The position numbers and the translations under genes were made by a program. Shown here piece by piece: positions 1 to 64,000 of a DNA stretch of 64,000 nt (position 1 is its first letter; every line of letters begins with the position of its first letter). The notes under the pieces were generated by a model that saw nothing but the letters and a program-made list of their open reading frames with translations, was not told the DNA's origin and did no database searches. This DNA is from Pseudomonas sp. SCB32 (GTDB taxonomy: Bacteria; Pseudomonadota; Gammaproteobacteria; Pseudomonadales; Pseudomonadaceae): positions 2,728,001 to 2,792,000 of the forward strand of contig NZ_CP045118.1 of the NCBI RefSeq assembly GCF_009189165.1, read 5' to 3'.

Positions 1-753
1 AACGCGACTATCGTCCTCGAGCTGGCTGGGCATCGCATCCTGGTCGACCCGATGCTGGCGCCCAAGGGCGCGCTGCCGCCGCTGCGGGTATTGGCCGCGC
101 GGCAGAGAAACCCGCTGGTCGAGCTGCCGGAGGAGGCCGAGCAGGCCCTTGAGGCGGTGACCCACTGCCTGATCACCCACTGCCAGAAGGGGCACTTCGA
201 TCACCTGGACCGGGCAGGCGTGCGCTGGCTGAGGGAGCGGGGGATTCCCGTGATCTGCACGCCTCGCGACGCGCCGTACCTGGCCCAGCGCGGGCTGAAC
301 GTCCAGCCGTTGCCGGATGATCACGAGCAGCCGTGCTCATTTCTCGGTGGTTGGATTCGCACAGTCCGCTGTACCCATGGCGAGGGCTTCGTCGGCAGGC
401 TGATGGACCACGGCGTCGGCTACCTGATAGAGATGCCCGGCGAACCCAGCCTGTACCTGGCGGGAGACACGTTGCTGAGCTCTACCGTCCGCGACTTCGT
501 GGTGCGGCACCAGCCAGGGGTCTGCGTCATCCCGGCCGGCGGTGCCCGCTTCGACATCGGCGCCGACATCATCATGGGCGTGGATGAGGTACTGGAGTTC
601 ATGCACCTCAGTCAGGGGACGGTGATTGCGAACCACCTGGAAGCCATCAGCCATTGCCCCGTTACCCGCGATGAACTGGCGACTGCCGCGATGCAGGCCG
701 GTTTTGCCTCACGCTTGCTGGTTCCCGGCGACGGGCAGACGCTGAGTCTGTAG
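1..753 (+). CDS. MBL-fold metal-dependent hydrolase, 5' partial
   Basis: The reading frame is open from base 1, so the true start lies before the window; 250 codons remain. The fragment opens with a beta-strand pair ending LVDPMLAPKG, typical of UlaG-like metallo-beta-lactamase-fold hydrolases. The metal site is visible as H-x4-HFDH (His60, His65, Asp67, His68 of the fragment), with a later LAGDT Asp and a C-terminal NHLEAISHCP His region. The family hydrolyses esters, lactones or phosphodiesters through a dinuclear metal centre; the substrate here is unknown. It is convergent with the regulator at 761-1393, only 7 bp away, so the two are probably not functionally coupled. Confidence 0.85.
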   Translation, partial: NATIVLELAGHRILVDPMLAPKGALPPLRVLAARQRNPLVELPEEAEQALEAVTHCLITHCQKGHFDHLDRAGVRWLRERGIPVICTPRDAPYLAQRGLNVQPLPDDHEQPCSFLGGWIRTVRCTHGEGFVGRLMDHGVGYLIEMPGEPSLYLAGDTLLSSTVRDFVVRHQPGVCVIPAGGARFDIGADIIMGVDEVLEFMHLSQGTVIANHLEAISHCPVTRDELATAAMQAGFASRLLVPGDGQTLSL

Positions 754-760
754 CCGGGCG

Positions 761-1393
761 TCAGCAGCCTGAGTCGTCTTCCGCCTGTTTCTTCAGGTGG
801 AAGCGGCAGACCTGTCCGCCACGGTGCATGCATTCCAGGTGTTCCACCGGGTGCCCGCCGAGGGTGCCGATCAGCGCCAGGTCGAGTTCGCAGACTTCGG
901 GGTAGAGGTCGGCCAGGTGATGGAACACGCAGTTGTGCGCGACGATCTCCAGCTCGCCGGAGCTGCGGGCGATGATCTGCGCTTCGTAGCCCGTGGCATT
1001 CAGGTGCTCGCTGATACGCGCCTCCGGCACCGGTTCGGACTCCAGTTCGGCCGCCAGGCGGGTGCCGAGCTTGCGCATCATCTGCAGCAGGGCGTCATGC
1101 CCGATGAGCTGGGCGATCTCGCCGATCAGCAGGTCGCCGAGCAGTTGGTACTGGCGAGGGAACAGCTCCCGGCCTTGGGCCGTCAGCAGATACAGCTGCT
1201 CAGGACGGCGCCCGGTCGGACGGGTGGGGCCGCGCACCACCAGGGCGTCGCGCTCCAGCGCCGCCAGGTGCTGGCGCACGGCGGTGCGGGTGACCGCCAG
1301 CTGTTCGGCCAACTCGTCGATGCTCATGCCGCCCGCCTGGTAGAGCAGGGCGGCGAGCAGGTCTTGCTGGGTGCGGCCCATTCCTTGAAGCAT
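761..1393 (-). CDS. SufR-like winged-helix regulator with four conserved-type cysteines
   Basis: 210 residues. A winged HTH occupies about residues 8-70 (TRTAVRQHLAALERDALV recognition region followed by a wing rich in Arg/Pro). The C-terminal half carries Cys155, Cys168, Cys188 and Cys196; the CX12C spacing matches the first ligand pair of SufR, the Fe-S-sensing repressor, so a cluster-binding redox sensor is the likely reading. ATG is preceded by GAGGT at good spacing. The gene starts 13 bp after the stop of the exported helical protein at 1407-2042, so the two form an operon. It is shorter and less cysteine-dense than true SufR, and no suf genes are nearby, so the target is probably different. 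Confidence 0.8.
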   Translation of the reverse strand: MLQGMGRTQQDLLAALLYQAGGMSIDELAEQLAVTRTAVRQHLAALERDALVVRGPTRPTGRRPEQLYLLTAQGRELFPRQYQLLGDLLIGEIAQLIGHDALLQMMRKLGTRLAAELESEPVPEARISEHLNATGYEAQIIARSSGELEIVAHNCVFHHLADLYPEVCELDLALIGTLGGHPVEHLECMHRGGQVCRFHLKKQAEDDSGC

Positions 1394-1406
1394 TCGCGTA
1401 CCTCAC

Positions 1407-2042
1407 TCAGAACTTGTCCGGGAACTGCTTGACCAGGGCGCCGTTCAACGCGTCGGCGAGCATCAGGATGTGATGCCGCATGGCTTCCCAGGTCTTGGCT
1501 TCGCCAACGTAGTCGTGGGCGCCGAGCTGGTCGATCTGCGCGATGTGCTGGGCGCCATGGGTGCTGAGCATGGCCACCAGGTCCTTCTCGGGCAAGTTGG
1601 GGTTGGCCGAGGCAAGGAACTTGGCGATGGCGCCGGCATTGCTGGTGAGGTCTGCAATGGCGGCTTTGCGCCCGGCGGCGTCCTTGGCGACGCTGGCGTC
1701 ACTGTAGTGCTTCACGGCCATCCAGTGACCGGCCAGCAGCTTGAGCAACTGGTCGGCAGCGGGTTGGCCGTAGAGCGGCGCGATGGCGTTGGCAATGCTC
1801 GTGGCGTTGGCCACCACCTGGTCGGCGGCCACCTTGGCCTGGGCCTTGTCGCCGTTCTGGTTGGCCTGCACATAGTCGCGAATCCAGAAGATATGTTCCT
1901 GCCACAGGTCGCGCAGGGCCAGGCGGTTGTCCAGGGCGGCGGCGGAGGCTGTTGGGGCGCTGGTGCTGGCGTAGCTGGCGGCGAAGGTCGGGGCGCAGAG
2001 CAGGGCGGTGAGGACGAAGAGTATCGATGATCCGATTTTCAT
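1407..2042 (-). CDS. exported helical-bundle protein of unknown function
   Basis: 211 residues from the ATG at 2042, chosen because GAGG lies 9 nt upstream; an ATG 11 codons earlier lacks such a site. Residues 1-21 are a Sec signal peptide ending in Ala-x-Ala style. The mature part is all-helical and recalls a widespread small family with an N-terminal LRDLWxEH motif, a central YGQPAADQL segment and a C-terminal KQFPDKF tail; family members occur in soil bacteria and have no firm function. Several His residues (EHIFW, HWMAVKH, HGAQHI, RHHI) face the same predicted bundle and could bind metal or heme, which is inference. It is the first gene of the pair with the SufR-like regulator. Confidence 0.75.
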   Translation of the reverse strand: MKIGSSILFVLTALLCAPTFAASYASTSAPTASAAALDNRLALRDLWQEHIFWIRDYVQANQNGDKAQAKVAADQVVANATSIANAIAPLYGQPAADQLLKLLAGHWMAVKHYSDASVAKDAAGRKAAIADLTSNAGAIAKFLASANPNLPEKDLVAMLSTHGAQHIAQIDQLGAHDYVGEAKTWEAMRHHILMLADALNGALVKQFPDKF

Positions 2043-2264
2043 GACGGTAGCCTCTGAGGGGCGGAGATACTGCAAAATCTATTTAGGCATATAAAAATGC
2101 CGTAATTGGTTTATCCGACAAAAGGCTTGTCCTTGGGCGTAATGCTGCTCTGCCGCGACGCCCTGACGGGGTCGTGGCGTTTTTTGTAGCAGGATTGGCT
2201 TTTCGTAGGAGAGACGGGGGCGCCTGGCCCTTGTCCGCGAAAAAGCAAAACCGCCTGCCGGCGG

Positions 2265-2288
2265 ATCGCGGAGCAGCTCCGCTCCTAT
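2265..2288 (-). repeat. REP-like palindrome
   Basis: Read on the minus strand this is ATAGGAGCGGAGCTGCTCCG followed by CGAT, an imperfect palindrome with the TAGGAGCGGA and CCGCGAT ends typical of Pseudomonas repetitive extragenic palindromes. A second copy lies at 2895-2919. Confidence 0.55.
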
Positions 2289-2894
2289 ATTGTTTTTGGG
2301 TGATACCCCTTCGGGCCAGCGCAAGCGCTGTTCGCGATGAAGCCGCGTCCCGCGTTCGCGGGGATGACGCTGAGGAATGCGAATCCAACTCCCGTAACTC
2401 CCGCGAACGCGGGAGCCCAAAAGACAGTTGCTTCTACGGGAGCAGAACCAGTTCGGCGCAGGCCCCCCAGCTTTTGTCTTGCTCGTGAGGATTTCCGGAG
2501 AAGTGTCCGCGCGCGCCGAACCGCCCCTTCAGGAGGCCGAGCGGAATCGCAGTTTCAGGGGTTGAGCGGCATGGATGCCGCGAGAGCGTCGTTGGGCCAG
2601 GGATGGCCCGTCGACGCGTGCCCCTGAAACTTCGATGGAGCGAAGCGAAGTAACAGCCGAAGGCTGGCCCGAAGGGTGAGCGCAGTGAATCACCCCGGCG
2701 AAGCCGGGGGCCGGATGCAGGGGCAGGACCTTTGGTTACTTTTTGTGGGGCGGCCATCCGCAGTTTGAGAAAGTAACTCGCCCGAGGGGGCGAAATAAAA
2801 TCTCCCAGCACACGCCGAAGCGGCGCAGAAACACCCAAGCCCAGAAACGGCGGATGACGCTTGAAGCGTTATGCGCCCTACGGAAAGCAAAAGC

Positions 2895-2919
2895 ATCGCG
2901 GTCGGAGTCCGCTCCTACA
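2895..2919 (-). repeat. REP-like palindrome
   Basis: Minus-strand reading begins TGTAGGAGCGGACTCCGACC and ends CGCGAT, matching the copy at 2265-2288 at both ends. It sits in the same spacer and in the same orientation. Confidence 0.55.
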
Positions 2920-3063
2920 GAGTCAAGAGCTCTTCCCCTGCGCGCGGAGCGGCGTTTCACGTCAAGTGAACAGCATTACGCCCTTGAACGGGCCTGGGCT
3001 GTTCTTGAATGCACGAAGGGGCGATATCGTCGCCCCTTCGCGGTCAGCAGGTCAGCGCCGCGA

Positions 3064-4257
3064 CTACTCGGGCTGGAACGGCAGGCGCGCGGGCACGCCC
3101 CAGAACCGGCCGTGGCGCACGATGGCCCGCTCCTGCGGGACGGCGGCCACGGCTGCCGCCGCGTTGGGCGCCTTGATGACGACGAAGCTGGCTTCATTGC
3201 CCACCTTCAGCCCGTAGTCGGCCTTGCCGATCACGCCGGCGGCGGCTTCGGTGGCCATGTCCAGGGCGACCCGCAGGTCCTCGTCGGTGTAGAAGCCGGA
3301 GCGGTAGCCCACCAGCATTGCGCGCTGCAGCATGTCGCCGTTGCCGTACGGCCACCAGGCGTCCTGGATGTTGTCATTGCCGGTAAACACCCGCACGCCG
3401 CCTTTGCGCAGGCGCAGCACGGGCGGGAAGTTACAGTCGCCCGGCGCGTTGGTCATGATCGACACGCCGGCAACGGCCAGTACTTCGGCGATGCGGTCGA
3501 GCTCGGCGGCCGAGATGTCGCCCAGGCCATAGGCATGACTGACCGCGACACGCCCTTGCAAGCCGAGGGCGCGGCTGCGCGCGGCGATGCGTTCGAGCTG
3601 GGCGGTGCAGATCTCGCCCGGTTCGTGCAGGTGGATGTCGAGCTTGACGCCATGCTTGTCGGCAATGCCGAAGACGATGTCGAGCTGCTCGTCGGCGGCG
3701 CCATCGAGGGTCGTCGGATCGATGCCGCCGACCACCTCCACGCCCTCGCGTGCGGCGGCTTCGAGCACTTCGGCGGTGCCGGGGCAGGACACCACGCCGG
3801 CCTGCGGGAAGGCCACCAGCTCGATATCCATCAGGCCCTTCCACTTCTCGCGGGCTTCCATGATCGCGTGCAGGTTGGTCAGCCCGGTGGTGGCGTCCAC
3901 GTCGACGTGGCAGCGCATGGCGATGGTGCCGAACGAGGCGGCCTGGCGGATCAGCGCATCGGCGCGGCCGACGATGGGCGGTGCAGTGGCCAGCTCGCGC
4001 TTCTCGATGGCCAGGCGCTCGCGCAAGCTGTCGGTGTGCTGGTGCGGGCGCCAACGGTCGCCGACGAAGCTCTTGTCCAGGTGGATGTGGCCGTCGACGA
4101 AGCCCGGCAGGACCAGGTGGCCCTGCAGGTCGATGACCTCGGCGTGCGGCAGAGCAGGGCGGTCCTGGCCGATCTGGGCGATGCGCCCGTCCTTCACGGC
4201 GATGTTCAGCGGCAGGCCGTCGGCGTCGATGGCATTGATGAATAGGCGGTCGTTCAT
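3064..4257 (-). CDS. cytosine-deaminase-like amidohydrolase
   Basis: 397 residues from the ATG at 4257, which has AGGG 9 nt upstream; a longer in-frame start would add a basic, non-homologous tail. Metal-dependent amidohydrolase superfamily TIM barrel: HIHLDKS (His57, His59), a CHVDVDA strand, DIHLHEPGE, SHAYGLGD, and TGNDNIQDAWWPYGNGDML near the C-terminus, which lines up with the GxDxxxDPWxPxGxxxML Asp loop of cytosine deaminase. It likely deaminates a pyrimidine- or triazine-like ring (cytosine, isocytosine or a relative) in the cytoplasm. It is divergent from the MFS transporter at 4753 across an AT-rich region, which suggests an uptake/deamination pair. The exact substrate cannot be read from sequence. 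Confidence 0.8.
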   Translation of the reverse strand: MNDRLFINAIDADGLPLNIAVKDGRIAQIGQDRPALPHAEVIDLQGHLVLPGFVDGHIHLDKSFVGDRWRPHQHTDSLRERLAIEKRELATAPPIVGRADALIRQAASFGTIAMRCHVDVDATTGLTNLHAIMEAREKWKGLMDIELVAFPQAGVVSCPGTAEVLEAAAREGVEVVGGIDPTTLDGAADEQLDIVFGIADKHGVKLDIHLHEPGEICTAQLERIAARSRALGLQGRVAVSHAYGLGDISAAELDRIAEVLAVAGVSIMTNAPGDCNFPPVLRLRKGGVRVFTGNDNIQDAWWPYGNGDMLQRAMLVGYRSGFYTDEDLRVALDMATEAAAGVIGKADYGLKVGNEASFVVIKAPNAAAAVAAVPQERAIVRHGRFWGVPARLPFQPE

Positions 4258-4752
4258 GGCAGGCCCTTTGCGGCGGGGCACGGCTTGAAGCCGGGCTCGG
4301 GATGGCGGCGTGCGGCCCCGCAAGTGAAAGCGGCGCACACGATAGGAGAGGCTCCCGATCATTAACAAATTAAATATGAAAATCCTTTTGATCCATTTCA
4401 AGAATGCTTGGAGTGTTGCGATCAGCACCCTTGGCGACGGTACAAACTATTAAGAATCAAACTGGACGTGATTCGTATATTTAACTTTCAACTGCATTAC
4501 CCCTGAACCTAGGATGCGCCGCGAGAAGGGGCTGGGCTCACCCGGCCAGGCCACTTCTGTCGTCGGACGGCTCTGGGACCTGCCTTGCGGAAGGTTCCGG
4601 CGGATCGTCCAGAAAATAAAAACAAGTTCTGCGCACAGGGCAGCCCTGGCGGCGGGAAGCTGCATGCGCTCGTGAGGCGCGTCCGAGCAGGACGGCGCAC
4701 ACGATCGAGGTGGGCGAGCCCCCGTGCCGGAACAGAGCGTCAGGGTCCCCGT
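4258..4752. promoter_or_regulatory. AT-rich divergent promoter region with inverted repeat
   Basis: 495 bp separate the divergent amidohydrolase and MFS genes. The segment 4340-4500 is clearly AT-rich against its neighbours, as expected for paired promoters. It contains GAATCA (4454-4459) and TGATTC (4469-4474) in inverted orientation with a 9-nt spacer, a plausible operator half-site pair. The stretch 4500-4740 is GC-rich with no gene I can support. Confidence 0.4.
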
Positions 4753-5913
4753 ATGAACAAGAATTCCAAGCTACTGCGTGCCTCCCTCATCTTTATCGCC
4801 TGTACGTCGTTCATCGTCTGCGGCGTCCAACCCATCTTCATGGGCCTGCTCACCGAGCGGCTGGGCCTGTCCTTCGACCAGCAGGGCTGGGTCGTCTCGA
4901 TCGAAATGGTGGGGATGACGCTCGGCACGCTGATCTGCCCGGCCCTGATGAAGCGCTACAGCGGGCGCAGCCTGTGCCTGTACGTCGGCCTGCTGTGCGT
5001 GGCCTTCAGCCTGGCCACCGCCTGGGTCGGCAGCAACGCCCTGCTGCTGCTCGTGCGCCTGCTCGCCGGCACCGCGGCGGGGCTGATCTATTCCTACGCC
5101 GTCTCCAGCCTCGGTCGCCTGCCCGACCAGGACCGCTCCTTCGGCCTGATGCTGCTGTTGCAGACCCCGGAGTACACCTTCTTCTCCGCCGCACTGCCGC
5201 TGCTCGCCGCCCAGAGTGGTAGCGTCATCGCCCTTTGCTCGGTCGCCGGCTGGTACCTGCTGATCTGCCTGGCCGCCCTGGTGCTGCCGCGCGTTGCCGT
5301 GCGCTCCGGCGTGCCGGCCGAGCAGATGGCCAGCGACGGCGGTTCCGCCCGCACCGGGCGCAATGCGCTGGTCGGGATGCTGTTCATGCAGATCGCCATC
5401 TATTGCGTCTGGGGCTTCGTCGACCAGCTCGCCCGTGACCAGGGCATCTCGGCGGTGGATATCGGCTGGGCCTTCGGCCTCGCCAACATCGCCGGTCTGC
5501 CGGGCGCCGGCCTGCCCAGCCTGCTGGGTGCCCGCGTCAACCGCCAGGCGATGATCACCCTGGGCCTGGTGTCCATCTTCGTCGCGATCGGCATGCTTAC
5601 CGGCCACACCGATACGCCCACCAAGCTATTCGCCGCGCTGTTCCTGCTCACCTTCGGCTGGGTGCTGGCGCTGTCCTACTACATGGCCCTGATCACCACC
5701 AACGATCCGCGCGGCAACCTCACTCCGCTGGTCAGCGTGATCCTGATGGCCGCGGCGGCCTTCACCCCGGCGCTGATCGCCCTGCTGGTGGAAGGCTCCA
5801 ACCACCAGCTGATCTTCCTGCTGGGCAGCGGCGCGCTGGCCATCGCCTTCGCCGTCACCTGCATGAGCGGCCTGGTCCGGCGCGGGAACCTGCAGCAGCC
5901 GGTTTCGGGCTGA
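4753..5913 (+). CDS. MFS transporter
   Basis: 386 residues with about 12 hydrophobic helices (first from residue 8, ACTSFIVCGVQPIFMGLLTERLG). ATG at 4753 is preceded by CAGGG; an upstream extension would be hydrophilic and Arg-rich. The major-facilitator pattern is present, with a short basic loop MKRYSGR between helices 2 and 3 and a break near residue 195 (RSGVPAEQMASDGG). It sits in the inner membrane and probably imports the substrate of the divergent amidohydrolase or a related compound (inference from position). A hairpin at 5955-5977 follows it. Confidence 0.75.
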   Translation: MNKNSKLLRASLIFIACTSFIVCGVQPIFMGLLTERLGLSFDQQGWVVSIEMVGMTLGTLICPALMKRYSGRSLCLYVGLLCVAFSLATAWVGSNALLLLVRLLAGTAAGLIYSYAVSSLGRLPDQDRSFGLMLLLQTPEYTFFSAALPLLAAQSGSVIALCSVAGWYLLICLAALVLPRVAVRSGVPAEQMASDGGSARTGRNALVGMLFMQIAIYCVWGFVDQLARDQGISAVDIGWAFGLANIAGLPGAGLPSLLGARVNRQAMITLGLVSIFVAIGMLTGHTDTPTKLFAALFLLTFGWVLALSYYMALITTNDPRGNLTPLVSVILMAAAAFTPALIALLVEGSNHQLIFLLGSGALAIAFAVTCMSGLVRRGNLQQPVSG

Positions 5914-5954
5914 GCGTCAGACTGACGTTTCGGGCCTTCTACGCAAGGCCGGGG

Positions 5955-5977
5955 AGGGGACAGGCGACTGTCCCCTT
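5955..5977 (+). terminator. probable terminator after MFS gene
   Basis: Inverted repeat AGGGGACA (5955-5962) and TGTCCCCT (5969-5976) with a 6-nt loop, 42 bp after the stop codon. The T-tract is poor, so termination strength is uncertain. Confidence 0.5.
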
Positions 5978-6018
5978 CGTCGTTTCTGCGCTGCCGGATT
6001 CCCTGAGTTTGCCCTTAA

Positions 6019-6038
6019 AATGCAAGTTAACTTGCATT
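6019..6038. promoter_or_regulatory. 20-bp perfect palindrome, candidate operator
   Basis: AATGCAAGTTAACTTGCATT is a perfect 20-bp dyad lying 55 bp before the ATG of the RpiR-type regulator and just upstream of a TTGACA-like hexamer at 6040-6045 (TTGACA). RpiR/HexR proteins bind palindromes of about this length, so autoregulation is the simplest reading (inference). Confidence 0.55.
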
Positions 6039-6093
6039 GTTTGACAATATGACAGAAATCCACCATTGTTCCTTCCACCTCGAAGGAGCACCC

Positions 6094-6969
6094 ATGGACA
6101 GTTCGATCAAGCAGCGCCTGAAGGACAACCTGACCGCCAAGGCTGCGTCGTCCCGCGCCATCGCCCATTACATGCTGGCGAACCTGACCGAGCTGCCGTT
6201 CGAGACTTCCGCCTCCATCGCCGACAAACTGGGCGTCAGCGAGTCCACCGTGGGCCGTTTCTGCCGTTCCCTGGGCTACGCCCATTTCAAGGCCCTGAAG
6301 GCCGACCTCAAGGATGACCTGGGCGACAGCCCCTGGCTGATCGGCGACCGCCTGGAGGAGTTCCGCCGGCAGGGCGACGAGGCCCCGCTGGCCGCCTCGA
6401 AGAGCCTGGAGCTGGAAATGGCGGCCCTGGTGCGGGTCTACGAGTATTCGCGCACCGAGCAATGGCAAGCGCTGTGCGAGCGCCTGGCGAGCCGCACCTG
6501 GCTGTTCGCCGCGGGATTCCAGACCGAGCGCGGCATCGCCATGTCCTTCGTCCACCTGATGCAGTACCTGCGCGAAGGGGTGCGCCTGGTGGACGGCGCC
6601 GCCGGCAACTTCAGTGACGTGCTGCTCAGCGACCCGTCCCAGAGCGCCTTGCTGGTCTTCGACACCCGGCGCTATTCGCGCCACGCGATGCTGCTCTGCC
6701 AGCGGGCCACCGAGGCCGGCATCCCGGTCACGCTGATCACCGATGAATTCTGCGACTGGGCCGAGCCCTACGTGAGCGAGGTGTTCCGGGTGCCCACGGA
6801 GCTGAACCTGTTCTGGAGCTCCGACGCGCCGATGCTGTCCCTGGTCAACCTGCTGGTCAACGACGTGTTCAAGCGCATGGGGCCGGACGTGGAGAAACGC
6901 CTGGAATCCATCGCCGAACTGCACAACGAGTTCGTCGGCTACACCACCCCCTTCAACCCATCCCGATAA
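6094..6969 (+). CDS. MurR/RpiR family transcriptional regulator
   Basis: 291 residues; ATG with GAAGGAG 6 nt upstream. The N-terminal RpiR-type HTH (about residues 5-80) contains SIADKLGVSESTVGRFCRSLGY. A C-terminal SIS sugar-isomerase fold spans about 125-265 (SRTWLFAAGFQTERGIA, then LLVFDTRRYSRHAMLLCQRATEAGIPVTLITDE). SIS domains usually sense phosphosugars, but in this family some members pair with amino acid or amine catabolic genes. The genes downstream in the same direction are a DadA-like oxidase and an amino acid permease, which suggests it controls amino acid use. The dyad at 6019-6038 is a candidate operator. Confidence 0.85.
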   Translation: MDSSIKQRLKDNLTAKAASSRAIAHYMLANLTELPFETSASIADKLGVSESTVGRFCRSLGYAHFKALKADLKDDLGDSPWLIGDRLEEFRRQGDEAPLAASKSLELEMAALVRVYEYSRTEQWQALCERLASRTWLFAAGFQTERGIAMSFVHLMQYLREGVRLVDGAAGNFSDVLLSDPSQSALLVFDTRRYSRHAMLLCQRATEAGIPVTLITDEFCDWAEPYVSEVFRVPTELNLFWSSDAPMLSLVNLLVNDVFKRMGPDVEKRLESIAELHNEFVGYTTPFNPSR

Positions 6970-6988
6970 CGGATACGCGGGAGTACCC

Positions 6989-7021
6989 ATGAAGCACTTC
7001 GGTATCTGGCGCGTCGGCTGA
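6989..7021 (+). CDS. possible 10-residue leader peptide
   Basis: ATG at 6989 opens MKHFGIWRVG and stops at 7019-7021, with a GGGAG ribosome site 6 nt upstream. About 50 bp later comes a run of 11 T (7072-7082) before the DadA-like gene. It could be a leader peptide, the remnant of a lost gene, or chance; the good ribosome site is the only direct support. Confidence 0.25.
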   Translation: MKHFGIWRVG

Positions 7022-7209
7022 CAGCGCCTCGGGCATCACGCCAGCCTGGCCGGTTCAGGTATTCCAACTGATTTTTTTTTTTCTGCGCCGGGACAGCTCC
7101 TGCGGGCCGGCCTGCGCGCGCCACAACAATCTGCATGCCCACGGGCAGGCGCGGACAGGGCGGAGCGTTGCCCATCGCGCGGAGCCCGGGCCGAACACGA
7201 GGAAGGTTC

Positions 7210-8448
7210 ATGGATTGCGATGTCATTGTGCTGGGAGCCGGAATCGTCGGCGTGTGTACGGCGCTCCATCTGCAGGAGCGCGGTCGCAGCGTCTGCCTGG
7301 TGGACCGGGCGGCGCCGGGAACGGGCACCAGCCACGGCAATGCCGGGTTGATCGAGCGCTCCAGCGTGGTGCCCTACGCCTTTCCGCGCGATCCCCTGGC
7401 GCTGCTGCGCTATGGCCTGAACCGCGAGCCGGACGTGCGCTACAACCCGCTGTTCCTGCCGAAGATCGCCGGCTGGCTGCTCAGTTACTGGCGCAATTCC
7501 TCGCCGCGCCGGCTGCAGGAGGCGGCCCGCGACATGCTGCCCCTGGTGGAGCGCAGCGTGGAGGAGCATGACCGCCTGGTGGCCGAGGCCCAACTGGAGT
7601 CGCTGATCCGCTCGCGCGGCTGGCTGGACCTGTACCGCACCCCCGAAGCGCTGGCGCGGGCAGTCTCCGAGGCCGCCGCGCTGGAGCGCTTCGGGCTGCG
7701 TTCCAGCGTGCTGGACCGGGCGGAGCTGGAGCGGCAGCAACCTGCGCTGGGCAGCGCCCCCATTGGCGGCATTCACTGGCACGACCCGAAGACGGTCCGC
7801 GACCCCGGCGCGCTGGTGCGCGGTTATGCGGCGTTGTTTGTCAATCGTGGCGGGGTGCTGCTGCGTGGCGATGCCGACAGCCTGAGCAGCAGAGGGAGCC
7901 TGTGGCAGGTCGGCAGCAGCGACGGCGATGTGGTCGCCACCGACCTGGTGGTGGCCCTGGGCGCCGACTCCGCCGAGCTGTGCCGCCGCCTGGGCTACCG
8001 CATCCCGCTGGCGGTCAAGCGCGGCTACCACATGCACTACGCCGCCAAGGACGCCGAGCTGCAGCACACCCTGTGCGACAGCCAGCGTGGCTATGTACTC
8101 GCGCCGATGAGCCGGGGTATTCGCCTCACTACCGGCATCGAGTTCGCCGACCCCGCAGCCGGGCCGAACGAGATCCAGCTGCGCCGGGTGGAAAAGCTCG
8201 CCCAGGAAATCTTCCCCCTCGGCCGTCGCCTCGACGCCGAACCCTGGCTGGGCCGCCGGCCCTGCCTGCCGGACATGCGTCCGGTGATAGGCCCCGCGCC
8301 ACGTCATCCGGGGCTCTGGTTCAACTTCGGCCACGCGCACCACGGACTGACGCTGGGACCCGTCACCGGACGCCTGCTGGCCGAGATCATGTGTGGAGAG
8401 CCCACGTTCACGTCCCCCGAACCCTTCGCCGCACAGCGCTTCGCCTGA
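7210..8448 (+). CDS. DadA-like FAD-dependent D-amino acid dehydrogenase/oxidase
   Basis: 412 residues from the ATG at 7210, preceded by AGGAAGG. The Rossmann FAD motif LGAGIVG lies at residues 7-13, with the ribose-binding acidic residue in VCLVDR about 20 residues on. TSHGNAG follows, as in DadA (ATSFANAG). The C-terminal block HPGLWFNFGHAHHGLTLGPVTGRLLAE is the second FAD-contact motif of this DAO family. It probably oxidises an amino acid or amine to the imine and passes electrons to the respiratory chain at the inner membrane. The permease at 8652 follows in the same direction, giving an uptake/oxidation pair. Homologues usually run 410-435 residues, so it is full length. Confidence 0.82.
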   Translation: MDCDVIVLGAGIVGVCTALHLQERGRSVCLVDRAAPGTGTSHGNAGLIERSSVVPYAFPRDPLALLRYGLNREPDVRYNPLFLPKIAGWLLSYWRNSSPRRLQEAARDMLPLVERSVEEHDRLVAEAQLESLIRSRGWLDLYRTPEALARAVSEAAALERFGLRSSVLDRAELERQQPALGSAPIGGIHWHDPKTVRDPGALVRGYAALFVNRGGVLLRGDADSLSSRGSLWQVGSSDGDVVATDLVVALGADSAELCRRLGYRIPLAVKRGYHMHYAAKDAELQHTLCDSQRGYVLAPMSRGIRLTTGIEFADPAAGPNEIQLRRVEKLAQEIFPLGRRLDAEPWLGRRPCLPDMRPVIGPAPRHPGLWFNFGHAHHGLTLGPVTGRLLAEIMCGEPTFTSPEPFAAQRFA

Positions 8449-8518
8449 AGCGCGTCGTGCGGCACCCCAGGCGATTCGCCAAAAACCACTGCCGATACGC
8501 AATAAAGAGGACAACAAG

Positions 8519-8659
8519 ATGTTATCGAGCATGACCGCTTTGGTGGTTTCACTGATCTGCCCGCCGTACCACGACCTTGATTCGACCCACGTCTCGCCCG
8601 CGCACGACTGCGACTGGCGAACCGGCACCCGCCCGCAGGAGGAGGTCCGTCATGGCTAA
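8519..8659 (+). CDS. 46-residue upstream ORF overlapping the permease start
   Basis: ATG at 8519 has AGAGGA 8 nt upstream. The frame encodes MLSSMTALVVSLICPPYHDL and then a hydrophilic His/Asp/Arg-rich tail, stopping at TAA 8657-8659, eight bases inside the permease gene. Such an arrangement would couple permease translation to passage of ribosomes through the leader. The N-terminal half is hydrophobic and Pro-Pro (residues 15-16) is a potential stalling site. No homologue is known to me; the case rests on the ribosome site and the overlap. Confidence 0.4.
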   Translation: MLSSMTALVVSLICPPYHDLDSTHVSPAHDCDWRTGTRPQEEVRHG

Positions 8660-10064
8660 GTCCCGGGATAACGCACAACTCAACCGCGCCCTGAAACGAC
8701 GCCACGTCTTCATGCTGTCGCTCGGGGGTGTGATCGGCACCGGCCTGTTCATGGGCTCGGGCGTGATCATCAACCAGGGTGGGCCGATGGGGGCGATCCT
8801 CGCCTATCTGGTGGCCGGCCTGCTGATGTACCTGGTGATGGCCTGCCTGGGGGAATTGTCGGTGGAGATGCCGGTCTCCGGCTCGTTCCAGGTCCACGCC
8901 ACGCGCTACATCGGTCCGGCCACGGGGTTCATGATCGGCTGGGTGTACTGGATGAGCTGGGTGTCCACCGTTGGGCTGGAATTCACCGCCACCGGGATGC
9001 TGATGGAACGCTGGTTCCCTGGCGTGCCGATCTGGATCTGGTCGGCGGTCTTCGTGGTGCTGCTGTTCTCTCTCAACGCCCTGGCCACCCGTGCCTTCGG
9101 TGAAGCGGAGTACTGGTTCGCCGGGGTCAAGGTTGTGGCCATCCTGGCGTTCATCGTGATCGGCGTACTGGTGATCTTCGGCGGCATCCACCTGGGCAAC
9201 GGCGAACCCGCGCCCATGCTGAACAACCTGGTGGGCGACAGCCTGTTCCCCAACGGCTTGTCCGCGGTGTTCGCGGTGATGATGACGGTGGTCTACGCGT
9301 TCCAGGGCTGCGAAGTGCTCGGCATCGCGGCGGGGGAGGCGGAGCAGCCGGAGAAGAGCATTCCGCGCGCCGTGCGCAACGTGGTGCTGCGCATCCTGAT
9401 CTTCTACGTCCTCGCCATCGTGGTGCTGTCGGCGATCATCCCCTGGCAGAAGGCCGGCCTGGTGGAAAGCCCGTTCGTGCAGGTGTTCGACATGGTCGGC
9501 ATTCCCTACGCCGGGGACCTGATGAACTTCGTGATTCTCACCGCGATCCTCTCGGTGGCCAACTCGGGGCTCTATGCCTCGACGCGGATTCTCTGGTCCA
9601 TGTCGCGGACCGGGATGGCGCCGAAGATCCTCACCAGGCTGAGCAAGCGCGGCGTGCCGCTGTACGCGCTGCTGATCACCCTGGGCTGCTCGCTGCTTTC
9701 ACTGCTGACCAGCGTGGTCGCCGCCGACACCCTGTTCATGGTGCTGACGGCGGTGAGCGGCATGGCCGGCACTGTGACCTGGATCGTGATCGCCTACGCG
9801 CAGTACCGCTTCCGCCGTGAGCACATGGCCAAGGGCGGCACCGTGGCTGACCTGAAGTACGCCGCACCGCTGTTCCCGCTGCTGCCGGTGGCGTGCATCC
9901 TGATCTGCTGCTCGCTGTTCGTCTTCCTGGCAATGGACCCGACCCAGCGACCCTCGCTGTACTGGGGCTTCGGCTTCATGGCGGTGTGCTATGCGGCCTT
10001 CTACCTGATCAAGCGCAAGAGCCCGGAACACGCCAGCAGCGTGGCTCTGGGACAGGAGGGCTGA
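8652..10064 (+). CDS. amino acid permease (APC family, MmuP-like)
   Basis: 470 residues, 12 predicted membrane helices. ATG at 8652 follows GGAGGT. The first helix holds the amino-acid-transporter signature SLGGVIGTGLFMGSG (about residues 24-38). Long stretches, such as GIAAGEAEQPEKSIPRAVR and FVILTAILSVANSGLYASTR, resemble the S-methylmethionine/arginine/lysine branch (MmuP, RocE). It imports an amino acid with protons across the inner membrane. The preceding DadA-like oxidase points to a substrate that enters catabolism by oxidation. A strong convergent terminator follows at 10073-10107. Confidence 0.85.
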   Translation: MAKSRDNAQLNRALKRRHVFMLSLGGVIGTGLFMGSGVIINQGGPMGAILAYLVAGLLMYLVMACLGELSVEMPVSGSFQVHATRYIGPATGFMIGWVYWMSWVSTVGLEFTATGMLMERWFPGVPIWIWSAVFVVLLFSLNALATRAFGEAEYWFAGVKVVAILAFIVIGVLVIFGGIHLGNGEPAPMLNNLVGDSLFPNGLSAVFAVMMTVVYAFQGCEVLGIAAGEAEQPEKSIPRAVRNVVLRILIFYVLAIVVLSAIIPWQKAGLVESPFVQVFDMVGIPYAGDLMNFVILTAILSVANSGLYASTRILWSMSRTGMAPKILTRLSKRGVPLYALLITLGCSLLSLLTSVVAADTLFMVLTAVSGMAGTVTWIVIAYAQYRFRREHMAKGGTVADLKYAAPLFPLLPVACILICCSLFVFLAMDPTQRPSLYWGFGFMAVCYAAFYLIKRKSPEHASSVALGQEG

Positions 10065-10072
10065 TCCAGCCC

Positions 10073-10107
10073 GCCAAGGCTCTCGGGTTCGTTCCGAGAG
10101 CCTTGGC
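10073..10107. terminator. bidirectional terminator
   Basis: Perfect 14-bp stem GCCAAGGCTCTCGG (10073-10086) / CCGAGAGCCTTGGC (10094-10107) with a 7-nt loop, placed between the convergent permease and Old Yellow Enzyme genes. Confidence 0.8.
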
Positions 10108-10115
10108 ACTTTCAC

Positions 10116-11189
10116 TCAGGCGCCCACGGCGCTCCTCAGCAGCGGGTAGTCGGTATAGCCCCGCGCATCACCACCGAAGAAGGTCTCGCGCTGGGTATCG
10201 TTCAGCGGCGCGTTGCTCTTCAGCCGTTCGACGAAATCGGGGTTGGCCAGCACCATCTGCCCGTAGGCTTCCAGGTCGGCCAGGCCGGCGGCGAGATCAT
10301 TGCCGATCTCGGTACGCGGGCGGTTCGGCCGGTTGAGGATCAGTGTGTGGCTCCACTGCGTGCGGATATCGGCCAGCAGCGCCTCGTCGCCCAGGTGCAT
10401 GAGGTGCAGGTAGGCGAGGCCGAGCTTGTCCAACTCCTTCACCAGATAGCGGTACAGCGCCGGCCCCTCGGGGCCTTCGTCGATGCCCCACATCTGCATG
10501 CCGGGCGAAAGGCGGATGGCCGTACGGTCCGCGCCGATCTCCTCGGCAATCGCCTTGGCCACTTCGATGGCGAAGCGCGCGCGGTTCTCCAGCGAGCCGC
10601 CGTATTCATCGGTCCGGGTATTGGCGCTCGGGGCGAAGAACTGCTGGATCAGGTACGCATTCGCGCCGTGGATCTCCACGCCGTCGGCGCCGGCCTCGAT
10701 GGCGCGACGGGCCGCATGGCGGAAGTCGGCGACGGTCTGGCGCACTTCCTCGGTGGACAGGGCGCGCGGAGCCGGGATGTCCTGCATGCCGGTCAGGGTG
10801 AACATCGGGGTGCCGGGGGCGATGGCCGACGGCGCCACGCCCTGGCGGTGATGCGGAGTGTTGTCCGGGTGCGACATGCGCCCGGCGTGCATCAACTGGA
10901 TGAACAGGCGGCCACCCTCGGCATGCACGGCGGAAGCCACCTGTGCCCAGCCGGCGACGTGGGTGTCGGTGTGGATGCCCGGCGTGGTGAGATAGCCCTG
11001 GCCGTCTTCCGAGGGCTGGGTGCCTTCGCTGACGATCAGTCCAAGGCTGGCGCGCTGGGCGTAGTAGTCGGCGGCCAGTTCGCCCGGCGTGCCGTCGAAC
11101 TGCGCGCGGCTGCGGGTCATCGGCGCCATGACCAGGCGGTTGTGCAGGGTGTAGCGTCCAACGCGGACGGGGGTGAACAGCTGAGTCAT
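10116..11189 (-). CDS. Old Yellow Enzyme family alkene reductase
   Basis: 357 residues, usual OYE length. FMN-dependent TIM barrel: RLVMAPMTRSRA at residues 18-29, the substrate-binding pair His174/Asn177 in HGANAYLIQQF, then TDEYGGSLENRARF and the C-terminal FFGGDARGYTDYP. NAD(P)H-dependent reduction of the C=C bond of enones, nitroesters or maleimides in the cytoplasm is expected (NemA/XenA-type). It is divergent from the LysR regulator at 11309, and that intergenic region carries ACGGTATT/AATACCGT inverted half-sites, so it is probably its target. Confidence 0.9.
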   Translation of the reverse strand: MTQLFTPVRVGRYTLHNRLVMAPMTRSRAQFDGTPGELAADYYAQRASLGLIVSEGTQPSEDGQGYLTTPGIHTDTHVAGWAQVASAVHAEGGRLFIQLMHAGRMSHPDNTPHHRQGVAPSAIAPGTPMFTLTGMQDIPAPRALSTEEVRQTVADFRHAARRAIEAGADGVEIHGANAYLIQQFFAPSANTRTDEYGGSLENRARFAIEVAKAIAEEIGADRTAIRLSPGMQMWGIDEGPEGPALYRYLVKELDKLGLAYLHLMHLGDEALLADIRTQWSHTLILNRPNRPRTEIGNDLAAGLADLEAYGQMVLANPDFVERLKSNAPLNDTQRETFFGGDARGYTDYPLLRSAVGA

Positions 11190-11266
11190 GATGCAATCCT
11201 CAAGGGTGGTGCGAACTGGGCATTCGCTTGAGGGAGATCATCTTCTCCATTGGATTTGGGATAAAT

Positions 11267-11310
11267 ACGGTATTTTTGAAATAATTGACCCATTGATGGA
11301 GCAATACCGT
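11267..11310. promoter_or_regulatory. inverted half-sites in OYE/LysR divergent promoter
   Basis: ACGGTATT at 11267-11274 and AATACCGT at 11303-11310 are exact inverted copies; the second overlaps the GTG start of the LysR gene. The first is also the centre of AATACGGTATT. Placement suits autorepression by the LysR protein, which is inference. Confidence 0.4.
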
Positions 11311-12175
11311 GGAGCTGTTGAACGACATGGCGCTGTTCGTGGAAGTGGTGAAAGCCAAGGGCTTCCGTGGCGCCGCCGAGGTGACCGGGGTGCCGAACTC
11401 GACCCTGTCTCGGCGCATCAGTGCGCTGGAGAAGGCCATCGGCTTGCGCCTGCTGCACCGCACCACGCGGCGCATCGAACTGACCGAGGCGGGGCAGCTC
11501 TACTTCGAGCGCTGCAAGCGCATCGTCGATGAAGCGCGCCTGGCGCACGACCAGCTCGGCGAGATGCTGGCCCAGCCGAGAGGGACGCTGCGAGTGTCTT
11601 TCCCGGTGGATTTCGCGATCGCCTACCTCGCGCCGCTGATCGCGGAGTTCGCCGAGCTGTACCCCGGCATCAGCTTCGATTTCGACCTCACTCCACGGCG
11701 GGTCGACCTGATCGGCGAGCCGTTCGACGTCGCCATCCGCATTGGCGAGTCGGAGAACTCGCAACTCATCGCCCGCCCACTGGCATCTTTCATCCCTGGT
11801 TTGTACGCCTCGCCACGCTACCTCGAGCGGGCGGGCGAGCCGTTGATTCCCGCCGACCTGGCCCGGCACCAGTGCCTGAGCATGCTGAAGGCGGACAGCT
11901 GGACGCTGCAGCACGGGGCGCACACGGAAAGCGTCGCCGTCGGCGGGCGCTACAGCCTCAACAGCGTGGGCATGGCCCGGCGGCTGGCGGCGCTGGACCA
12001 GGGCATCGTGCTGATGGTCGAGGAGATCGTCGCCGACGAACTGCAGCAAAGCCGGCTGGTACGCATCATGCCGGACTGGCAGGGCATGCCGATCCCGGTC
12101 TACGCCGTCACCGAAACCCGCCTGTTGCCGGCCAAGACCCAGCGCTTCATTGAGTTCCTGAAAGAGCGGATCTGA
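11309..12175 (+). CDS. LysR family transcriptional regulator
   Basis: 288 residues from a GTG start at 11309 with GGAG 8 nt upstream. The N-terminal winged HTH (residues 1-60) includes FRGAAEVTGVPNSTLSRRISALEKAIG and LLHRTTRRIELTEAG. The effector domain follows from about residue 88 (GTLRVSFPVDFAIAYLAPLI). It belongs to the branch that often regulates quinone or enone reductases. It is divergent from the OYE gene, which is its likely target. Confidence 0.9.
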   Translation: MELLNDMALFVEVVKAKGFRGAAEVTGVPNSTLSRRISALEKAIGLRLLHRTTRRIELTEAGQLYFERCKRIVDEARLAHDQLGEMLAQPRGTLRVSFPVDFAIAYLAPLIAEFAELYPGISFDFDLTPRRVDLIGEPFDVAIRIGESENSQLIARPLASFIPGLYASPRYLERAGEPLIPADLARHQCLSMLKADSWTLQHGAHTESVAVGGRYSLNSVGMARRLAALDQGIVLMVEEIVADELQQSRLVRIMPDWQGMPIPVYAVTETRLLPAKTQRFIEFLKERI

Positions 12176-12229
12176 GGGCGCTCGTAGAAAGTCCTTGGCA
12201 ACGCCCGTCACAGGTCTATAGTTAGCCGT

Positions 12230-12586
12230 ATGGCTAACTATGAAGCGGCAATCAGCGACGTGTTCCATGCGCTGGCGGACCCCACCCGCTGCGCCATCAT
12301 CGGCGCGCTCGGTCTCGGCGCGCAGCCGGTGTCGACCCTGGCGGCGCCCTTCGACATGGCGCTGCCGTCCTTCATGAAGCACCTGACGGTGCTCGAACGC
12401 AGCGGACTCATCCGCAGCCACAAGAGCGGTCGTACCCGCACCTGCGAGCTGGTGCCGCAGCGACTGGCGCAGGCCGAGCAGTGGATCGCCGAGCAGCGCG
12501 CCCTGTGGGAAGCGCGGTCGGACCGCATGGCCGAATTCGTCGAACAACTCCACCAAGAGGAGCAGGACCATGACCCGGAATGCTGA
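12230..12586 (+). CDS. ArsR family HTH regulator
   Basis: 118 residues, full-length winged helix: VFHALADPTRCAIIGAL, then PSFMKHLTVLERSGLIRSHKSGRTRTCEL. No metal-binding CxC is present on helix alpha3, so this belongs to the non-metal branch that pairs with SRPBCC proteins. Its last 17 bases overlap the following SRPBCC gene, indicating translational coupling. An AT-rich TATAGTTAGCC tract precedes the start closely. Confidence 0.88.
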   Translation: MANYEAAISDVFHALADPTRCAIIGALGLGAQPVSTLAAPFDMALPSFMKHLTVLERSGLIRSHKSGRTRTCELVPQRLAQAEQWIAEQRALWEARSDRMAEFVEQLHQEEQDHDPEC

Positions 12587-13052
12587 ACCCGCCGACTCGC
12601 GCGACCTGATCATCACCCGTGTGCTCAATGCACCACGCAGCGCCCTGTGGCGCGCCTGGGCGGAGCCCGAGTTGCTCCGGCAGTGGTGGTGCCCCAAGCC
12701 CTGGACCACCGAAGTGCTGGCCTTTGAACTGAAGCCGGGCGGTGCCTTCCATACCTTGATGAAGGGGCCGGACGGTGGCGTCAGCGACAACCCCGGCAGC
12801 TTTCTCGACGTCGTGCCCGGCGAGCGCCTGGTGTTCACCTCGATGCTCACCGCGGGCTGGCGGCCGAACACGCCGTGGATGGGCTTCACCGCGATCATCA
12901 GCATGACCGACGAAGGCAACGGCTGCCGCTATACCGCCCACGTCATGCACCCGGACGACGCCTCACGGGAAAAGCATGAAGAGATGGGCTTCTTCGATGG
13001 CTGGAACACCGTCATCACCCAACTGGAAGAGTTCGCCGCCAGCCTGGGTTGA
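12570..13052 (+). CDS. SRPBCC (AHSA1-like) domain protein
   Basis: 160 residues. The START/AHSA1 fold is recognisable from ITRVLNAPRSALWRAWAEPELLRQWWCP at residues 13-40, a GGAFHTLMKGPDG strand and the C-terminal helix GFFDGWNTVITQLEEFA. These proteins bind hydrophobic ligands in a helix-grip cavity. The ribosome site AGGAG lies inside the end of the ArsR gene. ArsR-SRPBCC pairs are common in proteobacteria; ligand unknown. Confidence 0.85.
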   Translation: MTRNAEPADSRDLIITRVLNAPRSALWRAWAEPELLRQWWCPKPWTTEVLAFELKPGGAFHTLMKGPDGGVSDNPGSFLDVVPGERLVFTSMLTAGWRPNTPWMGFTAIISMTDEGNGCRYTAHVMHPDDASREKHEEMGFFDGWNTVITQLEEFAASLG

Positions 13053-13117
13053 TCAGTTTTTGCGCTCTGCTCACATGCAGGAAGGCTACTCATGATTTGA
13101 AGTCAAAAGACTTTGCC

Positions 13118-13154
13118 GTGCCGGCGTCTTAATCGTTCAAAGCGAAGCCGGCAC
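13118..13154. other. hairpin between SRPBCC and dkgB-like genes
   Basis: GTGCCGGC (13118-13125) and GCCGGCAC (13147-13154) are inverted with a 21-nt loop; there is no T-tract. It could be a weak terminator for the ArsR-SRPBCC unit or an operator for the reductase operon that starts at 13199. Confidence 0.35.
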
Positions 13155-13198
13155 ACTGAGCTCCATTGGAACCGATCAACCTTCCTGGAGCCCCAAAC

Positions 13199-14002
13199 AT
13201 GAGTATTCCTTCCTTCGGCCTCGGCACTTTCCGTCTGACCGGCCAAGCTGTCATCGACTCGGTACGCACCGCGCTGGAGCTGGGCTACCGCACCATCGAC
13301 ACTGCGCAGATCTACGGCAACGAGGCTGACATCGGCCAGGCCATCGCCGAGAGCGGCGTGCCCCGTTCAGAGCTGTTCCTCACCACCAAGATCTGGGTGG
13401 AGAACTACGCCGCCGACAAGCTGATCCCCAGCCTGCGCGACAGCCTCGCCAAGCTGCGCACCGATCACGTCGACCTGACCCTGATCCACTGGCCGGCACC
13501 GGGCAATGGCGTTGAGCTTCCCGAGTACATGGCCGCGCTGGTAGAGGCCAAGAAGCAGGGCCTGACCCGCCAGATCGGCATCTCCAACTTCAACATCGAC
13601 CTGACCCGCCAGGCCATCGCCGCCGTGGGCAAGGGCGAGATCGCTACCAACCAGATCGAGCTCAGCCCCTACCTGCAGAACCCGGCGCTTACCGCGTTCC
13701 TGAAGGAGCAGGGCATCAAGGTCACCTCCTACATGACCCTGGCCTACGGCAAGGTGCTGAAGGACCCGGTGCTGGCCGCGATTGCCGCCAAGCACAACGC
13801 CACTGTCGCGCAGGTCGCGCTGGCCTGGGCGCTGCAGCTGGGCTACGCGGTAATCCCGTCCTCGACCCGCCGCGAGAACCTCGCCAGCAACCTGCTGGCC
13901 CAGGAACTGCGCCTGGATGCCGACGACATTGCGAAGATCGCCACGCTGGAACGCAATGGCCGCGAAGTCAGCCCGGAAGGCCTGGCTCCGATCTGGGATT
14001 GA
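13199..14002 (+). CDS. dkgB: aldo/keto reductase, 2,5-diketo-D-gluconate reductase B type
   Basis: 267 residues, the same length as E. coli DkgB and clearly similar throughout ([61 protein letters not shown]). The AKR catalytic tetrad is visible: Asp34, Tyr39, Lys64 and His97. NADPH-dependent reduction of ketones and aldehydes (diketogluconate, methylglyoxal) is expected. ATG at 13199 has GGAG upstream. It heads a six-gene run ending at 18583, with a gap of only 5 bp to the next gene. Confidence 0.9.
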
Positions 14003-14007
14003 TCGCC

Positions 14008-14968
14008 ATGTCCGCACCTCTGCATCGCCTGACCGGCGGCGGCTTCAGCGTCGGCCTCGAAGCCCCGCTGGACAATGACTGGACGCCCGCCGGCGAGCAG
14101 GCGCGGCAGCAGGCCGGACGCCGCCCCGGCGAGCCCGACCTGGCGCAGCACGCAAAGCTCGCTCAGCTTGCCGACCGCCTCGGCTTCCGCGCCCTGTGGG
14201 TGCGTGACGTCCCGCTCTACGACCCGTCGTTCGGCGATGCTGCCCAGGTCTTCGAGGTGTTTTCCTACCTCGGCTACCTGGCCGGAGTTACCCGCGACAT
14301 CCTGCTCGGCACCGCCGCCGTGGTGCTGCCGATCCGCGAGCCGCTGCTGACCCTGAAGTCGGCGGCGAGCGTGCAACGCCTGAGCGGCGACCGCCTGCTG
14401 CTCGGCGTGGCCAGCGGCGACCGGCCTGTGGAATACCCACTGTTCGGTCGCGACTTCGAAGGCCGCGGCAACAACTTCCGCGAGCAGATCGCGCTGCTGC
14501 GTGATGCCGCGCGTTCGAGCCTGCCCGAAGGCATGGCCGTGCTGCCGGCGCCGACCTCGCCGCTGCCGCTTCTGGTAGCCGGCCTGGCGCAGCAGACCCC
14601 GGCCTGGATCGGTTCGAACCTGGACGGCTGCCTGGCCTATCCCGGCACGCCGGAAGACCACCAGCGCCGCGTCGCCAACTGGCGCGCGGTGGCCGGGGCC
14701 AAACCCTATTCGAGCTTCATCCACCTGGACCTGGCCGAGCGCGCCGACGAGCCCCTGCGGCGCTGGCGCTTCGGTTTCCGTGGCGGCCGCGATGCGCTGG
14801 CCGCCGAACTGCGCGCGCTGCGTGCCGCCGGCGTCGATCACGTTGGCTTGCAACTGCGGCGCAACCTGCGGCCGCTCGACGAGACCCTGCAGGAGATCGC
14901 CGAGTACGTGCTGCCCGAATTCCATGCCCAATCGACCACGGCGGCCAAGCCGCTGGAGGAGATTTGCA

Positions 14969-14976
<8 letters not shown>
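14008..14976 (+). CDS. LLM-class flavin-dependent oxidoreductase
   Basis: 322 residues. A luciferase-like monooxygenase barrel is recognisable in ALWVRDVPLYDPSFGDAAQVFEVFSYLGYLAG, ILLGTAAVVLPIREPLLTLKSAASVQRLSGDRLLLGVASGDRP and GVDHVGLQLR. It probably uses FMN (or F420 in distant kin) for oxidation or reduction of small molecules. The start is the ATG at 14008; a TTG three codons earlier overlaps the dkgB stop. The end overlaps the next gene by 8 bases, so translation is coupled within the reductase operon. Confidence 0.82.
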
Positions 14977-16081
<1,105 letters not shown>

Positions 16082-16101
16082 GCAACGACAGGAATTCGAG
16101 A

Positions 16102-17040
16102 ATGAAAGCCCTTGCGACATTCACCCTGGCTGCCTTGCTGCCGCTGGCCGCTCAGAGCGCTAATGCTGCGGACTGGTACCCGTCCGCCTATGGCGCGGGC
16201 GACGAGATCGGCGCCGCCAACCTGCTGACCCCCGAGGTGACCAAACAGGCGGTGCAGCTGGTCAAGACCGGCAAGACCTACCCACTGGCCGTGCCGGTGG
16301 ACAAGAACCTGCCGGCCTTCCGCCACCGCAGCTTCCACCTCTACAACATCCAGCCGGGCGAGCAGGGCGGCCAGTCCCTCGGCCCGAACAAGTTCACCGT
16401 CAACGACGAACTGGTGAACGCCTGGACCGGTGTCGGCACCCAGCTCAACGGCATTGGCCACATCGGCATCGAAAACCTTTACTACAACGGCAACAAGGCC
16501 GCCGATTTCGTCACAGTGGAAGGGGTGAAGAAACTCGGCATCGAGAAGGTCCCGCCGTTCGTGACCCGTGGCGTGGTGCTGGACATGACCGCGTACTACG
16601 GCAAGGCCATCGTCCCCGGCGGCACCGAATTCAGCGTGGCCGACATCCAGGCGGTGCTGAAGAAGGAAGGCATCACCCTGCGCAAGGGTGACGTGGTGTT
16701 GTTCAACACCGGCTGGCTGGAGCTGATCGGCAAGGACAACAAGCAGTTCCTCGAAGTCGAACCGGGGATCGGCATGGAGGCCGCGAAGTGGCTGGCCGAC
16801 CAGGGCATCGTCGCCTTCGGTGGCGACACCTGGGCCTCGGAGGTCTACCCCAACCCCCACGGCAAGGACGAGTTCCCGATCAACCAGTACCTGCTCGCCA
16901 AGCGCGGCATCTACAACCTGGAACTGATCGACAGCCGCGCGCTGGTGCGCGACCAGGCCTGGGAATTCCTCTTCGTCCTCGGCCAGCCGCTGTACGTCGG
17001 CTCGACCCAGGTCAACATCAATCCGGTGGCCATCAAATGA
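16102..17040 (+). CDS. exported cyclase-family (kynurenine-formamidase-like) protein
   Basis: 312 residues. Residues 1-23 form a Sec signal peptide ending ANA, so the product acts in the periplasm although its operon partners are cytoplasmic. The cyclase-family core is seen in WTGVGTQLNGIGHIG (about 113-127), where the usual metal motif HxGTHxDxPxH is altered to GTQxNGxGH, then RGVVLDM and LRKGDVVLFNTGW. GGDTWASEVYPNP and a conserved C-terminal EFLFVLGQPLYVGSTQ complete the fold. The family hydrolyses amides or lactones; the altered motif makes chemistry uncertain. Its stop overlaps the next start (ATGA). Confidence 0.8.
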   Translation: MKALATFTLAALLPLAAQSANAADWYPSAYGAGDEIGAANLLTPEVTKQAVQLVKTGKTYPLAVPVDKNLPAFRHRSFHLYNIQPGEQGGQSLGPNKFTVNDELVNAWTGVGTQLNGIGHIGIENLYYNGNKAADFVTVEGVKKLGIEKVPPFVTRGVVLDMTAYYGKAIVPGGTEFSVADIQAVLKKEGITLRKGDVVLFNTGWLELIGKDNKQFLEVEPGIGMEAAKWLADQGIVAFGGDTWASEVYPNPHGKDEFPINQYLLAKRGIYNLELIDSRALVRDQAWEFLFVLGQPLYVGSTQVNINPVAIK

Positions 17041-17402
17041 GCAAATCCAACCAGACCTCCCTGCCGGTATTCGCCGGTCGCGGCTTCCGTGTCGACTACG
17101 ACGGCCTGTCCGCCCACAACGTCTACTCGGCGGACGGCAACAGCATCCGCTACGCCATCGTCTCCGGCCCCTATGCCGGCGCCCGTGGCGAGGCAGCCTG
17201 CCAATGGCAGGAAATCGCCGAAGGGGTCTACGTGATCTCCTGGCAGGAAGCCGACGGCGCCACCGTGGTGCATGTCGACGACTTCGCCAACGGCCGCTCG
17301 AAGGCCTTCTTCACCGCCACGGACCTGAGCTTCTACCGCATGCAGGGCCCGCTGACGGAAATCGACGCCGCCGAATACGGCGCCGGGGAAGGCGGAAAAT
17401 GA
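17037..17402 (+). CDS. MoaF-like domain protein
   Basis: 121 residues. The beta-rich pattern GRGFRVDYDGLSAHNVYSADG ... CQWQEIAEGVYVISWQEADGATVVHVDDFANGRSKAFFTATD resembles the MoaF / calycin-like small proteins that accompany oxidoreductases. MoaF itself was named from a molybdenum-regulated operon, and no cofactor role should be assumed. It may bind a small ligand of the pathway. It overlaps both neighbours by four bases (ATGA), so it is firmly part of this operon. Confidence 0.65.
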   Translation: MSKSNQTSLPVFAGRGFRVDYDGLSAHNVYSADGNSIRYAIVSGPYAGARGEAACQWQEIAEGVYVISWQEADGATVVHVDDFANGRSKAFFTATDLSFYRMQGPLTEIDAAEYGAGEGGK

Positions 17403-18583
17403 AATCCGGTCGGGTTCTGTTCGCCCTGGCCATCGGCGCCTTCGGCATCGGCACCACCGAGTTCACCCCGATGGGGCTGCTGCCGGTGATTGCCGATGGC
17501 GTGCAGGTCAGCATCCCCACGGCGGGGATGCTGGTCACCGCCTACGCGGTCGGCGTGATGGTCGGCGCCCCGGTAATGACCCTGCTGTTCAGCCGCTTCG
17601 GCAAGCGCGCCGCGCTGATGGCGCTGATGGCCATCTTCACCGTCGGCAACCTGCTCTCGGCGATGGCGCCCGACTACTACACGCTGCTCGCCTCACGGCT
17701 GGTCACCAGCCTCAACCATGGCGCCTTCTTCGGCCTGGGTGCGGTGGTGGCGGCCAGCGTGGTGCCCAAGGACAAGCGGGCCAGCGCGGTGGCGACCATG
17801 TTCATGGGCCTGACCATCGCCAACATCGGCGGGGTGCCGGCGGCCACCTGGGTCGGCCAGCAGGTCGGCTGGCGCCTGGCCTTTGCCGGCACCGCCGGGC
17901 TCGGCGTACTGGCCATGGCGGCACTGTGGTTCGCGCTGCCCAAGGGCGAGCGCGGCATGGTGCCCCATGTCCGTCGCGAACTGGCGGTGATCGCCCGGCC
18001 CAGCGTGCTGCTGGCGATGGCGACCACGGTGCTTGGGGCGGGCGCGATGTTCACCCTCTACACCTATGTCGCCCCGGTGCTGGCCGAGCTGACCGGCGCT
18101 TCGAACAGCTTCGTGACCCTCGCGCTGGTGCTGATCGGCGTCGGTTTTACTGTTGGCAACAGCCTGGGCGGCCGTCTCGCCGACTGGTCGCTGGATGGTT
18201 CGGCACGGATCTTCCTTGCCGCGCTGGCGGTGATCATGCTGCTGTTGCCGCTGGCCCTGACCAGCCATGTGGGCGCGGCCATCGGCCTGCTGCTGTGGGG
18301 CGTCGCCACCTTCGCCGTGGTGCCGCCGCTGCAGATGCGCGTGATGCATGCCGCCGCCGAAGCGCCGGGGCTGGCCTCGTCGATCAACGTCGGCGCCTTC
18401 AACCTCGGCAACGCCGTGGGCGCGGCGCTGGGTGGCGGGGTGATCAGCCTGAATCTCGGCTACGCCGCAGTGCCGGTCGCAGGCGCGCTGCTGGCCGCTG
18501 CCGGGCTGTTGCTGGTGCGGCTGGGAAGGGCGCAGAAGGTCACCCTTGAAGCTGCGGAAAGTCCGTCTCGCGACAGGGCTTGA
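17399..18583 (+). CDS. MFS transporter (DHA1 drug-efflux-like)
   Basis: 394 residues with 12 predicted helices. Signature GAFGIGTTEFTPMGLLPVIA in helix 1, the RFGKRAALM loop 2-3 and motif-C-like GVPAATWVGQQVGWRLAF place it with the AraJ/PbuE/sugar-efflux DHA1 group. As last gene of the reductase operon (ATGA overlap with the MoaF-like gene) it probably exports substrate or product. A strong terminator at 18606-18638 closes the unit. Confidence 0.85.
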   Translation: MKSGRVLFALAIGAFGIGTTEFTPMGLLPVIADGVQVSIPTAGMLVTAYAVGVMVGAPVMTLLFSRFGKRAALMALMAIFTVGNLLSAMAPDYYTLLASRLVTSLNHGAFFGLGAVVAASVVPKDKRASAVATMFMGLTIANIGGVPAATWVGQQVGWRLAFAGTAGLGVLAMAALWFALPKGERGMVPHVRRELAVIARPSVLLAMATTVLGAGAMFTLYTYVAPVLAELTGASNSFVTLALVLIGVGFTVGNSLGGRLADWSLDGSARIFLAALAVIMLLLPLALTSHVGAAIGLLLWGVATFAVVPPLQMRVMHAAAEAPGLASSINVGAFNLGNAVGAALGGGVISLNLGYAAVPVAGALLAAAGLLLVRLGRAQKVTLEAAESPSRDRA

Positions 18584-18605
18584 TACCGCTCGGGAAGAGC
18601 GATCG

Positions 18606-18638
18606 AAAAGGCCGTCTCCAGGTGAGACGGCCTTTTTT
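18606..18638 (+). terminator. rho-independent terminator of reductase operon
   Basis: Stem AAAAGGCCGTCTC (18606-18618) / GAGACGGCCTTTT (18624-18636), 5-nt loop, followed by more T. It is 23 bp after the MFS stop codon. Confidence 0.9.
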
Positions 18639-18789
18639 GCGTTTCATCCGGGGTCATGGTCTTCGGTCTCGGGCCTTCGCGTCCGGGAGAGTTCTCGTCC
18701 GCTTCGTCGTGGCCATTCGCGCGATGCCGGAAAGGATAGGGCCAGTGGTACGGCTTGAAGAAAGAAGCCTGCACGCTGCCTGCGCAAAC

Positions 18790-18817
18790 AAAAGCCCCGG
18801 CCTGTCAGCCGGGGCTT
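18790..18817 (-). terminator. terminator for the minus-strand SDR gene
   Basis: Stem AAGCCCCGGC (18792-18801) / GCCGGGGCTT (18808-18817) with a 6-nt loop; on the minus strand it is followed by T residues. It lies about 40 bp past the SDR stop. Confidence 0.8.
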
Positions 18818-18858
18818 GGTTCAGCGGTTCAGGCGCCGTGGCGCCTGCTGCGCCCGAC

Positions 18859-19650
18859 TCAGATCGCCAGGCTGTCCACCACACCCCCATCCACCCGCAG
18901 CGCCGCGCCAGTGGTAGCGGAGGAGTAGGGCGAGGCCACGTAGGTGACCAGGGCCGCCACTTCGTCGACTTCAGCGACGCGCTGGATGATCGAGCTGGGA
19001 CGCTCGCGGCGCACGAAGGCGTCGGCTTCCTCGCGGGGGGTACGGCCGGACTGGCGCACGGCGTCGGCCACCAGGTTGGCGACGCCTTCGGTGAAGGTCG
19101 GGCCGGGGAGGATGGCGTTGACGGTCACGCCGGTGCCCGCCAGGCGCTTGGCCAGGCCGTGGGAGACGGCGAGGTTGGCGGCCTTGGTGACGCCGTAGTT
19201 GATCATCTGCGCGGGGATGGCGACGCCCGATTCCGAGGACAGGAAGATCACCCGGCCCCAGCCGCGCTCGACCATGCCGGGGGTGTAGTGGCGGGACAGG
19301 CGGACGCCGGAGAGCACGTTGATTTCGTAGAAGTCCAGCCAGTCCTGGTCGTCGGTGTCGTAGAAGTCGACATCGTCATAGATGCCCAGGTTGTTCACCA
19401 GGATGTCGGCGTGGGGCTCGGCGGCGAACAGGGTTTGCGCGCCGGCGGCGTTGCCCAGGTCGGCGACCACGCCACGGGCCTTGCCGTTGGCGGCGCGGAT
19501 GCCGGCCACGGCCTCGTCCACGGAGGCGGCGTTGCGGCCAACGATGACCACGTCGGCGCCAGAGGCGGCCAGCTGGCGTGCAATGCCCAGGCCGATGCCG
19601 CCGGTGGAGCCACTGATGATGGCGGTCTTGCCGCCGAGATCGATCTGCAT
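18859..19650 (-). CDS. SDR family oxidoreductase
   Basis: 263 residues from the ATG at 19650 (GAGGA 8 nt upstream). Rossmann motif SGSTGGIGLG near residue 15, NNLG at about 88, catalytic Ser in FLSSESG, and Tyr-x3-Lys in YGVTKAANL, then a C-terminal GGVVDSLAI. NAD(P)-dependent alcohol/ketone interconversion; substrate unknown. It is divergent from the LysR gene at 19775, and its promoter shares an operator-like element with the aldo/keto reductase gene at 20836. Confidence 0.88.
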   Translation of the reverse strand: MQIDLGGKTAIISGSTGGIGLGIARQLAASGADVVIVGRNAASVDEAVAGIRAANGKARGVVADLGNAAGAQTLFAAEPHADILVNNLGIYDDVDFYDTDDQDWLDFYEINVLSGVRLSRHYTPGMVERGWGRVIFLSSESGVAIPAQMINYGVTKAANLAVSHGLAKRLAGTGVTVNAILPGPTFTEGVANLVADAVRQSGRTPREEADAFVRRERPSSIIQRVAEVDEVAALVTYVASPYSSATTGAALRVDGGVVDSLAI

Positions 19651-19741
19651 GGTGAAATCCTCATCCAGGGGGCACGGAATGTGCCGGTAATCGACTGGAA
19701 CTGGCGACATCCTAGGGGTGGCCTATAAGATCGTACATAAC

Positions 19742-19759
19742 TTAATTCGACACACTTGA
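19742..19759 (-). promoter_or_regulatory. candidate LysR operator upstream of SDR
   Basis: On the minus strand CTCAAGTGTGTCGAATTA lies about 95 bp before the SDR start codon. It contains the T-N11-A LysR box TCAAGTGTGTCGA (19747-19759). The same 18-mer with one change occurs upstream of the aldo/keto reductase gene, in the same orientation relative to transcription and at nearly the same distance. Confidence 0.6.
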
Positions 19760-19774
19760 GTCCTGGAAGGTCAT

Positions 19775-20671
19775 ATGCTGGATCTCAGACAACTCCGTTA
19801 TTTCGTCGCCGTGGCCGAAGTCGAGCACGTGGGCAAGGCGGCGGAGCAATTGCACATTTCCCAATCGCCGCTGAGCCGGCAGATCGCCCAGCTGGAGGAA
19901 CGCCTCGGCCTGCAACTGTTCGAGCGTAGCCAACAGCGACTGCGCCTGACGTCCGACGGACGTACCTTCCTGCACGAGACCAAGGCGCTGCTCAAGCACG
20001 CCGAGCGCCTGGAATCCCTCGGCCGCCGGCTGGGCCGGGGTGAGACGGGCGGGCTGTGCGTCGGCTACGTCAGCCACGCCATCCATGCCGGGGTGCTGCC
20101 CGATGCGTTGCGCCGCGTGCGCGAGGAACGGCCGGGCATCCACATCGCCCTCTACAACCTCTCGGCCCAGGAGCAGTTCGAAGGCCTGCGCCAGCGCAGC
20201 CTGGACATCGCCCTGGTCTGTGAGCCGCCAGCGGCCGACGATCCTGACCTGCTCGCCGCCCCGGTGTTCAATGACCCGCTGCACCTCGCCCTGCCGCTGG
20301 GGCACCCGCTGACCGGGAAGGCCGCCATCGAGCCGGCCGACCTGCACGAGCAGGACTGGATCATGGTCGAGGGCCAGACCCAGTTGAACCGCCGGGAGCG
20401 CTTCCTCGCCAGTTGCGTGGAAGCCGGCTTTACCCCGCAGATTCGCCTGGAAGCCGCCGAGCCGCTGAGCGCCCTCGGGCTGGTGTCCGCCGGCCTGGGC
20501 CTGGCGCTGATCCAGCAGAGCATCGGCGGCGAGCGCAATCCTAACGTGGTGCTGCGCGAGTTGCCCTGGCTGGGGCAGAGCACCGGCCTGTGGGCGGCCT
20601 GGCATAAGGTCGACCTGCGGCCGATCGTGAGCGAGTTCCGCGAGATGGTACTGGCCTGCTCGGAAGTCTGA
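19775..20671 (+). CDS. LysR family transcriptional regulator
   Basis: 298 residues. MLDLRQLRYFVAVAEVEHVGKAAEQLHISQSPLSRQIAQLEERLG is a textbook LysR HTH; the effector domain (about 90-298) resembles the BenM/CatM/CynR branch. It starts divergently from the SDR gene. The T-N11-A element at 19747-19759 sits only 15 bp before its ATG, which would allow autoregulation, and a second copy precedes the aldo/keto reductase gene just downstream. It probably controls both reductases. Confidence 0.92.
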   Translation: MLDLRQLRYFVAVAEVEHVGKAAEQLHISQSPLSRQIAQLEERLGLQLFERSQQRLRLTSDGRTFLHETKALLKHAERLESLGRRLGRGETGGLCVGYVSHAIHAGVLPDALRRVREERPGIHIALYNLSAQEQFEGLRQRSLDIALVCEPPAADDPDLLAAPVFNDPLHLALPLGHPLTGKAAIEPADLHEQDWIMVEGQTQLNRRERFLASCVEAGFTPQIRLEAAEPLSALGLVSAGLGLALIQQSIGGERNPNVVLRELPWLGQSTGLWAAWHKVDLRPIVSEFREMVLACSEV

Positions 20672-20731
20672 ACGGCGCTTTCCGGCAAATCACTCTGGCG
20701 AGGCAGGGTAAGGGGTAATGACCTCATGAGT

Positions 20732-20749
20732 CTCAAGTCTGTCGAATTA
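20732..20749 (+). promoter_or_regulatory. candidate LysR operator upstream of aldo/keto reductase
   Basis: CTCAAGTCTGTCGAATTA differs at one base from the element before the SDR gene. The T-N11-A box TCAAGTCTGTCGA spans 20733-20745, about 90 bp before the AKR ATG. ATGACCT also precedes both copies at the same spacing (20719-20725 here). Confidence 0.6.
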
Positions 20750-20835
20750 TGACTTGGACGGTCTTGGCTGGGCGGGCATAGGATTGCCGCCACTGGAGTT
20801 CACAAGCGACTCCCCCTTACACGGAGAACCCCGTC

Positions 20836-21846
20836 ATGAGTCTCAAGTCCCTGATCCCCACCCGCCTTGGTTTCGGCACCGCGCCGCTGGGCAACATGTT
20901 CCGCGCCGTGCCCGCCGAGGAAGTCCAGGCCACCGTCGATGCCGCCTGGAACAACGGCGTGCGCTACTTCGACACCGCTCCCTTCTACGGTGCCGGCCTG
21001 TCCGAAACCCGCCTGGGCGCCGCCCTTGCCAACCGCCCGCGTGACGAATACGTACTGAGCACCAAGGTCGGCCGCATCATCCTCGATGAACTGGAAGACC
21101 CGGCCGCCCGTGAACTGGGCGAGAAGAGCGGACTGTTCGAGCACGGCAACCGCAACCGCATCGTCAACGACTACAGCGCCGACGCCACCCTGCGTTCCAT
21201 CGAGGACAGCCTCAAGCGCCTGGGCACCGACCGCCTGGACATCGTCTGGATCCACGACATCGCCCAGGACTTCTACGGTGACGAATGGCTGACCCAGTTC
21301 GAGATCGCCCGCACCGGCGCTTTCCGCGTGCTCACCCGTCTGCGTGAAGAAGGCGTGATCAAGGCCTGGGGCCTGGGCGTGAACCGCGTCGAGCCGATCG
21401 AGCTGACCCTCGACCTGGACGAGCCGCGCCCGGACGGCTTCCTCCTCGCCGGCCGCTACTCGCTGCTGGACCATGACCGCGCCCTGCAGCGCGTGATGCC
21501 GCAGGCGGTGGAGCAGGGCGTCGGCATCGTCGTCGGCGGCCCGTACAGCTCAGGCGTGACCGCCGGTGGCGCGCACTTCGAGTACCAGAAGGCCAGCCCG
21601 GCCGTGTTGGCCAAGCTCGAACGCATCCGCGCGGTAGCCCGAGCCCATGGTGTGGACGTGAAAGCCGCCGCCCTGCAGTTCGCCCTGGCCCATCCGGCCG
21701 TGGTGGCAGCGATTCCCGGCTCGACCCGTCCGCTGCACTCCAACGAAGACCATGCCGCGCTCAGCGCCGTCATCCCGGCCGCGTTCTGGAACGACCTGCG
21801 CGCCCAGGGCCTGATCAGCGCCGTGGCGCCGGTCCCTGCCGTTTGA
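20836..21846 (+). CDS. aldo/keto reductase family protein
   Basis: 336 residues. It belongs to the larger AKR branch of aldose/pyridoxal 4-dehydrogenases: RLGFGTAPLGNMF, YFDTAPFYGAGLSETRLGAAL (catalytic Asp and Tyr), STKVGR (Lys), DIVWIHD (His), and C-terminal AAIPGSTRP for cofactor. NAD(P)-linked oxidation of an aldose or reduction of an aldehyde is expected. A LysR-type element is shared with the SDR gene. The SRPBCC protein at 21944 follows in the same direction and is probably co-transcribed up to the terminator at 22375. Confidence 0.88.
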   Translation: MSLKSLIPTRLGFGTAPLGNMFRAVPAEEVQATVDAAWNNGVRYFDTAPFYGAGLSETRLGAALANRPRDEYVLSTKVGRIILDELEDPAARELGEKSGLFEHGNRNRIVNDYSADATLRSIEDSLKRLGTDRLDIVWIHDIAQDFYGDEWLTQFEIARTGAFRVLTRLREEGVIKAWGLGVNRVEPIELTLDLDEPRPDGFLLAGRYSLLDHDRALQRVMPQAVEQGVGIVVGGPYSSGVTAGGAHFEYQKASPAVLAKLERIRAVARAHGVDVKAAALQFALAHPAVVAAIPGSTRPLHSNEDHAALSAVIPAAFWNDLRAQGLISAVAPVPAV

Positions 21847-21943
21847 CCCCTGCGCCGCCGGGCGTCAGGCCCGGCGGCTAGCCTCAAATCATCAGCTCAC
21901 TGAATCATCGAATCGTTGGGGCCAGAGCCCCGGGAGAAACATC

Positions 21944-22360
21944 ATGGCCAAGGCCACTGCATACATCGATCTCAACACCGACGCCGACAAGGTCTGGCAA
22001 CTGATCGGCGGCTTCGACTCGCTGCCCGGCTGGCTGCCCTTCATTCCGCAGAGCGCCCTCAGCGAAGGCGGTCGCGTGCGCACCCTGAAGAGCATCGCCG
22101 GCGACACCATCATCGAGCGTCTGCTGGACTTCAACGAAGCCGGCCGCACCTACAGCTACACCATCCTCCAGGGCCCGGCGCCGGTGCGCGACTACCAGTC
22201 GACCCTGCGCGTAGTGGCAGGCAGCAATGGCAAGGGCGCCCGCGTGGAATGGTTCGGCTCGTTCACCCCCGAAGGCATCAGCGATGCGGATGCCATCGCG
22301 CTGTTCACCGGCATCTATGTCGATGGCCTGGCGGCGCTGAAGCAACACCTGGAAGGCTGA
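21944..22360 (+). CDS. SRPBCC family protein (polyketide cyclase/MxaD-like)
   Basis: 138 residues: AYIDLNTDADKVWQLIGGFDSLPGWLPFI at the N-terminus and RVEWFGSFTPEGISDADAIALFTGIYVDGLAALK at the C-terminus mark the helix-grip fold. It is predicted to bind a small hydrophobic ligand in the cytoplasm. It lies 97 bp after the aldo/keto reductase gene and ends just before a strong terminator, so both may be one unit. Confidence 0.82.
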   Translation: MAKATAYIDLNTDADKVWQLIGGFDSLPGWLPFIPQSALSEGGRVRTLKSIAGDTIIERLLDFNEAGRTYSYTILQGPAPVRDYQSTLRVVAGSNGKGARVEWFGSFTPEGISDADAIALFTGIYVDGLAALKQHLEG

Positions 22361-22374
22361 TCGCCCCCGAAGAA

Positions 22375-22409
22375 AAGCCCCTTGCCCGGCCTGGGCAAGG
22401 GGCTTATTT
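22375..22409 (+). terminator. rho-independent terminator
   Basis: Stem AAGCCCCTTGCCC (22375-22387) / GGGCAAGGGGCTT (22393-22405), 5-nt loop, then ATTTC. It is 14 bp after the SRPBCC stop. Confidence 0.88.
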
Positions 22410-22505
22410 CGTTCCGCCAGGAGCTGGCCAAGGCAGTGGCTATACTCTCGTCTGCGCCAGGGCTGGATCTGCCACGGGCGCGTCTACTTTGGCGGAGGAT
22501 GGTCA

Positions 22506-23630
22506 ATGAATGTACCTGGTCCCGTTGTCAGGCCGACGATCCTGATCGTCGACGATACGCCCGAAAACCTGACGCTGCTGACGGATCTGCTCAAGGTCCT
22601 GTACCGGGTCAAGGCTGCCCGGAACGGTGAGAAGGCCTTGCAGATTGCCACCTCCGACGAGCCGCCGGATCTCATCCTGCTGGATGTGATGATGCCGGGC
22701 ATGAGCGGCTTCGAGGTTTGCCAGCGCCTGCGCGAACAGCCGAACACGCGGCACATCCCGGTCATCTTCATCACCTCCCAGGGCGCCACCGACGACGAGG
22801 TGCGTGGCCTGGAGCTCGGCGCGGTGGACTACCTCACAAAGCCGATCAATCCGCCGACCGTGCTGATGCGCGTGGACAACCAGCTGCGCATCAAGGCCGC
22901 CAACGACTTCCTGCGCGACCAGAACGAATTCCTCGAACAGGAGGTGCAGCGGCGCACCCGCGAGGTGGCGGCCATTCAGGACGTCACCATCCTGGCCATG
23001 GCCTCCCTGGCCGAAACCCGTGACAACGAAACCGGCAACCACATCCGCCGCACGCAGCACTACATCAGCGCCCTGGCCGAGCACTTGCAGCGGCACCCGC
23101 GCTTCGCCGCCGAGCTGGACGAGGAAACCCGCCATCTGCTGTTCAAGTCGGCGCCGCTGCACGACATCGGCAAGGTCGGCATCCCGGACCACATCCTGCT
23201 CAAGCCCGGTCGCCTCACGGCCGCGGAGTTCGAGCTGATGAAGCGGCACACCACGCTGGGGCTCGAGGCCCTGCAGACGGCGGAGGAGCGTCTGGGCATG
23301 GATGTTCCCTTCCTCCGGCTGGCCAAGCAGATCGCCTACGGTCACCACGAGAAGTGGGACGGTTCGGGCTATCCCCAGGGCCTGGCCGGCGATGCGATTC
23401 CGCTGGCGGCACGCTTGATGGCGGTCGCCGATGTCTACGATGCGCTGATCAGCCGGCGCGTCTACAAGGTCGGGATGCCCCATGAAGGCGCCGTGGAGTA
23501 CATCCGGGCGCAGCGCGGCCTGCATTTCGACCCGGACATCGTCGACGCCTTCATCACCTTGCAGGACGAGTTCCATAGCATCGCCGAGCGTTTCGGCGAC
23601 AGCGATAGCGATCTGGCCGGGCGGACCTGA
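22506..23630 (+). CDS. response regulator with HD-GYP cyclic-di-GMP phosphodiesterase domain
   Basis: 374 residues. The receiver domain (10-125) has the acidic pair at Asp16/Asp17, phospho-acceptor Asp60 and Lys112 (TKP). A helical linker (about 130-160) leads to an HD-GYP domain with His219-Asp220 ([11 protein letters not shown]), [11 protein letters not shown] at 280-290 and the conserved [12 protein letters not shown]. All catalytic elements are intact, so hydrolysis of c-di-GMP to pGpG or GMP is expected when phosphorylated. GGAGG precedes the ATG. The hybrid kinase 62 bp downstream is the obvious phosphodonor. Confidence 0.93.
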
Positions 23631-23692
23631 CCGGGCAGGCTGGCGCAGGAGCGCTGCTTCGCAACACGCCAACCCTGCCAGGAGGCAGCCCG

Positions 23693-26600
23693 ATGGTGAC
23701 ACCGCTCGGCTTTCTTCAACGTCTGCGACTGCGTACCCGCCTGGTGCTGGGTTTTGGCGGACTGCTGCTGTTGGCGTTCTTCCTCGGTTTGTACAGCCTG
23801 AACGTGCAGCGCCAGCAGAACCTGCAGATCAACCAGATCTACGAGAAGGAAATGCTCGGCCTCTCGCACATCGAGGCCGCCCGTGTCGCGTTGGCGGGCA
23901 TGGGGCGCAACGTCAGGCAGATCGTGCTGGCCCCCGACGAGAGCGGCAAGCAACAGGCGCTCCGGGAATTCAACGAGGGCAAGGCGACCCTGCGCGAGGA
24001 AATCGAGCAGGCGCGCCCGCTCATCTACCGCACGAGTGCCCTGCAGGGGCTGGTGCGTTTCGAGGGCGCCTACGAGGAATACCAGGACCAGGTGAAGCAC
24101 GTCCTGGAGTTGAACGACCAGCGCATCAACGGCGGCAAGGCCAGTGACCTTGCGGCTAGCGCCTTGCTCTCGTCCACGGCGTTGCAGCGTCCCGGCGAGG
24201 TGGCCAACCAGGCGTTGGCCGAGGTCGCCCAGATCAAGCGCGCGGGCGCCGATCTGGAAGTGAACATGGCCTCGGAGCGTTTTCACCGCAGCGTCCAGCT
24301 GACCTTCTGGCTGCTGGCGCTGGGGCTGGGCGGTGGCGTGCTGTTCGGCGTACTGATCAGCCTGTCGATCCGCCGCCCGGCCGATCTGCTGCGTTTTTCG
24401 GTCGATTCGCTGAGCAAGGGGGAGCTGGACGTCGAAGTACCGTTCCAGGACTACCCCAACGAAGTCGGTGAGCTGGCGCGGGCGATCACCGCCTTGCAGT
24501 CCGAGGCCCGGCAGATGGCCAGCCAGCGCTGGGTGAAGACCCAGGTGGCGACCCTGAGCAGCGAGATGCAGTCCGTCGCCGGCTCGGCGGAGCTGGGTGA
24601 CCGGATTCTGGCGGCGTTGGCGCCGCCCCTGGCACTGCGACGCGCCTCGGTGCATGTTCACGAGGAGTCCAGCGATGAGCTGGTATTGCTGGGCAGCTAC
24701 GCGGCGCCTCCCGCGCTGCCCCGGCGTTTGCCCATGGGGCAGGGGCTGATCGGGCAGTGTGCGAAGCAGCGGCGGCCGATCCAGCTGCGCGATCCCGAGC
24801 CCGCCCTGGAGGGTGAATACGCGCCACCGCAGTTCCTTGAAGTGCTGCCGCTGATACACGGCGAGCGCATGGTCGGCGTGCTTGCACTGGAGGTTCTGGA
24901 TGGCTTCAGCCCGAGCCGGCGGACGCTGCTCGACGAGTTCCTGCCGTTGCTCGCCATGAACCTGGAAATCCTCGAACGCACCTCGCGCACCGAGCAGCTG
25001 CTGGCGGAAACCCTCACCCAGGCCGAGTTGATGGAGCGCCAGGCGTCCGATCTTCAGGCACAGAAGCACGAGCTGGAATCCCGGCAGCAGGAAATCCAGG
25101 CGACCAAGGCCTGGTACCAGGGCATCCTCGAATCGGCGCCGGACGGCATGCTGGTGGTGGAACAGAGCGGCCGGATCATCCTGGCCAACCCCAAGCTGGA
25201 AGTCCTCTTCGGCTATGCCCAGGGCGAACTGCTCGGGCGCTCGGTGGACGAACTGGTGCCCGAGGTTCATCGCGCCCATCATGCGCAACTACGCCAGGGG
25301 TTCATTGTGGAACAGGGCAGCCGGCAGATGGGACGAGCCATCGCCGACCTGCATGGCCTGCGCAAGGACGGCAGCCGCTTCTCGGTGGAGATCGCCCTGG
25401 CGCCGCTGCCGGACCTGCTCGGCCACGGCGTCTGCGTGTGCGCCTCGGTGCGCGACATCAGCGAGCGGCGCGCCATGGAAGCGGCCCTGCAGGAAAGCGA
25501 GAAACGCCTGCAGTACATCCTCGACTGCAGCCCGGTCAGTGTCGCCATCGCCACCGAGCGGCAGCTGCACCTGGTCAACCCGGCCTTCAACCAGACCTTC
25601 GGGCTCAGGGCTGGCGACGATGCCAGCGGGCTCTATGTCGAGGCTGCCGAGCGCGAAGCGATCTGGAGCCATATGCGGGCCGGCGAGCGGATGCTTGAAC
25701 GCGAAGTGCGCCTGTACGACAGCCAGGGCGGGGAACGGGACATCCTGGCGACCTACCTGCCGATCCATCACCACGGCGAATTCGCCGTGCTGGCCTGGCT
25801 GTACGACATCACCCAGCGCAAGCTGGCCGAGCAGCAGATGCGTCGCGCCAAGGAGCTGGCCGAGGAGGCGACGCGGGCCAAGAGCGAGTTCCTGGCCAAC
25901 ATGAGCCATGAGATTCGCACGCCGATGAACGTCATCATCGGCATGAGCAGCCTGGCCCTGAAAAGCGGGCTGGATGCGCGGCAGCACAACTACGTGAAGA
26001 AGGTGCACCGCTCCGCCGAAGGGCTGCTCGGCATCATCAACGACATTCTCGACTTCTCGAAGATCGAGGCCGGGATGATGTCGGTGGAGCACGTCGAGTT
26101 CCGTCTGGAGGATGTGCTCGAACAGTTCTCCGGCCTGGTCGGCTTCAAGGCGGAGGAGAAGTCCCTGGAGCTGCTGTTCCAGCTCAGCCACGACCTGCCC
26201 ACCGCGTTGGTGGGCGATCCGCTGCGCCTGGGCCAGGTGCTGCTCAACCTGGGCAACAACGCGGTGAAGTTCACCGATCACGGGGAGATCGTCCTCGGCA
26301 TAGAGCCGGCGGCGGTCGACGACGACGAGACGGAGTTGCACTTCTGGGTCCGCGACACCGGTATCGGCATGACCGCCGAGCAGTGCGGGCGCATGTTCCA
26401 GTCCTTCATTCAGGCCGATTCCTCGACCTCGCGGCGTTACGGCGGCACCGGCCTGGGACTGTCGATTTCCAAGAGCCTGGTGGAGCTGATGGGCGGACGG
26501 ATCTGGGTCGACAGCGAGCCGGGCAAGGGCTCGGTGTTCCACTTCCATGCGTGCTTCGGCTCTCACACAGCCGCATTGCCCCGGCGCATGCTGCGCGCGG

Positions 26601-28072
26601 ATGAGCTGCTCGGCGTGCGGGCGCTGGTGGTCGACGACAATGCCTCGGCTCGCGAGATTCTCTCGGGCATGGCGCTGAGCTACGGGCTTGAAGTGGACAT
26701 CGCGCGCAATGGCATCGAAGCGCTGGACTGGGTAAGCGATGCCGAACGGCAGGGGCTGCCGTATCAGCTCATCCTGGTGGATTGGCAGATGCCGGGCATG
26801 GATGGCATCGAAGTCGTCGCGCGGCTGCGGGAGGGCCATTGCGAGTGCGTGCCGGCGGTGATCATGGTGACGGCCTTCGGTCGCGATGAAGCCATGGATG
26901 CCGCGCAGGAACGTGGCGTCGATCTGGGCACTGTGCTGACCAAACCGGTAACGCCCTCGACCCTGCTGGAAGCGATCAACGTCGCCCTGGGCAAGGAAAG
27001 CACCGCTGAGCCGCGCAGCCGCGAACGGGACAGCGCCGCCGCCGAGGCCCTGGCCGCGGTGGCGGGTAGCCGTGTGCTGCTGGTGGAAGACAACGAGCTG
27101 AACCAGGAGCTTGCCCTGGAGCTGCTGGGCGATGCCGGCATCGAGGTGGTGCTGGCCGGCAATGGCCAGGAGGCGCTCGATCGCCTGGTGGCCGACCAGA
27201 ACTTCGACTGCGTGCTGATGGATTGCCAGATGCCGGTACTCGACGGCTATGCGGCGACCCGCGCGCTGCGCCGGCGACCGGAACTGAGCACGCTGCCGGT
27301 CATCGCGATGACCGCCAACAACATGGCCGGCGACCGGGAAGAGGCGCTGCTGGCCGGCATGAACGACCACATCTCCAAGCCGATCGACCCGCCGGCGATG
27401 TTCCTCACCTTGTCCCGCTGGCTGGCCTCTGATCAAACGGTGGGGACGACGGCGGTGGAGGCGAGCGAAGTGGAGCCTGAGGACGTCAGCCTGCCGGGCA
27501 TCGACATGCAGGCGGGCCTGGCGACCTGCTCCGGAAAGCAGTCGCTCTACGACCGGTTGCTGCGCCGCTTCCAGAGCGGCTACCGCGACTTCGTCGCGCA
27601 GTTCCAGGCCATCGATGGGCAGGGCGACCCGACGGCGGAGCGCCGTGCCGCCCATTCGCTGCGCGGCGCGGCTGCCAATATCGGCGCCCTGGCGTTGGCC
27701 GGGGTTGCGGCAGCCTTGGAGGAGGGCTGTCGCACGGAGCTGCCGGCAGAGCGTATCGCAGGCTTGCTGGCGGATGTGGGGGCCGAGCTGGACCGCGTGC
27801 AGAGTGGGCTTGCGCGCTTCCTCGGCAGCCCCGAGGCGGAGTCCACCGCCGGGAGCGTGGATCAGGGCCAGGCACCGGTCCTGATGCGCCAGTTGCGGGA
27901 CCTGCTGATGAGCAGCGATACCCGCGCGGAAGAGGTCGTCAGCCAGCTCTGCAGCCTCTATCGGGGCCGCGAGGAGGTGTCCGTCCTGCGCGAGCTGGCC
28001 ACGGCCATCGAAGACTTCGACTACGACCTGGCGCTGGAGCGTCTCGGGCAGATGCAGGGCGTCAGCTCATGA
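23693..28072 (+). CDS. hybrid sensor histidine kinase with GAF, two PAS, two receivers and HPt
   Basis: 1459 residues. Order: TM1 (about 18-36), a periplasmic four-helix-type region, TM2 (about 203-225), HAMP (about 226-280), GAF (about 295-435), a coiled coil, PAS (about 480-600), PAS (about 605-710), HisKA with His739 in [11 protein letters not shown], HATPase (about 845-955; [18 protein letters not shown]), receiver 1 (Asp1030), receiver 2 (Asp1177) and an HPt domain with His1321 ([11 protein letters not shown]). A full His-Asp-Asp-His relay is therefore on one chain. The domain set resembles BarA-type kinases with added input modules. The HD-GYP regulator upstream is a probable output, linking a periplasmic signal to c-di-GMP. 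Confidence 0.93.
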
Positions 28073-28137
28073 TCCGGGACGACCGCTTTGCCGTCTTGCA
28101 CGGGTGCAGGCGCAGGCGTCTGGCCCAGTGGTGGTCG

Positions 28138-29601
28138 CTAGTGCGCTGCGCTGAATATCTGGAACCAGTCGGCCGCCCAGTCCAGGCGCTGATTGATGAA
28201 GCTCGCGTTGTCCGGATGCTTGTCTATCAGCTTGGGGTTCCAGGGGCTCGTGTCCCAGTCGCCAGTCGTGGCGTTCTGGGTCTGCGACTCGGGAAAGACG
28301 TAGTAGAGCGTCGTCACTGACATCCCGCTGTCAGCCTTGTGGAAGCCCGTGCTCACCGCTGAGTCGGGCAGAGCGATCCCCGATTCCGTGAGGCGGGTGG
28401 CGGCAAGCCGGTAGATGGGTTGCTGCCATGGGGCGCTGACATGGTTTGACCAGTAGCAGAGCTGCGGTCCCAGCGGGACGTTCTCGGGCACCTTCTTTAC
28501 ATAATCCGCGGGGAGATTGCAGGCCTTGTACTGGCTGAAGCCCTGATTGTCCTTGGCCGTCTGCAGGTGGATGACCATCAGTTCGGAGAGTTGGTCGCTG
28601 GCGCCTTTCGAAAGTACCAGCAGGTGATCGCTACCCCGGCTCGAAGGGGTCTTCACGTAGGCGCGCGCCTGCCAGAGTCCATCGGGCAGGAGCAACGAGC
28701 GGCTGTCGATCTCCACGTGATTGCTGAAGCTCCTGCCGGTGAAGGCGTCCAGTTGGCCGACCGAGCCGGCGCCGGTGGGCGTGTTCATCCCGCTGCCAAT
28801 GGTGAAGCGCTCGCCGGTGTAGGCGCCCTGGAAGGAGGCTGGCGTCAGTCCCGTCAGGTTTTGCAATTGGGTCATGGCCTGGTCGTAGTCCCTCGAGCCC
28901 TCCTTGAAGGCATAGAAATATCCGGGTTGCTGCTGGCATTGCTGGCAACGCGGGCGCTCGTAGCTGCGGGCCTCGACAGGGACCGAGTCGGGCAGGCCTT
29001 CGATTTCCGGCCCGTAATAACCTGTCAGGATGACCTTGCGCAGATCCACGGCCGGACGGCTCACCACCCTCCAGCGGATGGGCTCGTAGGCCATCAGGGC
29101 GAGGACCATGGGGCCGGAGGTGTCGTTCAGATAGACCGTGATGGTTCGACTCGGATGCCGATTGGCGTACTTCGAATGGCACGCCATCATGCCTTCCGGA
29201 TCGTCGCTGAATGCCCGGCAGTTGTCCCACCAGGGACGATGGTCTTCGTCTGCTGGCGTTGCGCCCTGATAAACACCGATGACATGCAGCCGGGTATTGG
29301 CGGAATAGGCCGTCAACGGCAGGGGAACGGGCGTGTCGAGCGCGGGGTCCAGCGTGCCGCGCGACGGGGGCGGACCCAGGCGCGGCGTCTGAATCGTCGC
29401 CGCAACCCCCATGACAGCACCCGCCACTGGCGCCGTCTGGGGCGCCACTGTCGGGCTGTACTGCGCCGACGCTGTACTGGTGGGAGCTGGCGGCTTCCAG
29501 GGCGCGCACAGCACCACCAGCGCCGACGCCAGTAGCGTCAGGCACAGCGTCCAGCGCCAGGCCGGCGAGTTGTTCCACAAGCTGTCGTCAGCGTCGGCCA
29601 T
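28138..29601 (-). CDS. single-pass envelope protein of unknown function in Clp-like operon
   Basis: 487 residues. A 16-residue cytoplasmic tail is followed by one membrane helix (about 17-34) and a Pro/Ala/Thr-rich linker (35-95), so the bulk is periplasmic. The segment RLHVIGVYQG ... ITVYLNDTSGPMVLALMAYEPIRWRV (about 104-180) looks like a beta-sandwich found in other uncharacterised exported proteins. Cys128, Cys141, Cys219 and Cys222 (a CQQC pair) could form disulfides. No enzymatic motif is seen. Its ATG is only 3 bp past the stop of the AAA+ gene, making it the last gene of a tight three-gene operon. Confidence 0.75.
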   Translation of the reverse strand: MADADDSLWNNSPAWRWTLCLTLLASALVVLCAPWKPPAPTSTASAQYSPTVAPQTAPVAGAVMGVAATIQTPRLGPPPSRGTLDPALDTPVPLPLTAYSANTRLHVIGVYQGATPADEDHRPWWDNCRAFSDDPEGMMACHSKYANRHPSRTITVYLNDTSGPMVLALMAYEPIRWRVVSRPAVDLRKVILTGYYGPEIEGLPDSVPVEARSYERPRCQQCQQQPGYFYAFKEGSRDYDQAMTQLQNLTGLTPASFQGAYTGERFTIGSGMNTPTGAGSVGQLDAFTGRSFSNHVEIDSRSLLLPDGLWQARAYVKTPSSRGSDHLLVLSKGASDQLSELMVIHLQTAKDNQGFSQYKACNLPADYVKKVPENVPLGPQLCYWSNHVSAPWQQPIYRLAATRLTESGIALPDSAVSTGFHKADSGMSVTTLYYVFPESQTQNATTGDWDTSPWNPKLIDKHPDNASFINQRLDWAADWFQIFSAAH

Positions 29602-29604
29602 CGT

Positions 29605-30849
29605 TCAGTTCCGGGAGTCCTGGCCGGGAGTCGCTCGTGCCGAGAAACCCTGCTCCTCATCGAGGAACAGCTCTACCTTCATCACTCCGGTCTTCTTGGC
29701 CTCGATCAGGGAGTCGGCCAGTTGTTCCTCGATGGCCCGGATCAGGTCGCGGGAGGAGCCGAGCTTGCCAAGCTTCTGGTAACGCTTCATGAGCAGCAGG
29801 ATGATGTTGGGGTCGATACCCTGGTCGGCGACTTCCAGTCCGTAGCCGTGGATCATCTCTTCGATTTCCAGCGCCGTGACCCGGGCGATGTCGAGCCCCT
29901 TGAACGGCTGGAAGACGAAGATCCGGTCCAGCCGGTTGAGCACCTCGGGGGCGAAGCTCGCCTCGCGCAGTGTGTTCACCGCGGCTTCGCGCAGCGCATC
30001 CGGGTCCTGCGCGTACTGCTCGGAGATCTCGCTGAGGCGTTTGGTACCGGCATTGCTGGTGAGGACGAAGATGGCCGAGGTGGTGGAGACCTGATTGCTG
30101 TCGGAGCGTTCGGTGATGAAGCCGTCGTTCCAGGCCGTCAGGAAGGCCTTGAGTATGTCGGGGTGGGCCTTCTCGATTTCGTCCAGCAGCACCACGGCGT
30201 TGGGGCTGTCCTGCAGGCCGGCGGTCAGTTTGCCGTAGGTGTCGGAGCCCACGTAGCCCTTGTTCATGCCCAGAAGTTGCGACAGAGAGTGGCTGCCGGC
30301 GGCGAACTGGGTCATGTCGAAGTGCAGAAGCGGGCGCTCCAGCTCCTTGGCAAGGACCTTGGCCAGGTAGGTCTTCCCGGTGCCCGGCGGGCCCGCCAGC
30401 AGGAATACCCCCACGGGCTTGCCTCGCTGGGACAGTGCCAGGCGTCGACGTATCTGCGCGGCGATGTCATCGCAGACGGCATCCTGGCCGATGATCCGCT
30501 GCTTGAGCGCGGCGGCCAGGCTCTTGGCGTCGATGAAGATCGCGCTTTCCTGTTGCTCCAGCCCTTCTTCCAGCGCCTGCTTGTTGGTGAGTCTGTCCAG
30601 TATGTCCATGAGGAGCCTCGATTGCAGAGCGGTTGGCAGTCGTTCGTGAAAGTGCAGCCATCCCAGCAGCAGGAGCAGCCAGCCGAGCAGCGCCGCGGCG
30701 GCCAGGTACCAGGCCAATGCGCGAAGGCTCGACAGCAGGGAGGAAATGAGCGGTGGCTGAGGCCAGTGGTTCTCGATGAACTGGAAGAGCATCGTGAACA
30801 CCATGATCGCGAACAGCAGTGGCATGTACCGGATGATCCAGTTCAGCAT
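29605..30849 (-). CDS. membrane-anchored Clp-like AAA+ ATPase
   Basis: 414 residues from the ATG at 30849; longer frames add an Arg/His-rich non-homologous stretch. Two N-terminal membrane helices (about 5-25 and 44-66) precede one AAA+ module of the ClpA/ClpB D2 type: Walker A GPPGTGKT (153-160), aromatic pore loop GYVG (198-201), Walker B VVLLDE (219-224), sensor 1 LTSNAG (263-268), arginine finger near RLDRI (306-310), sensor 2 SSRDLIRAIE and a D2-small domain. The pore loop implies polypeptide threading. There is no ClpN repeat domain, D1 module or obvious ClpP-docking loop. It lies between two periplasm-facing single-pass proteins. Confidence 0.85.
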   Translation of the reverse strand: MLNWIIRYMPLLFAIMVFTMLFQFIENHWPQPPLISSLLSSLRALAWYLAAAALLGWLLLLLGWLHFHERLPTALQSRLLMDILDRLTNKQALEEGLEQQESAIFIDAKSLAAALKQRIIGQDAVCDDIAAQIRRRLALSQRGKPVGVFLLAGPPGTGKTYLAKVLAKELERPLLHFDMTQFAAGSHSLSQLLGMNKGYVGSDTYGKLTAGLQDSPNAVVLLDEIEKAHPDILKAFLTAWNDGFITERSDSNQVSTTSAIFVLTSNAGTKRLSEISEQYAQDPDALREAAVNTLREASFAPEVLNRLDRIFVFQPFKGLDIARVTALEIEEMIHGYGLEVADQGIDPNIILLLMKRYQKLGKLGSSRDLIRAIEEQLADSLIEAKKTGVMKVELFLDEEQGFSARATPGQDSRN

Positions 30850-30860
30850 TGGCTGGCCAC

Positions 30861-31478
30861 TCAGAAGGTGACGGGAACTTGCAGGGACTGCCCCGGCTCG
30901 ATCACCGGAAGCGATAGCGCGACGACGCCGCTGCGCAGGCCCAGGGTGATGCCACCGCCGCCATCGTAGACACCGCGAATGGTGATGCTCGAGCTGGCAT
31001 CGACGGGGACGGCGAAGCGGACCGCTTGCTTGACGATCGGGTAGTCGAGTTCGTAGCCGGCGGAGGAAATGTGTACGACATCGCCGTCCTGCGTGGCGAA
31101 GTCCCACAGCTCGATCCAGGCCAGCGTGCTTTGCGTGCCGCTGCTGCCAGGGCTGGAGAGCAGATCGCGCTTGAGCGCGTCGCGCTGGACGGTGGTGAGC
31201 TTCATCGTGGCCAGCGCGGTATCGATCTGGTTCATCGGTACCGGCGTCAGCTTGACCGCTTTCGTTGCCGCGAATTGTTCGGTCAGCTGGGACCGGGTGC
31301 TCGCCGAAATGGAATCGCTCGACGATGGGTCGAACAGTGCGCTCAGGGCCGCGCCGCCGCCCAGGATCAGGACCAGTGCGGCCACGGCGAAGGCGATCTT
31401 CCGATTGCTCCTGCGGGGCTGGCCTTGAGGTGCCGGCTGACTGAGGCCCTCTTGGGGCAGCGGCTCCAGATGCTTCAT
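30861..31478 (-). CDS. single-pass envelope protein, first gene of Clp-like operon
   Basis: 205 residues. A basic, Pro-rich cytoplasmic head (1-27) is followed by one membrane helix (about 28-47) and a periplasmic domain. The C-terminal half has a beta-rich pattern: LAWIELWDFATQDGDVVHISSAG, then ITIRGVYDGGGGITLGLRSG. The WDxxxxDGD motif with a following Gly-rich strand hints at an Ig-like or calcium-loop beta fold, but I do not recognise the family. It ends 11 bp before the AAA+ start. Promoter signals should lie in 31479-31620. Confidence 0.7.
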   Translation of the reverse strand: MKHLEPLPQEGLSQPAPQGQPRRSNRKIAFAVAALVLILGGGAALSALFDPSSSDSISASTRSQLTEQFAATKAVKLTPVPMNQIDTALATMKLTTVQRDALKRDLLSSPGSSGTQSTLAWIELWDFATQDGDVVHISSAGYELDYPIVKQAVRFAVPVDASSSITIRGVYDGGGGITLGLRSGVVALSLPVIEPGQSLQVPVTF

Positions 31479-31628
31479 GTCGAATGCCTTCTAATCCGTT
31501 AAAAAGCCGTGTAATCGAGCAGGTCGCGGTGTTCCTGGGCTGTTGCTACGCGTGCTGCTTTCCAGGATTGCGCCAATAGAACGTTAGCATCAATTTCCGC
31601 AGGGAAAACAAGGAATCAGGGCCCATCT

Positions 31629-31661
31629 CACAGCGTTGGATGGCCGCGTCCGGACGCTGTG
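31629..31661 (-). terminator. hairpin after LysR gene
   Basis: CACAGCGT (31629-31636) and ACGCTGTG (31654-31661) are exact inverted copies located just past the stop of the LysR gene at 31674. The T-tract is weak, so it may not terminate strongly. Confidence 0.4.
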
Positions 31662-31673
31662 GTAGTGCCCGGC

Positions 31674-32612
31674 TCACGCATTCTCCTTGGGGAAGTCCAG
31701 CGGCGGCTGATCCAGGTCGATGGCGCTCTGGGTGGTGGCGGTGACACGCGCCTTGAGCCATTCGCTGAAGGCTTTCACCACGGCGCGTTCGGCCTTCACC
31801 GGGTCGGTCACCAGGTAATAGCCACGGTTGGACTGGATGGTGATGTCGAAGGGGCGCACCAGCAGGCCACGGCTCAGGGAATCGCCGCTGAGCAGGTTGT
31901 CGCCGATGGCCACGCCCTGGCCGGCGATGCAGGCGGCGATGGTGCTGGTGGCATCGGCGAACAGCACGCCCGAGGTAAACTCGATGTCCCGCGCGCCCAC
32001 GGCGCCCAGCCAGAGACGCCAGTCGGCGAGGTCGTTCATGTGCAGCAGGGTATGGCCGGAAAGGTCCGCTGGGACCTTCAGGCCGTTGCGGGCGTTGAGC
32101 AGCCGAGGGCTGCAGACCGGGAAGAAGTGCAGGGCGACTATGGGTTCGACGATCTGGTTCGGCCAGTCGCCGGTGCCGTAGGCAATGAACAGATCGGCCT
32201 CCGCCGCGCGGGTGTCCTGCGGCGTTCGGGGCGTGACCACGTGCAGTTGTACCTGCGGGTATTGCGTGAGGAAGTCGCCCAGGTGCTGGCACAGCCAGTA
32301 GGTGGCGAACCCCGGATTGCAACTGACACACAGGCGGCCGATGACCTGCTGCTCGTCGAAGCTGGTGCCGGCCAGTTGCACCTCGGCGAGGATGCGCCGC
32401 ACGTCGCGGGCATAGCGCTCGCCCCGGTAGGTAAGGCGTATGCCGCGCCCGGTGCGCTCGGTGAGGGCGAAGCCCAGGCGCTCCTCCAGGGTCGCGATGC
32501 GATGGCTTACCGCGCTGCGGGTGAGGTTCAGCTCGGTGGCAGCGGCGGAGACGCTGCCCAGCCGGGCCACGGCGTCCAGCGCACGCAGGGCGGTCATCGA
32601 GGGGTAGTGCAT
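31674..32612 (-). CDS. LysR family transcriptional regulator (GcvA-like)
   Basis: 312 residues. MTALRALDAVARLGSVSAAATELNLTRSAVSHRIATLEERLGFALTERTGRGIRLT is a GcvA-branch LysR HTH; the effector domain runs from about residue 90 with ADLFIAYGTGDWP and a C-terminal LLVRPFDITIQSNRGYYLV. It is divergent from the M20-family hydrolase gene at 32755 and very probably regulates it. Confidence 0.92.
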   Translation of the reverse strand: MHYPSMTALRALDAVARLGSVSAAATELNLTRSAVSHRIATLEERLGFALTERTGRGIRLTYRGERYARDVRRILAEVQLAGTSFDEQQVIGRLCVSCNPGFATYWLCQHLGDFLTQYPQVQLHVVTPRTPQDTRAAEADLFIAYGTGDWPNQIVEPIVALHFFPVCSPRLLNARNGLKVPADLSGHTLLHMNDLADWRLWLGAVGARDIEFTSGVLFADATSTIAACIAGQGVAIGDNLLSGDSLSRGLLVRPFDITIQSNRGYYLVTDPVKAERAVVKAFSEWLKARVTATTQSAIDLDQPPLDFPKENA

Positions 32613-32754
32613 GGGCGTTCCTGGCTGGTTTGCTAACGGCGAATGGTGAAACTATCTGGACAACGAGGCCAAATTGTTTCGCTTGTTGTGAGTTTGGCTT
32701 CACCAATACTAGGCCACACGACTACAACAACAGGCAACGATGAGGAAGCCCGCC

Positions 32755-34338
32755 ATGTCGAAATTCAAGGCCTACGTCCAGCAGTGGATCGACGAGCACC
32801 GCCAGCAGCTGTCCGACTGGCACCAGGTGATCTGGCATTTCGCCGAGCCGGCGTTCCGTGAGTACAAGTCCTGCGCCTGGTACGTGGAACTGCTGCGCAA
32901 GGAAGGCTTCACGGTGGAAGAGGGCAGCGGCGGCATGCCCACCGCCTTCCTCGCCACCTTCAGCAATGGCGAAGGCCCGGTGCTCGCCACCTACGCCGAG
33001 TACGATGCGGTGCCCGGCAACTGCCAGGCGGCGGCGACCAAGCCGATGCCGCGCGAGGGCCTGTCGAAGTACGCGCCGGGCCATACCGACCCGCACTCGG
33101 CACTGGGCATGAGCGCCCTGGGCGGCGTGCTGGCGGCCAAGGCGGCGATGCTGGAGTTCGGCATCCAGGGCACCATCAAGTTCTTCGGCGAGCCGGCGGA
33201 AAAGCTCCGTGCCTCCAAGCCGGTGCATGCCGCCAAGGGTTACTACGACGACATCGACGCGGCCGTCAGCTTCCACCCCACCTACATGCTGCCGCTGAAC
33301 AACACCACCACCTGGGACACCCACTGCGGCATCGCCTACTCGTACATCTACACCTTCACCTGCGAAGACCCGCAGAACTGGATCGCCGCCGACCGCTACA
33401 GCCCGATCCCGCAGAACCACCTGGCCGCCCGCGCACCGGGCGCCAACGATGCGCTGGTGCACTTCTACACCCTGAATGAGAGCCTGCGCCGCTCGACCCT
33501 GCCGTTCACCGGCCTGTGGAGCTTCAACGAAGCCATCCTCACCGCAGGGCAGGCCACCGCCGACAACCTGCCGCCGCACATCTCGCAGATCCAGTACCTG
33601 CTGCGCTGCGACTCCATCGAGCAGGCCGAGACCATTTCCACGGTGATGGACAATAACGCCGCCGCCGCCGCGCTGGCCACCGGCTGCAAGTGGAAGAAGA
33701 CCTGGGTCTGCAAGTCCCGTGGCGGCCTGGCCAACCACGTACTGGCCCAGGCCTGCTACGACAACCTGGCGCAGATCGGCGCGCCGACCTGGGGCGAGGC
33801 GGCGATCGCGGTCGCCCGCGAGATCCAGACCAACCTTGGCCTCGAACCGATGGACGAGCCCTTCCTGCCGGCCACCGAAGCGCTCATCGAGCCGCAGGAG
33901 TGCGAGCGCCAACTGCGCCTGCAGATGCCGGCCTGGCAGAAGTACCTGACCTCCGATGACTACCCCGAGTACACCTGGCATTGCCCGACCGTGCGCCTCT
34001 ATGTGGCGCGCCCGATGCTCAGCGCGCCGGCCGGCTTCACCTATCCGGACTGGGTCTCCAACGCCCTGGGCGGCATCCGCGAGACCATCGACCCGATGAT
34101 CGACGTGGCGTCGAAAACCATCGGCAGCACCCTGATCGAGCTGTTCACCGAGCCGGAACTCCTGGCCGCGGCCACCCGCGAATTCGATGAGCGCACCGGC
34201 GGCGGCATCGGTGGCACGCAATGGCAGGCGCCGCTGCTGCCCAAGGACTTCCAGGTACCGCATCGCTTCCGCTGGCCGGAGTACATCCGCACGGTGCGTG
34301 GCGAGGAATGGTGGATTCCCGCTCGCGACGACGAGTGA
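32755..34338 (+). CDS. M20-family amidohydrolase, AbgB-like with altered metal motif
   Basis: 527 residues from the ATG at 32755, which has GAGGAAG upstream; the ATG five codons earlier has none. The order of segments follows p-aminobenzoyl-glutamate hydrolase subunit B: YAEYDAVPG (about 82-90), a metal loop, FFGEPAEKLRASKPVHAAKGYYDDIDAAVSFHP, then a dimerisation insert and AAIAVAREIQ. The loop that normally reads GHxCGHN is GHTDPHSALG here, so Cys and one His are replaced. The protein may use a different metal geometry or substrate. It is divergent from its LysR regulator; AbgA and AbgT partners are absent. Confidence 0.8.
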   Translation: MSKFKAYVQQWIDEHRQQLSDWHQVIWHFAEPAFREYKSCAWYVELLRKEGFTVEEGSGGMPTAFLATFSNGEGPVLATYAEYDAVPGNCQAAATKPMPREGLSKYAPGHTDPHSALGMSALGGVLAAKAAMLEFGIQGTIKFFGEPAEKLRASKPVHAAKGYYDDIDAAVSFHPTYMLPLNNTTTWDTHCGIAYSYIYTFTCEDPQNWIAADRYSPIPQNHLAARAPGANDALVHFYTLNESLRRSTLPFTGLWSFNEAILTAGQATADNLPPHISQIQYLLRCDSIEQAETISTVMDNNAAAAALATGCKWKKTWVCKSRGGLANHVLAQACYDNLAQIGAPTWGEAAIAVAREIQTNLGLEPMDEPFLPATEALIEPQECERQLRLQMPAWQKYLTSDDYPEYTWHCPTVRLYVARPMLSAPAGFTYPDWVSNALGGIRETIDPMIDVASKTIGSTLIELFTEPELLAAATREFDERTGGGIGGTQWQAPLLPKDFQVPHRFRWPEYIRTVRGEEWWIPARDDE

Positions 34339-34512
34339 TCGCGGAGGCTGACAGGGCGCCGGGCATCGAGCCAGGCGCCGACACCGCAACGACAGTGTCC
34401 GCCGATTACTGAACTTCCTCCTGCGCCGGGCGACACGTGCGCTTCAGCAACTATGATCATCCGGGGGCTCGATCATCGAAGCGTAATGGTCGTCGAAAAA
34501 TGGGGGGGAACC

Positions 34513-35736
34513 ATGCGGTGTGCATCGGTGCGGGTGTGCGTGGGTGTATTGGCCGGTTTGGCCGCGTCGTCGGTGATGGCGGGTTCAGCGGGGTTCGCCG
34601 GCATTGCAGCCAGCGCAAACAGTGCGGAAACCGCAAGCGATAACCCTGCCGGCATGTCGCGATTGCCGGAGGCCACTTCCACCGTCAGCGTGCTGCTGGG
34701 GGCAGGTCTGGGCAGCTTCGAGGTGGACAAGGGGAAAACCACCACCAGTGGCGGTGACCCCAACAACGATATAAGCCCGGTACTGGTTCCCCAGGCCTAC
34801 TATGTCCGGCCGCTCACAGATTCCCTCCACGCCGGCATCTCGCTCACCATCCCGTCGGGATTCGGTTCGGACTACGGCTCGGACTGGGCCGGACGCTATT
34901 ACTCCGACAGCTACTCCCTGGTCTACGTCGCCGTGACGCCGGCGCTTTCCTGGCGCATCAACGAGCAGTGGTCGGTCGGTGCTTCGGTGGGCATCAACTA
35001 CATCTCGTCAGAGTCCGAGGTGGCCATCAATACGCTGGTGCCGGGCGCCTCCGATGGCCGCCTGAAGGCTGACCTCGACGGTGTCGGGACCAACTTCGGA
35101 CTCTCGATGCTCTGGGAAATGACGCCGAAGACGCGCTTTGGGCTGGTTTATACCAGCGAGGCCAAGACCGATATCGATGGCAAGCTCAAGTTCAGTAACC
35201 AGGGGCCCGTGCTGGTCGACTTGCTGAATCGGGGCGTTATCGGTGACAAGGTCAAGGTCGAACAGGTCATGCCGCAGCACATCATTGGCGGCGTGTATCA
35301 CGATCTGGACACCGGAGGCTTCATCACCGCGGATATCGCCTGGATCGAGTTCTCCAAGTTCGGCGCTGCTTCAGTATCACTGGATGGCGACAAGATCGAC
35401 GTGGACGACGGCACCTACAACAATATCTGGGCAGGCACGCTGGGCTACGGATTCCCCGCTATCGATGGCCTTCGCTACACGCTGGATGCCTTCTATGTGC
35501 AATCCCCGGTCGATGACAGCAAGCGTACGCTGGCGTTGCCCCTCGACCGAATCTGGGGCGTGGGAGCGGGTGTCCAGGTCGATCGCGGCGACCTGAAGTC
35601 CGTCGATCTCAACCTGCACCTGGTCGACTTCGGGAAGGCCCCTGTCGATACTGGCCCATCCGCCGCGCGAGGAAGGGTGGCAGGCGAGACCGAGCATCCT
35701 TATGCCCTGGTACTCTCCGGGGCTTACCACTTCTAG
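34513..35736 (+). CDS. OmpP1/FadL family outer-membrane transporter
   Basis: 407 residues from the ATG at 34513 (GGGGGAA upstream). The signal peptide covers about 1-24. The mature N-terminus carries AETASDNPAGMSRLP, the FadL-type hatch NPAxM motif. The rest alternates short amphipathic strands ending in the aromatic YHF terminus typical of beta-barrel outer-membrane proteins. It should admit hydrophobic molecules such as long-chain fatty acids or aromatics. GC is lower than in most of the window, as in the next gene, so the pair may have been acquired together. Confidence 0.85.
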   Translation: MRCASVRVCVGVLAGLAASSVMAGSAGFAGIAASANSAETASDNPAGMSRLPEATSTVSVLLGAGLGSFEVDKGKTTTSGGDPNNDISPVLVPQAYYVRPLTDSLHAGISLTIPSGFGSDYGSDWAGRYYSDSYSLVYVAVTPALSWRINEQWSVGASVGINYISSESEVAINTLVPGASDGRLKADLDGVGTNFGLSMLWEMTPKTRFGLVYTSEAKTDIDGKLKFSNQGPVLVDLLNRGVIGDKVKVEQVMPQHIIGGVYHDLDTGGFITADIAWIEFSKFGAASVSLDGDKIDVDDGTYNNIWAGTLGYGFPAIDGLRYTLDAFYVQSPVDDSKRTLALPLDRIWGVGAGVQVDRGDLKSVDLNLHLVDFGKAPVDTGPSAARGRVAGETEHPYALVLSGAYHF

Positions 35737-35857
35737 CGCGTCGCTGCCGTGGCGGCCTGGCCGGATTGAGACAAGGTTCAGACAAGGGCAAAAACTGGCT
35801 CAAGCTCGCGGAGCGCCGCGCGTTCAAGGACGATTGCATTACATTCAGGGAGACCCC

Positions 35858-37768
35858 ATGCCGCGCTTGATCACTGCAGTGATGCTCATCCTGTTCCCCT
35901 CGTTGGGCTGGTCTGCCGACTTTTGCTCAGGGCAATACAAGAACGTTGGCGAGTTGGTTCATGCGGCCCTGCGAAAATATGACTCTCTCTACTCCGGCGG
36001 TGACCACTGGCATGCCATCGATGACGTAGGGGCAACCGTGGATCTGTATCGCCTCTGGCGTAATCTGCCAGACTGGCACCTGCGAGAGCTCAATCATGCA
36101 GGACTGTTGAAGTACGACATATTCCCGCAAGACACCCCCTCTGTGGACCAGATGCAATGGGTGGCCGAACAAGTCAATGATGGGAATCTGCAGCCCCAGC
36201 AGAAATACGAAGCCATTGTCGGGCTTGACCTTGCCGGCAGGATCACCACACCCGCTGACGCCTGGCTGGATGACGCCGCCGATTATTCACCGCAGTGGCT
36301 CTGGCTGCAGTTGGTGATGACCGCATCGGACGCACCCTGGGCAATAGCGCCCCATCTGGCGCAGGAGAATGACGCACGGCTGTCGGGATATGTACGCCTG
36401 AGAGACGTGGCCTGGCGACATTACGAAGAGGGTGGCGGTATCGAGTGGGCGGTGGCGGCTCAAACGCTGACCCAGACCGGGGAGGCGGACCTACGAGCGG
36501 ATCGTCTATTCCAGAACTGGCAAGCCAAGGTGGAAAGCTGCAAGGCCACTCAGGGCGAATACGCCGCCTGGGCCATATCTGCGCCCTTACGCTGGGCATC
36601 GAAGGATATGAGCGAGCAGCAGATCGCCAACCTTGCCCTGCCGTTCAAGCATTTGCCCATCGCCTCGCAGCGCATGGTCATTCACAACCTGGCCTGGGCA
36701 GCCCTGCTCGAAGGATTGCGGGCCGATTCGGTGGGCAGATCTGCTCCCCGATTGTCAGCCATCGCGGCCCTCGCCGACTCATCCGCCACCTACATTGCAC
36801 CTTGGGTCAATGTTGCCCGCACCTACCAGGCATCGACCCTCGAGGAGCTGATGAATATCCATCAGAACCATCCAGTCGAAGCCAAGTCGGCGCGTGCCTT
36901 CAACCTGTTGTCAGCTGCAGACATGGCGCGCCTGGCCGAGGCCCCAGGGCTCAGTACTGAGATGCGCAAGGCCATGGTGATGACCGCTTTCACCCGGAAC
37001 GTGGCCCTGGGTAATGCCGAGCAGGCATCTCGCCTTCTCCCCGAGTTGCAGCAGCTTGTCCCGGAGCATGCGCAAGACATCGAAATGCGGCTCCAGCAAA
37101 ACCTGCCGCAACAGATCCGCCTGGACTTGATAGTGCTCGATAATCCGCAGCTATCTACCTGGCTGGTGGTGGCGGATGAAAATGACGATGATGCCGGTAT
37201 CTGGTTGCGCAACTCCCAACCACGACGGGATCTGCCACGCGAACTCGCTTTCACCATTGCCGTTCAGCAAGACCTGGAAACCTGGTTGTTGCTTCCGCAG
37301 AAATGGGACAGATTCTTCGGACTGCACGGAATCACGCTGAACGCTCTGGATCGAATCCATGCCTCCAGGGCTCGAACCACCCCAACTGCCGTCCCGGCTC
37401 CAGCCTTGTTCAAGGTGAGTCCGGGATTGTCAGATCGCTACTTCGAACACCTGGTTGCCTGGAGTGAACTGCCCCGGCTGGTCGAAGGCAATGGCCTGAG
37501 CCATGTAATCAGCCGCGATATCGTCGAGTGGGTCGAGAGCGAGTCGGACAATTGGTTGAAACGACTCTTTGTCGACCAGGAGCTGATGGCACAGGCTCTG
37601 AGCCAGGTCGTCCGGCTGAACCGCAGAGCGGATGGAGGCCTGCTGGGACAGGTACCCAGCGGGCAAGCGGCGTTCACGCTCCTGCATAGGCGATTCCCGA
37701 AGTCGGAGGCAGCAAGGCAGACTCCCCACTGGTTTCACTGGACAGGAGGCGCGCTTCAGGAGCCCTGA
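35858..37768 (+). CDS. exported alpha-helical protein of unknown function
   Basis: 636 residues from the ATG at 35858 (GGGAG upstream). Residues 1-20 are a Sec signal peptide ending in GWSA before DFC. The mature chain is predicted mostly helical with many Trp and Leu-Ala-rich segments, resembling a solenoid, but I see no TPR or Sel1 consensus and no catalytic motif. It recalls no family I can name. Codon use is less GC-biased than that of its neighbours. It follows the FadL-like gene by 121 bp in the same direction, so a shared envelope role is possible. Confidence 0.65.
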   Translation: MPRLITAVMLILFPSLGWSADFCSGQYKNVGELVHAALRKYDSLYSGGDHWHAIDDVGATVDLYRLWRNLPDWHLRELNHAGLLKYDIFPQDTPSVDQMQWVAEQVNDGNLQPQQKYEAIVGLDLAGRITTPADAWLDDAADYSPQWLWLQLVMTASDAPWAIAPHLAQENDARLSGYVRLRDVAWRHYEEGGGIEWAVAAQTLTQTGEADLRADRLFQNWQAKVESCKATQGEYAAWAISAPLRWASKDMSEQQIANLALPFKHLPIASQRMVIHNLAWAALLEGLRADSVGRSAPRLSAIAALADSSATYIAPWVNVARTYQASTLEELMNIHQNHPVEAKSARAFNLLSAADMARLAEAPGLSTEMRKAMVMTAFTRNVALGNAEQASRLLPELQQLVPEHAQDIEMRLQQNLPQQIRLDLIVLDNPQLSTWLVVADENDDDAGIWLRNSQPRRDLPRELAFTIAVQQDLETWLLLPQKWDRFFGLHGITLNALDRIHASRARTTPTAVPAPALFKVSPGLSDRYFEHLVAWSELPRLVEGNGLSHVISRDIVEWVESESDNWLKRLFVDQELMAQALSQVVRLNRRADGGLLGQVPSGQAAFTLLHRRFPKSEAARQTPHWFHWTGGALQEP

Positions 37769-37907
37769 ATCGTGGCCTATCGCCGCGGGTAGACTGCCCC
37801 CGCCGTTGCCTGCTACCCCAGCGCGGTCCTGCCACCCAGTTGCCCTCCGTTTGTTCGCTACACTGAAAGCATTCCGATTGCACTTCTTCAGAACGCCGGA
37901 GCCTCAG

Positions 37908-38117
37908 GTGAAGCTAAGGATCGAACGAGCCTGGAAACAGGACAAACTGATCTGGCTGGTACATGCCTGCGGCTTGACGCTGAGCTTTGCCGATGAGGCT
38001 TCCGCCGTTTCTTTCGCGGCCAAGCTGGAAGAGCGGGTCGACGCGCCGCACCAGCTTCCCGCGAAAACCCTCGAGCGCTGGGCGGCCGAGCATTCTCGTC
38101 TGCGGGGTGGCTCATAG
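37908..38117 (+). CDS. small hypothetical protein
   Basis: 69 residues from a GTG at 37908 with GGAG 6 nt upstream (GGAGCCTCAG). The sequence has alternating strands then helices (KLRIERAWKQDKLIWLVHAC, SFADEASAVSFAAKLEERVD) and a basic tail. No family is recognised. It could be a small cytoplasmic regulator or adaptor; support is from the ribosome site and protein-like composition only. Confidence 0.45.
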   Translation: MKLRIERAWKQDKLIWLVHACGLTLSFADEASAVSFAAKLEERVDAPHQLPAKTLERWAAEHSRLRGGS

Positions 38118-38238
38118 GTTTCTTCGATCATTGGCGCGCCAATCGCCGGGTACGGTCTGTACGGCGACTTTCTCGATCTTTGATTCAGTGAACGAATGGC
38201 GGACGGCATGCGCCGTCCGACGTACTGGAGAAGGTGCA

Positions 38239-38901
38239 ATGGACCGACTTGGAGACGAAACGTCGCGCAGAGTCCTCGACCCCGTGGACCGCATGACCGA
38301 AGTGATATTCGGCCTGCTGATGGCAATGACCTTCATCGGCTCGCTGAGCGTTGCGACGGCGGGACGTGAAGAGGCGCGAACCATGTTGATCGCGGCTTTC
38401 GGCTGCAACCTCGCCTGGGGGCTGGCCGATGCTGTCATCTTCCTGCTGCGCACCTGGACCGAGCGCACCCGCAGCCGAACGCTCATGGCCCGTTTGCAGG
38501 GCGACGCCGATGCGCAGAAAGGCCAGGAGCTGGTCGCCGATGCCTTGCCGCCGCGCATTGCCCAGGCCGCAGGAGCAGAGGGGCTGGAGGTGCTACGGCT
38601 GCGCCTGCTCGCCAACGCCGATAAACCCATTCGCGCGCGGTTGGACCTGGACGATTTCAAAGGGGCGTTGGGCACCTTCCTGCTGGTGGTGCTGGCAACC
38701 TGTCCCCTGGTCATTCCGTTCCTGTTTATCCACCAGACCGGGCTCGCCATTCGCGCATCCAACCTGGTGGCGCTGGTGATGCTGTTCCTTGCCGGCTGGG
38801 TGCTTGCCCATTATTCCGGCGGCAAGCCCTGGCTGGGTGGCGGGGCATTGGCGATAGTGGGGACGGCCTTGCTCTTTGCCATCATCGCCCTGGGCGGCTG
38901 A
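38239..38901 (+). CDS. inner-membrane protein, VIT1/CCC1-like
   Basis: 220 residues with about five hydrophobic helices: MTEVIFGLLMAMTFIGSLSVA, MLIAAFGCNLAWGLADAVIFLL, then a cytoplasmic helical hairpin (80-135) and three C-terminal helices. The arrangement of two helices, a charged insert and three helices resembles the VIT/CCC1 iron/manganese transporter family, though key acidic residues are not obvious. Function therefore uncertain. It is convergent with arnT across a strong terminator. Confidence 0.65.
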   Translation: MDRLGDETSRRVLDPVDRMTEVIFGLLMAMTFIGSLSVATAGREEARTMLIAAFGCNLAWGLADAVIFLLRTWTERTRSRTLMARLQGDADAQKGQELVADALPPRIAQAAGAEGLEVLRLRLLANADKPIRARLDLDDFKGALGTFLLVVLATCPLVIPFLFIHQTGLAIRASNLVALVMLFLAGWVLAHYSGGKPWLGGGALAIVGTALLFAIIALGG

Positions 38902-38980
38902 GGCGTCGTGCAGTAACTCTGCATGGGGCGTGCTTTCGTCGACTCTTCAGCGGGTGCCGCCAGTGGCATTCCGATAGAGC

Positions 38981-39012
38981 ATCGGAGGGCAAACGTTGGT
39001 TTGCCCTCCGAT
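38981..39012. terminator. bidirectional terminator
   Basis: Stem ATCGGAGGGCAAA (38981-38993) / TTTGCCCTCCGAT (39000-39012), 6-nt loop, between the convergent VIT-like and arnT genes. Confidence 0.8.
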
Positions 39013-39020
39013 CAATCGCC

Positions 39021-40775
39021 TCAACCCGCCGGCGCGTTCGGTGTGACGTTGGCCGGTGCGAGCTGCGGGCCCTGGGCCTTGGCAATCACGATGAGCAGAT
39101 TGTTTTCCCGGAACACCTCCGCGCCCGGCGGTATCCAGGCGGGCAGGGTGCCACCCGACTTCGCGGAAAGACTCAGCACGATGCCGACGGGCCCTTGCTC
39201 CGTGTGTTGGGCCAGCCACTGCGCCATGTTATCGGTGGTGACGCGGCGATCGGCGGCGTCGGGGTAGGCGAGGCCATATTGCAGCTCGCCCTGGACGTCG
39301 AGCAGCGTCACGTCGCTGCGGTTCAGTCGCCATGCCAGTGCCGATGCGGCGCCGAGTTCGTTGCTGAGCAGGCTCCTGGATTGCTTCAGGGCGTCCAGGT
39401 GACTGGCGATGAATTGGTCCGGCATCTTGTTGTCGACCACTGATTGCGGCATCGCGGCGGGCAGGAGTGCGACCAGTACCCAGAGGCCAAGCGCCGGGGC
39501 GAACCAGTAGTTCGCCGGGCGCTTCCACTGGATGAAGCCGCAGGCGGCCCAGGCCAGGCACACCACCAGGGCCATGGCGATCTGCAGGGGCTGGTGGCTA
39601 TAGACCGGATGCACGACCTGGATGACGATCAGGCCGAGCAGGGTGGCGCCACCCAGCACCAGGTTGAGCAGCCCGTTGCGGGTGACCGCGAGCAGGTCGC
39701 TCTGGCGCAGCTTGTCCACCAGGGTGTTGGCCATCAGCAGTGCCAGCGGCACGAAGCACGGCAGGATATAGGTCGGCAGCTTGCCCTTGCTCAGGCTGAA
39801 GAACAGGAACGGCATGGCGAACCAGAGGGACAGGTAGGCGATGCGCCGTTCCTTGCGCTCGCGCCAGGCGCGTCTCAGGCTGGGGACGACCAGCAGGGCC
39901 CAGGGCAGGGCGCCGGCGAACAGCAGCGGCACGAAGAACCAGAAGGGCGCGGCGTGTTGTGCGTGGGTGCCGGCGAAGCGACGGATATGCTCGTTCCAGA
40001 AGAAGAACTGCCAGAAGTCGGCCTCGCGCTGGTGGACCAGGATGGCCCAGGGCAGGCTCAGCAGTACCGCCAGCAGAATGGCCAGCGGCCCGCCCTTGAG
40101 CAGTTCGCGCCAGCGCTTGTGCAGCACGACGTAGGGCGCCACCACGATCACCGGCAGCAGCCAGGCGAGGAAGCCCTTGGTCATGAAACCCATGGCGCAT
40201 GCCACACCCAGCATGCCCCAGCCCGCCCAGCGCTCGCGAGAGGTGTCACCCTCCAGGGCGAACCAGCAGGCGACCAGGCTCAGGGTGATCCACAGCGTCA
40301 GTTGCGGGTCGATGTTGGCGTAGCCGGCCTGCCCGGCGGCCAGGCCAAAGCTCATGTAGAGAAGGCTGGCGGTCCAGGTCTTCCAGGCGTCGTTCCACAA
40401 CCGGCGGCCCAGCAGCCAGATCAACCCCACCGTGGCGGCGGAGGTCAGCGCCGACGCGATACGCACGCCGAACAGGTTGTCGCCGAACAGCGCCTGGCCG
40501 ATCGCAATCAGCCAGTAGCCGCCGATCGGCTTCTCGAAATAGCGCAGCCCCATGAAATGAGGAGCCGCCCAGTTACCGCTTTGCAGTAACTCCTGGGCCG
40601 CCTGCGCGTAGCGGGTTTCGTCGGGTATCCAGAGTCCGTGGGCGCCCAGCGGGGCCAGGAAGAACACCACGAAGGCGATCAGCAGTGCCGGGTAGGCCGC
40701 CGTTGGCAGCGCGCTCAGGATGGATGGGGTGTGCGAATTCGGAGCCCGCTGCGTATTGAGCGTGATGTCCTTCAT
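39021..40775 (-). CDS. arnT: 4-amino-4-deoxy-L-arabinose transferase ArnT (or close paralogue)
   Basis: 584 residues, about 12 membrane helices and a soluble C-terminal domain. It is similar to ArnT along its length: LWIPDETRYAQAAQELLQSGNW with the catalytic-type Asp52-Glu53, GLRYFEKPIGGYWLIAIGQALFG, GFMTKGFLAWLLPV, FFWNEHIRRFA, PFWFFVPLLFAGALPW and FFSLSKGKLPTYILPCF. The enzyme moves L-Ara4N from undecaprenyl phosphate to lipid A at the periplasmic face, giving cationic peptide and polymyxin resistance. The remaining arn genes are absent here, so it stands alone; either it is an orphan ArnT paralogue or it uses another sugar. Confidence 0.82.
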   Translation of the reverse strand: MKDITLNTQRAPNSHTPSILSALPTAAYPALLIAFVVFFLAPLGAHGLWIPDETRYAQAAQELLQSGNWAAPHFMGLRYFEKPIGGYWLIAIGQALFGDNLFGVRIASALTSAATVGLIWLLGRRLWNDAWKTWTASLLYMSFGLAAGQAGYANIDPQLTLWITLSLVACWFALEGDTSRERWAGWGMLGVACAMGFMTKGFLAWLLPVIVVAPYVVLHKRWRELLKGGPLAILLAVLLSLPWAILVHQREADFWQFFFWNEHIRRFAGTHAQHAAPFWFFVPLLFAGALPWALLVVPSLRRAWRERKERRIAYLSLWFAMPFLFFSLSKGKLPTYILPCFVPLALLMANTLVDKLRQSDLLAVTRNGLLNLVLGGATLLGLIVIQVVHPVYSHQPLQIAMALVVCLAWAACGFIQWKRPANYWFAPALGLWVLVALLPAAMPQSVVDNKMPDQFIASHLDALKQSRSLLSNELGAASALAWRLNRSDVTLLDVQGELQYGLAYPDAADRRVTTDNMAQWLAQHTEQGPVGIVLSLSAKSGGTLPAWIPPGAEVFRENNLLIVIAKAQGPQLAPANVTPNAPAG

Positions 40776-40889
40776 CGGGTCGGTTCCTCGATGGTCTCGT
40801 GCGCCTGGGTTGGCGTGAGGCAGGAGATTACGAGGTGAAACTTAGCTGGAGCTGAGGACGTCGCCTGAGTGGACGACGCCCTGCGGCGA

Positions 40890-41345
40890 TCAACCGAGCG
40901 AGAGTTCGAGTATGTCGTCGCCGAACGCGTCCCGTTCTCCAGTCGGTACCCAGCCCAGGTAGCGATAGAAGCCATAGGAGCGAACCGTCGGATCGCTGGA
41001 GCACGCCAGGAACACGCGCTTGAAGCCTTGACGCGCGAGCTTCCCGACCATCAACCCGAGCAAGGTCTTGCCGATTCCCCGTCCCTCATGGGCGGGCAGC
41101 AGGGCAAGAACGACTATCTCCCCCGTATCCCGGTCACCGAAGCAGTAGCCGACCCTCTGGCCGTCCACGCAGGCGACAAAGCCGGGGCAACTGCCGTCCT
41201 GGATGCCAAGGCTCCAGGATTCAGCAGTGATGCCCAGTGCGCGCAGCGCTTCTTCCGAAAATGCGTTCTCTCTCGTCAGTCCCCGGATTGTGAGGCACAG
41301 GGCAGCATCATCAGGTAAGGCTGGGCGAAAGGTCAGATCAGTCAT
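40890..41345 (-). CDS. GNAT family N-acetyltransferase
   Basis: 151 residues. The acetyl-CoA loop is clear: IVVLALLPAHEGRGIGKTLLGLMVGKLARQG (Q/R-x-x-G-x-G/A variant HEGRGIG), followed by VFLACSSDPTVRSYGFYRYLGW. It starts 9 bp after the ureohydrolase stop, so it is co-transcribed. An amine product of the ureohydrolase is a reasonable substrate, which is inference. Confidence 0.85.
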   Translation of the reverse strand: MTDLTFRPALPDDAALCLTIRGLTRENAFSEEALRALGITAESWSLGIQDGSCPGFVACVDGQRVGYCFGDRDTGEIVVLALLPAHEGRGIGKTLLGLMVGKLARQGFKRVFLACSSDPTVRSYGFYRYLGWVPTGERDAFGDDILELSLG

Positions 41346-41354
41346 GGGCCGATT

Positions 41355-42362
41355 TCACTGAATTGATGATGACGAGCACAGGGTGAAGTCCTGTCGGTTC
41401 ACCCGTGCATCCGCCAGCACGCAAAGTAGCTCGAACATCAGCGTTGCGGCATTGAGCGCAGTCATTCCGGATGGGTCCAGATCGGGAGCGACCTCGACCA
41501 CATCGCCACCGATGAGGTTGAGGCCGCGCAGTCCCTTCAGCAGGCGCATGGCTTCCCGCATCGAGATGCCGCCGGCCTCGGGGGTGCCGGTTCCGGGAGC
41601 AAAGGCCGGGTCGAGTCCATCGACGTCGAACGAAACATAGGTCTGGCCATCACCCACAACCCTGCGTACCTCCTTGAGCACGCCTTCGACGCCCAGGTCG
41701 TCGAACTCCTCGATGAAAATGACCCGCATGCCGCATTCGAGGCTGTAGTTCGGGGTGCCCGAATGTTCGGAGCCGCGGATGCCGATCTGGATGGTGCGCA
41801 GTGGGTCGAGAAGCCCATCCTCGACCGCTCTTCTGAACGGCGCCCCGTGGAAGAATTTCGATCCGTAAAGGCTGTCCCAGGTATCGGTATGCGCGTCGAT
41901 GTGGACCATGCCGATAGGGCCGTTCTTCGCCAGCGCCTTGAAGATCGGATAGGTGATCGAATGGTCCCCGCCCACCGTCAGGGGCATGATATTGCGTGCG
42001 CAAATCTCCCGGTAATAGTCCTCGATGCAGGCGTGGGCGTCTTCGATGTTGTACATGCGCTCAAGGTAAACATCGCCCAGGTCGCGAATGTTGCACAGGT
42101 CGAAAGGCGCAATGCCCGAAGCGTGATTTCGCGTCCGCATGAGGCAGGATTGTTGCCGAACTCCACGGGGACCGAGGCGCGCACCTGGCTTGAAGGAGGT
42201 GCCGCCATCGTATGGCACGCCGATCAGGCCGATATCGACGCCATCCAGCGTGTCCGCGATGGGGGCGCGCATGAAGCTCGCAATCTCGTTAAATCTCGGG
42301 CGCTTTTGCGGGTCGTATGAAGTCCCGTCCGAGAAGTTCGTCTTGAGTTTAGAGTCAGACAT
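41355..42362 (-). CDS. agmatinase-family ureohydrolase (agmatinase/guanidinobutyrase-like)
   Basis: 335 residues from the ATG at 42362. Arginase-fold metal motifs are all present: GGDHSITYP, DAHTDTWDS (H-x-D-A-H-x-D) and SFDVDGLDPAFAPGTGTPEAGG. These bind the dinuclear Mn centre that hydrolyses a guanidino group to urea. The LysR gene next to it recalls the gbuA-gbuR arrangement of P. aeruginosa, favouring 4-guanidinobutyrate or a related guanidino acid over agmatine, but this cannot be settled by sequence. It is divergent from that LysR gene. Confidence 0.87.
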   Translation of the reverse strand: MSDSKLKTNFSDGTSYDPQKRPRFNEIASFMRAPIADTLDGVDIGLIGVPYDGGTSFKPGARLGPRGVRQQSCLMRTRNHASGIAPFDLCNIRDLGDVYLERMYNIEDAHACIEDYYREICARNIMPLTVGGDHSITYPIFKALAKNGPIGMVHIDAHTDTWDSLYGSKFFHGAPFRRAVEDGLLDPLRTIQIGIRGSEHSGTPNYSLECGMRVIFIEEFDDLGVEGVLKEVRRVVGDGQTYVSFDVDGLDPAFAPGTGTPEAGGISMREAMRLLKGLRGLNLIGGDVVEVAPDLDPSGMTALNAATLMFELLCVLADARVNRQDFTLCSSSSIQ

Positions 42363-42435
42363 GGTCACCCCGCAGTTATTGCAAGTTCGTAAAGCGTTGC
42401 CATTGCTTGTTGTTCAGTGCAGGACAACAGTCTGG

Positions 42436-42451
42436 AGTGCGCATGTGCACT
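42436..42451. promoter_or_regulatory. inverted repeat between ureohydrolase and LysR genes
   Basis: AGTGC (42436-42440) and GCACT (42447-42451) are inverted around GCATGT, about 75 bp before the ureohydrolase start. Size and place fit a LysR binding site. Confidence 0.4.
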
Positions 42452-42626
42452 GACCACAATGGGTCGTCGATATGACATCGGGGTTCATTTAAGCGGCTGC
42501 TCAGGCAGGGATAAATAGCGAATCGTCAGTTGTTGGTTAATGATATTGTGAAGATAATTCTACGATTCTTGACAGGCTTTCGGCGTTGTGCGAACAAGGC
42601 GGGTCAATGGCGTGTTTGGTTGCGTG

Positions 42627-43526
42627 ATGAAAGAGAATATCTACAACATTCGTCTGCTGCGGGTTTTTGTTGCGGTCGTCAGGAACAAGGGATTTTCCGC
42701 GGCGCAGCAGGACCTGAACATGTCGACGCCGGCCATCAGCGGCTATATGAGTCAGCTCGAGGCGCAGCTGGGGATGCAGCTGTGCAGCCGCGGCAGGTCG
42801 GGGTTCAGTCTGACCAGTAAGGGGCAGTTGATTTACGATGAGGCGCAGAATCTCCTGAACCAGATCGATGGTTTCGAGAATTATGTGCTTGAGTTGAAGG
42901 GCGAGCTGCGGGGGACGATTTCCGTAGGGATTCTTGACTCCATGATCACCGACAAGCAGGTCAATATCGTGGACCTGCTCGGGAACTTCGCATCGAAGCA
43001 CCCCAAGGTGCATGTCAATCTTAAAGTCCTGAGTCCTTTCGAACTTCAACGGGAAGTCCTGGAAGGAAAGAGCGATCTGGCAATCGGCTCGTTGCCGACG
43101 AAGATGAGCGGGTTGAAATATATAGACCTGTATATCGAGCAGCATTGGCTTTACTGCAGTGATCGGCATCCGCTGTCGCGCGAATTGCAGAAGGCTCCCG
43201 AAAAAATCAGGCAGCACGCACTGGTCAAGCGGGGCTACTGGTCGAACGCGGAAGTGGCGCGGCACGGATTCAAGGAGTGCTCCGCCACTATCGACAGCAT
43301 GGAGGCCGAGCTGATCCTGGTGTTGTGCGGGAGCTATATCGGTTACCTGCCGGATCATCTGGCCCAGCAGTGGGAGCAGCAGGGCAGGCTCATCAAGCTC
43401 CTGCCGGACCACTTCGGCTATCAGGCCGAATTCTCGCTCATCATGAAGAACGGACGAACCCGCGAGCCGCTGATCCAGGCGTTCAGGAATGAAATGACGG
43501 AACTCTATGACAAAGAGGTGGGGTAG
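42627..43526 (+). CDS. LysR family transcriptional regulator
   Basis: 299 residues from the ATG at 42627; no strong ribosome site is seen, so the start is less sure. The HTH holds VFVAVVRNKGFSAAQQDLNMSTPAISGYMSQLEAQLG, then CSRGRSGFSLTSKGQLIYDEA. The effector domain starts near residue 88. It is divergent from the ureohydrolase gene and its likely activator. GC is lower than in neighbouring genes. Confidence 0.87.
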   Translation: MKENIYNIRLLRVFVAVVRNKGFSAAQQDLNMSTPAISGYMSQLEAQLGMQLCSRGRSGFSLTSKGQLIYDEAQNLLNQIDGFENYVLELKGELRGTISVGILDSMITDKQVNIVDLLGNFASKHPKVHVNLKVLSPFELQREVLEGKSDLAIGSLPTKMSGLKYIDLYIEQHWLYCSDRHPLSRELQKAPEKIRQHALVKRGYWSNAEVARHGFKECSATIDSMEAELILVLCGSYIGYLPDHLAQQWEQQGRLIKLLPDHFGYQAEFSLIMKNGRTREPLIQAFRNEMTELYDKEVG

Positions 43527-43687
43527 CCGGTCAGGTAAAGCGTGCTCGATTCCGTCGCATTGGTCATAATCCTGCCGCGTACAGCGTCATTGACGCTCGA
43601 GGCTGATTGGCACTGCTCTTGTTGCGTGCGGACGTCAGCCATTGCTAGGCTGATAGTTAATAATATTAATAAATTTCCGGGTGTGTG

Positions 43688-44590
43688 ATGGCGATCAAGG
43701 TGATGGAGGCTCGCGAGGTTGACGAGCCGCGCGCGGTGCTGCCGGGTTGGGAAGAGCAGTACACGCAGATGTCAGCTGGTCGCTTTTGCGGTCGACTCGT
43801 GCATGCGGAGACGGGGGCGGTCCAGCTCTACGAAGAAAGCATGAACCTGCGGGTCGAGCAGGAGTTCCACGCTCCGGCCGATACCCTGGTGTTCAGTTTC
43901 GACATGAACGAAAGCGCCCTCTACCTGCTGGACGGGCACACGCACAACGCCTGGGTTACCCCCGAGAATTACCGCGAAGTCGCCGTGGTCCTGAAGGACG
44001 CCTCCGCCTGGGGCCGTTCCGCCGCGGACTTCGAAGGCCTGGTGCTGCAACCGTTGCGCTCGGAAAATTGCAGCGCCTTCGCCAGCTCCTTGAGCCAGCT
44101 GTTGGCCGGCGCCGTGGAAGGCCGTGTCAACGTCGATGCGCCCGGATTCGCCCAGCAAGTGGCCGATGGTTGTTTCTCGCTGCTGGAGGCGGCGGTCGAC
44201 GTGGGCCAGCGTCGCCGCTCCGACCGCAATGCCAAGCGCGTCGTCGAGCGGGTGAAAGAGGTGGTCAATGACTGTCCGCAGGACAGCTTTGGCGTCCCCG
44301 AGCTGGCGGAGATCGCCGGTGTCTCGGTGCGGCAGTTGCAACAGTCGTTCGTCCAGTACGCCGGCATGCCGCCCACCGCGTGGCTGCGCAACCGCCGGCT
44401 GAATGCTGCCCGACGTGATCTGCTGGCCGCTGGCGGCGCGGGTGTCAATGTGGCCGAGATCGCGATGCGCTGGTCGTTCTGGCATCTGGGGCGATTCTCC
44501 CAGGCCTACCAGGCACTCTTTGGCGAGTATCCGAAAGCGACGCTCAAGCGCGGAGCCGAGCGCTGCGTCGTGAGTATGCTGCCGAGCTGA
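43688..44590 (+). CDS. AraC family transcriptional regulator
   Basis: 300 residues; ATG at 43688 (a GTG one codon earlier is also possible). The C-terminal AraC double HTH spans about 195-295: FGVPELAEIAGVSVRQLQQSFVQYAGMPPTAWLRNRRLNAARRDL and WHLGRFSQAYQALFGEYPKATL. The N-terminal half is a cupin-like sensing domain of the EutR/FeaR type. It is convergent with the gamma-glutamylpolyamine operon and next to the ureohydrolase, so amine sensing is plausible. Confidence 0.87.
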   Translation: MAIKVMEAREVDEPRAVLPGWEEQYTQMSAGRFCGRLVHAETGAVQLYEESMNLRVEQEFHAPADTLVFSFDMNESALYLLDGHTHNAWVTPENYREVAVVLKDASAWGRSAADFEGLVLQPLRSENCSAFASSLSQLLAGAVEGRVNVDAPGFAQQVADGCFSLLEAAVDVGQRRRSDRNAKRVVERVKEVVNDCPQDSFGVPELAEIAGVSVRQLQQSFVQYAGMPPTAWLRNRRLNAARRDLLAAGGAGVNVAEIAMRWSFWHLGRFSQAYQALFGEYPKATLKRGAERCVVSMLPS

Positions 44591-44624
44591 AAAAAAGCGG
44601 AGCTCCCTCGGCGAGATGCTCCGC
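44590..44624 (-). terminator. terminator of the polyamine operon
   Basis: On the minus strand GCGGAGC (44618-44624) / GCTCCGC (44597-44603) form a stem followed by seven T (44590-44596). It lies 10 bp past the oxidoreductase stop and abuts the AraC stop from the other side. Confidence 0.85.
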
Positions 44625-44633
44625 CTGGCTTAT

Positions 44634-45929
44634 TCAGCCCATTGCCTCTCGAATCCGATACCAGAGCATGCCCAGCGCCAGCAGGGGCGAGCGCAGCAGC
44701 TTGCCGCCCGGGAAGGTCAGGTGCGGTACCGCGCTGAACACATCCAGTCCCTGGCTCTGGCCTGCGGAGATCGCTTCGGCCAGGAGCTTGGCGGTCCAGT
44801 GGGTCACGTTGAGACCATGTCCCGAGTAGCCCTGCGCGAAGTACACGTTCGGGTGCTGGGCCAGGCGGCCCACCTGCGGGAAACGGTTCGACGTGATGCC
44901 GATCATGCCGCCCCACTGGTAGTCGATGCGCACATCGGCCAGCTGTGGGAACACCTTCAGCATCTTCGGCCGCATGTAGGCACCGATGTCCGCAGGGTCC
45001 CGTCCGGAGTAGTGGCAGGCACCCCCGAACAGCAGGCGCCGGTCGGCGGTCAGTCGGTAGTAATCCAGCCCCACCTTCTGGTCGCACAGTGCCATGTTCT
45101 GCGGAATCAGCTTCGCCGCCACCTGCTCCGGGAGCGGTTCGGTGACGATGACGTAGCTGCCCGCCGGCAGGACCTTGCCGGTCAGACGCGGCTCGAGCTC
45201 TTCCAGGTGCGCGTTGCAGCCGAGCACCAGCTTTTCTGCCCGCACCCGCCCGTTGGCACAGTGCACCGTGACCGAGTTGCCGTGGCTGATGCGCAGCACC
45301 GGGCTCTGCTCGAAGATCTTCACGCCCAGGCCGCTGGCGGCCCGCGCTTCCCCGGTCACCAGGTCCAGCGGATGAAGGTGCCCGGAGCCCATGTCGATCA
45401 ACCCGCCGGCATAGCAGTCACTGGCCACTACCTCGCGGATCTGGCCGGCGCCCACCAGCTTGGTCGGGTGCGCATAACCCATCGACTGCAGCTCGCGCAG
45501 TTCCTCCGCCATGGCGGTGAACTGCGCGGGCGTATTGGCCAGCTCGCAGAAGCCCCAGCGCAGGTCGCAATCGATGCCGAACTGCTGGATGCGGTCCGCC
45601 ACCAGCTTCACCGAGTCGAAACCCGCCTGGTTCAGGTAGCGAACGCCATCCTCGCCGACGTACTTGGCGAAACCGCTGACGTCATGGCCGATGCCACGGA
45701 TCAGCTGGCCGCCGTTGCGACCACTGGCTCCCCAGCCGATGCGTCGACCTTCCAGAAGCACCACGGAGTGGCCCCGAAGGGCCAGCTCCAGTGCTGTGTT
45801 GACGCCGGTCAGGCCGCCGCCGATAACGCAGACCTCTGCGTGAACCTCGCCCTCCAGGGCGGGGTACGTCTGCTTGTCGCGCGCAGTGGCCGCGTAATAG
45901 GACGCGGCGTGTTCGCCGGCATGGATCAT
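44634..45929 (-). CDS. gamma-glutamylpolyamine oxidoreductase (PuuB/PauB-like)
   Basis: 431 residues from the ATG at 45929, which has GAGAG 6 nt upstream; an ATG at 45947 overlaps the previous stop (ATGA) and would add six residues. The FAD Rossmann motif is VCVIGGGLTGVNTALELALRG, followed by GASGRNGGQLIRG, the hallmark of PuuB relatives, and a C-terminal YFAQGYSGHGLNVTHWTAKLLAE. It should oxidise gamma-glutamylputrescine or a related amide to the aldehyde with H2O2 or respiratory acceptors. The synthetase and binding protein genes just upstream support this. Confidence 0.87.
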   Translation of the reverse strand: MIHAGEHAASYYAATARDKQTYPALEGEVHAEVCVIGGGLTGVNTALELALRGHSVVLLEGRRIGWGASGRNGGQLIRGIGHDVSGFAKYVGEDGVRYLNQAGFDSVKLVADRIQQFGIDCDLRWGFCELANTPAQFTAMAEELRELQSMGYAHPTKLVGAGQIREVVASDCYAGGLIDMGSGHLHPLDLVTGEARAASGLGVKIFEQSPVLRISHGNSVTVHCANGRVRAEKLVLGCNAHLEELEPRLTGKVLPAGSYVIVTEPLPEQVAAKLIPQNMALCDQKVGLDYYRLTADRRLLFGGACHYSGRDPADIGAYMRPKMLKVFPQLADVRIDYQWGGMIGITSNRFPQVGRLAQHPNVYFAQGYSGHGLNVTHWTAKLLAEAISAGQSQGLDVFSAVPHLTFPGGKLLRSPLLALGMLWYRIREAMG

Positions 45930-45943
45930 GGGACGCTCTCGAA

Positions 45944-47074
<1,131 letters not shown>

Positions 47075-48433
47075 TCAGACGCTCAGCAGCAGGAATTCAC
47101 GTTCCCAGGAGCTGATCACACGCTTGAAGTTCTCGTGCTCGGCGCGCTTCACCGCGACGTAGCCCTGGACGAACTTGCGGCCCAGGTACTCTTCCAGCAC
47201 CTTGCACTCTTCCATGTGCGCCAGCGCGTCTTCGATGGTGATCGGCAGGCGCAGGTTGCGGCGCTCGTAGGCGCGGCCTTCGACCGGGGCGCTGGGGTTG
47301 ATCTGCTCGACCATGCCCAGGTAGCCGCAGAGCAGGCTGGCGGCCAGTGCCAGGTAGGGGTTGGCATCAGCGCCCGGAAGGCGGTTTTCCACGCGCATGG
47401 CTTCAGGCGAGGCGGCGGGCACGCGCAGGCCGACGGTGCGGTTCTCCACGCCCCACTCGACGTTCACCGGCGCGGAGGTGTCCGGCAGGAAGCGGCGGAA
47501 GGAGTTCACGTTCGGCGCGAACATCGGCAGCACCTTCGGGATGTACTTCTGCAGGCCGCCGATGTAGTGCAGGAACAGCTCGCTCATCGAACCATCGACA
47601 TTGGCGAAGATGTTCTTGCCCGTCGCCACGTCCAGCACGCTCTGGTGAATGTGCATGGCGCTGCCCGGCTCATCGGTGATCGGCTTGGCCATGAAGGTCG
47701 CCGCCACGTCGTGCTTCAGCGCGGCTTCACGCATGCTGCGCTTGAACACGGTGATCTGGTCCGCGAGGCTCAGGGCGTCGCCGTGACGGAAGTTGATTTC
47801 CATCTGCGCCGGGCCGTCTTCGTGGATCAGGGTGTCCAGGTCCAGGCCCTGGGCTTCGCACCAGTCGTACACGTCTTCGAATAGCGGGTCGAACTCGTTG
47901 GCCGCGTCGATGGAGAAGCTCTGGCGACCGCTTTCCGGGCGGCCCGAACGGCCCACCGGAGCTTCCAGCGGGAAGTCCGGGTCGCTGCTGCGCTTGGTCA
48001 GGTAGAACTCCATTTCCGGCGCCACGATCGGGCTCCAGCCCTTGTCTGCGTACAGCTTGAGCACACGCTTGAGCACGTTGCGCGGCGACAGTTCGACGGG
48101 GTTGCCGTACTTGTCGTAGGTGTCATGGAACACCATCGCGGTCGGCTCGATAGCCCAGGGCACCACGAATACCGCGTCCGGATCGGGACGGCAGACCATA
48201 TCGATGTCCGCTTCGTCGAGCAGGTCGTAGTAGATATCGTCGTCGACATAGTCCCCGGTGACGGTCTGCAACAGCACACTCTCGGGGAGACGCATGCCTC
48301 CCTCGCCGAGGAACTTGTTGGTCGGGGAAATCTTGCCGCGGGCGATACCGGTCATGTCACTGACGACGCACTCGACTTCGGTGATCTGGTGTTGCTTCAG
48401 CCAGGAACTCAGCTGATCGGCGGGGGTGCTCAT
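47075..48433 (-). CDS. glutamine-synthetase-family gamma-glutamylpolyamine synthetase (PauA/PuuA-like)
   Basis: 452 residues from the ATG at 48433 (AGAGG upstream). GS-like catalytic fold: VSDMTGIARGKISP near the N-terminus, APEMEFYL, HEDGPAQMEINF, GSAMHIHQSV, VNSFRRFLPDTSAPVNVEWGVENRTVGLRVP and ENRLPGADANPYLALAA. It joins glutamate to a polyamine amine at the expense of ATP, the first step of the gamma-glutamylation route. It heads the operon synthetase, binding protein, oxidase. The P. aeruginosa genome has several such paralogues with different polyamine preference. Confidence 0.9.
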   Translation of the reverse strand: MSTPADQLSSWLKQHQITEVECVVSDMTGIARGKISPTNKFLGEGGMRLPESVLLQTVTGDYVDDDIYYDLLDEADIDMVCRPDPDAVFVVPWAIEPTAMVFHDTYDKYGNPVELSPRNVLKRVLKLYADKGWSPIVAPEMEFYLTKRSSDPDFPLEAPVGRSGRPESGRQSFSIDAANEFDPLFEDVYDWCEAQGLDLDTLIHEDGPAQMEINFRHGDALSLADQITVFKRSMREAALKHDVAATFMAKPITDEPGSAMHIHQSVLDVATGKNIFANVDGSMSELFLHYIGGLQKYIPKVLPMFAPNVNSFRRFLPDTSAPVNVEWGVENRTVGLRVPAASPEAMRVENRLPGADANPYLALAASLLCGYLGMVEQINPSAPVEGRAYERRNLRLPITIEDALAHMEECKVLEEYLGRKFVQGYVAVKRAEHENFKRVISSWEREFLLLSV

Positions 48434-48761
48434 GCAAGCCTCTAATGAGTAGATGAAACGCACAGGAAGGAAGTCGACCCGGTAGTGGATCGACGCCCGG
48501 CTAGTGTTGGGGAGAGCGGGGGGGCGGTTCTATCCACTTTCTGCAGATTCCAGTCGCACCGGGTCATTTAGCTGGCGGGGAGCGCCCGGAGCGGGCCGGG
48601 CCCGCGGATAGTCTGATCGGGGGATGGAGGGCGAGCTGGCCGCCCCTTATGTTGACTGCCGCACGCGTAGCGCCTCCCTGATCGAGCCGCTGGTCTTCCT
48701 GGCTTTCTGCACGCCTGGTCTGCCGTGCCGACACCACCACGGACTTCATATGGAGAGCGGG
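48434..48761. promoter_or_regulatory. divergent promoter region, synthetase / SDR
   Basis: 328 bp between the divergent pauA-like and SDR genes. It must hold both promoters; I see no dyad or hairpin strong enough to name. The stretch 48624-48750 could extend the SDR frame, but its composition is not protein-like. Confidence 0.4.
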
Positions 48762-49517
48762 ATGACAGACTTCGCAGGCAAGGTCGTAATCGTGACGGGC
48801 GCATCCACCGGTCTCGGCCGGCAGACCGCGCTGCGGTTCGCCGAGGCGGGCGCGCACCTGGTGCTGGCCGACATCGAAACGGTCAGCGGTGAGGAAACCG
48901 CTCATGCTGTTTCTGCGGCGGGCGGGGAGGTGGTGTTCGTGCGCACGGACGTTTCCCGCAATGCCGACGTCGAACACATGGTCAGCGAGGCGGTGCGCAA
49001 GTTCGGCCGGCTCGACTGCGCCTTCAACAATGCCGGCATCGCCCAGCGTGGCCGGCCGGTGGCCGAGTTGCCGGAAGAGGAGTGGGACCGCGCCATCGGG
49101 GTCAACCTCAAGGGCGTGTGGCTCTGCCTCAAACACGAATGCGCGCAGATGCTCAAGCAGGGCGGCGGCGCCATCGTCAACACGTCGTCGATCATGGGCG
49201 TGGTCAGCGGCCCCGGCCTGTCCGCGTATTCCGCGTCGAAGTCGGGCGTGCTTGGCCTCACCCGCTCCGTCGCGCTGGATTACGCGACCGCCGGTATCCG
49301 GGTCAATGCGGTCTGCCCCGGCGGCATCGCCAACACCGCCATCACCAATCGCGCGGACGTCCAGGACGCCATGGAAAGCCTCAAGATGGCCACGCCCATG
49401 GGCCGCCTGGGCGAGCCGGACGACATTGCCAGCGCGGTGATGTGGCTGTGCTCGCCGGCATCGCGCTTCGTCACCGGTCAGGCGTTGACCGTCGACGGCG
49501 GGTTCACCGCCTGGTGA
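48762..49517 (+). CDS. SDR family oxidoreductase
   Basis: 251 residues from the ATG at 48762 (GGAGAGCGGG upstream); an ATG four codons earlier is possible. TGASTGLGRQ (about residues 13-22), NNAGIAQ, catalytic Ser in NTSSIMG, YSASKSGVLGL (Tyr-x3-Lys), VCPGGIANT and a C-terminal TVDGGFTAW mark a complete classical SDR. NAD(H)-type with Asp after strand beta2 (VLADIE). Substrate not identifiable. It stands alone downstream of the polyamine operon promoter. Confidence 0.88.
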   Translation: MTDFAGKVVIVTGASTGLGRQTALRFAEAGAHLVLADIETVSGEETAHAVSAAGGEVVFVRTDVSRNADVEHMVSEAVRKFGRLDCAFNNAGIAQRGRPVAELPEEEWDRAIGVNLKGVWLCLKHECAQMLKQGGGAIVNTSSIMGVVSGPGLSAYSASKSGVLGLTRSVALDYATAGIRVNAVCPGGIANTAITNRADVQDAMESLKMATPMGRLGEPDDIASAVMWLCSPASRFVTGQALTVDGGFTAW

Positions 49518-49629
49518 TGGGTGTTTAGCGTGGTGCGCAGGTCATCCATTTTCTTGACCTGCCTTTGACTCGTCTTTGACATCGCGGCCCCGATCATGGC
49601 GGCACATTGTCAACCGACGAGTCATTCCC

Positions 49630-50136
49630 GTGCCCATCAATTCCCTCTCCGCCGCCATGCTTCTGCTGGCTTTTGCCGCTCCGATGAAAGCCCACTCGGA
49701 AGACCTGCCGATCCGTGGCTGGATCGAGGAAGCGAAGATCTACCCCGAGGGTGTTCCAGTCAAAGCCAAGCTGGATACCGGCGCGCTGACCTCGTCGATG
49801 GACGCGAAGGACCTCGCGTACTTCGACAAGGACGGCAAGAAGTGGGTGCGCTTCAAGGTCGTGGTCAAGAACAGCGATACCGGCGACGAGACGGTCCAGG
49901 AGTTCGCCCGCCCCGTGCTGAGAAAGGTCAAGGTCAGCGGTGCCGGCGGCGCGGATCATCGTCCGGTGGTATCGCTGCAGATCTGCCTGGGCAACCAGCT
50001 GCTCGACGAAGAGTTCTCGCTGCGGGATCGCAAGGACATGCTCTACCCGGTGCTGATCGGTCGAAAGACCCTGGAGCACATAGGCCCCGTCGATGTGCGG
50101 CGTACCTTCACCCAGAAGCCCAGCTGCGAGGGCTGA
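49630..50136 (+). CDS. exported RimB/Zn-protease-like (retropepsin-fold) protein
   Basis: 168 residues from the GTG at 49630; a TTG 18 codons earlier would prefix a basic stretch. Residues 1-23 look like a signal peptide (SAAMLLLAFAAPMKAHSE). The core has RGWIEEAKIYPEGVPVKAKLDTGALTSSMDA, with the aspartic-protease-like DTGA triad, and LIGRKTLEHIGPVDVRRTFTQ, typical of the family annotated as ATP-dependent zinc proteases (PF05618) near rimK genes. Exported members are common in Pseudomonas; activity unproven. Confidence 0.75.
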   Translation: MPINSLSAAMLLLAFAAPMKAHSEDLPIRGWIEEAKIYPEGVPVKAKLDTGALTSSMDAKDLAYFDKDGKKWVRFKVVVKNSDTGDETVQEFARPVLRKVKVSGAGGADHRPVVSLQICLGNQLLDEEFSLRDRKDMLYPVLIGRKTLEHIGPVDVRRTFTQKPSCEG

Positions 50137-50201
50137 GTGGCACAGAGCCGCCCGTTGCTGCGGCGGTCCATCGCCATTCGTGGCATAGCTCCGGCGGCCT
50201 C

Positions 50202-50226
50202 GCAGGAGCAGGCTCTGGCCGCGATG
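50202..50226 (+). repeat. possible REP-like element
   Basis: GCAGGAGCAGGCTCTGGCCG followed by CGATG resembles the TAGGAGCGGA...CCGCGAT elements at 2265 and 2895 but is more degenerate. Confidence 0.35.
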
Positions 50227-50370
50227 ACCCCGAACGGGACCTTGATCGCTGCACGGATGAATCCGCGCCTGCAGTAATGGCACCTTCGGGTCTTTGTGCC
50301 GGGCGCAGCCTCAACGGCGCTATGATGCGCGGCACGAGGAACAGGGAGTGATCTCCAGGGAGGAGCGGCA

Positions 50371-50802
50371 ATGGTTCATGGATACAACCTGGCGCTGATC
50401 ATGGCCGCAGCGCTGGATGCACTGGCCGCTGCGCTGCACATCGGCGTCGTGATCGTCGGGCCGCGCTGGTATCGACTCTTTGGAGCGGGCGAGCGCATGG
50501 CTCGCGCCGCCGAAGCCGGCAGGCTGTACCCGGCGGTGATCACCCTCGGCATCGCCCTGGTCCTGTTCGCCTGGGCAGGCTACGCACTCTCCGGCGCTGC
50601 GGTAATCGGCCCTTTGCCATTGCTGCGCCCGGCTCTAGTCGCGATCACACTGGTGTACCTGTTCCGGGGCATCGCCGGCCCCTACCTGCTGCACGGTACT
50701 GGCCGGAGCCGGCAATTCATCATCCTCAGCTCGGCTATTTGCCTGGGCGTTGCGCTCACCCATCTGCTGGGGCTGCTCCAGGTATGGAGCCGGCTGGGCT
50801 AG
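50371..50802 (+). CDS. small inner-membrane protein, four helices
   Basis: 143 residues with four predicted membrane helices (about 5-28, 52-76, 82-104, 113-136). Pattern DALAAALHIGVVIVGPRWYRLFGAGERMARA then a Tyr-Pro in helix 2 recalls a family of small proteobacterial membrane proteins without known function. GGAG precedes the ATG. No partner gene is evident. Confidence 0.65.
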   Translation: MVHGYNLALIMAAALDALAAALHIGVVIVGPRWYRLFGAGERMARAAEAGRLYPAVITLGIALVLFAWAGYALSGAAVIGPLPLLRPALVAITLVYLFRGIAGPYLLHGTGRSRQFIILSSAICLGVALTHLLGLLQVWSRLG

Positions 50803-50997
50803 GTGCTGGGTCGGTAGCTGCGGCCTGTCGGGCATTTCGCCTCGGATAGCTCCAACGCTGCGGGTGCACGGTGTTATCATGTAACGCTAACGGAGAATGT
50901 TTGAACAGGCGGGCCGATATGCAGGCCTGTGCCGATTCCGTGTCGAACAGAATCGGCGGCAATCTTGAGCAAGTGCGGACTTAGCGTGGTGATTTGA

Positions 50998-51228
50998 GTG
51001 AAGCGCAATGATGTAAAAGCCCGGAATGCCGCGGGCATATCCTTTGATACCCACGTGATCGCCAACCCGACCAATACCCGAGAGTGGATCGTGTTCTTCA
51101 AGAAGGACGCGGGGCGCAGCTTTTTCCTCGTGGACGAGAGCGAGCAGGTCGAGTCGTTCGCGCAGCTGGATAGCCTGATCGGCGAGTTGCGCGAGCTGGG
51201 CATCAAGAACGTGGAAATCCATCTCTGA
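50998..51228 (+). CDS. small hypothetical protein
   Basis: 76 residues from a GTG at 50998. The chain has a beta-hairpin pattern REWIVFFKKDAGRSFFLVDE followed by an amphipathic helix VESFAQLDSLIGELRELGIKNVEIHL. This resembles small cytoplasmic proteins of unknown role in Pseudomonas. It is followed by a 20-codon frame and the YkgJ-type gene in the same direction, possibly one transcript. Confidence 0.55.
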   Translation: MKRNDVKARNAAGISFDTHVIANPTNTREWIVFFKKDAGRSFFLVDESEQVESFAQLDSLIGELRELGIKNVEIHL

Positions 51229-51255
51229 TCCGCAGAGTCATCCAGAGGCACCGCC

Positions 51256-51318
51256 ATGTCCAATCAGCATCGATTTCCGCAAATGATCAACAGCGGCATG
51301 GGATGGGCACTCCAGTGA
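51256..51318 (+). CDS. possible 20-residue upstream ORF of YkgJ-like gene
   Basis: ATG at 51256 has AGAGG 9 nt upstream and encodes MSNQHRFPQMINSGMGWALQ before TGA at 51316-51318. The stop overlaps a GTG (51315) that could be the real YkgJ-like start. A coupling leader or a chance frame; weak support. Confidence 0.25.
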   Translation: MSNQHRFPQMINSGMGWALQ

Positions 51319-51671
51319 GTTGTTCGACCGGCCGGAAGATCGACCATCTGCGCCGGCAGATCCCGAATTTCGCCTGCGTGCCGGGTTGCCACGACTGCTG
51401 CGGGCCGGTGACCGCGTCCTCTGAGGAAATGTCGCGCCTGCCGGTGAAGAGCGATGCCGAGCATGAGGCCGCGCTCGCGCACTGGAACTGCGTGCACCTG
51501 GGGCCCCAGGGCTGCGAGGTGTACGACGAGCGTCCGCTGATCTGCCGGTTGTTCGGCACCACCCCGAGCCTGCCATGCCCGCGCGGCCGTGGGCCGGAAA
51601 TCGCAATCGATGAGCAGGTCGAGCGCCAGGTGCATGAGTTGATCGCGACGACCCGGCAGGTGCTGGTCTAG
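51303..51671 (+). CDS. YkgJ family cysteine-cluster protein
   Basis: 122 residues from the ATG at 51303; a GTG at 51315 would give MSCSTGRKIDHLRRQIP, which fits the family start better. Metal-binding cysteines are CVPGCHDCCGP, NCVHLGPQGCEVYDERPLICRLFGT and a later CPRG. The family (PF03692) is thought to bind zinc or an Fe-S cluster; function unknown. Confidence 0.82.
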   Translation: MGTPVSCSTGRKIDHLRRQIPNFACVPGCHDCCGPVTASSEEMSRLPVKSDAEHEAALAHWNCVHLGPQGCEVYDERPLICRLFGTTPSLPCPRGRGPEIAIDEQVERQVHELIATTRQVLV

Positions 51672-51706
51672 CGGGTAGGGCGCTACGACAGCGGCGCCCC
51701 CTGGCG

Positions 51707-52408
51707 CTAGCGGGTCATGTAGCCGAGCTGCCAGGAGCGCGGGACGAAGTAGACGATCACCGCCAGCGCGCAGGCCAGCGCTCCGCTCATGGCCATCGCC
51801 GCCATCCCCAGGTGATGTTCCAGGAACGCGCCCAGCGCACCGCCCAGCAGCATGCCGCTCCAGGGCACGAGCTGCACCCGCCAGCCATCATGGCGTTCCC
51901 CCAGTAGCCAGCGCCCGAGGCCACGGCCGAAACGGGACAGGGCACCGGTTACGTAGGTGAGGCCGATGGGCATGCCATTCACCTGCTCCACAACCGCGTT
52001 CAGCATCCCCATCGCGACGATTGCCGCAACGAAGGCGGGGAGGGTCTGCGCCTCGGGCCAGAGTGCGGCGAGCCCGAGCAGTGCTGCGACGACCATCAGC
52101 AGCGGCGTGGCCCGCCGCTTGAACCAGCGGGCCAGGACAACGCCCAGGGCGTTGCCGGCAACGAAGCACAGCACTGCCAGCGACAGTCGCCACAGGCTCG
52201 TCAGGTCGTGGTCATTCACGGCGACGGCAAGCCGGGTGGTGTTGCCGCTCATGAAGGACACGAAGTCGCCAGTGGCCAGAAAGCCGATCGCATCGGTCAT
52301 CCCCGCCAGCACGGACAACCCCGCGACGAGCCCCAGCCCGACACGCCCACGCAGGAGGTGGAGCCGCGATCGTTTGGCGCTGCGGGGCGTCGGAGCATGA
52401 GGAAGCAT
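51707..52408 (-). CDS. YoaK/DUF1275 family membrane protein
   Basis: 233 residues with six predicted helices. GLSVLAGMTDAIGFLATGDFVSFMSGNTTRLAVA is the family hallmark (D-x2-G/S ... FVSFMSGNTT). It is an inner-membrane protein of unknown transport role. The start follows a short basic head; no operon partner. Confidence 0.85.
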   Translation of the reverse strand: MLPHAPTPRSAKRSRLHLLRGRVGLGLVAGLSVLAGMTDAIGFLATGDFVSFMSGNTTRLAVAVNDHDLTSLWRLSLAVLCFVAGNALGVVLARWFKRRATPLLMVVAALLGLAALWPEAQTLPAFVAAIVAMGMLNAVVEQVNGMPIGLTYVTGALSRFGRGLGRWLLGERHDGWRVQLVPWSGMLLGGALGAFLEHHLGMAAMAMSGALACALAVIVYFVPRSWQLGYMTR

Positions 52409-52453
52409 GGAGATACCGCCTGGTTGGATGAGGCTATGACTAGGGGGAGGGGA

Positions 52454-52678
52454 TCAGCCTTGCGCGGTGGGCACTTCGTCTTCGCTGATGCAGTGCTCGA
52501 TTTCGGTCACCTTGCGCAACGCCAGGTCGGCGTTGGGATAGGCGCCAAACATGCGCCCCTGGTAGAAGACCACCCAGACGAAGCCTGACGGCTCCATATC
52601 CGGGAGCCCTTTGAGCCGCGACTGGAATCGGTCGGGCAAATCGTCGATGTGCATCTGTGCCATACCGCGCAGGATCAT
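52454..52678 (-). CDS. small hypothetical protein
   Basis: 74 residues; ATG at 52678, with a second ATG at 52663. FVWVVFYQGRMFGAYPNADLALRKVTEIEHCISEDEVP gives a compact beta-alpha shape. GGAGGTGACC just upstream is a good ribosome site. It follows the truncated channel gene at 52775 in the same direction. Function unknown. Confidence 0.55.
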   Translation of the reverse strand: MILRGMAQMHIDDLPDRFQSRLKGLPDMEPSGFVWVVFYQGRMFGAYPNADLALRKVTEIEHCISEDEVPTAQG

Positions 52679-52774
52679 GGCGGGTCACCTCCATTTCGCT
52701 CGGCGGTATTTTCGATCCGCGCTGACGGTTGGGCAATACGACGGAAGTTTGTCCCGGACCATGATGGCGGGCGG

Positions 52775-53125
52775 TCACTGGGACGCCGGTGACGGATAGA
52801 GGCCGGCCAGACGCGCGATGAGGACGCCCACGTAGAAGACGCCGGTGAACTCTTCGATCATCACCAGCGAGCGGGCGTGATTGGTCAGCGGCACGATGTC
52901 GCCATACCCGGTGGTGGTGAGGGTGGTGAAGCTGAAGTAGATCAGCTTGAAGAAGGTCCCGGTCTGGGTGAAGTCCAGACGGGTGGGGCCGAACGAGCCG
53001 GGAAAAGTCATCTCGACCTGGGCATGGATGAAGGACCAGGCGAAGGCCAGCATGATGTAGCCGGCCAGCGCGCCGTGCAGCTTGTCCGCGGTGATCTGCC
53101 CGCGCCTGAGTACATAGCGAAGCAC
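52775..53125 (-). pseudogene. N-terminally truncated two-helix ion channel
   Basis: About 115 codons of channel-like sequence remain: VLRYVLRRGQITADKLHGALAGYIMLAFAWSFIHAQVE, then the potassium-type filter TLTTTGYGDIVP and a final helix EFTGVFYVGVLIARLAGLYP. The frame continues to 53269, but beyond about 53125 it is the antisense of an outer-membrane protein fragment. Intact homologues have two to four more N-terminal helices. A shortened channel could still be expressed from the ATG at 53269, so loss of function is probable, not certain. Confidence 0.6.
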
Positions 53126-53520
53126 GCCGCCGCTCGGCCAATACGATTCGAGCAGGCTGATCAATCTCGGCAACAATCGCTGGTTGTTCAAGCCGGAACT
53201 GGGCATCTCCAAGCGCCTGGGCGCCGTGACCCTGGAGTTGTCCGGGGCGGGCACCTTCTTCACGGACAATGACGACTTCTACGGCCACCGGGAGCTTTCC
53301 CAGAATCCGATCTACCAGGTGCAGGGACATCTGATCCATGCCTTTGCCAATAACGTCTGGGCGGCGTTGGATGCGACGTACTTCGCGGGTGGGAGCACGT
53401 CAATCGATGGCGTAGGCAACCACGACTTCCAGGAAAACACCCGCTACGGCGCCACCCTCGCATTGCCGTTAAGCCGACAACATTCGCTGAAGCTGTATGC
53501 GAGCAATGGTGCGCATAAGC
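53118..53520 (+). pseudogene. fragment of MetA-pathway-like outer-membrane protein
   Basis: The plus frame reads PPLGQYDSSRLINLGNNRWL, FKPELGISKRLGAVTLELSG, FFTDNDDFYGHRELSQNPIY, QGHLIHAFANNVWAALDATY, FAGGSTSIDGVGNHDFQENT and ends near LKLYASNGAH. This matches the C-terminal two thirds of the beta-barrel family linked to phenol degradation (MetA-pathway, PF13557). The N-terminus is missing (stop TAG at 53115) and the last strands are replaced by unrelated sequence after about 53520. It cannot encode a working barrel. Confidence 0.65.
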
Positions 53521-53603
53521 TACGAGCAAGCGTCCCGGTAGGGGCGCCTTCTGCCACTATTTCTCGCAGCCGCCCCCGAGCGGACCACTGCCGGGTGCCT
53601 GAA

Positions 53604-54083
53604 TCAACCTGGCACGCCGAACCAGCTCTTGACCACGCGCATGGTCGGTGGAATGGGCGTGGTGACGGTATCGAGGACGCGGCGGTAGCCGGTCGACAGG
53701 ATGAGCCAGGCGCCGTCGCGCTTGACGTATTCGTCCTGGTAAAGCGCCGTGCCCTGGACCATCCAGTCGTCATCGAGGTTGATCACCTGATCTTCCAGGT
53801 ACCACACGCCACGGGCGCGATCGGGGGCGATCAGCTCGATCTCGGGATGGTGTCCCTGGTGCTTGGACAGCAAGGTCGGACGGTCCATCAGCTGCCTCAG
53901 CCCGGCGATGAAGGCGTCGCGGCCGACGAAGGCGTATGTGCCACTGTCCAGCTGGGTCGTGACGTCCTCGGCGAGGCAGGCGGCGAACAGTGCCCAATCA
54001 TGGGTATCGATGGCGCGGAAGTAGCGGTACTTGAGTTGGCGGATCTGTTCGATCTCCAGAAGGGCTTCGAGGGGCTCGATCAT
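53604..54083 (-). CDS. NTF2-like (SnoaL/ring-hydroxylating beta-type) protein
   Basis: 159 residues from the ATG at 54083. The cone-shaped NTF2 fold is indicated by LLEIEQIRQLKYRYFRAIDTHDWALFAACLAEDVTTQLDSGTYAFVGRDAFIAGL and a C-terminal WLILSTGYRRVLDTV. Members act as isomerases, dehydratases or ligand binders in terpenoid and steroid breakdown. It is divergent from two SDR genes across a promoter region with two dyads, so a shared catabolic job is likely. Confidence 0.8.
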   Translation of the reverse strand: MIEPLEALLEIEQIRQLKYRYFRAIDTHDWALFAACLAEDVTTQLDSGTYAFVGRDAFIAGLRQLMDRPTLLSKHQGHHPEIELIAPDRARGVWYLEDQVINLDDDWMVQGTALYQDEYVKRDGAWLILSTGYRRVLDTVTTPIPPTMRVVKSWFGVPG

Positions 54084-54388
54084 CTGCCTGGCTCCGGCGG
54101 CTATGGGGGGAGCAAAGAGCGTGTCAGTGTGCCATCGACAGCTCATCGTCCAAGGGGACTAGCCCTAGTCCGATCGGCCGATTCCCACCCTTGCGAACGA
54201 TGCAAGTCTGCTCCCTGCCTGCCTCACCGCAGGTCGAGCTGCAAGGCTCGTGGCATGCCCGAGGACATCCCCCAACCGACGCACCGAGCAATCCACGTCA
54301 GGCAACGTCACCGCCGCCCCTTCGGTGACCTTCGGCTAACGCGGGCAACGCCGCCTCCACACAACAATAAGGAAAGGAGAAATCACCC
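54084..54388. promoter_or_regulatory. divergent promoter region with two dyads
   Basis: GGACTA (54156-54161) and TAGTCC (54166-54171) form a dyad around GCCC, immediately followed by the palindrome ATCGGCCGAT (54173-54182). Paired dyads centred between NTF2-like and SDR genes suit an activator site. The regulator is not encoded next door. Confidence 0.45.
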
Positions 54389-55144
54389 ATGAACATGCTG
54401 CAAGGCAAGGTGGCGCTGGTCACCGGTGGCGGTCAGGGCGTGGGCCAGGGCATTGCCTTCGCCCTCGCCGCCGAGGGCGCCAGGGTCGCCGTCGCGGGCC
54501 GCACCCGCGCCACACTGGAACAGACCGTGGAAGAAATCCGCAAGCGGGGCGGCGAAGCGCTGGCGGTAGAGTGTGACGTGATGAGCGCAGCCGATCTCGA
54601 TCGCAGCGTGGCCCAGGTGGTGGAAGCCTTCGGCGGCCTCGATATCCTGGTCAACAACGCGCAGATCGTGCCGCTGGGGCGCATCCTCGACGTCAGCGAC
54701 GAGGAGTTCATGAAGGGCATCGATTCGGGCCCTATTGCCACCCTGCGCCTGATGCGCGCCTGCTACCCGCACCTCAAAGGCAATGGATCGATCGTCAACC
54801 TGGCTTCTTCCGCCTCCGTACGCTGGGATGCCTCTGGCTACGGCCACTACGCCGCCACCAAGGAAGCCATCCGCTCCCTGAGCCGCGCGGCCGCCTGCGA
54901 ATGGGGCGTGGACGGCATCCGCGTCAACGTCATCGCCCCTCATGCCCTGTCACCGGGACTGCGCGGCTGGGTGGATGCCCATCCGGCGGAGGCCGAGGCG
55001 TTCTTCCAGAGCATTCCGCTGCGGCGGGTCGGCGACTGCGAAGCGGATATCGGCCGCACCGTGGCCTTCCTGGTCAGCGACAACGCCCGCTACCTGACCG
55101 GCGCCACCATCCCGCTGGATGGCGGCCAAGCCTACTGGGGTTGA
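54389..55144 (+). CDS. SDR family oxidoreductase
   Basis: 251 residues. VTGGGQGVGQGIAFALAAEG (residues 10-29), NNAQIVPLG, Ser in NLASSASV, YAATKEAIRSL (Tyr-x3-Lys), VIAPHALSPGLRG and TGATIPLDGGQAYWG define a classical SDR. Arg after strand beta2 (VAVAGRTRAT) suggests NADPH preference. AGGAGA lies before the ATG. The second SDR follows 14 bp downstream, so they form an operon. Confidence 0.9.
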   Translation: MNMLQGKVALVTGGGQGVGQGIAFALAAEGARVAVAGRTRATLEQTVEEIRKRGGEALAVECDVMSAADLDRSVAQVVEAFGGLDILVNNAQIVPLGRILDVSDEEFMKGIDSGPIATLRLMRACYPHLKGNGSIVNLASSASVRWDASGYGHYAATKEAIRSLSRAAACEWGVDGIRVNVIAPHALSPGLRGWVDAHPAEAEAFFQSIPLRRVGDCEADIGRTVAFLVSDNARYLTGATIPLDGGQAYWG

Positions 55145-55158
55145 ACAAGGAGTCTTTC

Positions 55159-55935
55159 ATGCAACGTCTGGCAAACAAGATCGCCATCATCACCGGAGGC
55201 GCCCGCGGCATGGGTGCCGAAACCGCGCGCCTGTTCGTCTCCGAAGGCGCCCGCGTGGTCATCGCCGACCTCCTCGAACAGGAAGGCGCGGCCCTGGCCG
55301 TCGAGCTGGGTGAAGCGGCCAGCTTCCAGCGCCTGGACGTCAGCTGCGAGGAAAACTGGCAGCGCGTGGTACAGGCCACCCTGGAACGTCACGGACGAAT
55401 CGATGTGCTGGTGAACAACGCTGCCGTACTGGTGTTCGGTGCCATCGAAGAACTGTCCAAGGCGGAGTTCGAACGGGCGCTGTCGATCAACCTGACCGGC
55501 ACCTTCCTCGGCATCCACAGCGTGGCGCCGATCATGCGCGAACAAGGCCGTGGCGCTATCGTCAATATTTCCTCGGTGGATGGCCTGCGAGGCGTCAATG
55601 CCCTGGCCGCCTACGTATCGAGCAAATGGGGCGTGCGCGGCCTGACCAAGGTCGCGGCACTGGAGCTCGGCCCACACGGCGTGCGGGTCAACTCGGTGCA
55701 TCCGGGCGGCGTCGATACGCTGATGTCCAACCCCACCGGCGCCGCGCGCGACGAACTGGCCGGGCAGTACCGCACGGTGCCGCAGCAGCGCATCGGCGCA
55801 CCGGAAGAGATAGCCCGCGCCACGCTGTTCCTCGCCAGTGACGAGGCCAGCTACTGCAACGGCAGCGAACTGTCGGTGGATGGTGGCGTAGCGGCGGGCG
55901 CTTATTATCCGGGCTTGCCGGGTTCGCCGATCTAG
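55159..55935 (+). CDS. SDR family oxidoreductase
   Basis: 258 residues. ITGGARGMGAETARLFVSEG, IADLLEQEG (Asp, NAD preference), NNAAVLV, Ser in NISSVDG, YVSSKWGVRGLTK (Tyr-x3-Lys), VHPGGVDT and LSVDGGVAAG resemble the 3-alpha/20-beta-hydroxysteroid dehydrogenase branch. AAGGAG precedes the ATG. With the first SDR and the NTF2-like protein it may oxidise an alicyclic or steroid-like alcohol. Confidence 0.9.
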   Translation: MQRLANKIAIITGGARGMGAETARLFVSEGARVVIADLLEQEGAALAVELGEAASFQRLDVSCEENWQRVVQATLERHGRIDVLVNNAAVLVFGAIEELSKAEFERALSINLTGTFLGIHSVAPIMREQGRGAIVNISSVDGLRGVNALAAYVSSKWGVRGLTKVAALELGPHGVRVNSVHPGGVDTLMSNPTGAARDELAGQYRTVPQQRIGAPEEIARATLFLASDEASYCNGSELSVDGGVAAGAYYPGLPGSPI

Positions 55936-56439
55936 GCCGGAGCGGGCGGTCCTGTCCCTAAGACTGCCCGCACTGTTTTTCACCTGGGGCCACTGCGTTT
56001 CATGGGCCCGACAGCTCAGTACTCCACGTCCTTCGGCGATGGCTGTGCCTCGCGCAGCTCGGCCCTGATTGCAGCATGGACAATCGCTACCGTGGCAGCA
56101 TGCACCATCCAGCCGTGGCTCAAAATTAGCCGCGGCGAGCGTGGTCGCTTTGTCCGTAACCATGAGGTGCCAGGCTGGCTGCAGGCGCATGATCAACGTC
56201 CGCTACTGGCCGATAGTTGCCGCCAACCAGCGGCAACTTCCGCCCCAAGCGGCCACTCACGAACAGCCGCATCCGGCCAGAAGGGACGTTCAGAGGAGAG
56301 ACATTGAATCTGTCCTCTTTCCCGACAGGCCCAGGGCGGGTGCGCAAGCGGGGCGCAGTGAACCTCTGGGCGCTTCGGCTGGATTTCGGCTACGCCTTGC
56401 CCAGGACAGGTTCACGCTCGCGCCGTCATGTACGCCTGT
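55936..56439. other. intergenic region without a supported gene
   Basis: 504 bp between convergent SDR and malate dehydrogenase genes. Around 56200-56270 there is CGTCCGCTACTGGCCGATAG and then a CCGCCAACCAGCGGC hairpin, a type of element seen between genes in many proteobacteria. Overlapping short frames have Arg/Ser/Pro-rich content and no ribosome sites. Possibly a decayed gene. Confidence 0.4.
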
Positions 56440-57369
56440 TCACAAGGCATTCATTTCAGCAATATCGCGCGCCACCTGATCTGCAGAGTGGTCGAACATC
56501 GCCTGCTCCTGCGCATCCAGCGACATCTCGATCACCCGCACGAGCCCCTCGTCTGAGAGTACACAGGGGACACCCATGGCAATCCCTGTTCGCCCGTACT
56601 CGCCCTCGAGAATCGCGACCGCCGGCAAAATGCGGTTTCGCCCATTGGCGATAGCGTCCACCATCTGTGCAATTGCCACGCCCGGCGCGTCGCAGGCGCT
56701 CCCCAGCTTCTTCAAGCCCAGAATCTCGCCGCCACCCTTGCGTGTGCGCTCTACGATCCGCTCTATCTGCTCACTGGACAGGAAGTGAGACAGTGGCACC
56801 GAACCGACCGCGCAGTATCGCATCAGCGGCACCATGCTATCGCCATGCCCGCCCAGGACCAGCGCGGTGATATCCCGAGTAGAAAACCCTGTCTCCTCGG
56901 CAATGAAGCACTTCATGCGCGCTGTATCGAGCACGCCCGCCTGCCCGAAGACCCTGTTGCGTCCCAGCCCACTAAGGCTGCAAGCCCGATAGGTCAGCAC
57001 GTCGACCGGGTTCGATACCACCAACACCGTCGCCGCCGGAGCATGACGATTGATATCGAGCATGATGCTGTCGAGGATCGGCAGATTGATACTCAATACA
57101 TCCTGGCGCGACTGACCAGGCTTGCGGGGAACTCCCGCCGTAATCACCACCAGGTCAGAGCCTTGCAGCAATTCGGCATTGGACCCGCCGTAAACCCGGG
57201 TGTCTGACCCCGACTCGACTGCCGCCTGCCAGATGTCCAGCGCCTTGCCCTTTGCCAACTCACCCTGCACATCAATCAACGCCAACTCACGACAGAGTTC
57301 ATCCAGGGCGATGATCTGAGCCGCCGCCTCACCGACTATACCGGCACCCACAATTGATAGTTTGTTCAC
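56440..57369 (-). CDS. mdh: NAD-dependent malate dehydrogenase (LDH-like)
   Basis: 309 residues from a GTG at 57369 with GGAGG 6 nt upstream. GAGIVGEAAAQII (NAD-binding), Asp33 (LIDV), Arg82 and Arg88 in GVPRKPGQSR, SNPVDVLTYRA, Arg151 and catalytic His175 in GGHGDSMVPL. Arg82, in place of the Gln of lactate dehydrogenases, specifies malate. It interconverts malate and oxaloacetate. Many pseudomonads rely on the membrane quinone enzyme Mqo, so a soluble NAD enzyme here is notable. Lower GC than the neighbours. Confidence 0.85.
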   Translation of the reverse strand: MNKLSIVGAGIVGEAAAQIIALDELCRELALIDVQGELAKGKALDIWQAAVESGSDTRVYGGSNAELLQGSDLVVITAGVPRKPGQSRQDVLSINLPILDSIMLDINRHAPAATVLVVSNPVDVLTYRACSLSGLGRNRVFGQAGVLDTARMKCFIAEETGFSTRDITALVLGGHGDSMVPLMRYCAVGSVPLSHFLSSEQIERIVERTRKGGGEILGLKKLGSACDAPGVAIAQMVDAIANGRNRILPAVAILEGEYGRTGIAMGVPCVLSDEGLVRVIEMSLDAQEQAMFDHSADQVARDIAEMNAL

Positions 57370-57524
57370 CTCACACCTCCGCGCGGTGCGGGCCACGAGC
57401 AATACGCGCACCTTTGCAGATAAGTATTAGCCGCTAACGCAAAAAGGCCACACGGAGGTGACCGAAGTCGTCACGGATGGACAGTCCTGGCCGAAGCCGG
57501 ACGCGTGACGCATGAGAAGAAGTA

Positions 57525-58196
57525 CTAGGGCTGGGCGAGGTGCGCGTTGCTGGTGATGACGCCTTGCACGATTTCCACCGCTCCGTTGATGGCGAACTGA
57601 ACGCCCATGCAGACGAGCAGGAAACCCATCAGGCGGGATATGGCATCGATGCCGGATGCGCCTGTCGCTTTCATGATCCAGTCCGAGGCGCGCAGGCAGA
57701 TCCAGAGCGTCAGTGCCGATGACAGGAAAATCAGTGGCGGGGCGGTCAGCAGGACCCACTGCGGAAAGCTCGTGCTGTGTTTGATCGTGGCGGAGGAGCT
57801 GATGATCATCGCGATGGTGCCAGGGCCGGCGGTGCTGGGCATGGCGAGCGGGATGAAGGCGAAACTGGCGCGTTCGGCATTGCCTTCCTGCGGGGCCGTG
57901 GACGGGATGGGTTGGGGGAACAGCATCCTGCCGCCGATGATGCAGAGGATTCCGCCCCCGGCGATCCGCAAGCCGGGGATGGAGATGTTGAAGACATCCA
58001 TGATGAATTCACCGATGTAGTAGGTGAAGGTCATGATGAGGAAGACGTAGAACGCGGTCAGGAGTGCCTGTCTGTTCTTTTCTTCGCGGCTGAATCCTTG
58101 GGAAAGCGCCAGGAACAGCGCGACGGTCGTCGGCGGGTTGATCAAGGGAAGTATTGCCAGAAGACCGAGAACGATAGCGTCGAACAGACTGCTCAT
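57525..58196 (-). CDS. MarC family membrane protein
   Basis: 223 residues with six helices. LLAILPLINPPTTVALFLALSQGFSREEKNRQALLTAFYVF and IAGGGILCIIGGRMLF, then FAFIPLAMPSTAGPGTIAMII match the MarC/YchE/YhgN family (NAAT). Inner-membrane protein; transport activity is uncertain and MarC itself is not an antibiotic pump. The lipoprotein gene lies upstream on the same strand, 81 bp away. Confidence 0.87.
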   Translation of the reverse strand: MSSLFDAIVLGLLAILPLINPPTTVALFLALSQGFSREEKNRQALLTAFYVFLIMTFTYYIGEFIMDVFNISIPGLRIAGGGILCIIGGRMLFPQPIPSTAPQEGNAERASFAFIPLAMPSTAGPGTIAMIISSSATIKHSTSFPQWVLLTAPPLIFLSSALTLWICLRASDWIMKATGASGIDAISRLMGFLLVCMGVQFAINGAVEIVQGVITSNAHLAQP

Positions 58197-58277
58197 ATCC
58201 GGGGGTCCTTGTCATGTTCCGGATGTTCTCCGCGGCTTGGACGCCGCGGATTTTCGCTCATGCCAGTGGGGGGCGGG

Positions 58278-58955
58278 CTACTTGCTGAGCATGATGCTCA
58301 GGTCGCTGTTCACTTCCTTGATGGCCTGCTTGAAGTCGTCGGCGGTAATGGCCTCCTTGTCGTTCTCGAGCGTCTTGCCGAAGATCTTGCGCACCACATA
58401 GACCATGGGTTTGCCGGTCGCGACGTCGGTGATGCTGGCCTCGACATAGAGCTCGGTATTCTGGTCCCGATGTCCGGTGGCGGCGGATGTGGCGCCGACG
58501 ATCGCGGCGATGGGAACCACTTCGTACCACTTCATGCCTTCGTTGGAGGCACTGACGCCGGTAATGGCGGCCTTCACCTGCATGGCGCGCTGGCCGGCGG
58601 GGACGGCCTGCCGGGTGGGAACTACCTTGTACTGCAGGGCGATCGTCTGCTTCGCGGTGGAGCTGGCGTAGTTCTGCAGGTCCTGCAGGGTCTTCTGGTT
58701 CACCCGCTCATTCGGTTTTGGCGCCGGGTACAACACCAGTTTGTCGAAAACGACCGTGCTATAGGAGCGCGGCTTGAAGTCCGGAGACACCCAGCGCATC
58801 ACTGGATGTCCACTGGGCGACGTCGCTTCCTGGAGCCCCGAATAGTTGGGCAGGAAGCCGGAGTACTGCTCTTTTTCCGTAACTTGCGAAACACAGCCGG
58901 TGATAAGGACGCTGCTGAAGATGGCGCAAAGTAGCGTTTTATCAAATCTGCTCAT
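58278..58955 (-). CDS. DUF3313-like lipoprotein
   Basis: 225 residues from the ATG at 58955 (AAGGAAA upstream). The lipobox LITGC places the lipidated Cys at residue 21; residue 22 is Val, consistent with outer-membrane sorting. SGFLPNYSGLQEATSPSGHPVMRWVSPDFKPRSYSTVVFDKLVLYPAP is the DUF3313 opening, and ELYVEASITDVATGKPMVYVVRKIFGK the later core. Function unknown. Confidence 0.82.
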   Translation of the reverse strand: MSRFDKTLLCAIFSSVLITGCVSQVTEKEQYSGFLPNYSGLQEATSPSGHPVMRWVSPDFKPRSYSTVVFDKLVLYPAPKPNERVNQKTLQDLQNYASSTAKQTIALQYKVVPTRQAVPAGQRAMQVKAAITGVSASNEGMKWYEVVPIAAIVGATSAATGHRDQNTELYVEASITDVATGKPMVYVVRKIFGKTLENDKEAITADDFKQAIKEVNSDLSIMLSK

Positions 58956-59276
58956 GATGGGTTTCCTTGCCGACGTTAGGGCGCATTGGGAGCTGGATTT
59001 CACGTTTCGATGGGTGAACTTTCCGTTGGCGTCCGATGCCGCGACAAAGGGCGCCTGAAGCAATTACCGGGTGTCATGTCTTCGATTCGAATTGCAGTAT
59101 TGGCCTGTGTGAAAAGTAGTGCGAAGAAGTTTAGGCGTGATTTTGCCCGCAGCCACTGTGGGGATTTTCTTCAGCAACCGAATCGAACGGATTCGGTTAA
59201 GGCCGCTCCCGAGCTGGGCAGCCTTCTGGCGTTCGACGGCGTGTTTTCCCGATAGCGCTGCGCGCGGTCCGGCCCT
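58956..59276. other. intergenic region without a supported gene
   Basis: 321 bp between two minus-strand genes. It must contain the lipoprotein promoter; GC drops between 59090 and 59180. No hairpin terminator for either gene stands out. Confidence 0.35.
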
Positions 59277-60185
59277 TCAACGGTCGAGGCTGTTGCGTTG
59301 CTGCTCGAACCAGTCCAGCACGGCCTGGCACGCCGGGTGCGCGGCGCCGCTGTCGCGCAGCCAGAGGGCGTAGCGGCCGCCGGTCTTCAAGGCTTCGCCA
59401 AAGGGCACGATGAGGTCGCCGCGCTGCAGGGCATCGTGGGCGAGCATGCGATCGGTCATGGCCACGCCCAGGCCTCGGGTGGCGGCATCCAGCGCCAGGT
59501 CGTCGAGGTTGAACAGGATGTGCTTGAACTGCGTGGGCGGCGCGTCGGCCTGCGCGCGCAGCCACTGCGGCCATTCCAGGCGGCCGGTGGAGGCGTGGAT
59601 CAGCGCATGCCGGGCCAGTTCCTCCAGCGAGCGTGGCGGCTCCTGGCCATCGTCCAGACGCGGGGCGCACACCGGGATCAGGTATTCGTCGTAGAGCGGC
59701 ATGAGCGTGCGGCCCTGTGGGTCGCTGCCGCTGGGAAGATAGAGCACGTAGGCATCGCAGTCACCGCCATCGTCCACCACTTCGCCACCCACGGTCTCGA
59801 TGGACAGGCATAGCTCCGGGTGCTGGGTGTAGAAGGAGCTCAGGCGCGGCAGCAGCCAGCGCACCGCCAGCGACACGAAGGTGCGGATGCGGAAGGGGCG
59901 GTCCTGCGAGGCGGGGGCCAGGCGCTCTTCCAGGCGCAGCAACTGCTTGAGCATGCCCTGGGCCACCGTGTACACCTCACGGCCGGCATCGGTCAGGGCG
60001 ACCTTGCGGCTGGTGCGGTCGAACAGCGGCACCCGGTAGTGCTCCTCCAATTGCTGTACCTGCCGGCTGATGGCGCTCTGGGTCAGGTGCAGCTGCCGCG
60101 CCGCCTCGGTGAAGCTGCCGGCCTCGGCGACCTGCACCAGTGCCTGGAGTGCCTGCAGGGAGGGAACGCGAAGCAATCTGTCCAT
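59277..60185 (-). CDS. LysR family transcriptional regulator
   Basis: 302 residues. LQALQALVQVAEAGSFTEAARQLHLTQSAISRQVQQLEEHYRVPLFDRTSRKVALTDAG is the HTH; effector domain from about 92 (FRIRTFVSLAVRWLLPRLSSF) with the GcvA-like pattern. It is divergent from the oxidase/binding-protein cassette at 60336-64000 and probably controls it. Confidence 0.9.
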   Translation of the reverse strand: MDRLLRVPSLQALQALVQVAEAGSFTEAARQLHLTQSAISRQVQQLEEHYRVPLFDRTSRKVALTDAGREVYTVAQGMLKQLLRLEERLAPASQDRPFRIRTFVSLAVRWLLPRLSSFYTQHPELCLSIETVGGEVVDDGGDCDAYVLYLPSGSDPQGRTLMPLYDEYLIPVCAPRLDDGQEPPRSLEELARHALIHASTGRLEWPQWLRAQADAPPTQFKHILFNLDDLALDAATRGLGVAMTDRMLAHDALQRGDLIVPFGEALKTGGRYALWLRDSGAAHPACQAVLDWFEQQRNSLDR

Positions 60186-60335
60186 ACGGGTGATCCATGC
60201 AAATCCGGAATGGAAGGATGAAAAATGAGCGTTGGCGCAACTCGCGCAACTGCCCGTAGATTCTGGCCATAACGCGCCATCGGGGAGAATCGCTTAGATA
60301 CCCTCAGCGCATGGATTGTGAAGGAGTACCAGGCA

Positions 60336-61634
60336 ATGAACAATCACTGTGGCTGGATCGCCCAGGCGGGCGAATTGCCAGCCCGAGCGCAACTTGTCGG
60401 TACCCAGCGGGCGGACTGGCTGATCATCGGTGGCGGCATCACCGGCCTGTCCGCCGCGCACACCCTGGCCCGGCGTTTTCCGCAGCAGCGTATCGTTCTG
60501 CTGGAGCGCCAGCGCATCGCCCAAGGCGCTTCCGCGCGCAATTCCGGCTTCGTGGTCGCCCATGAGCTGCCGTCGCCCGCCGAGCGGCTCGGCCAGCCGG
60601 GACACGGCGCTTACCAGGTGGCTTCGCGTATCGGCGTCAGCGCTGCGCAGGAAGTCCGCCAGCGCATCGCCGAACTGGGCATCGACTGCGAGCTGAATGA
60701 CGACGGCTACCATTTCGCCGCGCACCGCCCCGAGCACCTGGAGGACATCGACAACATCCTCGCAAGCCTGGCATCGGTCGGCGCGACCGCGCGCTATTTC
60801 GAGGGCGCCGCCCTGGAACAGCGACTCGGCAGCGCCTTCTATGCGCGGGCCATCCATTGCACCGGCGGCAATGCGCTGCTGCAGCCGGCCCGCTATGTGC
60901 GGGGTCTGGCCGAGGGCCTGCCGGCATCTGTGGACGTCTACGAGCAGAGCGCCGTGACCGACCTGAGCCGCAGCGGCCAGGGCTGGACGGCGCGCACCGC
61001 GCAAGGCGAGGTGCACGCTCCGCAAGTATTGGTGTGCCTCGGGGCTTTCATCGCCCGCGCCGGGGTGCGCAACAGCGGAGCCTTCCCGCTGGAGCTCAGC
61101 GCCAGCATCACCCGCCCGCTGGACGAGCCGCGTTGGCAGTCGCTGTTCGGCGAGCGCCAATGGGGCGTGCTCGCGCCGCTGCCGGGCGGTGGCACCGTGC
61201 GCCTGCTGCCGGGGCGGCGGCTGCTGATCCGCAACACCGTCGAATATCGCCATCGCGACCTCGGCGCTGGTGCCCTGGCGGAGCGTCAGCGCCGCCACCT
61301 GGCGGGCCTGCAGAAGCGCTTCCCCGGCATCGTTGCGGACGACATCGCCTACACCTGGACCGGCCACCTGAGCGGCACCCGCTCGGGCGAACCCTACTTC
61401 GCCCGCGTCGACCGGGGCCTGCATGCCGTGGCCGGCTGCAACGGTTCGGGCGTGGCGCGCGGCACCCTGTGGGGTCGCCTGCTGGTGGAAATGGCGGCGG
61501 GCGACAGTTCGCCCGTGCTCGCCGATGTGCTGGCCCAGGCCAGCCCCGGCTACCTGCCACCCAGCCCGTTCTTCGATATCGGCGCCTCGCTGCGCATGGC
61601 CTGGGAAGTGCGCCGCGCGCGCGCCGAGGCTTGA
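60336..61634 (+). CDS. FAD-dependent oxidoreductase (DAO family)
   Basis: 432 residues from the ATG at 60336 (AAGGAG upstream). The FAD motif IIGGGITGLSAAHTLARR begins near residue 30, then QGASARNSGFVVAHE, similar to the PuuB/OrdL branch (GASGRNGG), and a C-terminal GLHAVAGCNGSGVARGTLWGRLLVE. It should oxidise a primary or secondary amine or N-methyl compound. The PotF-like binding protein follows 53 bp later. Confidence 0.83.
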   Translation: MNNHCGWIAQAGELPARAQLVGTQRADWLIIGGGITGLSAAHTLARRFPQQRIVLLERQRIAQGASARNSGFVVAHELPSPAERLGQPGHGAYQVASRIGVSAAQEVRQRIAELGIDCELNDDGYHFAAHRPEHLEDIDNILASLASVGATARYFEGAALEQRLGSAFYARAIHCTGGNALLQPARYVRGLAEGLPASVDVYEQSAVTDLSRSGQGWTARTAQGEVHAPQVLVCLGAFIARAGVRNSGAFPLELSASITRPLDEPRWQSLFGERQWGVLAPLPGGGTVRLLPGRRLLIRNTVEYRHRDLGAGALAERQRRHLAGLQKRFPGIVADDIAYTWTGHLSGTRSGEPYFARVDRGLHAVAGCNGSGVARGTLWGRLLVEMAAGDSSPVLADVLAQASPGYLPPSPFFDIGASLRMAWEVRRARAEA

Positions 61635-61687
61635 TCCATCCCTTTACCCCCGCACGACAACCCATAAAGACAAGAAACGAGGGCAGC

Positions 61688-62794
61688 ATGATCAACCGTT
61701 CCATGACTCTGGCCAGTCTCACCCTGACGGGCCTCACCCTGGCCTCTGCGGCCGGCACCGTCCAGGCGGCGCAGACCGTCACCATCGCCAACTGGAGCAG
61801 CTACATCGCCGACGACACGCTGGCCAATTTCACCCAGCAGACCGGTATCCAGACCACCTACGACCTGGTGGACAGCAACGAGACCACCGAAGCCAAGCTG
61901 ATGACCGGCGTCAGTGGCTACGACCTGGCCAGCCCGTCCAACCACTTCCTGCCGCGCCTGATCAAGGCGGGTGCCATCCAGGAGCTGGACAAGAGCAAGC
62001 TGCCGCACTGGAATAACCTCGATCCGAAGCTGATGAAGATCCTCGAGGTCAGCGACCCGGGCAACCGCTACGCCATTCCCTATCTCTGGGTGACCGTGGG
62101 CATCGGCTACAACGAGGACAAGATCAAGGCCATCTTCGGCAACACCGACGTCACTAAGAGCTGGCAGTTGCTGTTCGATCCGAAGAACCTCTCGAAGCTC
62201 GCCCAGTGCGGCGTGGCGGTGATCGACAACTCCACGCAGATGGTGCCCATTACCCTCAAGGTGCTGGGCCGCGACCCGGCCAGCCAGAACCCTGACGACT
62301 TCAAGGCGGCCGAAGCGGCGCTGCAGGCCATCCGCCCCTCGATCAGCTACTTCCACCAGTCCAAGTACGTCAGCGACCTGGCCAACGGCAACATCTGCCT
62401 GGCCATCGGCTTCAGCGGCGACGTGCTGCAGGCCATGACCACCGCCAGGCAGGCCGGCAACGGCGTGAAGATCGGCTACAGCCTGCCGCGCGAGGGCACC
62501 ACCATCGCCGTGGACACCGTGGTCATCCCCAAAGGCGCGCCGCACCTGGACAACGCCTACGCCTACATGGACTACCTGTTGCAGCCGAAAGTGATCGCCA
62601 ACATCAGCAACGCCGTGCAATACCCCAACGGCAACGCCGCGGCCAGCCAGTACGTGGACGCGGAGCTGCGCAGCAACCCCGCCGTCTATCCGCCGCAGGA
62701 AGTGCTCGACACCCTGTTCCCGATCAAGACCTTGTCCCCGGCTGGCATGCGCATGAACACCCGCCTGTGGACCCGTGTGAAGAGCGGTCAATGA
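61688..62794 (+). CDS. PotF-like ABC substrate-binding protein
   Basis: 368 residues. Signal peptide 1-27 ends VQA before AQTVTIANW. ANWSSYIADDTLANFTQQTGIQTTYDLVDSNETTEAKLMTG, YLWVTVGIGYN and LANGNICLAIGFSGD parallel the PotF-like protein at 45944, but several ligand-box residues differ (for instance WSSYIA against WTDYIA), so it may bind an amine other than putrescine. No cognate permease or ATPase lies in the window. Its stop overlaps the next start (ATGA). Confidence 0.87.
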   Translation: MINRSMTLASLTLTGLTLASAAGTVQAAQTVTIANWSSYIADDTLANFTQQTGIQTTYDLVDSNETTEAKLMTGVSGYDLASPSNHFLPRLIKAGAIQELDKSKLPHWNNLDPKLMKILEVSDPGNRYAIPYLWVTVGIGYNEDKIKAIFGNTDVTKSWQLLFDPKNLSKLAQCGVAVIDNSTQMVPITLKVLGRDPASQNPDDFKAAEAALQAIRPSISYFHQSKYVSDLANGNICLAIGFSGDVLQAMTTARQAGNGVKIGYSLPREGTTIAVDTVVIPKGAPHLDNAYAYMDYLLQPKVIANISNAVQYPNGNAAASQYVDAELRSNPAVYPPQEVLDTLFPIKTLSPAGMRMNTRLWTRVKSGQ

Positions 62795-64000
62795 GCCAGT
62801 CCATCGCCCCGCGCCGCCACGCCCTGGTGGTTGGCGCCGGCGTGGTCGGCCTGGCCACCGCGCTGCAACTGCAACGCCGCGACTTCCAGGTGACGCTGCT
62901 GGACCGCAACCCGCCGGGCCTGGCCACGTCTTTCGGTAACGCCTGCACCTTCGCCACCTACTCGGTGGAGCCGGTGGCCACGCCGGGCATCTGGCGCAAG
63001 GCGCCGGGCATGCTGCTGCGTCCGGACAGCCCGCTGGCCATCCGCCCGGCCTACCTGCCGCGCATCGCGCCCTGGCTGTGGCGGTTCCTCGCGGCCTCGC
63101 GACGTAACCGCGTGGAAGCCATCGGGCACGACCTCAACACGCTGCTGCGCCCGTGCATGGACGCCTGGCAGGGACTGTTCGACGAGGCGGGCGCCAACGA
63201 TCTGATCTGCCATGACGGCTCGCTGTACGTGTTCGAGGCCCATGAGCGCGGCGATGCCGAAGCCATGGTGGATTACCACCGGCGCTACGAGGTGCCCATC
63301 CGCCTGGTGGAAGGACCGGAGCTGCGCGAGCTGGAGCCGGCGCTCAACAGCCGCGCCAGTTGTGCGGTGGAGCTGCCCGGCGTCAGCCGCACCCTCGACC
63401 CGTACGCCCTGAGCCTGCGCCTGTTCGATCGCTTCCTGGCGCGCGGTGGCGAGTTCCGCCGGGGCGAACTGCTGGGCATCGAGCCGGCCGGGGCAGGGCG
63501 GGACGCGGTACAGGCGCAGCTGGTAACCGGTGAACGCCTGGAAGCCGACCGCCTGGCACTGTGCACCGGCGCCTGGTCGCGCCGCCTGGTGGATCAGTTG
63601 GGGGATGCCGTCCCGCAGGACACCGAGCGCGGTTATCACGTGCTGTTCGGCCACGCCGGACAGGTGTTGAACCGTCCGGTCTGCTGGGGGGCAGGGGGCT
63701 TCTACATGACGCCCATGGCCCAGGGCCTGCGCGTGGCCGGCACGGTGGAGTTCGCCGGGCTGGAGGCATTGCCGAGCCCCGCACGCTATCGCTACCTCAC
63801 CCGTGGCGCGCGGCGCTTCCTGCGTCTGCAGCACGAGCCGGTATCGCAATGGATGGGCTTCCGCTCCTCAGTGCCCGACAGCAAGCCGGTGCTCGGCCCG
63901 TCACGGCGGCTGCCGCAGGTGTTCTACAACTTCGGCCACGGCCATGTGGGCCTGACGCTGGGCGCCATCACCGGCCAGCTGCTCGCCGAGCAGGCCAGCG
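62791..64000 (+). CDS. DadA-like FAD-dependent oxidoreductase, 3' partial
   Basis: 403 codons are present and the frame is still open at the window end. ATG at 62791 overlaps the previous stop. LVVGAGVVGLATALQLQRR (residues 12-30) binds FAD; VTLLDRNPPGLATSFGNACTFATYSVEPVATPG follows the DadA pattern, and FYNFGHGHVGLTLGAITGQLLAEQAS near the edge is the C-terminal FAD block, so only a few residues are missing. It resembles the enzyme at 7210. Role: oxidation of an amino acid or amine produced or imported with its two upstream partners. Confidence 0.85.
   Translation, partial: MSQSIAPRRHALVVGAGVVGLATALQLQRRDFQVTLLDRNPPGLATSFGNACTFATYSVEPVATPGIWRKAPGMLLRPDSPLAIRPAYLPRIAPWLWRFLAASRRNRVEAIGHDLNTLLRPCMDAWQGLFDEAGANDLICHDGSLYVFEAHERGDAEAMVDYHRRYEVPIRLVEGPELRELEPALNSRASCAVELPGVSRTLDPYALSLRLFDRFLARGGEFRRGELLGIEPAGAGRDAVQAQLVTGERLEADRLALCTGAWSRRLVDQLGDAVPQDTERGYHVLFGHAGQVLNRPVCWGAGGFYMTPMAQGLRVAGTVEFAGLEALPSPARYRYLTRGARRFLRLQHEPVSQWMGFRSSVPDSKPVLGPSRRLPQVFYNFGHGHVGLTLGAITGQLLAEQAS

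Follow-up and report, generated by a model that had tools for sequence, protein, structure and literature searches.

Three minus-strand genes and their products

The window, a stretch of 64,000 nucleotides in a 6.3 Mb single-contig genome whose ATPase copy is nearest to Pseudomonas copies, carries on its minus strand three ORFs in the order A, ATPase and C, separated by intergenic gaps of 11 and 3 bp (Table 1). A first-pass annotation of this DNA had described the same arrangement, with N-terminal membrane anchors of one, two and one helices, and both points are borne out: hydropathy gives one strong N-terminal hydrophobic segment in A (scan window at residue 28), two in the ATPase (residues 4 and 44) and one in C (residue 17). 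A second, marginal scan window of A (1.51), at residue 175, falls inside its predicted beta-sandwich. The GC content of the three genes (63-66%) is near that of the window (65%), so that composition marks no recent import. A sigma-70-like promoter was looked for at the three-gene set and none was found, and the sole terminator-like site there scores below the shuffled mean.

Table 1. Genes of the set and features of their products, in window coordinates
Feature	Position	Strand	Description
Gene A	30861..31478	-	205 aa; predicted cytoplasmic tail, one membrane helix, periplasmic helical hairpin and beta-sandwich
A residues 1-27	31398..31478	-	tail starting MKHLEPLP, predicted cytoplasmic; proposed pore handle
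A residues 118-204	30867..31127	-	predicted beta-sandwich with WDxxxxDGD
AAA+ ATPase	29605..30849	-	414 aa; single AAA_2 domain (Clp D2-like), two predicted membrane helices
ATPase residues 4-66	30652..30840	-	two predicted membrane helices and intervening loop
ATPase residues 153-160	30370..30393	-	Walker A, GPPGTGKT
ATPase residues 197-201	30247..30261	-	aromatic pore loop, KGYVG
ATPase, LLDE ending at 224	30178..30195	-	Walker B, VVLLDE
ATPase residues 304-309	29923..29940	-	arginine-finger segment, LNRLDR
Gene C	28138..29601	-	487 aa; one helix, two periplasmic domains (predicted)
C residues 8-16	29554..29580	-	N-terminal motif LWNNSPAWR, LWxRAPxWR in many relatives
C residues 17-35	29497..29553	-	predicted membrane helix
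C residues 100-272	28786..29304	-	betaglycan/endoglin orphan-domain-like module (predicted)
C residues 293-487	28141..28725	-	putative PsbP/Mog1-like domain, the part common to most relatives

Pfam places one AAA_2 stretch in the ATPase (residues 144-309, E 2.1e-36) and no second AAA+ stretch, and the closest solved chains are the second AAA+ domains of ClpE, ClpC, ClpB and ClpA. With these domains it shares the AAA_2 type, Walker A and B, the arginine-finger segment and a GYVG-type pore loop, whereas it departs from the four Clp proteins in having one AAA+ domain and two predicted membrane helices. In an alignment with 23 chosen relatives, 62-86% identical, residues G153-G156, K159, T160, K197-Y199, G201, L221-E224, N305, R306 and R309 are invariant in all 24 sequences; the Walker A, Walker B, arginine finger and pore loop already recognised at first reading are thus all intact. 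Its assignment there as a D2-type module lacking D1 and an evident ClpP loop likewise agrees with the single AAA_2 stretch and with a string test that found no IGF, IGL, LGF or VGF in the ATPase. The sources named in the search for relatives include Pseudomonas, Methylomonas, Accumulibacter and Desulfobulbus.

Against the NCBIfam models the scores of the protein fall far short of the cut-offs for ClpA (170.5 of 993.15 bits), ClpV (139.6 of 884.95) and ClpB, families defined by two AAA+ domains where this one has a single domain, and none of the models listed (25 of 69) is matched above its cut-off. FtsH and the mitochondrial i- and m-AAA proteases likewise carry an AAA+ domain after membrane helices, an order that the ATPase shows by hydropathy. 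The AAA domain of the ATPase would lie in the cytoplasm, given its need for ATP and, in the Acetobacteraceae copies, a strongly basic segment that follows the second helix. In contrast to FtsH, the ATPase has no HExxH of a zinc protease domain and reaches 21.6 of the 600 bits required by the FtsH model, and the Pfam families listed (25 of 40) include no peptidase. ClpE and ClpC, the best solved relatives, work with ClpP, which would suit an unfoldase feeding a separate peptidase of that kind, and a peptidase-like ORF follows the set in two Dyella loci. These two loci are the exception to neighbour clusters that recur widely and, read by eye, do not look like peptidases; together with the missing IGF or IGL string, this makes such a feeding role very improbable.

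Neither A nor C of the window has a Pfam family, in agreement with their first description as having no recognised domains, but C can now be modelled as two periplasmic domains. In the model of the whole protein, residues 100-272 take the betaglycan orphan-domain fold, a likeness of fold to the betaglycan/endoglin domain at 9-17% identity and in a predicted bacterial periplasm. The nearest fold for residues 293-487 would be that of PsbP/Mog1 (DcrB, EagR/SciW, Tsi3), a weaker match than that of the first domain to its own. No second copy of C was found in the genome, where one further match stands at E 0.2.

The tail of A before its helix has a median of 28 residues in 63 sequences (23-38 in 50 of them, range 0-88, with uncertain start codons), in comparison with a median of 15 for C (52 sequences), and in much of the nearest clade it begins with MKHLEP. 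Mitochondrial inner-membrane AAA proteases are said, in one review, to need about 20 projecting residues (PMC5438985). The structure model of A has low confidence over the tail and also in the membrane segment, where no helix is built, and disorder of the tail is not something that the model shows. The WDxxxxDGD pattern noted earlier in A is present in the window, but it is not kept in the aligned Acetobacteraceae copies and is therefore not essential to the family.

Conservation of the set and exchange of domains in C

Pattern searching gave 203 sites in genome contigs, 196 of them relatives, from which the best 80 were kept and joined by the window to make 81 loci, so that this is a survey of near relatives; Acetobacteraceae supply 42 of the 80 (the Rhodopila locus L047 included), and the loci are accordingly not independent. 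An ORF follows the ATPase directly in 80 of the 81, the remaining locus being at a contig end. By HMM and pattern, A, C and the motif occur together in 66 of the 81 loci, which exceeds what chance would give, and C with the motif but without A in ten; the other classes are A and C without the strict motif (L021), A alone (L046, at a contig end), C alone (L040) and none of them (L041, L043). Two loci, L061 and L065, do carry A beyond the distance limit of the survey (E 2e-28 and 5e-32). With these two included, A lies upstream in 70 of 81 loci and is absent from eight (L037-L039, L041-L045), with L031, L040 and L048 at contig ends; the ATPases of the eight score in the normal range and fall in two clades of the tree. 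As judged from these gene neighbourhoods, A, the ATPase and C are a conserved and co-inherited unit. The first-pass annotation had given partners missing beside the ATPase in most genomes as grounds for dropping its proposal, and A- and C-type genes adjoin it in most of the 81 loci. In Acetobacteraceae the set is also adjoined by four clusters (c7, c8, c10 and c11) recurring in 25-33 loci, which we take from their sequences to be infB, a ylxR-like gene, nusA and rimP.

The N-terminal motif of C was found in the first downstream ORF in 72 of 78 cases and, on a wider look, in 76 of 81 loci, with a pattern that was written after seeing members and, like the A and C HMMs, built from members of this set. 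Among 1212 other ORFs the pattern has six matches, four of them C genes. In 150 Acetobacteraceae genomes, 31 of 44 exact pattern sites fall in C, and the 13 elsewhere compare with nine for a reversed-pattern control; four of the 13 lie in ORFs of at least 60 aa, and none is by eye a membrane protein with an N-terminal motif. In L040, where the predicted start is too far upstream, the motif is recognisable on inspection by eye; it is degenerate in L021, L041 and L043.

Beyond this segment, the periplasmic part of C is exchanged. A score of at least 65 bits that includes the second, putatively PsbP/Mog1-like domain is reached in 68 of 81 loci, and in ten others (L030, L031, L037-L040, L042, L044, L045, L047) the profile match is nearly confined to positions 3-77, the remainder being Sel1 repeats, PA14-like, Ig-like or of no named family. 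The window and its nearest relatives have the 100-272 module added ahead of the shared second domain, and the Rhodopila C (L047) has seven Sel1 repeats after the N-terminal segment (E 1.2e-57). Cardiobacterium (L030) has two tandem copies of C with a PA14-like domain (Pfam E 0.0064, one member, under the cut-off); the second copy has one further short profile match. An Ig-like part is seen in Mesorhizobium (L042), where Big_9 stays below its cut-off at E 0.013, and another small domain is common to L037, L038, L040, L043 and L045 and to L039 and L044, in which it is carried by tandem genes. The PA14-like domain of L030 is 38% identical (E 2e-25) to a lipoprotein (L010) in which the 100-272 module also recurs (29%, E 6e-10), so that neither module is confined to the operon.

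General extraction or quality control of envelope proteins, the role first proposed for the set, would suit a Clp-like ring that has predicted helices in the membrane and partners facing the envelope, yet it gained no specific support. Next to an unchanging motor, a C whose N-terminal segment stays the same while its periplasmic domains are swapped is better explained as a dedicated receptor or docking partner, and the sporadic distribution of the set, together with these exchanges, is more in keeping with a specialised task; we accordingly consider the general role quite improbable.

The set is rare: with five candidates scored in each genome, it turned up in two of 349 from the phylum, one of them the genome of the window. 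Single-sequence searches of 198 Pseudomonadaceae genomes at E 1e-5 recovered A only from the genome of the window, and C from that genome and in two module-only matches. In the tree, the copy of Pseudomonas L032 falls with those of Burkholderiaceae, and proteobacterial copies surround two from contigs assigned by binning to Nitrospirota (L027) and Acidobacteriota (L029), which suggests horizontal spread of the set, unless the latter two bins are wrong.

Degenerate ATPases in Acetobacteraceae

The 150 genomes, drawn evenly from a larger number, belong to the family of G529, which we take as Acetobacteraceae because the G631 ATPase is identical to that of Saccharibacter L091. With limits of E 1e-80 for the ATPase and 1e-6 for A and C, the ATPase is present in 31 of the 150, A in the same 31 (it looks broken in G631) and C in those 31 (split over frames in G655) and in ten more. 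Among the eight of these ten that were inspected, G592, G600, G646 and G665 have a C with the motif, AA replacing AP in G665, adjoining a degenerate ATPase whose divergence kept it from passing the 1e-80 threshold; A was found neither in their locus stretches nor in their genomes (1e-6). The C match of G580 starts at a contig end, and in G543, G594 and G606 the second domain of C occurs in other proteins, none with the motif.

All four degenerate ATPases lack the GY of the pore loop and have the Walker A Thr changed, and the Walker B Asp, the sensor Asn and R306 are each lost in three of them. Lys159 is kept in all four, R309 in three and the Walker B Glu in two, so that these ATPases may still bind nucleotide and need not be inactive. 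Measured over columns invariant in six intact copies from acetic acid bacteria, they keep 64% of the membrane part, 62% of the linker, 38% of the AAA core and 54% of the C-terminus. Two degenerate ATPases of one genus differ by a dN of 0.42 with dS saturated, and a degenerate copy (G646) differs by a dN of 0.36 and a dS of 2.7 from the intact ATPase of G561, a genome of the same genus with all three genes intact; on these values of dN and dS the degenerate ORFs look constrained. According to the tree, degeneration arose at least twice, with the degenerate copies on long branches that call for caution.

In our reading of this pattern, C can contact the ATPase without the pore, whereas A depends on it. 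This reading is weakened by G631, where A looks broken beside an intact ATPase and can thus go first, and by the eight A-less loci, where a normally scoring ATPase has a role without A. Moreover, A and catalysis might both have been lost through gene decay in small genomes, since the degenerate ATPases (dN 0.36-0.42) change far more than the flanking genes (0.05-0.22) and C changes as fast (0.28-0.40).

A proposed machine and competing readings

Altogether, the three genes probably encode one bacterial machine that spends cytoplasmic ATP to act on envelope proteins, its ATP-driven pulling being expected to shift or remodel an assembly in the envelope. The original frame of a cytoplasmic motor joined to a periplasmic assembly stands, with its Clp D2-like ATPase, predicted helices and two co-inherited, envelope-facing partners. 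Our preferred account, to which we give somewhat less than an even chance, is of one machine in which C docks through its motif while the tail of A is gripped and pulled by the pore of the ATPase, without proteolysis. The ATPase would sit in the inner membrane by its two helices with its ring, presumably a hexamer, in the cytoplasm, and the single-helix partners A and C are predicted to face the periplasm. The motif of C would dock on the membrane or linker part of the ATPase, and its outer domain would be the receptor or binding end. More speculatively, and with less assurance, A may be the moving part, its tail of about 28 cytoplasmic residues being gripped in the pore and pulled or released on cue.

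Searches of the open-licence literature yielded no description of the three-gene set, and no known system homologous to it came to light, in line with the first impression that no such composition had been described; AAA+ motors and membrane tethering are known, but to our knowledge this combination of three genes is not. A more ambitious and rather doubtful proposition is that of a new class of trans-envelope motors, in which a single-ring Clp ATPase would read interchangeable periplasmic receptors by a common nine-residue docking code, LWxRAPxWR, and haul a dedicated single-helix lever by its cytoplasmic tail, turning cytoplasmic ATP into mechanical work in the periplasm, a dead poreless ring being kept as a scaffold in some small-genome lineages. 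If the account is true, a Clp-type ring, and not FtsH, would offer a route for ATP-driven protein remodelling into the periplasm, a compartment without ATP, and evolution would have fitted domains of unrelated kinds to its receptor port. Direct tests are offered by the proposed docking motif, by the tail of A and by the copies that naturally lack the pore loop.

In a different arrangement, C would sense a periplasmic ligand and set the ATP state of the ring, which would signal or remodel within the membrane without threading, under a control resembling that of torsins. One paper describes torsins as Clp relatives under type II membrane cofactors, with an ATPase devoid of the aromatic pore loop and, in torsin/LAP1, an arginine finger supplied by the AAA-like cofactor (PMC5425593). 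Torsin with LAP1 or LULL1 likewise combines a Clp-related ATPase at the membrane with single-helix partners, C varies like a receptor, and in four genomes it persists beside degenerate ATPases. On the other hand, the aromatic pore loop that torsins lack, according to that paper, is kept in 24 of 24 aligned ATPases, which speaks for threading, and the ATPase has an arginine-finger segment of its own. With the pore loop and LNRLDR present, the set falls outside the torsin/LAP1 definition; its partner models are mainly beta and its compartment is different. Switch-like control of this kind seems to us unlikely.

Alternatively, C itself might be the substrate, its motif serving as the tag that the ring seizes in order to extract it, with A as adaptor, and a motif that is nearly universal and N-terminal (76 of 81 loci) would be expected of such a tag. 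We find this distinctly unlikely, since the tail of C is short (median 15) with the motif right against the helix, and since the motif persists beside ATPases without the pore loop.

Genes flanking the operon

The operon is bordered in the window by the two genes listed below. The histidine kinase, which is convergent with the C gene, their ends lying 65 bp apart, comprises 4HB_MCP, GAF, PAS, HisKA and HATPase domains, two receivers and an Hpt domain. The regulator on the other side belongs to a broad neighbour-gene cluster (c4) whose members also adjoin the operon, in convergent orientation, in many Acetobacter loci. Given how common genes of the LysR type are, the presence of one beside the operon may be a chance association.

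Genes flanking the operon in the window
Feature	Position	Strand	Remark
Hybrid sensor histidine kinase, 1459 aa	23693-28072	+	domain content
LysR-like regulator	31674-32612	-	immediately upstream of A

Domains of C and relatives of A and the ATPase in other contexts

The PsbP/Mog1-like domain of C was also found without the N-terminal LWxRAPxWR-like motif (loci L107, 2671-4053, and L106, 3729-6169), in one setting following a stretch without a Pfam match that resembles a periplasmic ClpP-like domain, and in the other in three genes in a row. Moreover, a PA14-like domain is joined to the orphan-domain-like module of C in a lipoprotein-like protein (L010, 454-1995; L011, 277-1989), and the two Pseudomonadaceae genomes carrying this protein gave no further C match.

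A relative of the ATPase (48%) with a hydrophobic N-terminus is encoded on a Microvirga plasmid (L129, 3758-4996), with neither A nor C annotated beside it; such ATPases seem to form a wider family. The DGD...GGGGIT beta domain of A recurs in two longer proteins, P0181 and P0182, whose N-terminal half is unlike that of A.

Copy number and integrity of C

C-type genes occur in tandem, each with the motif, at three loci (L030, 11236-13008; L039, 3735-5571; L044). In an Acetobacteraceae genome (G655; L114, 3829-4792), C is split among several frames, and the adjoining A and ATPase genes look intact.
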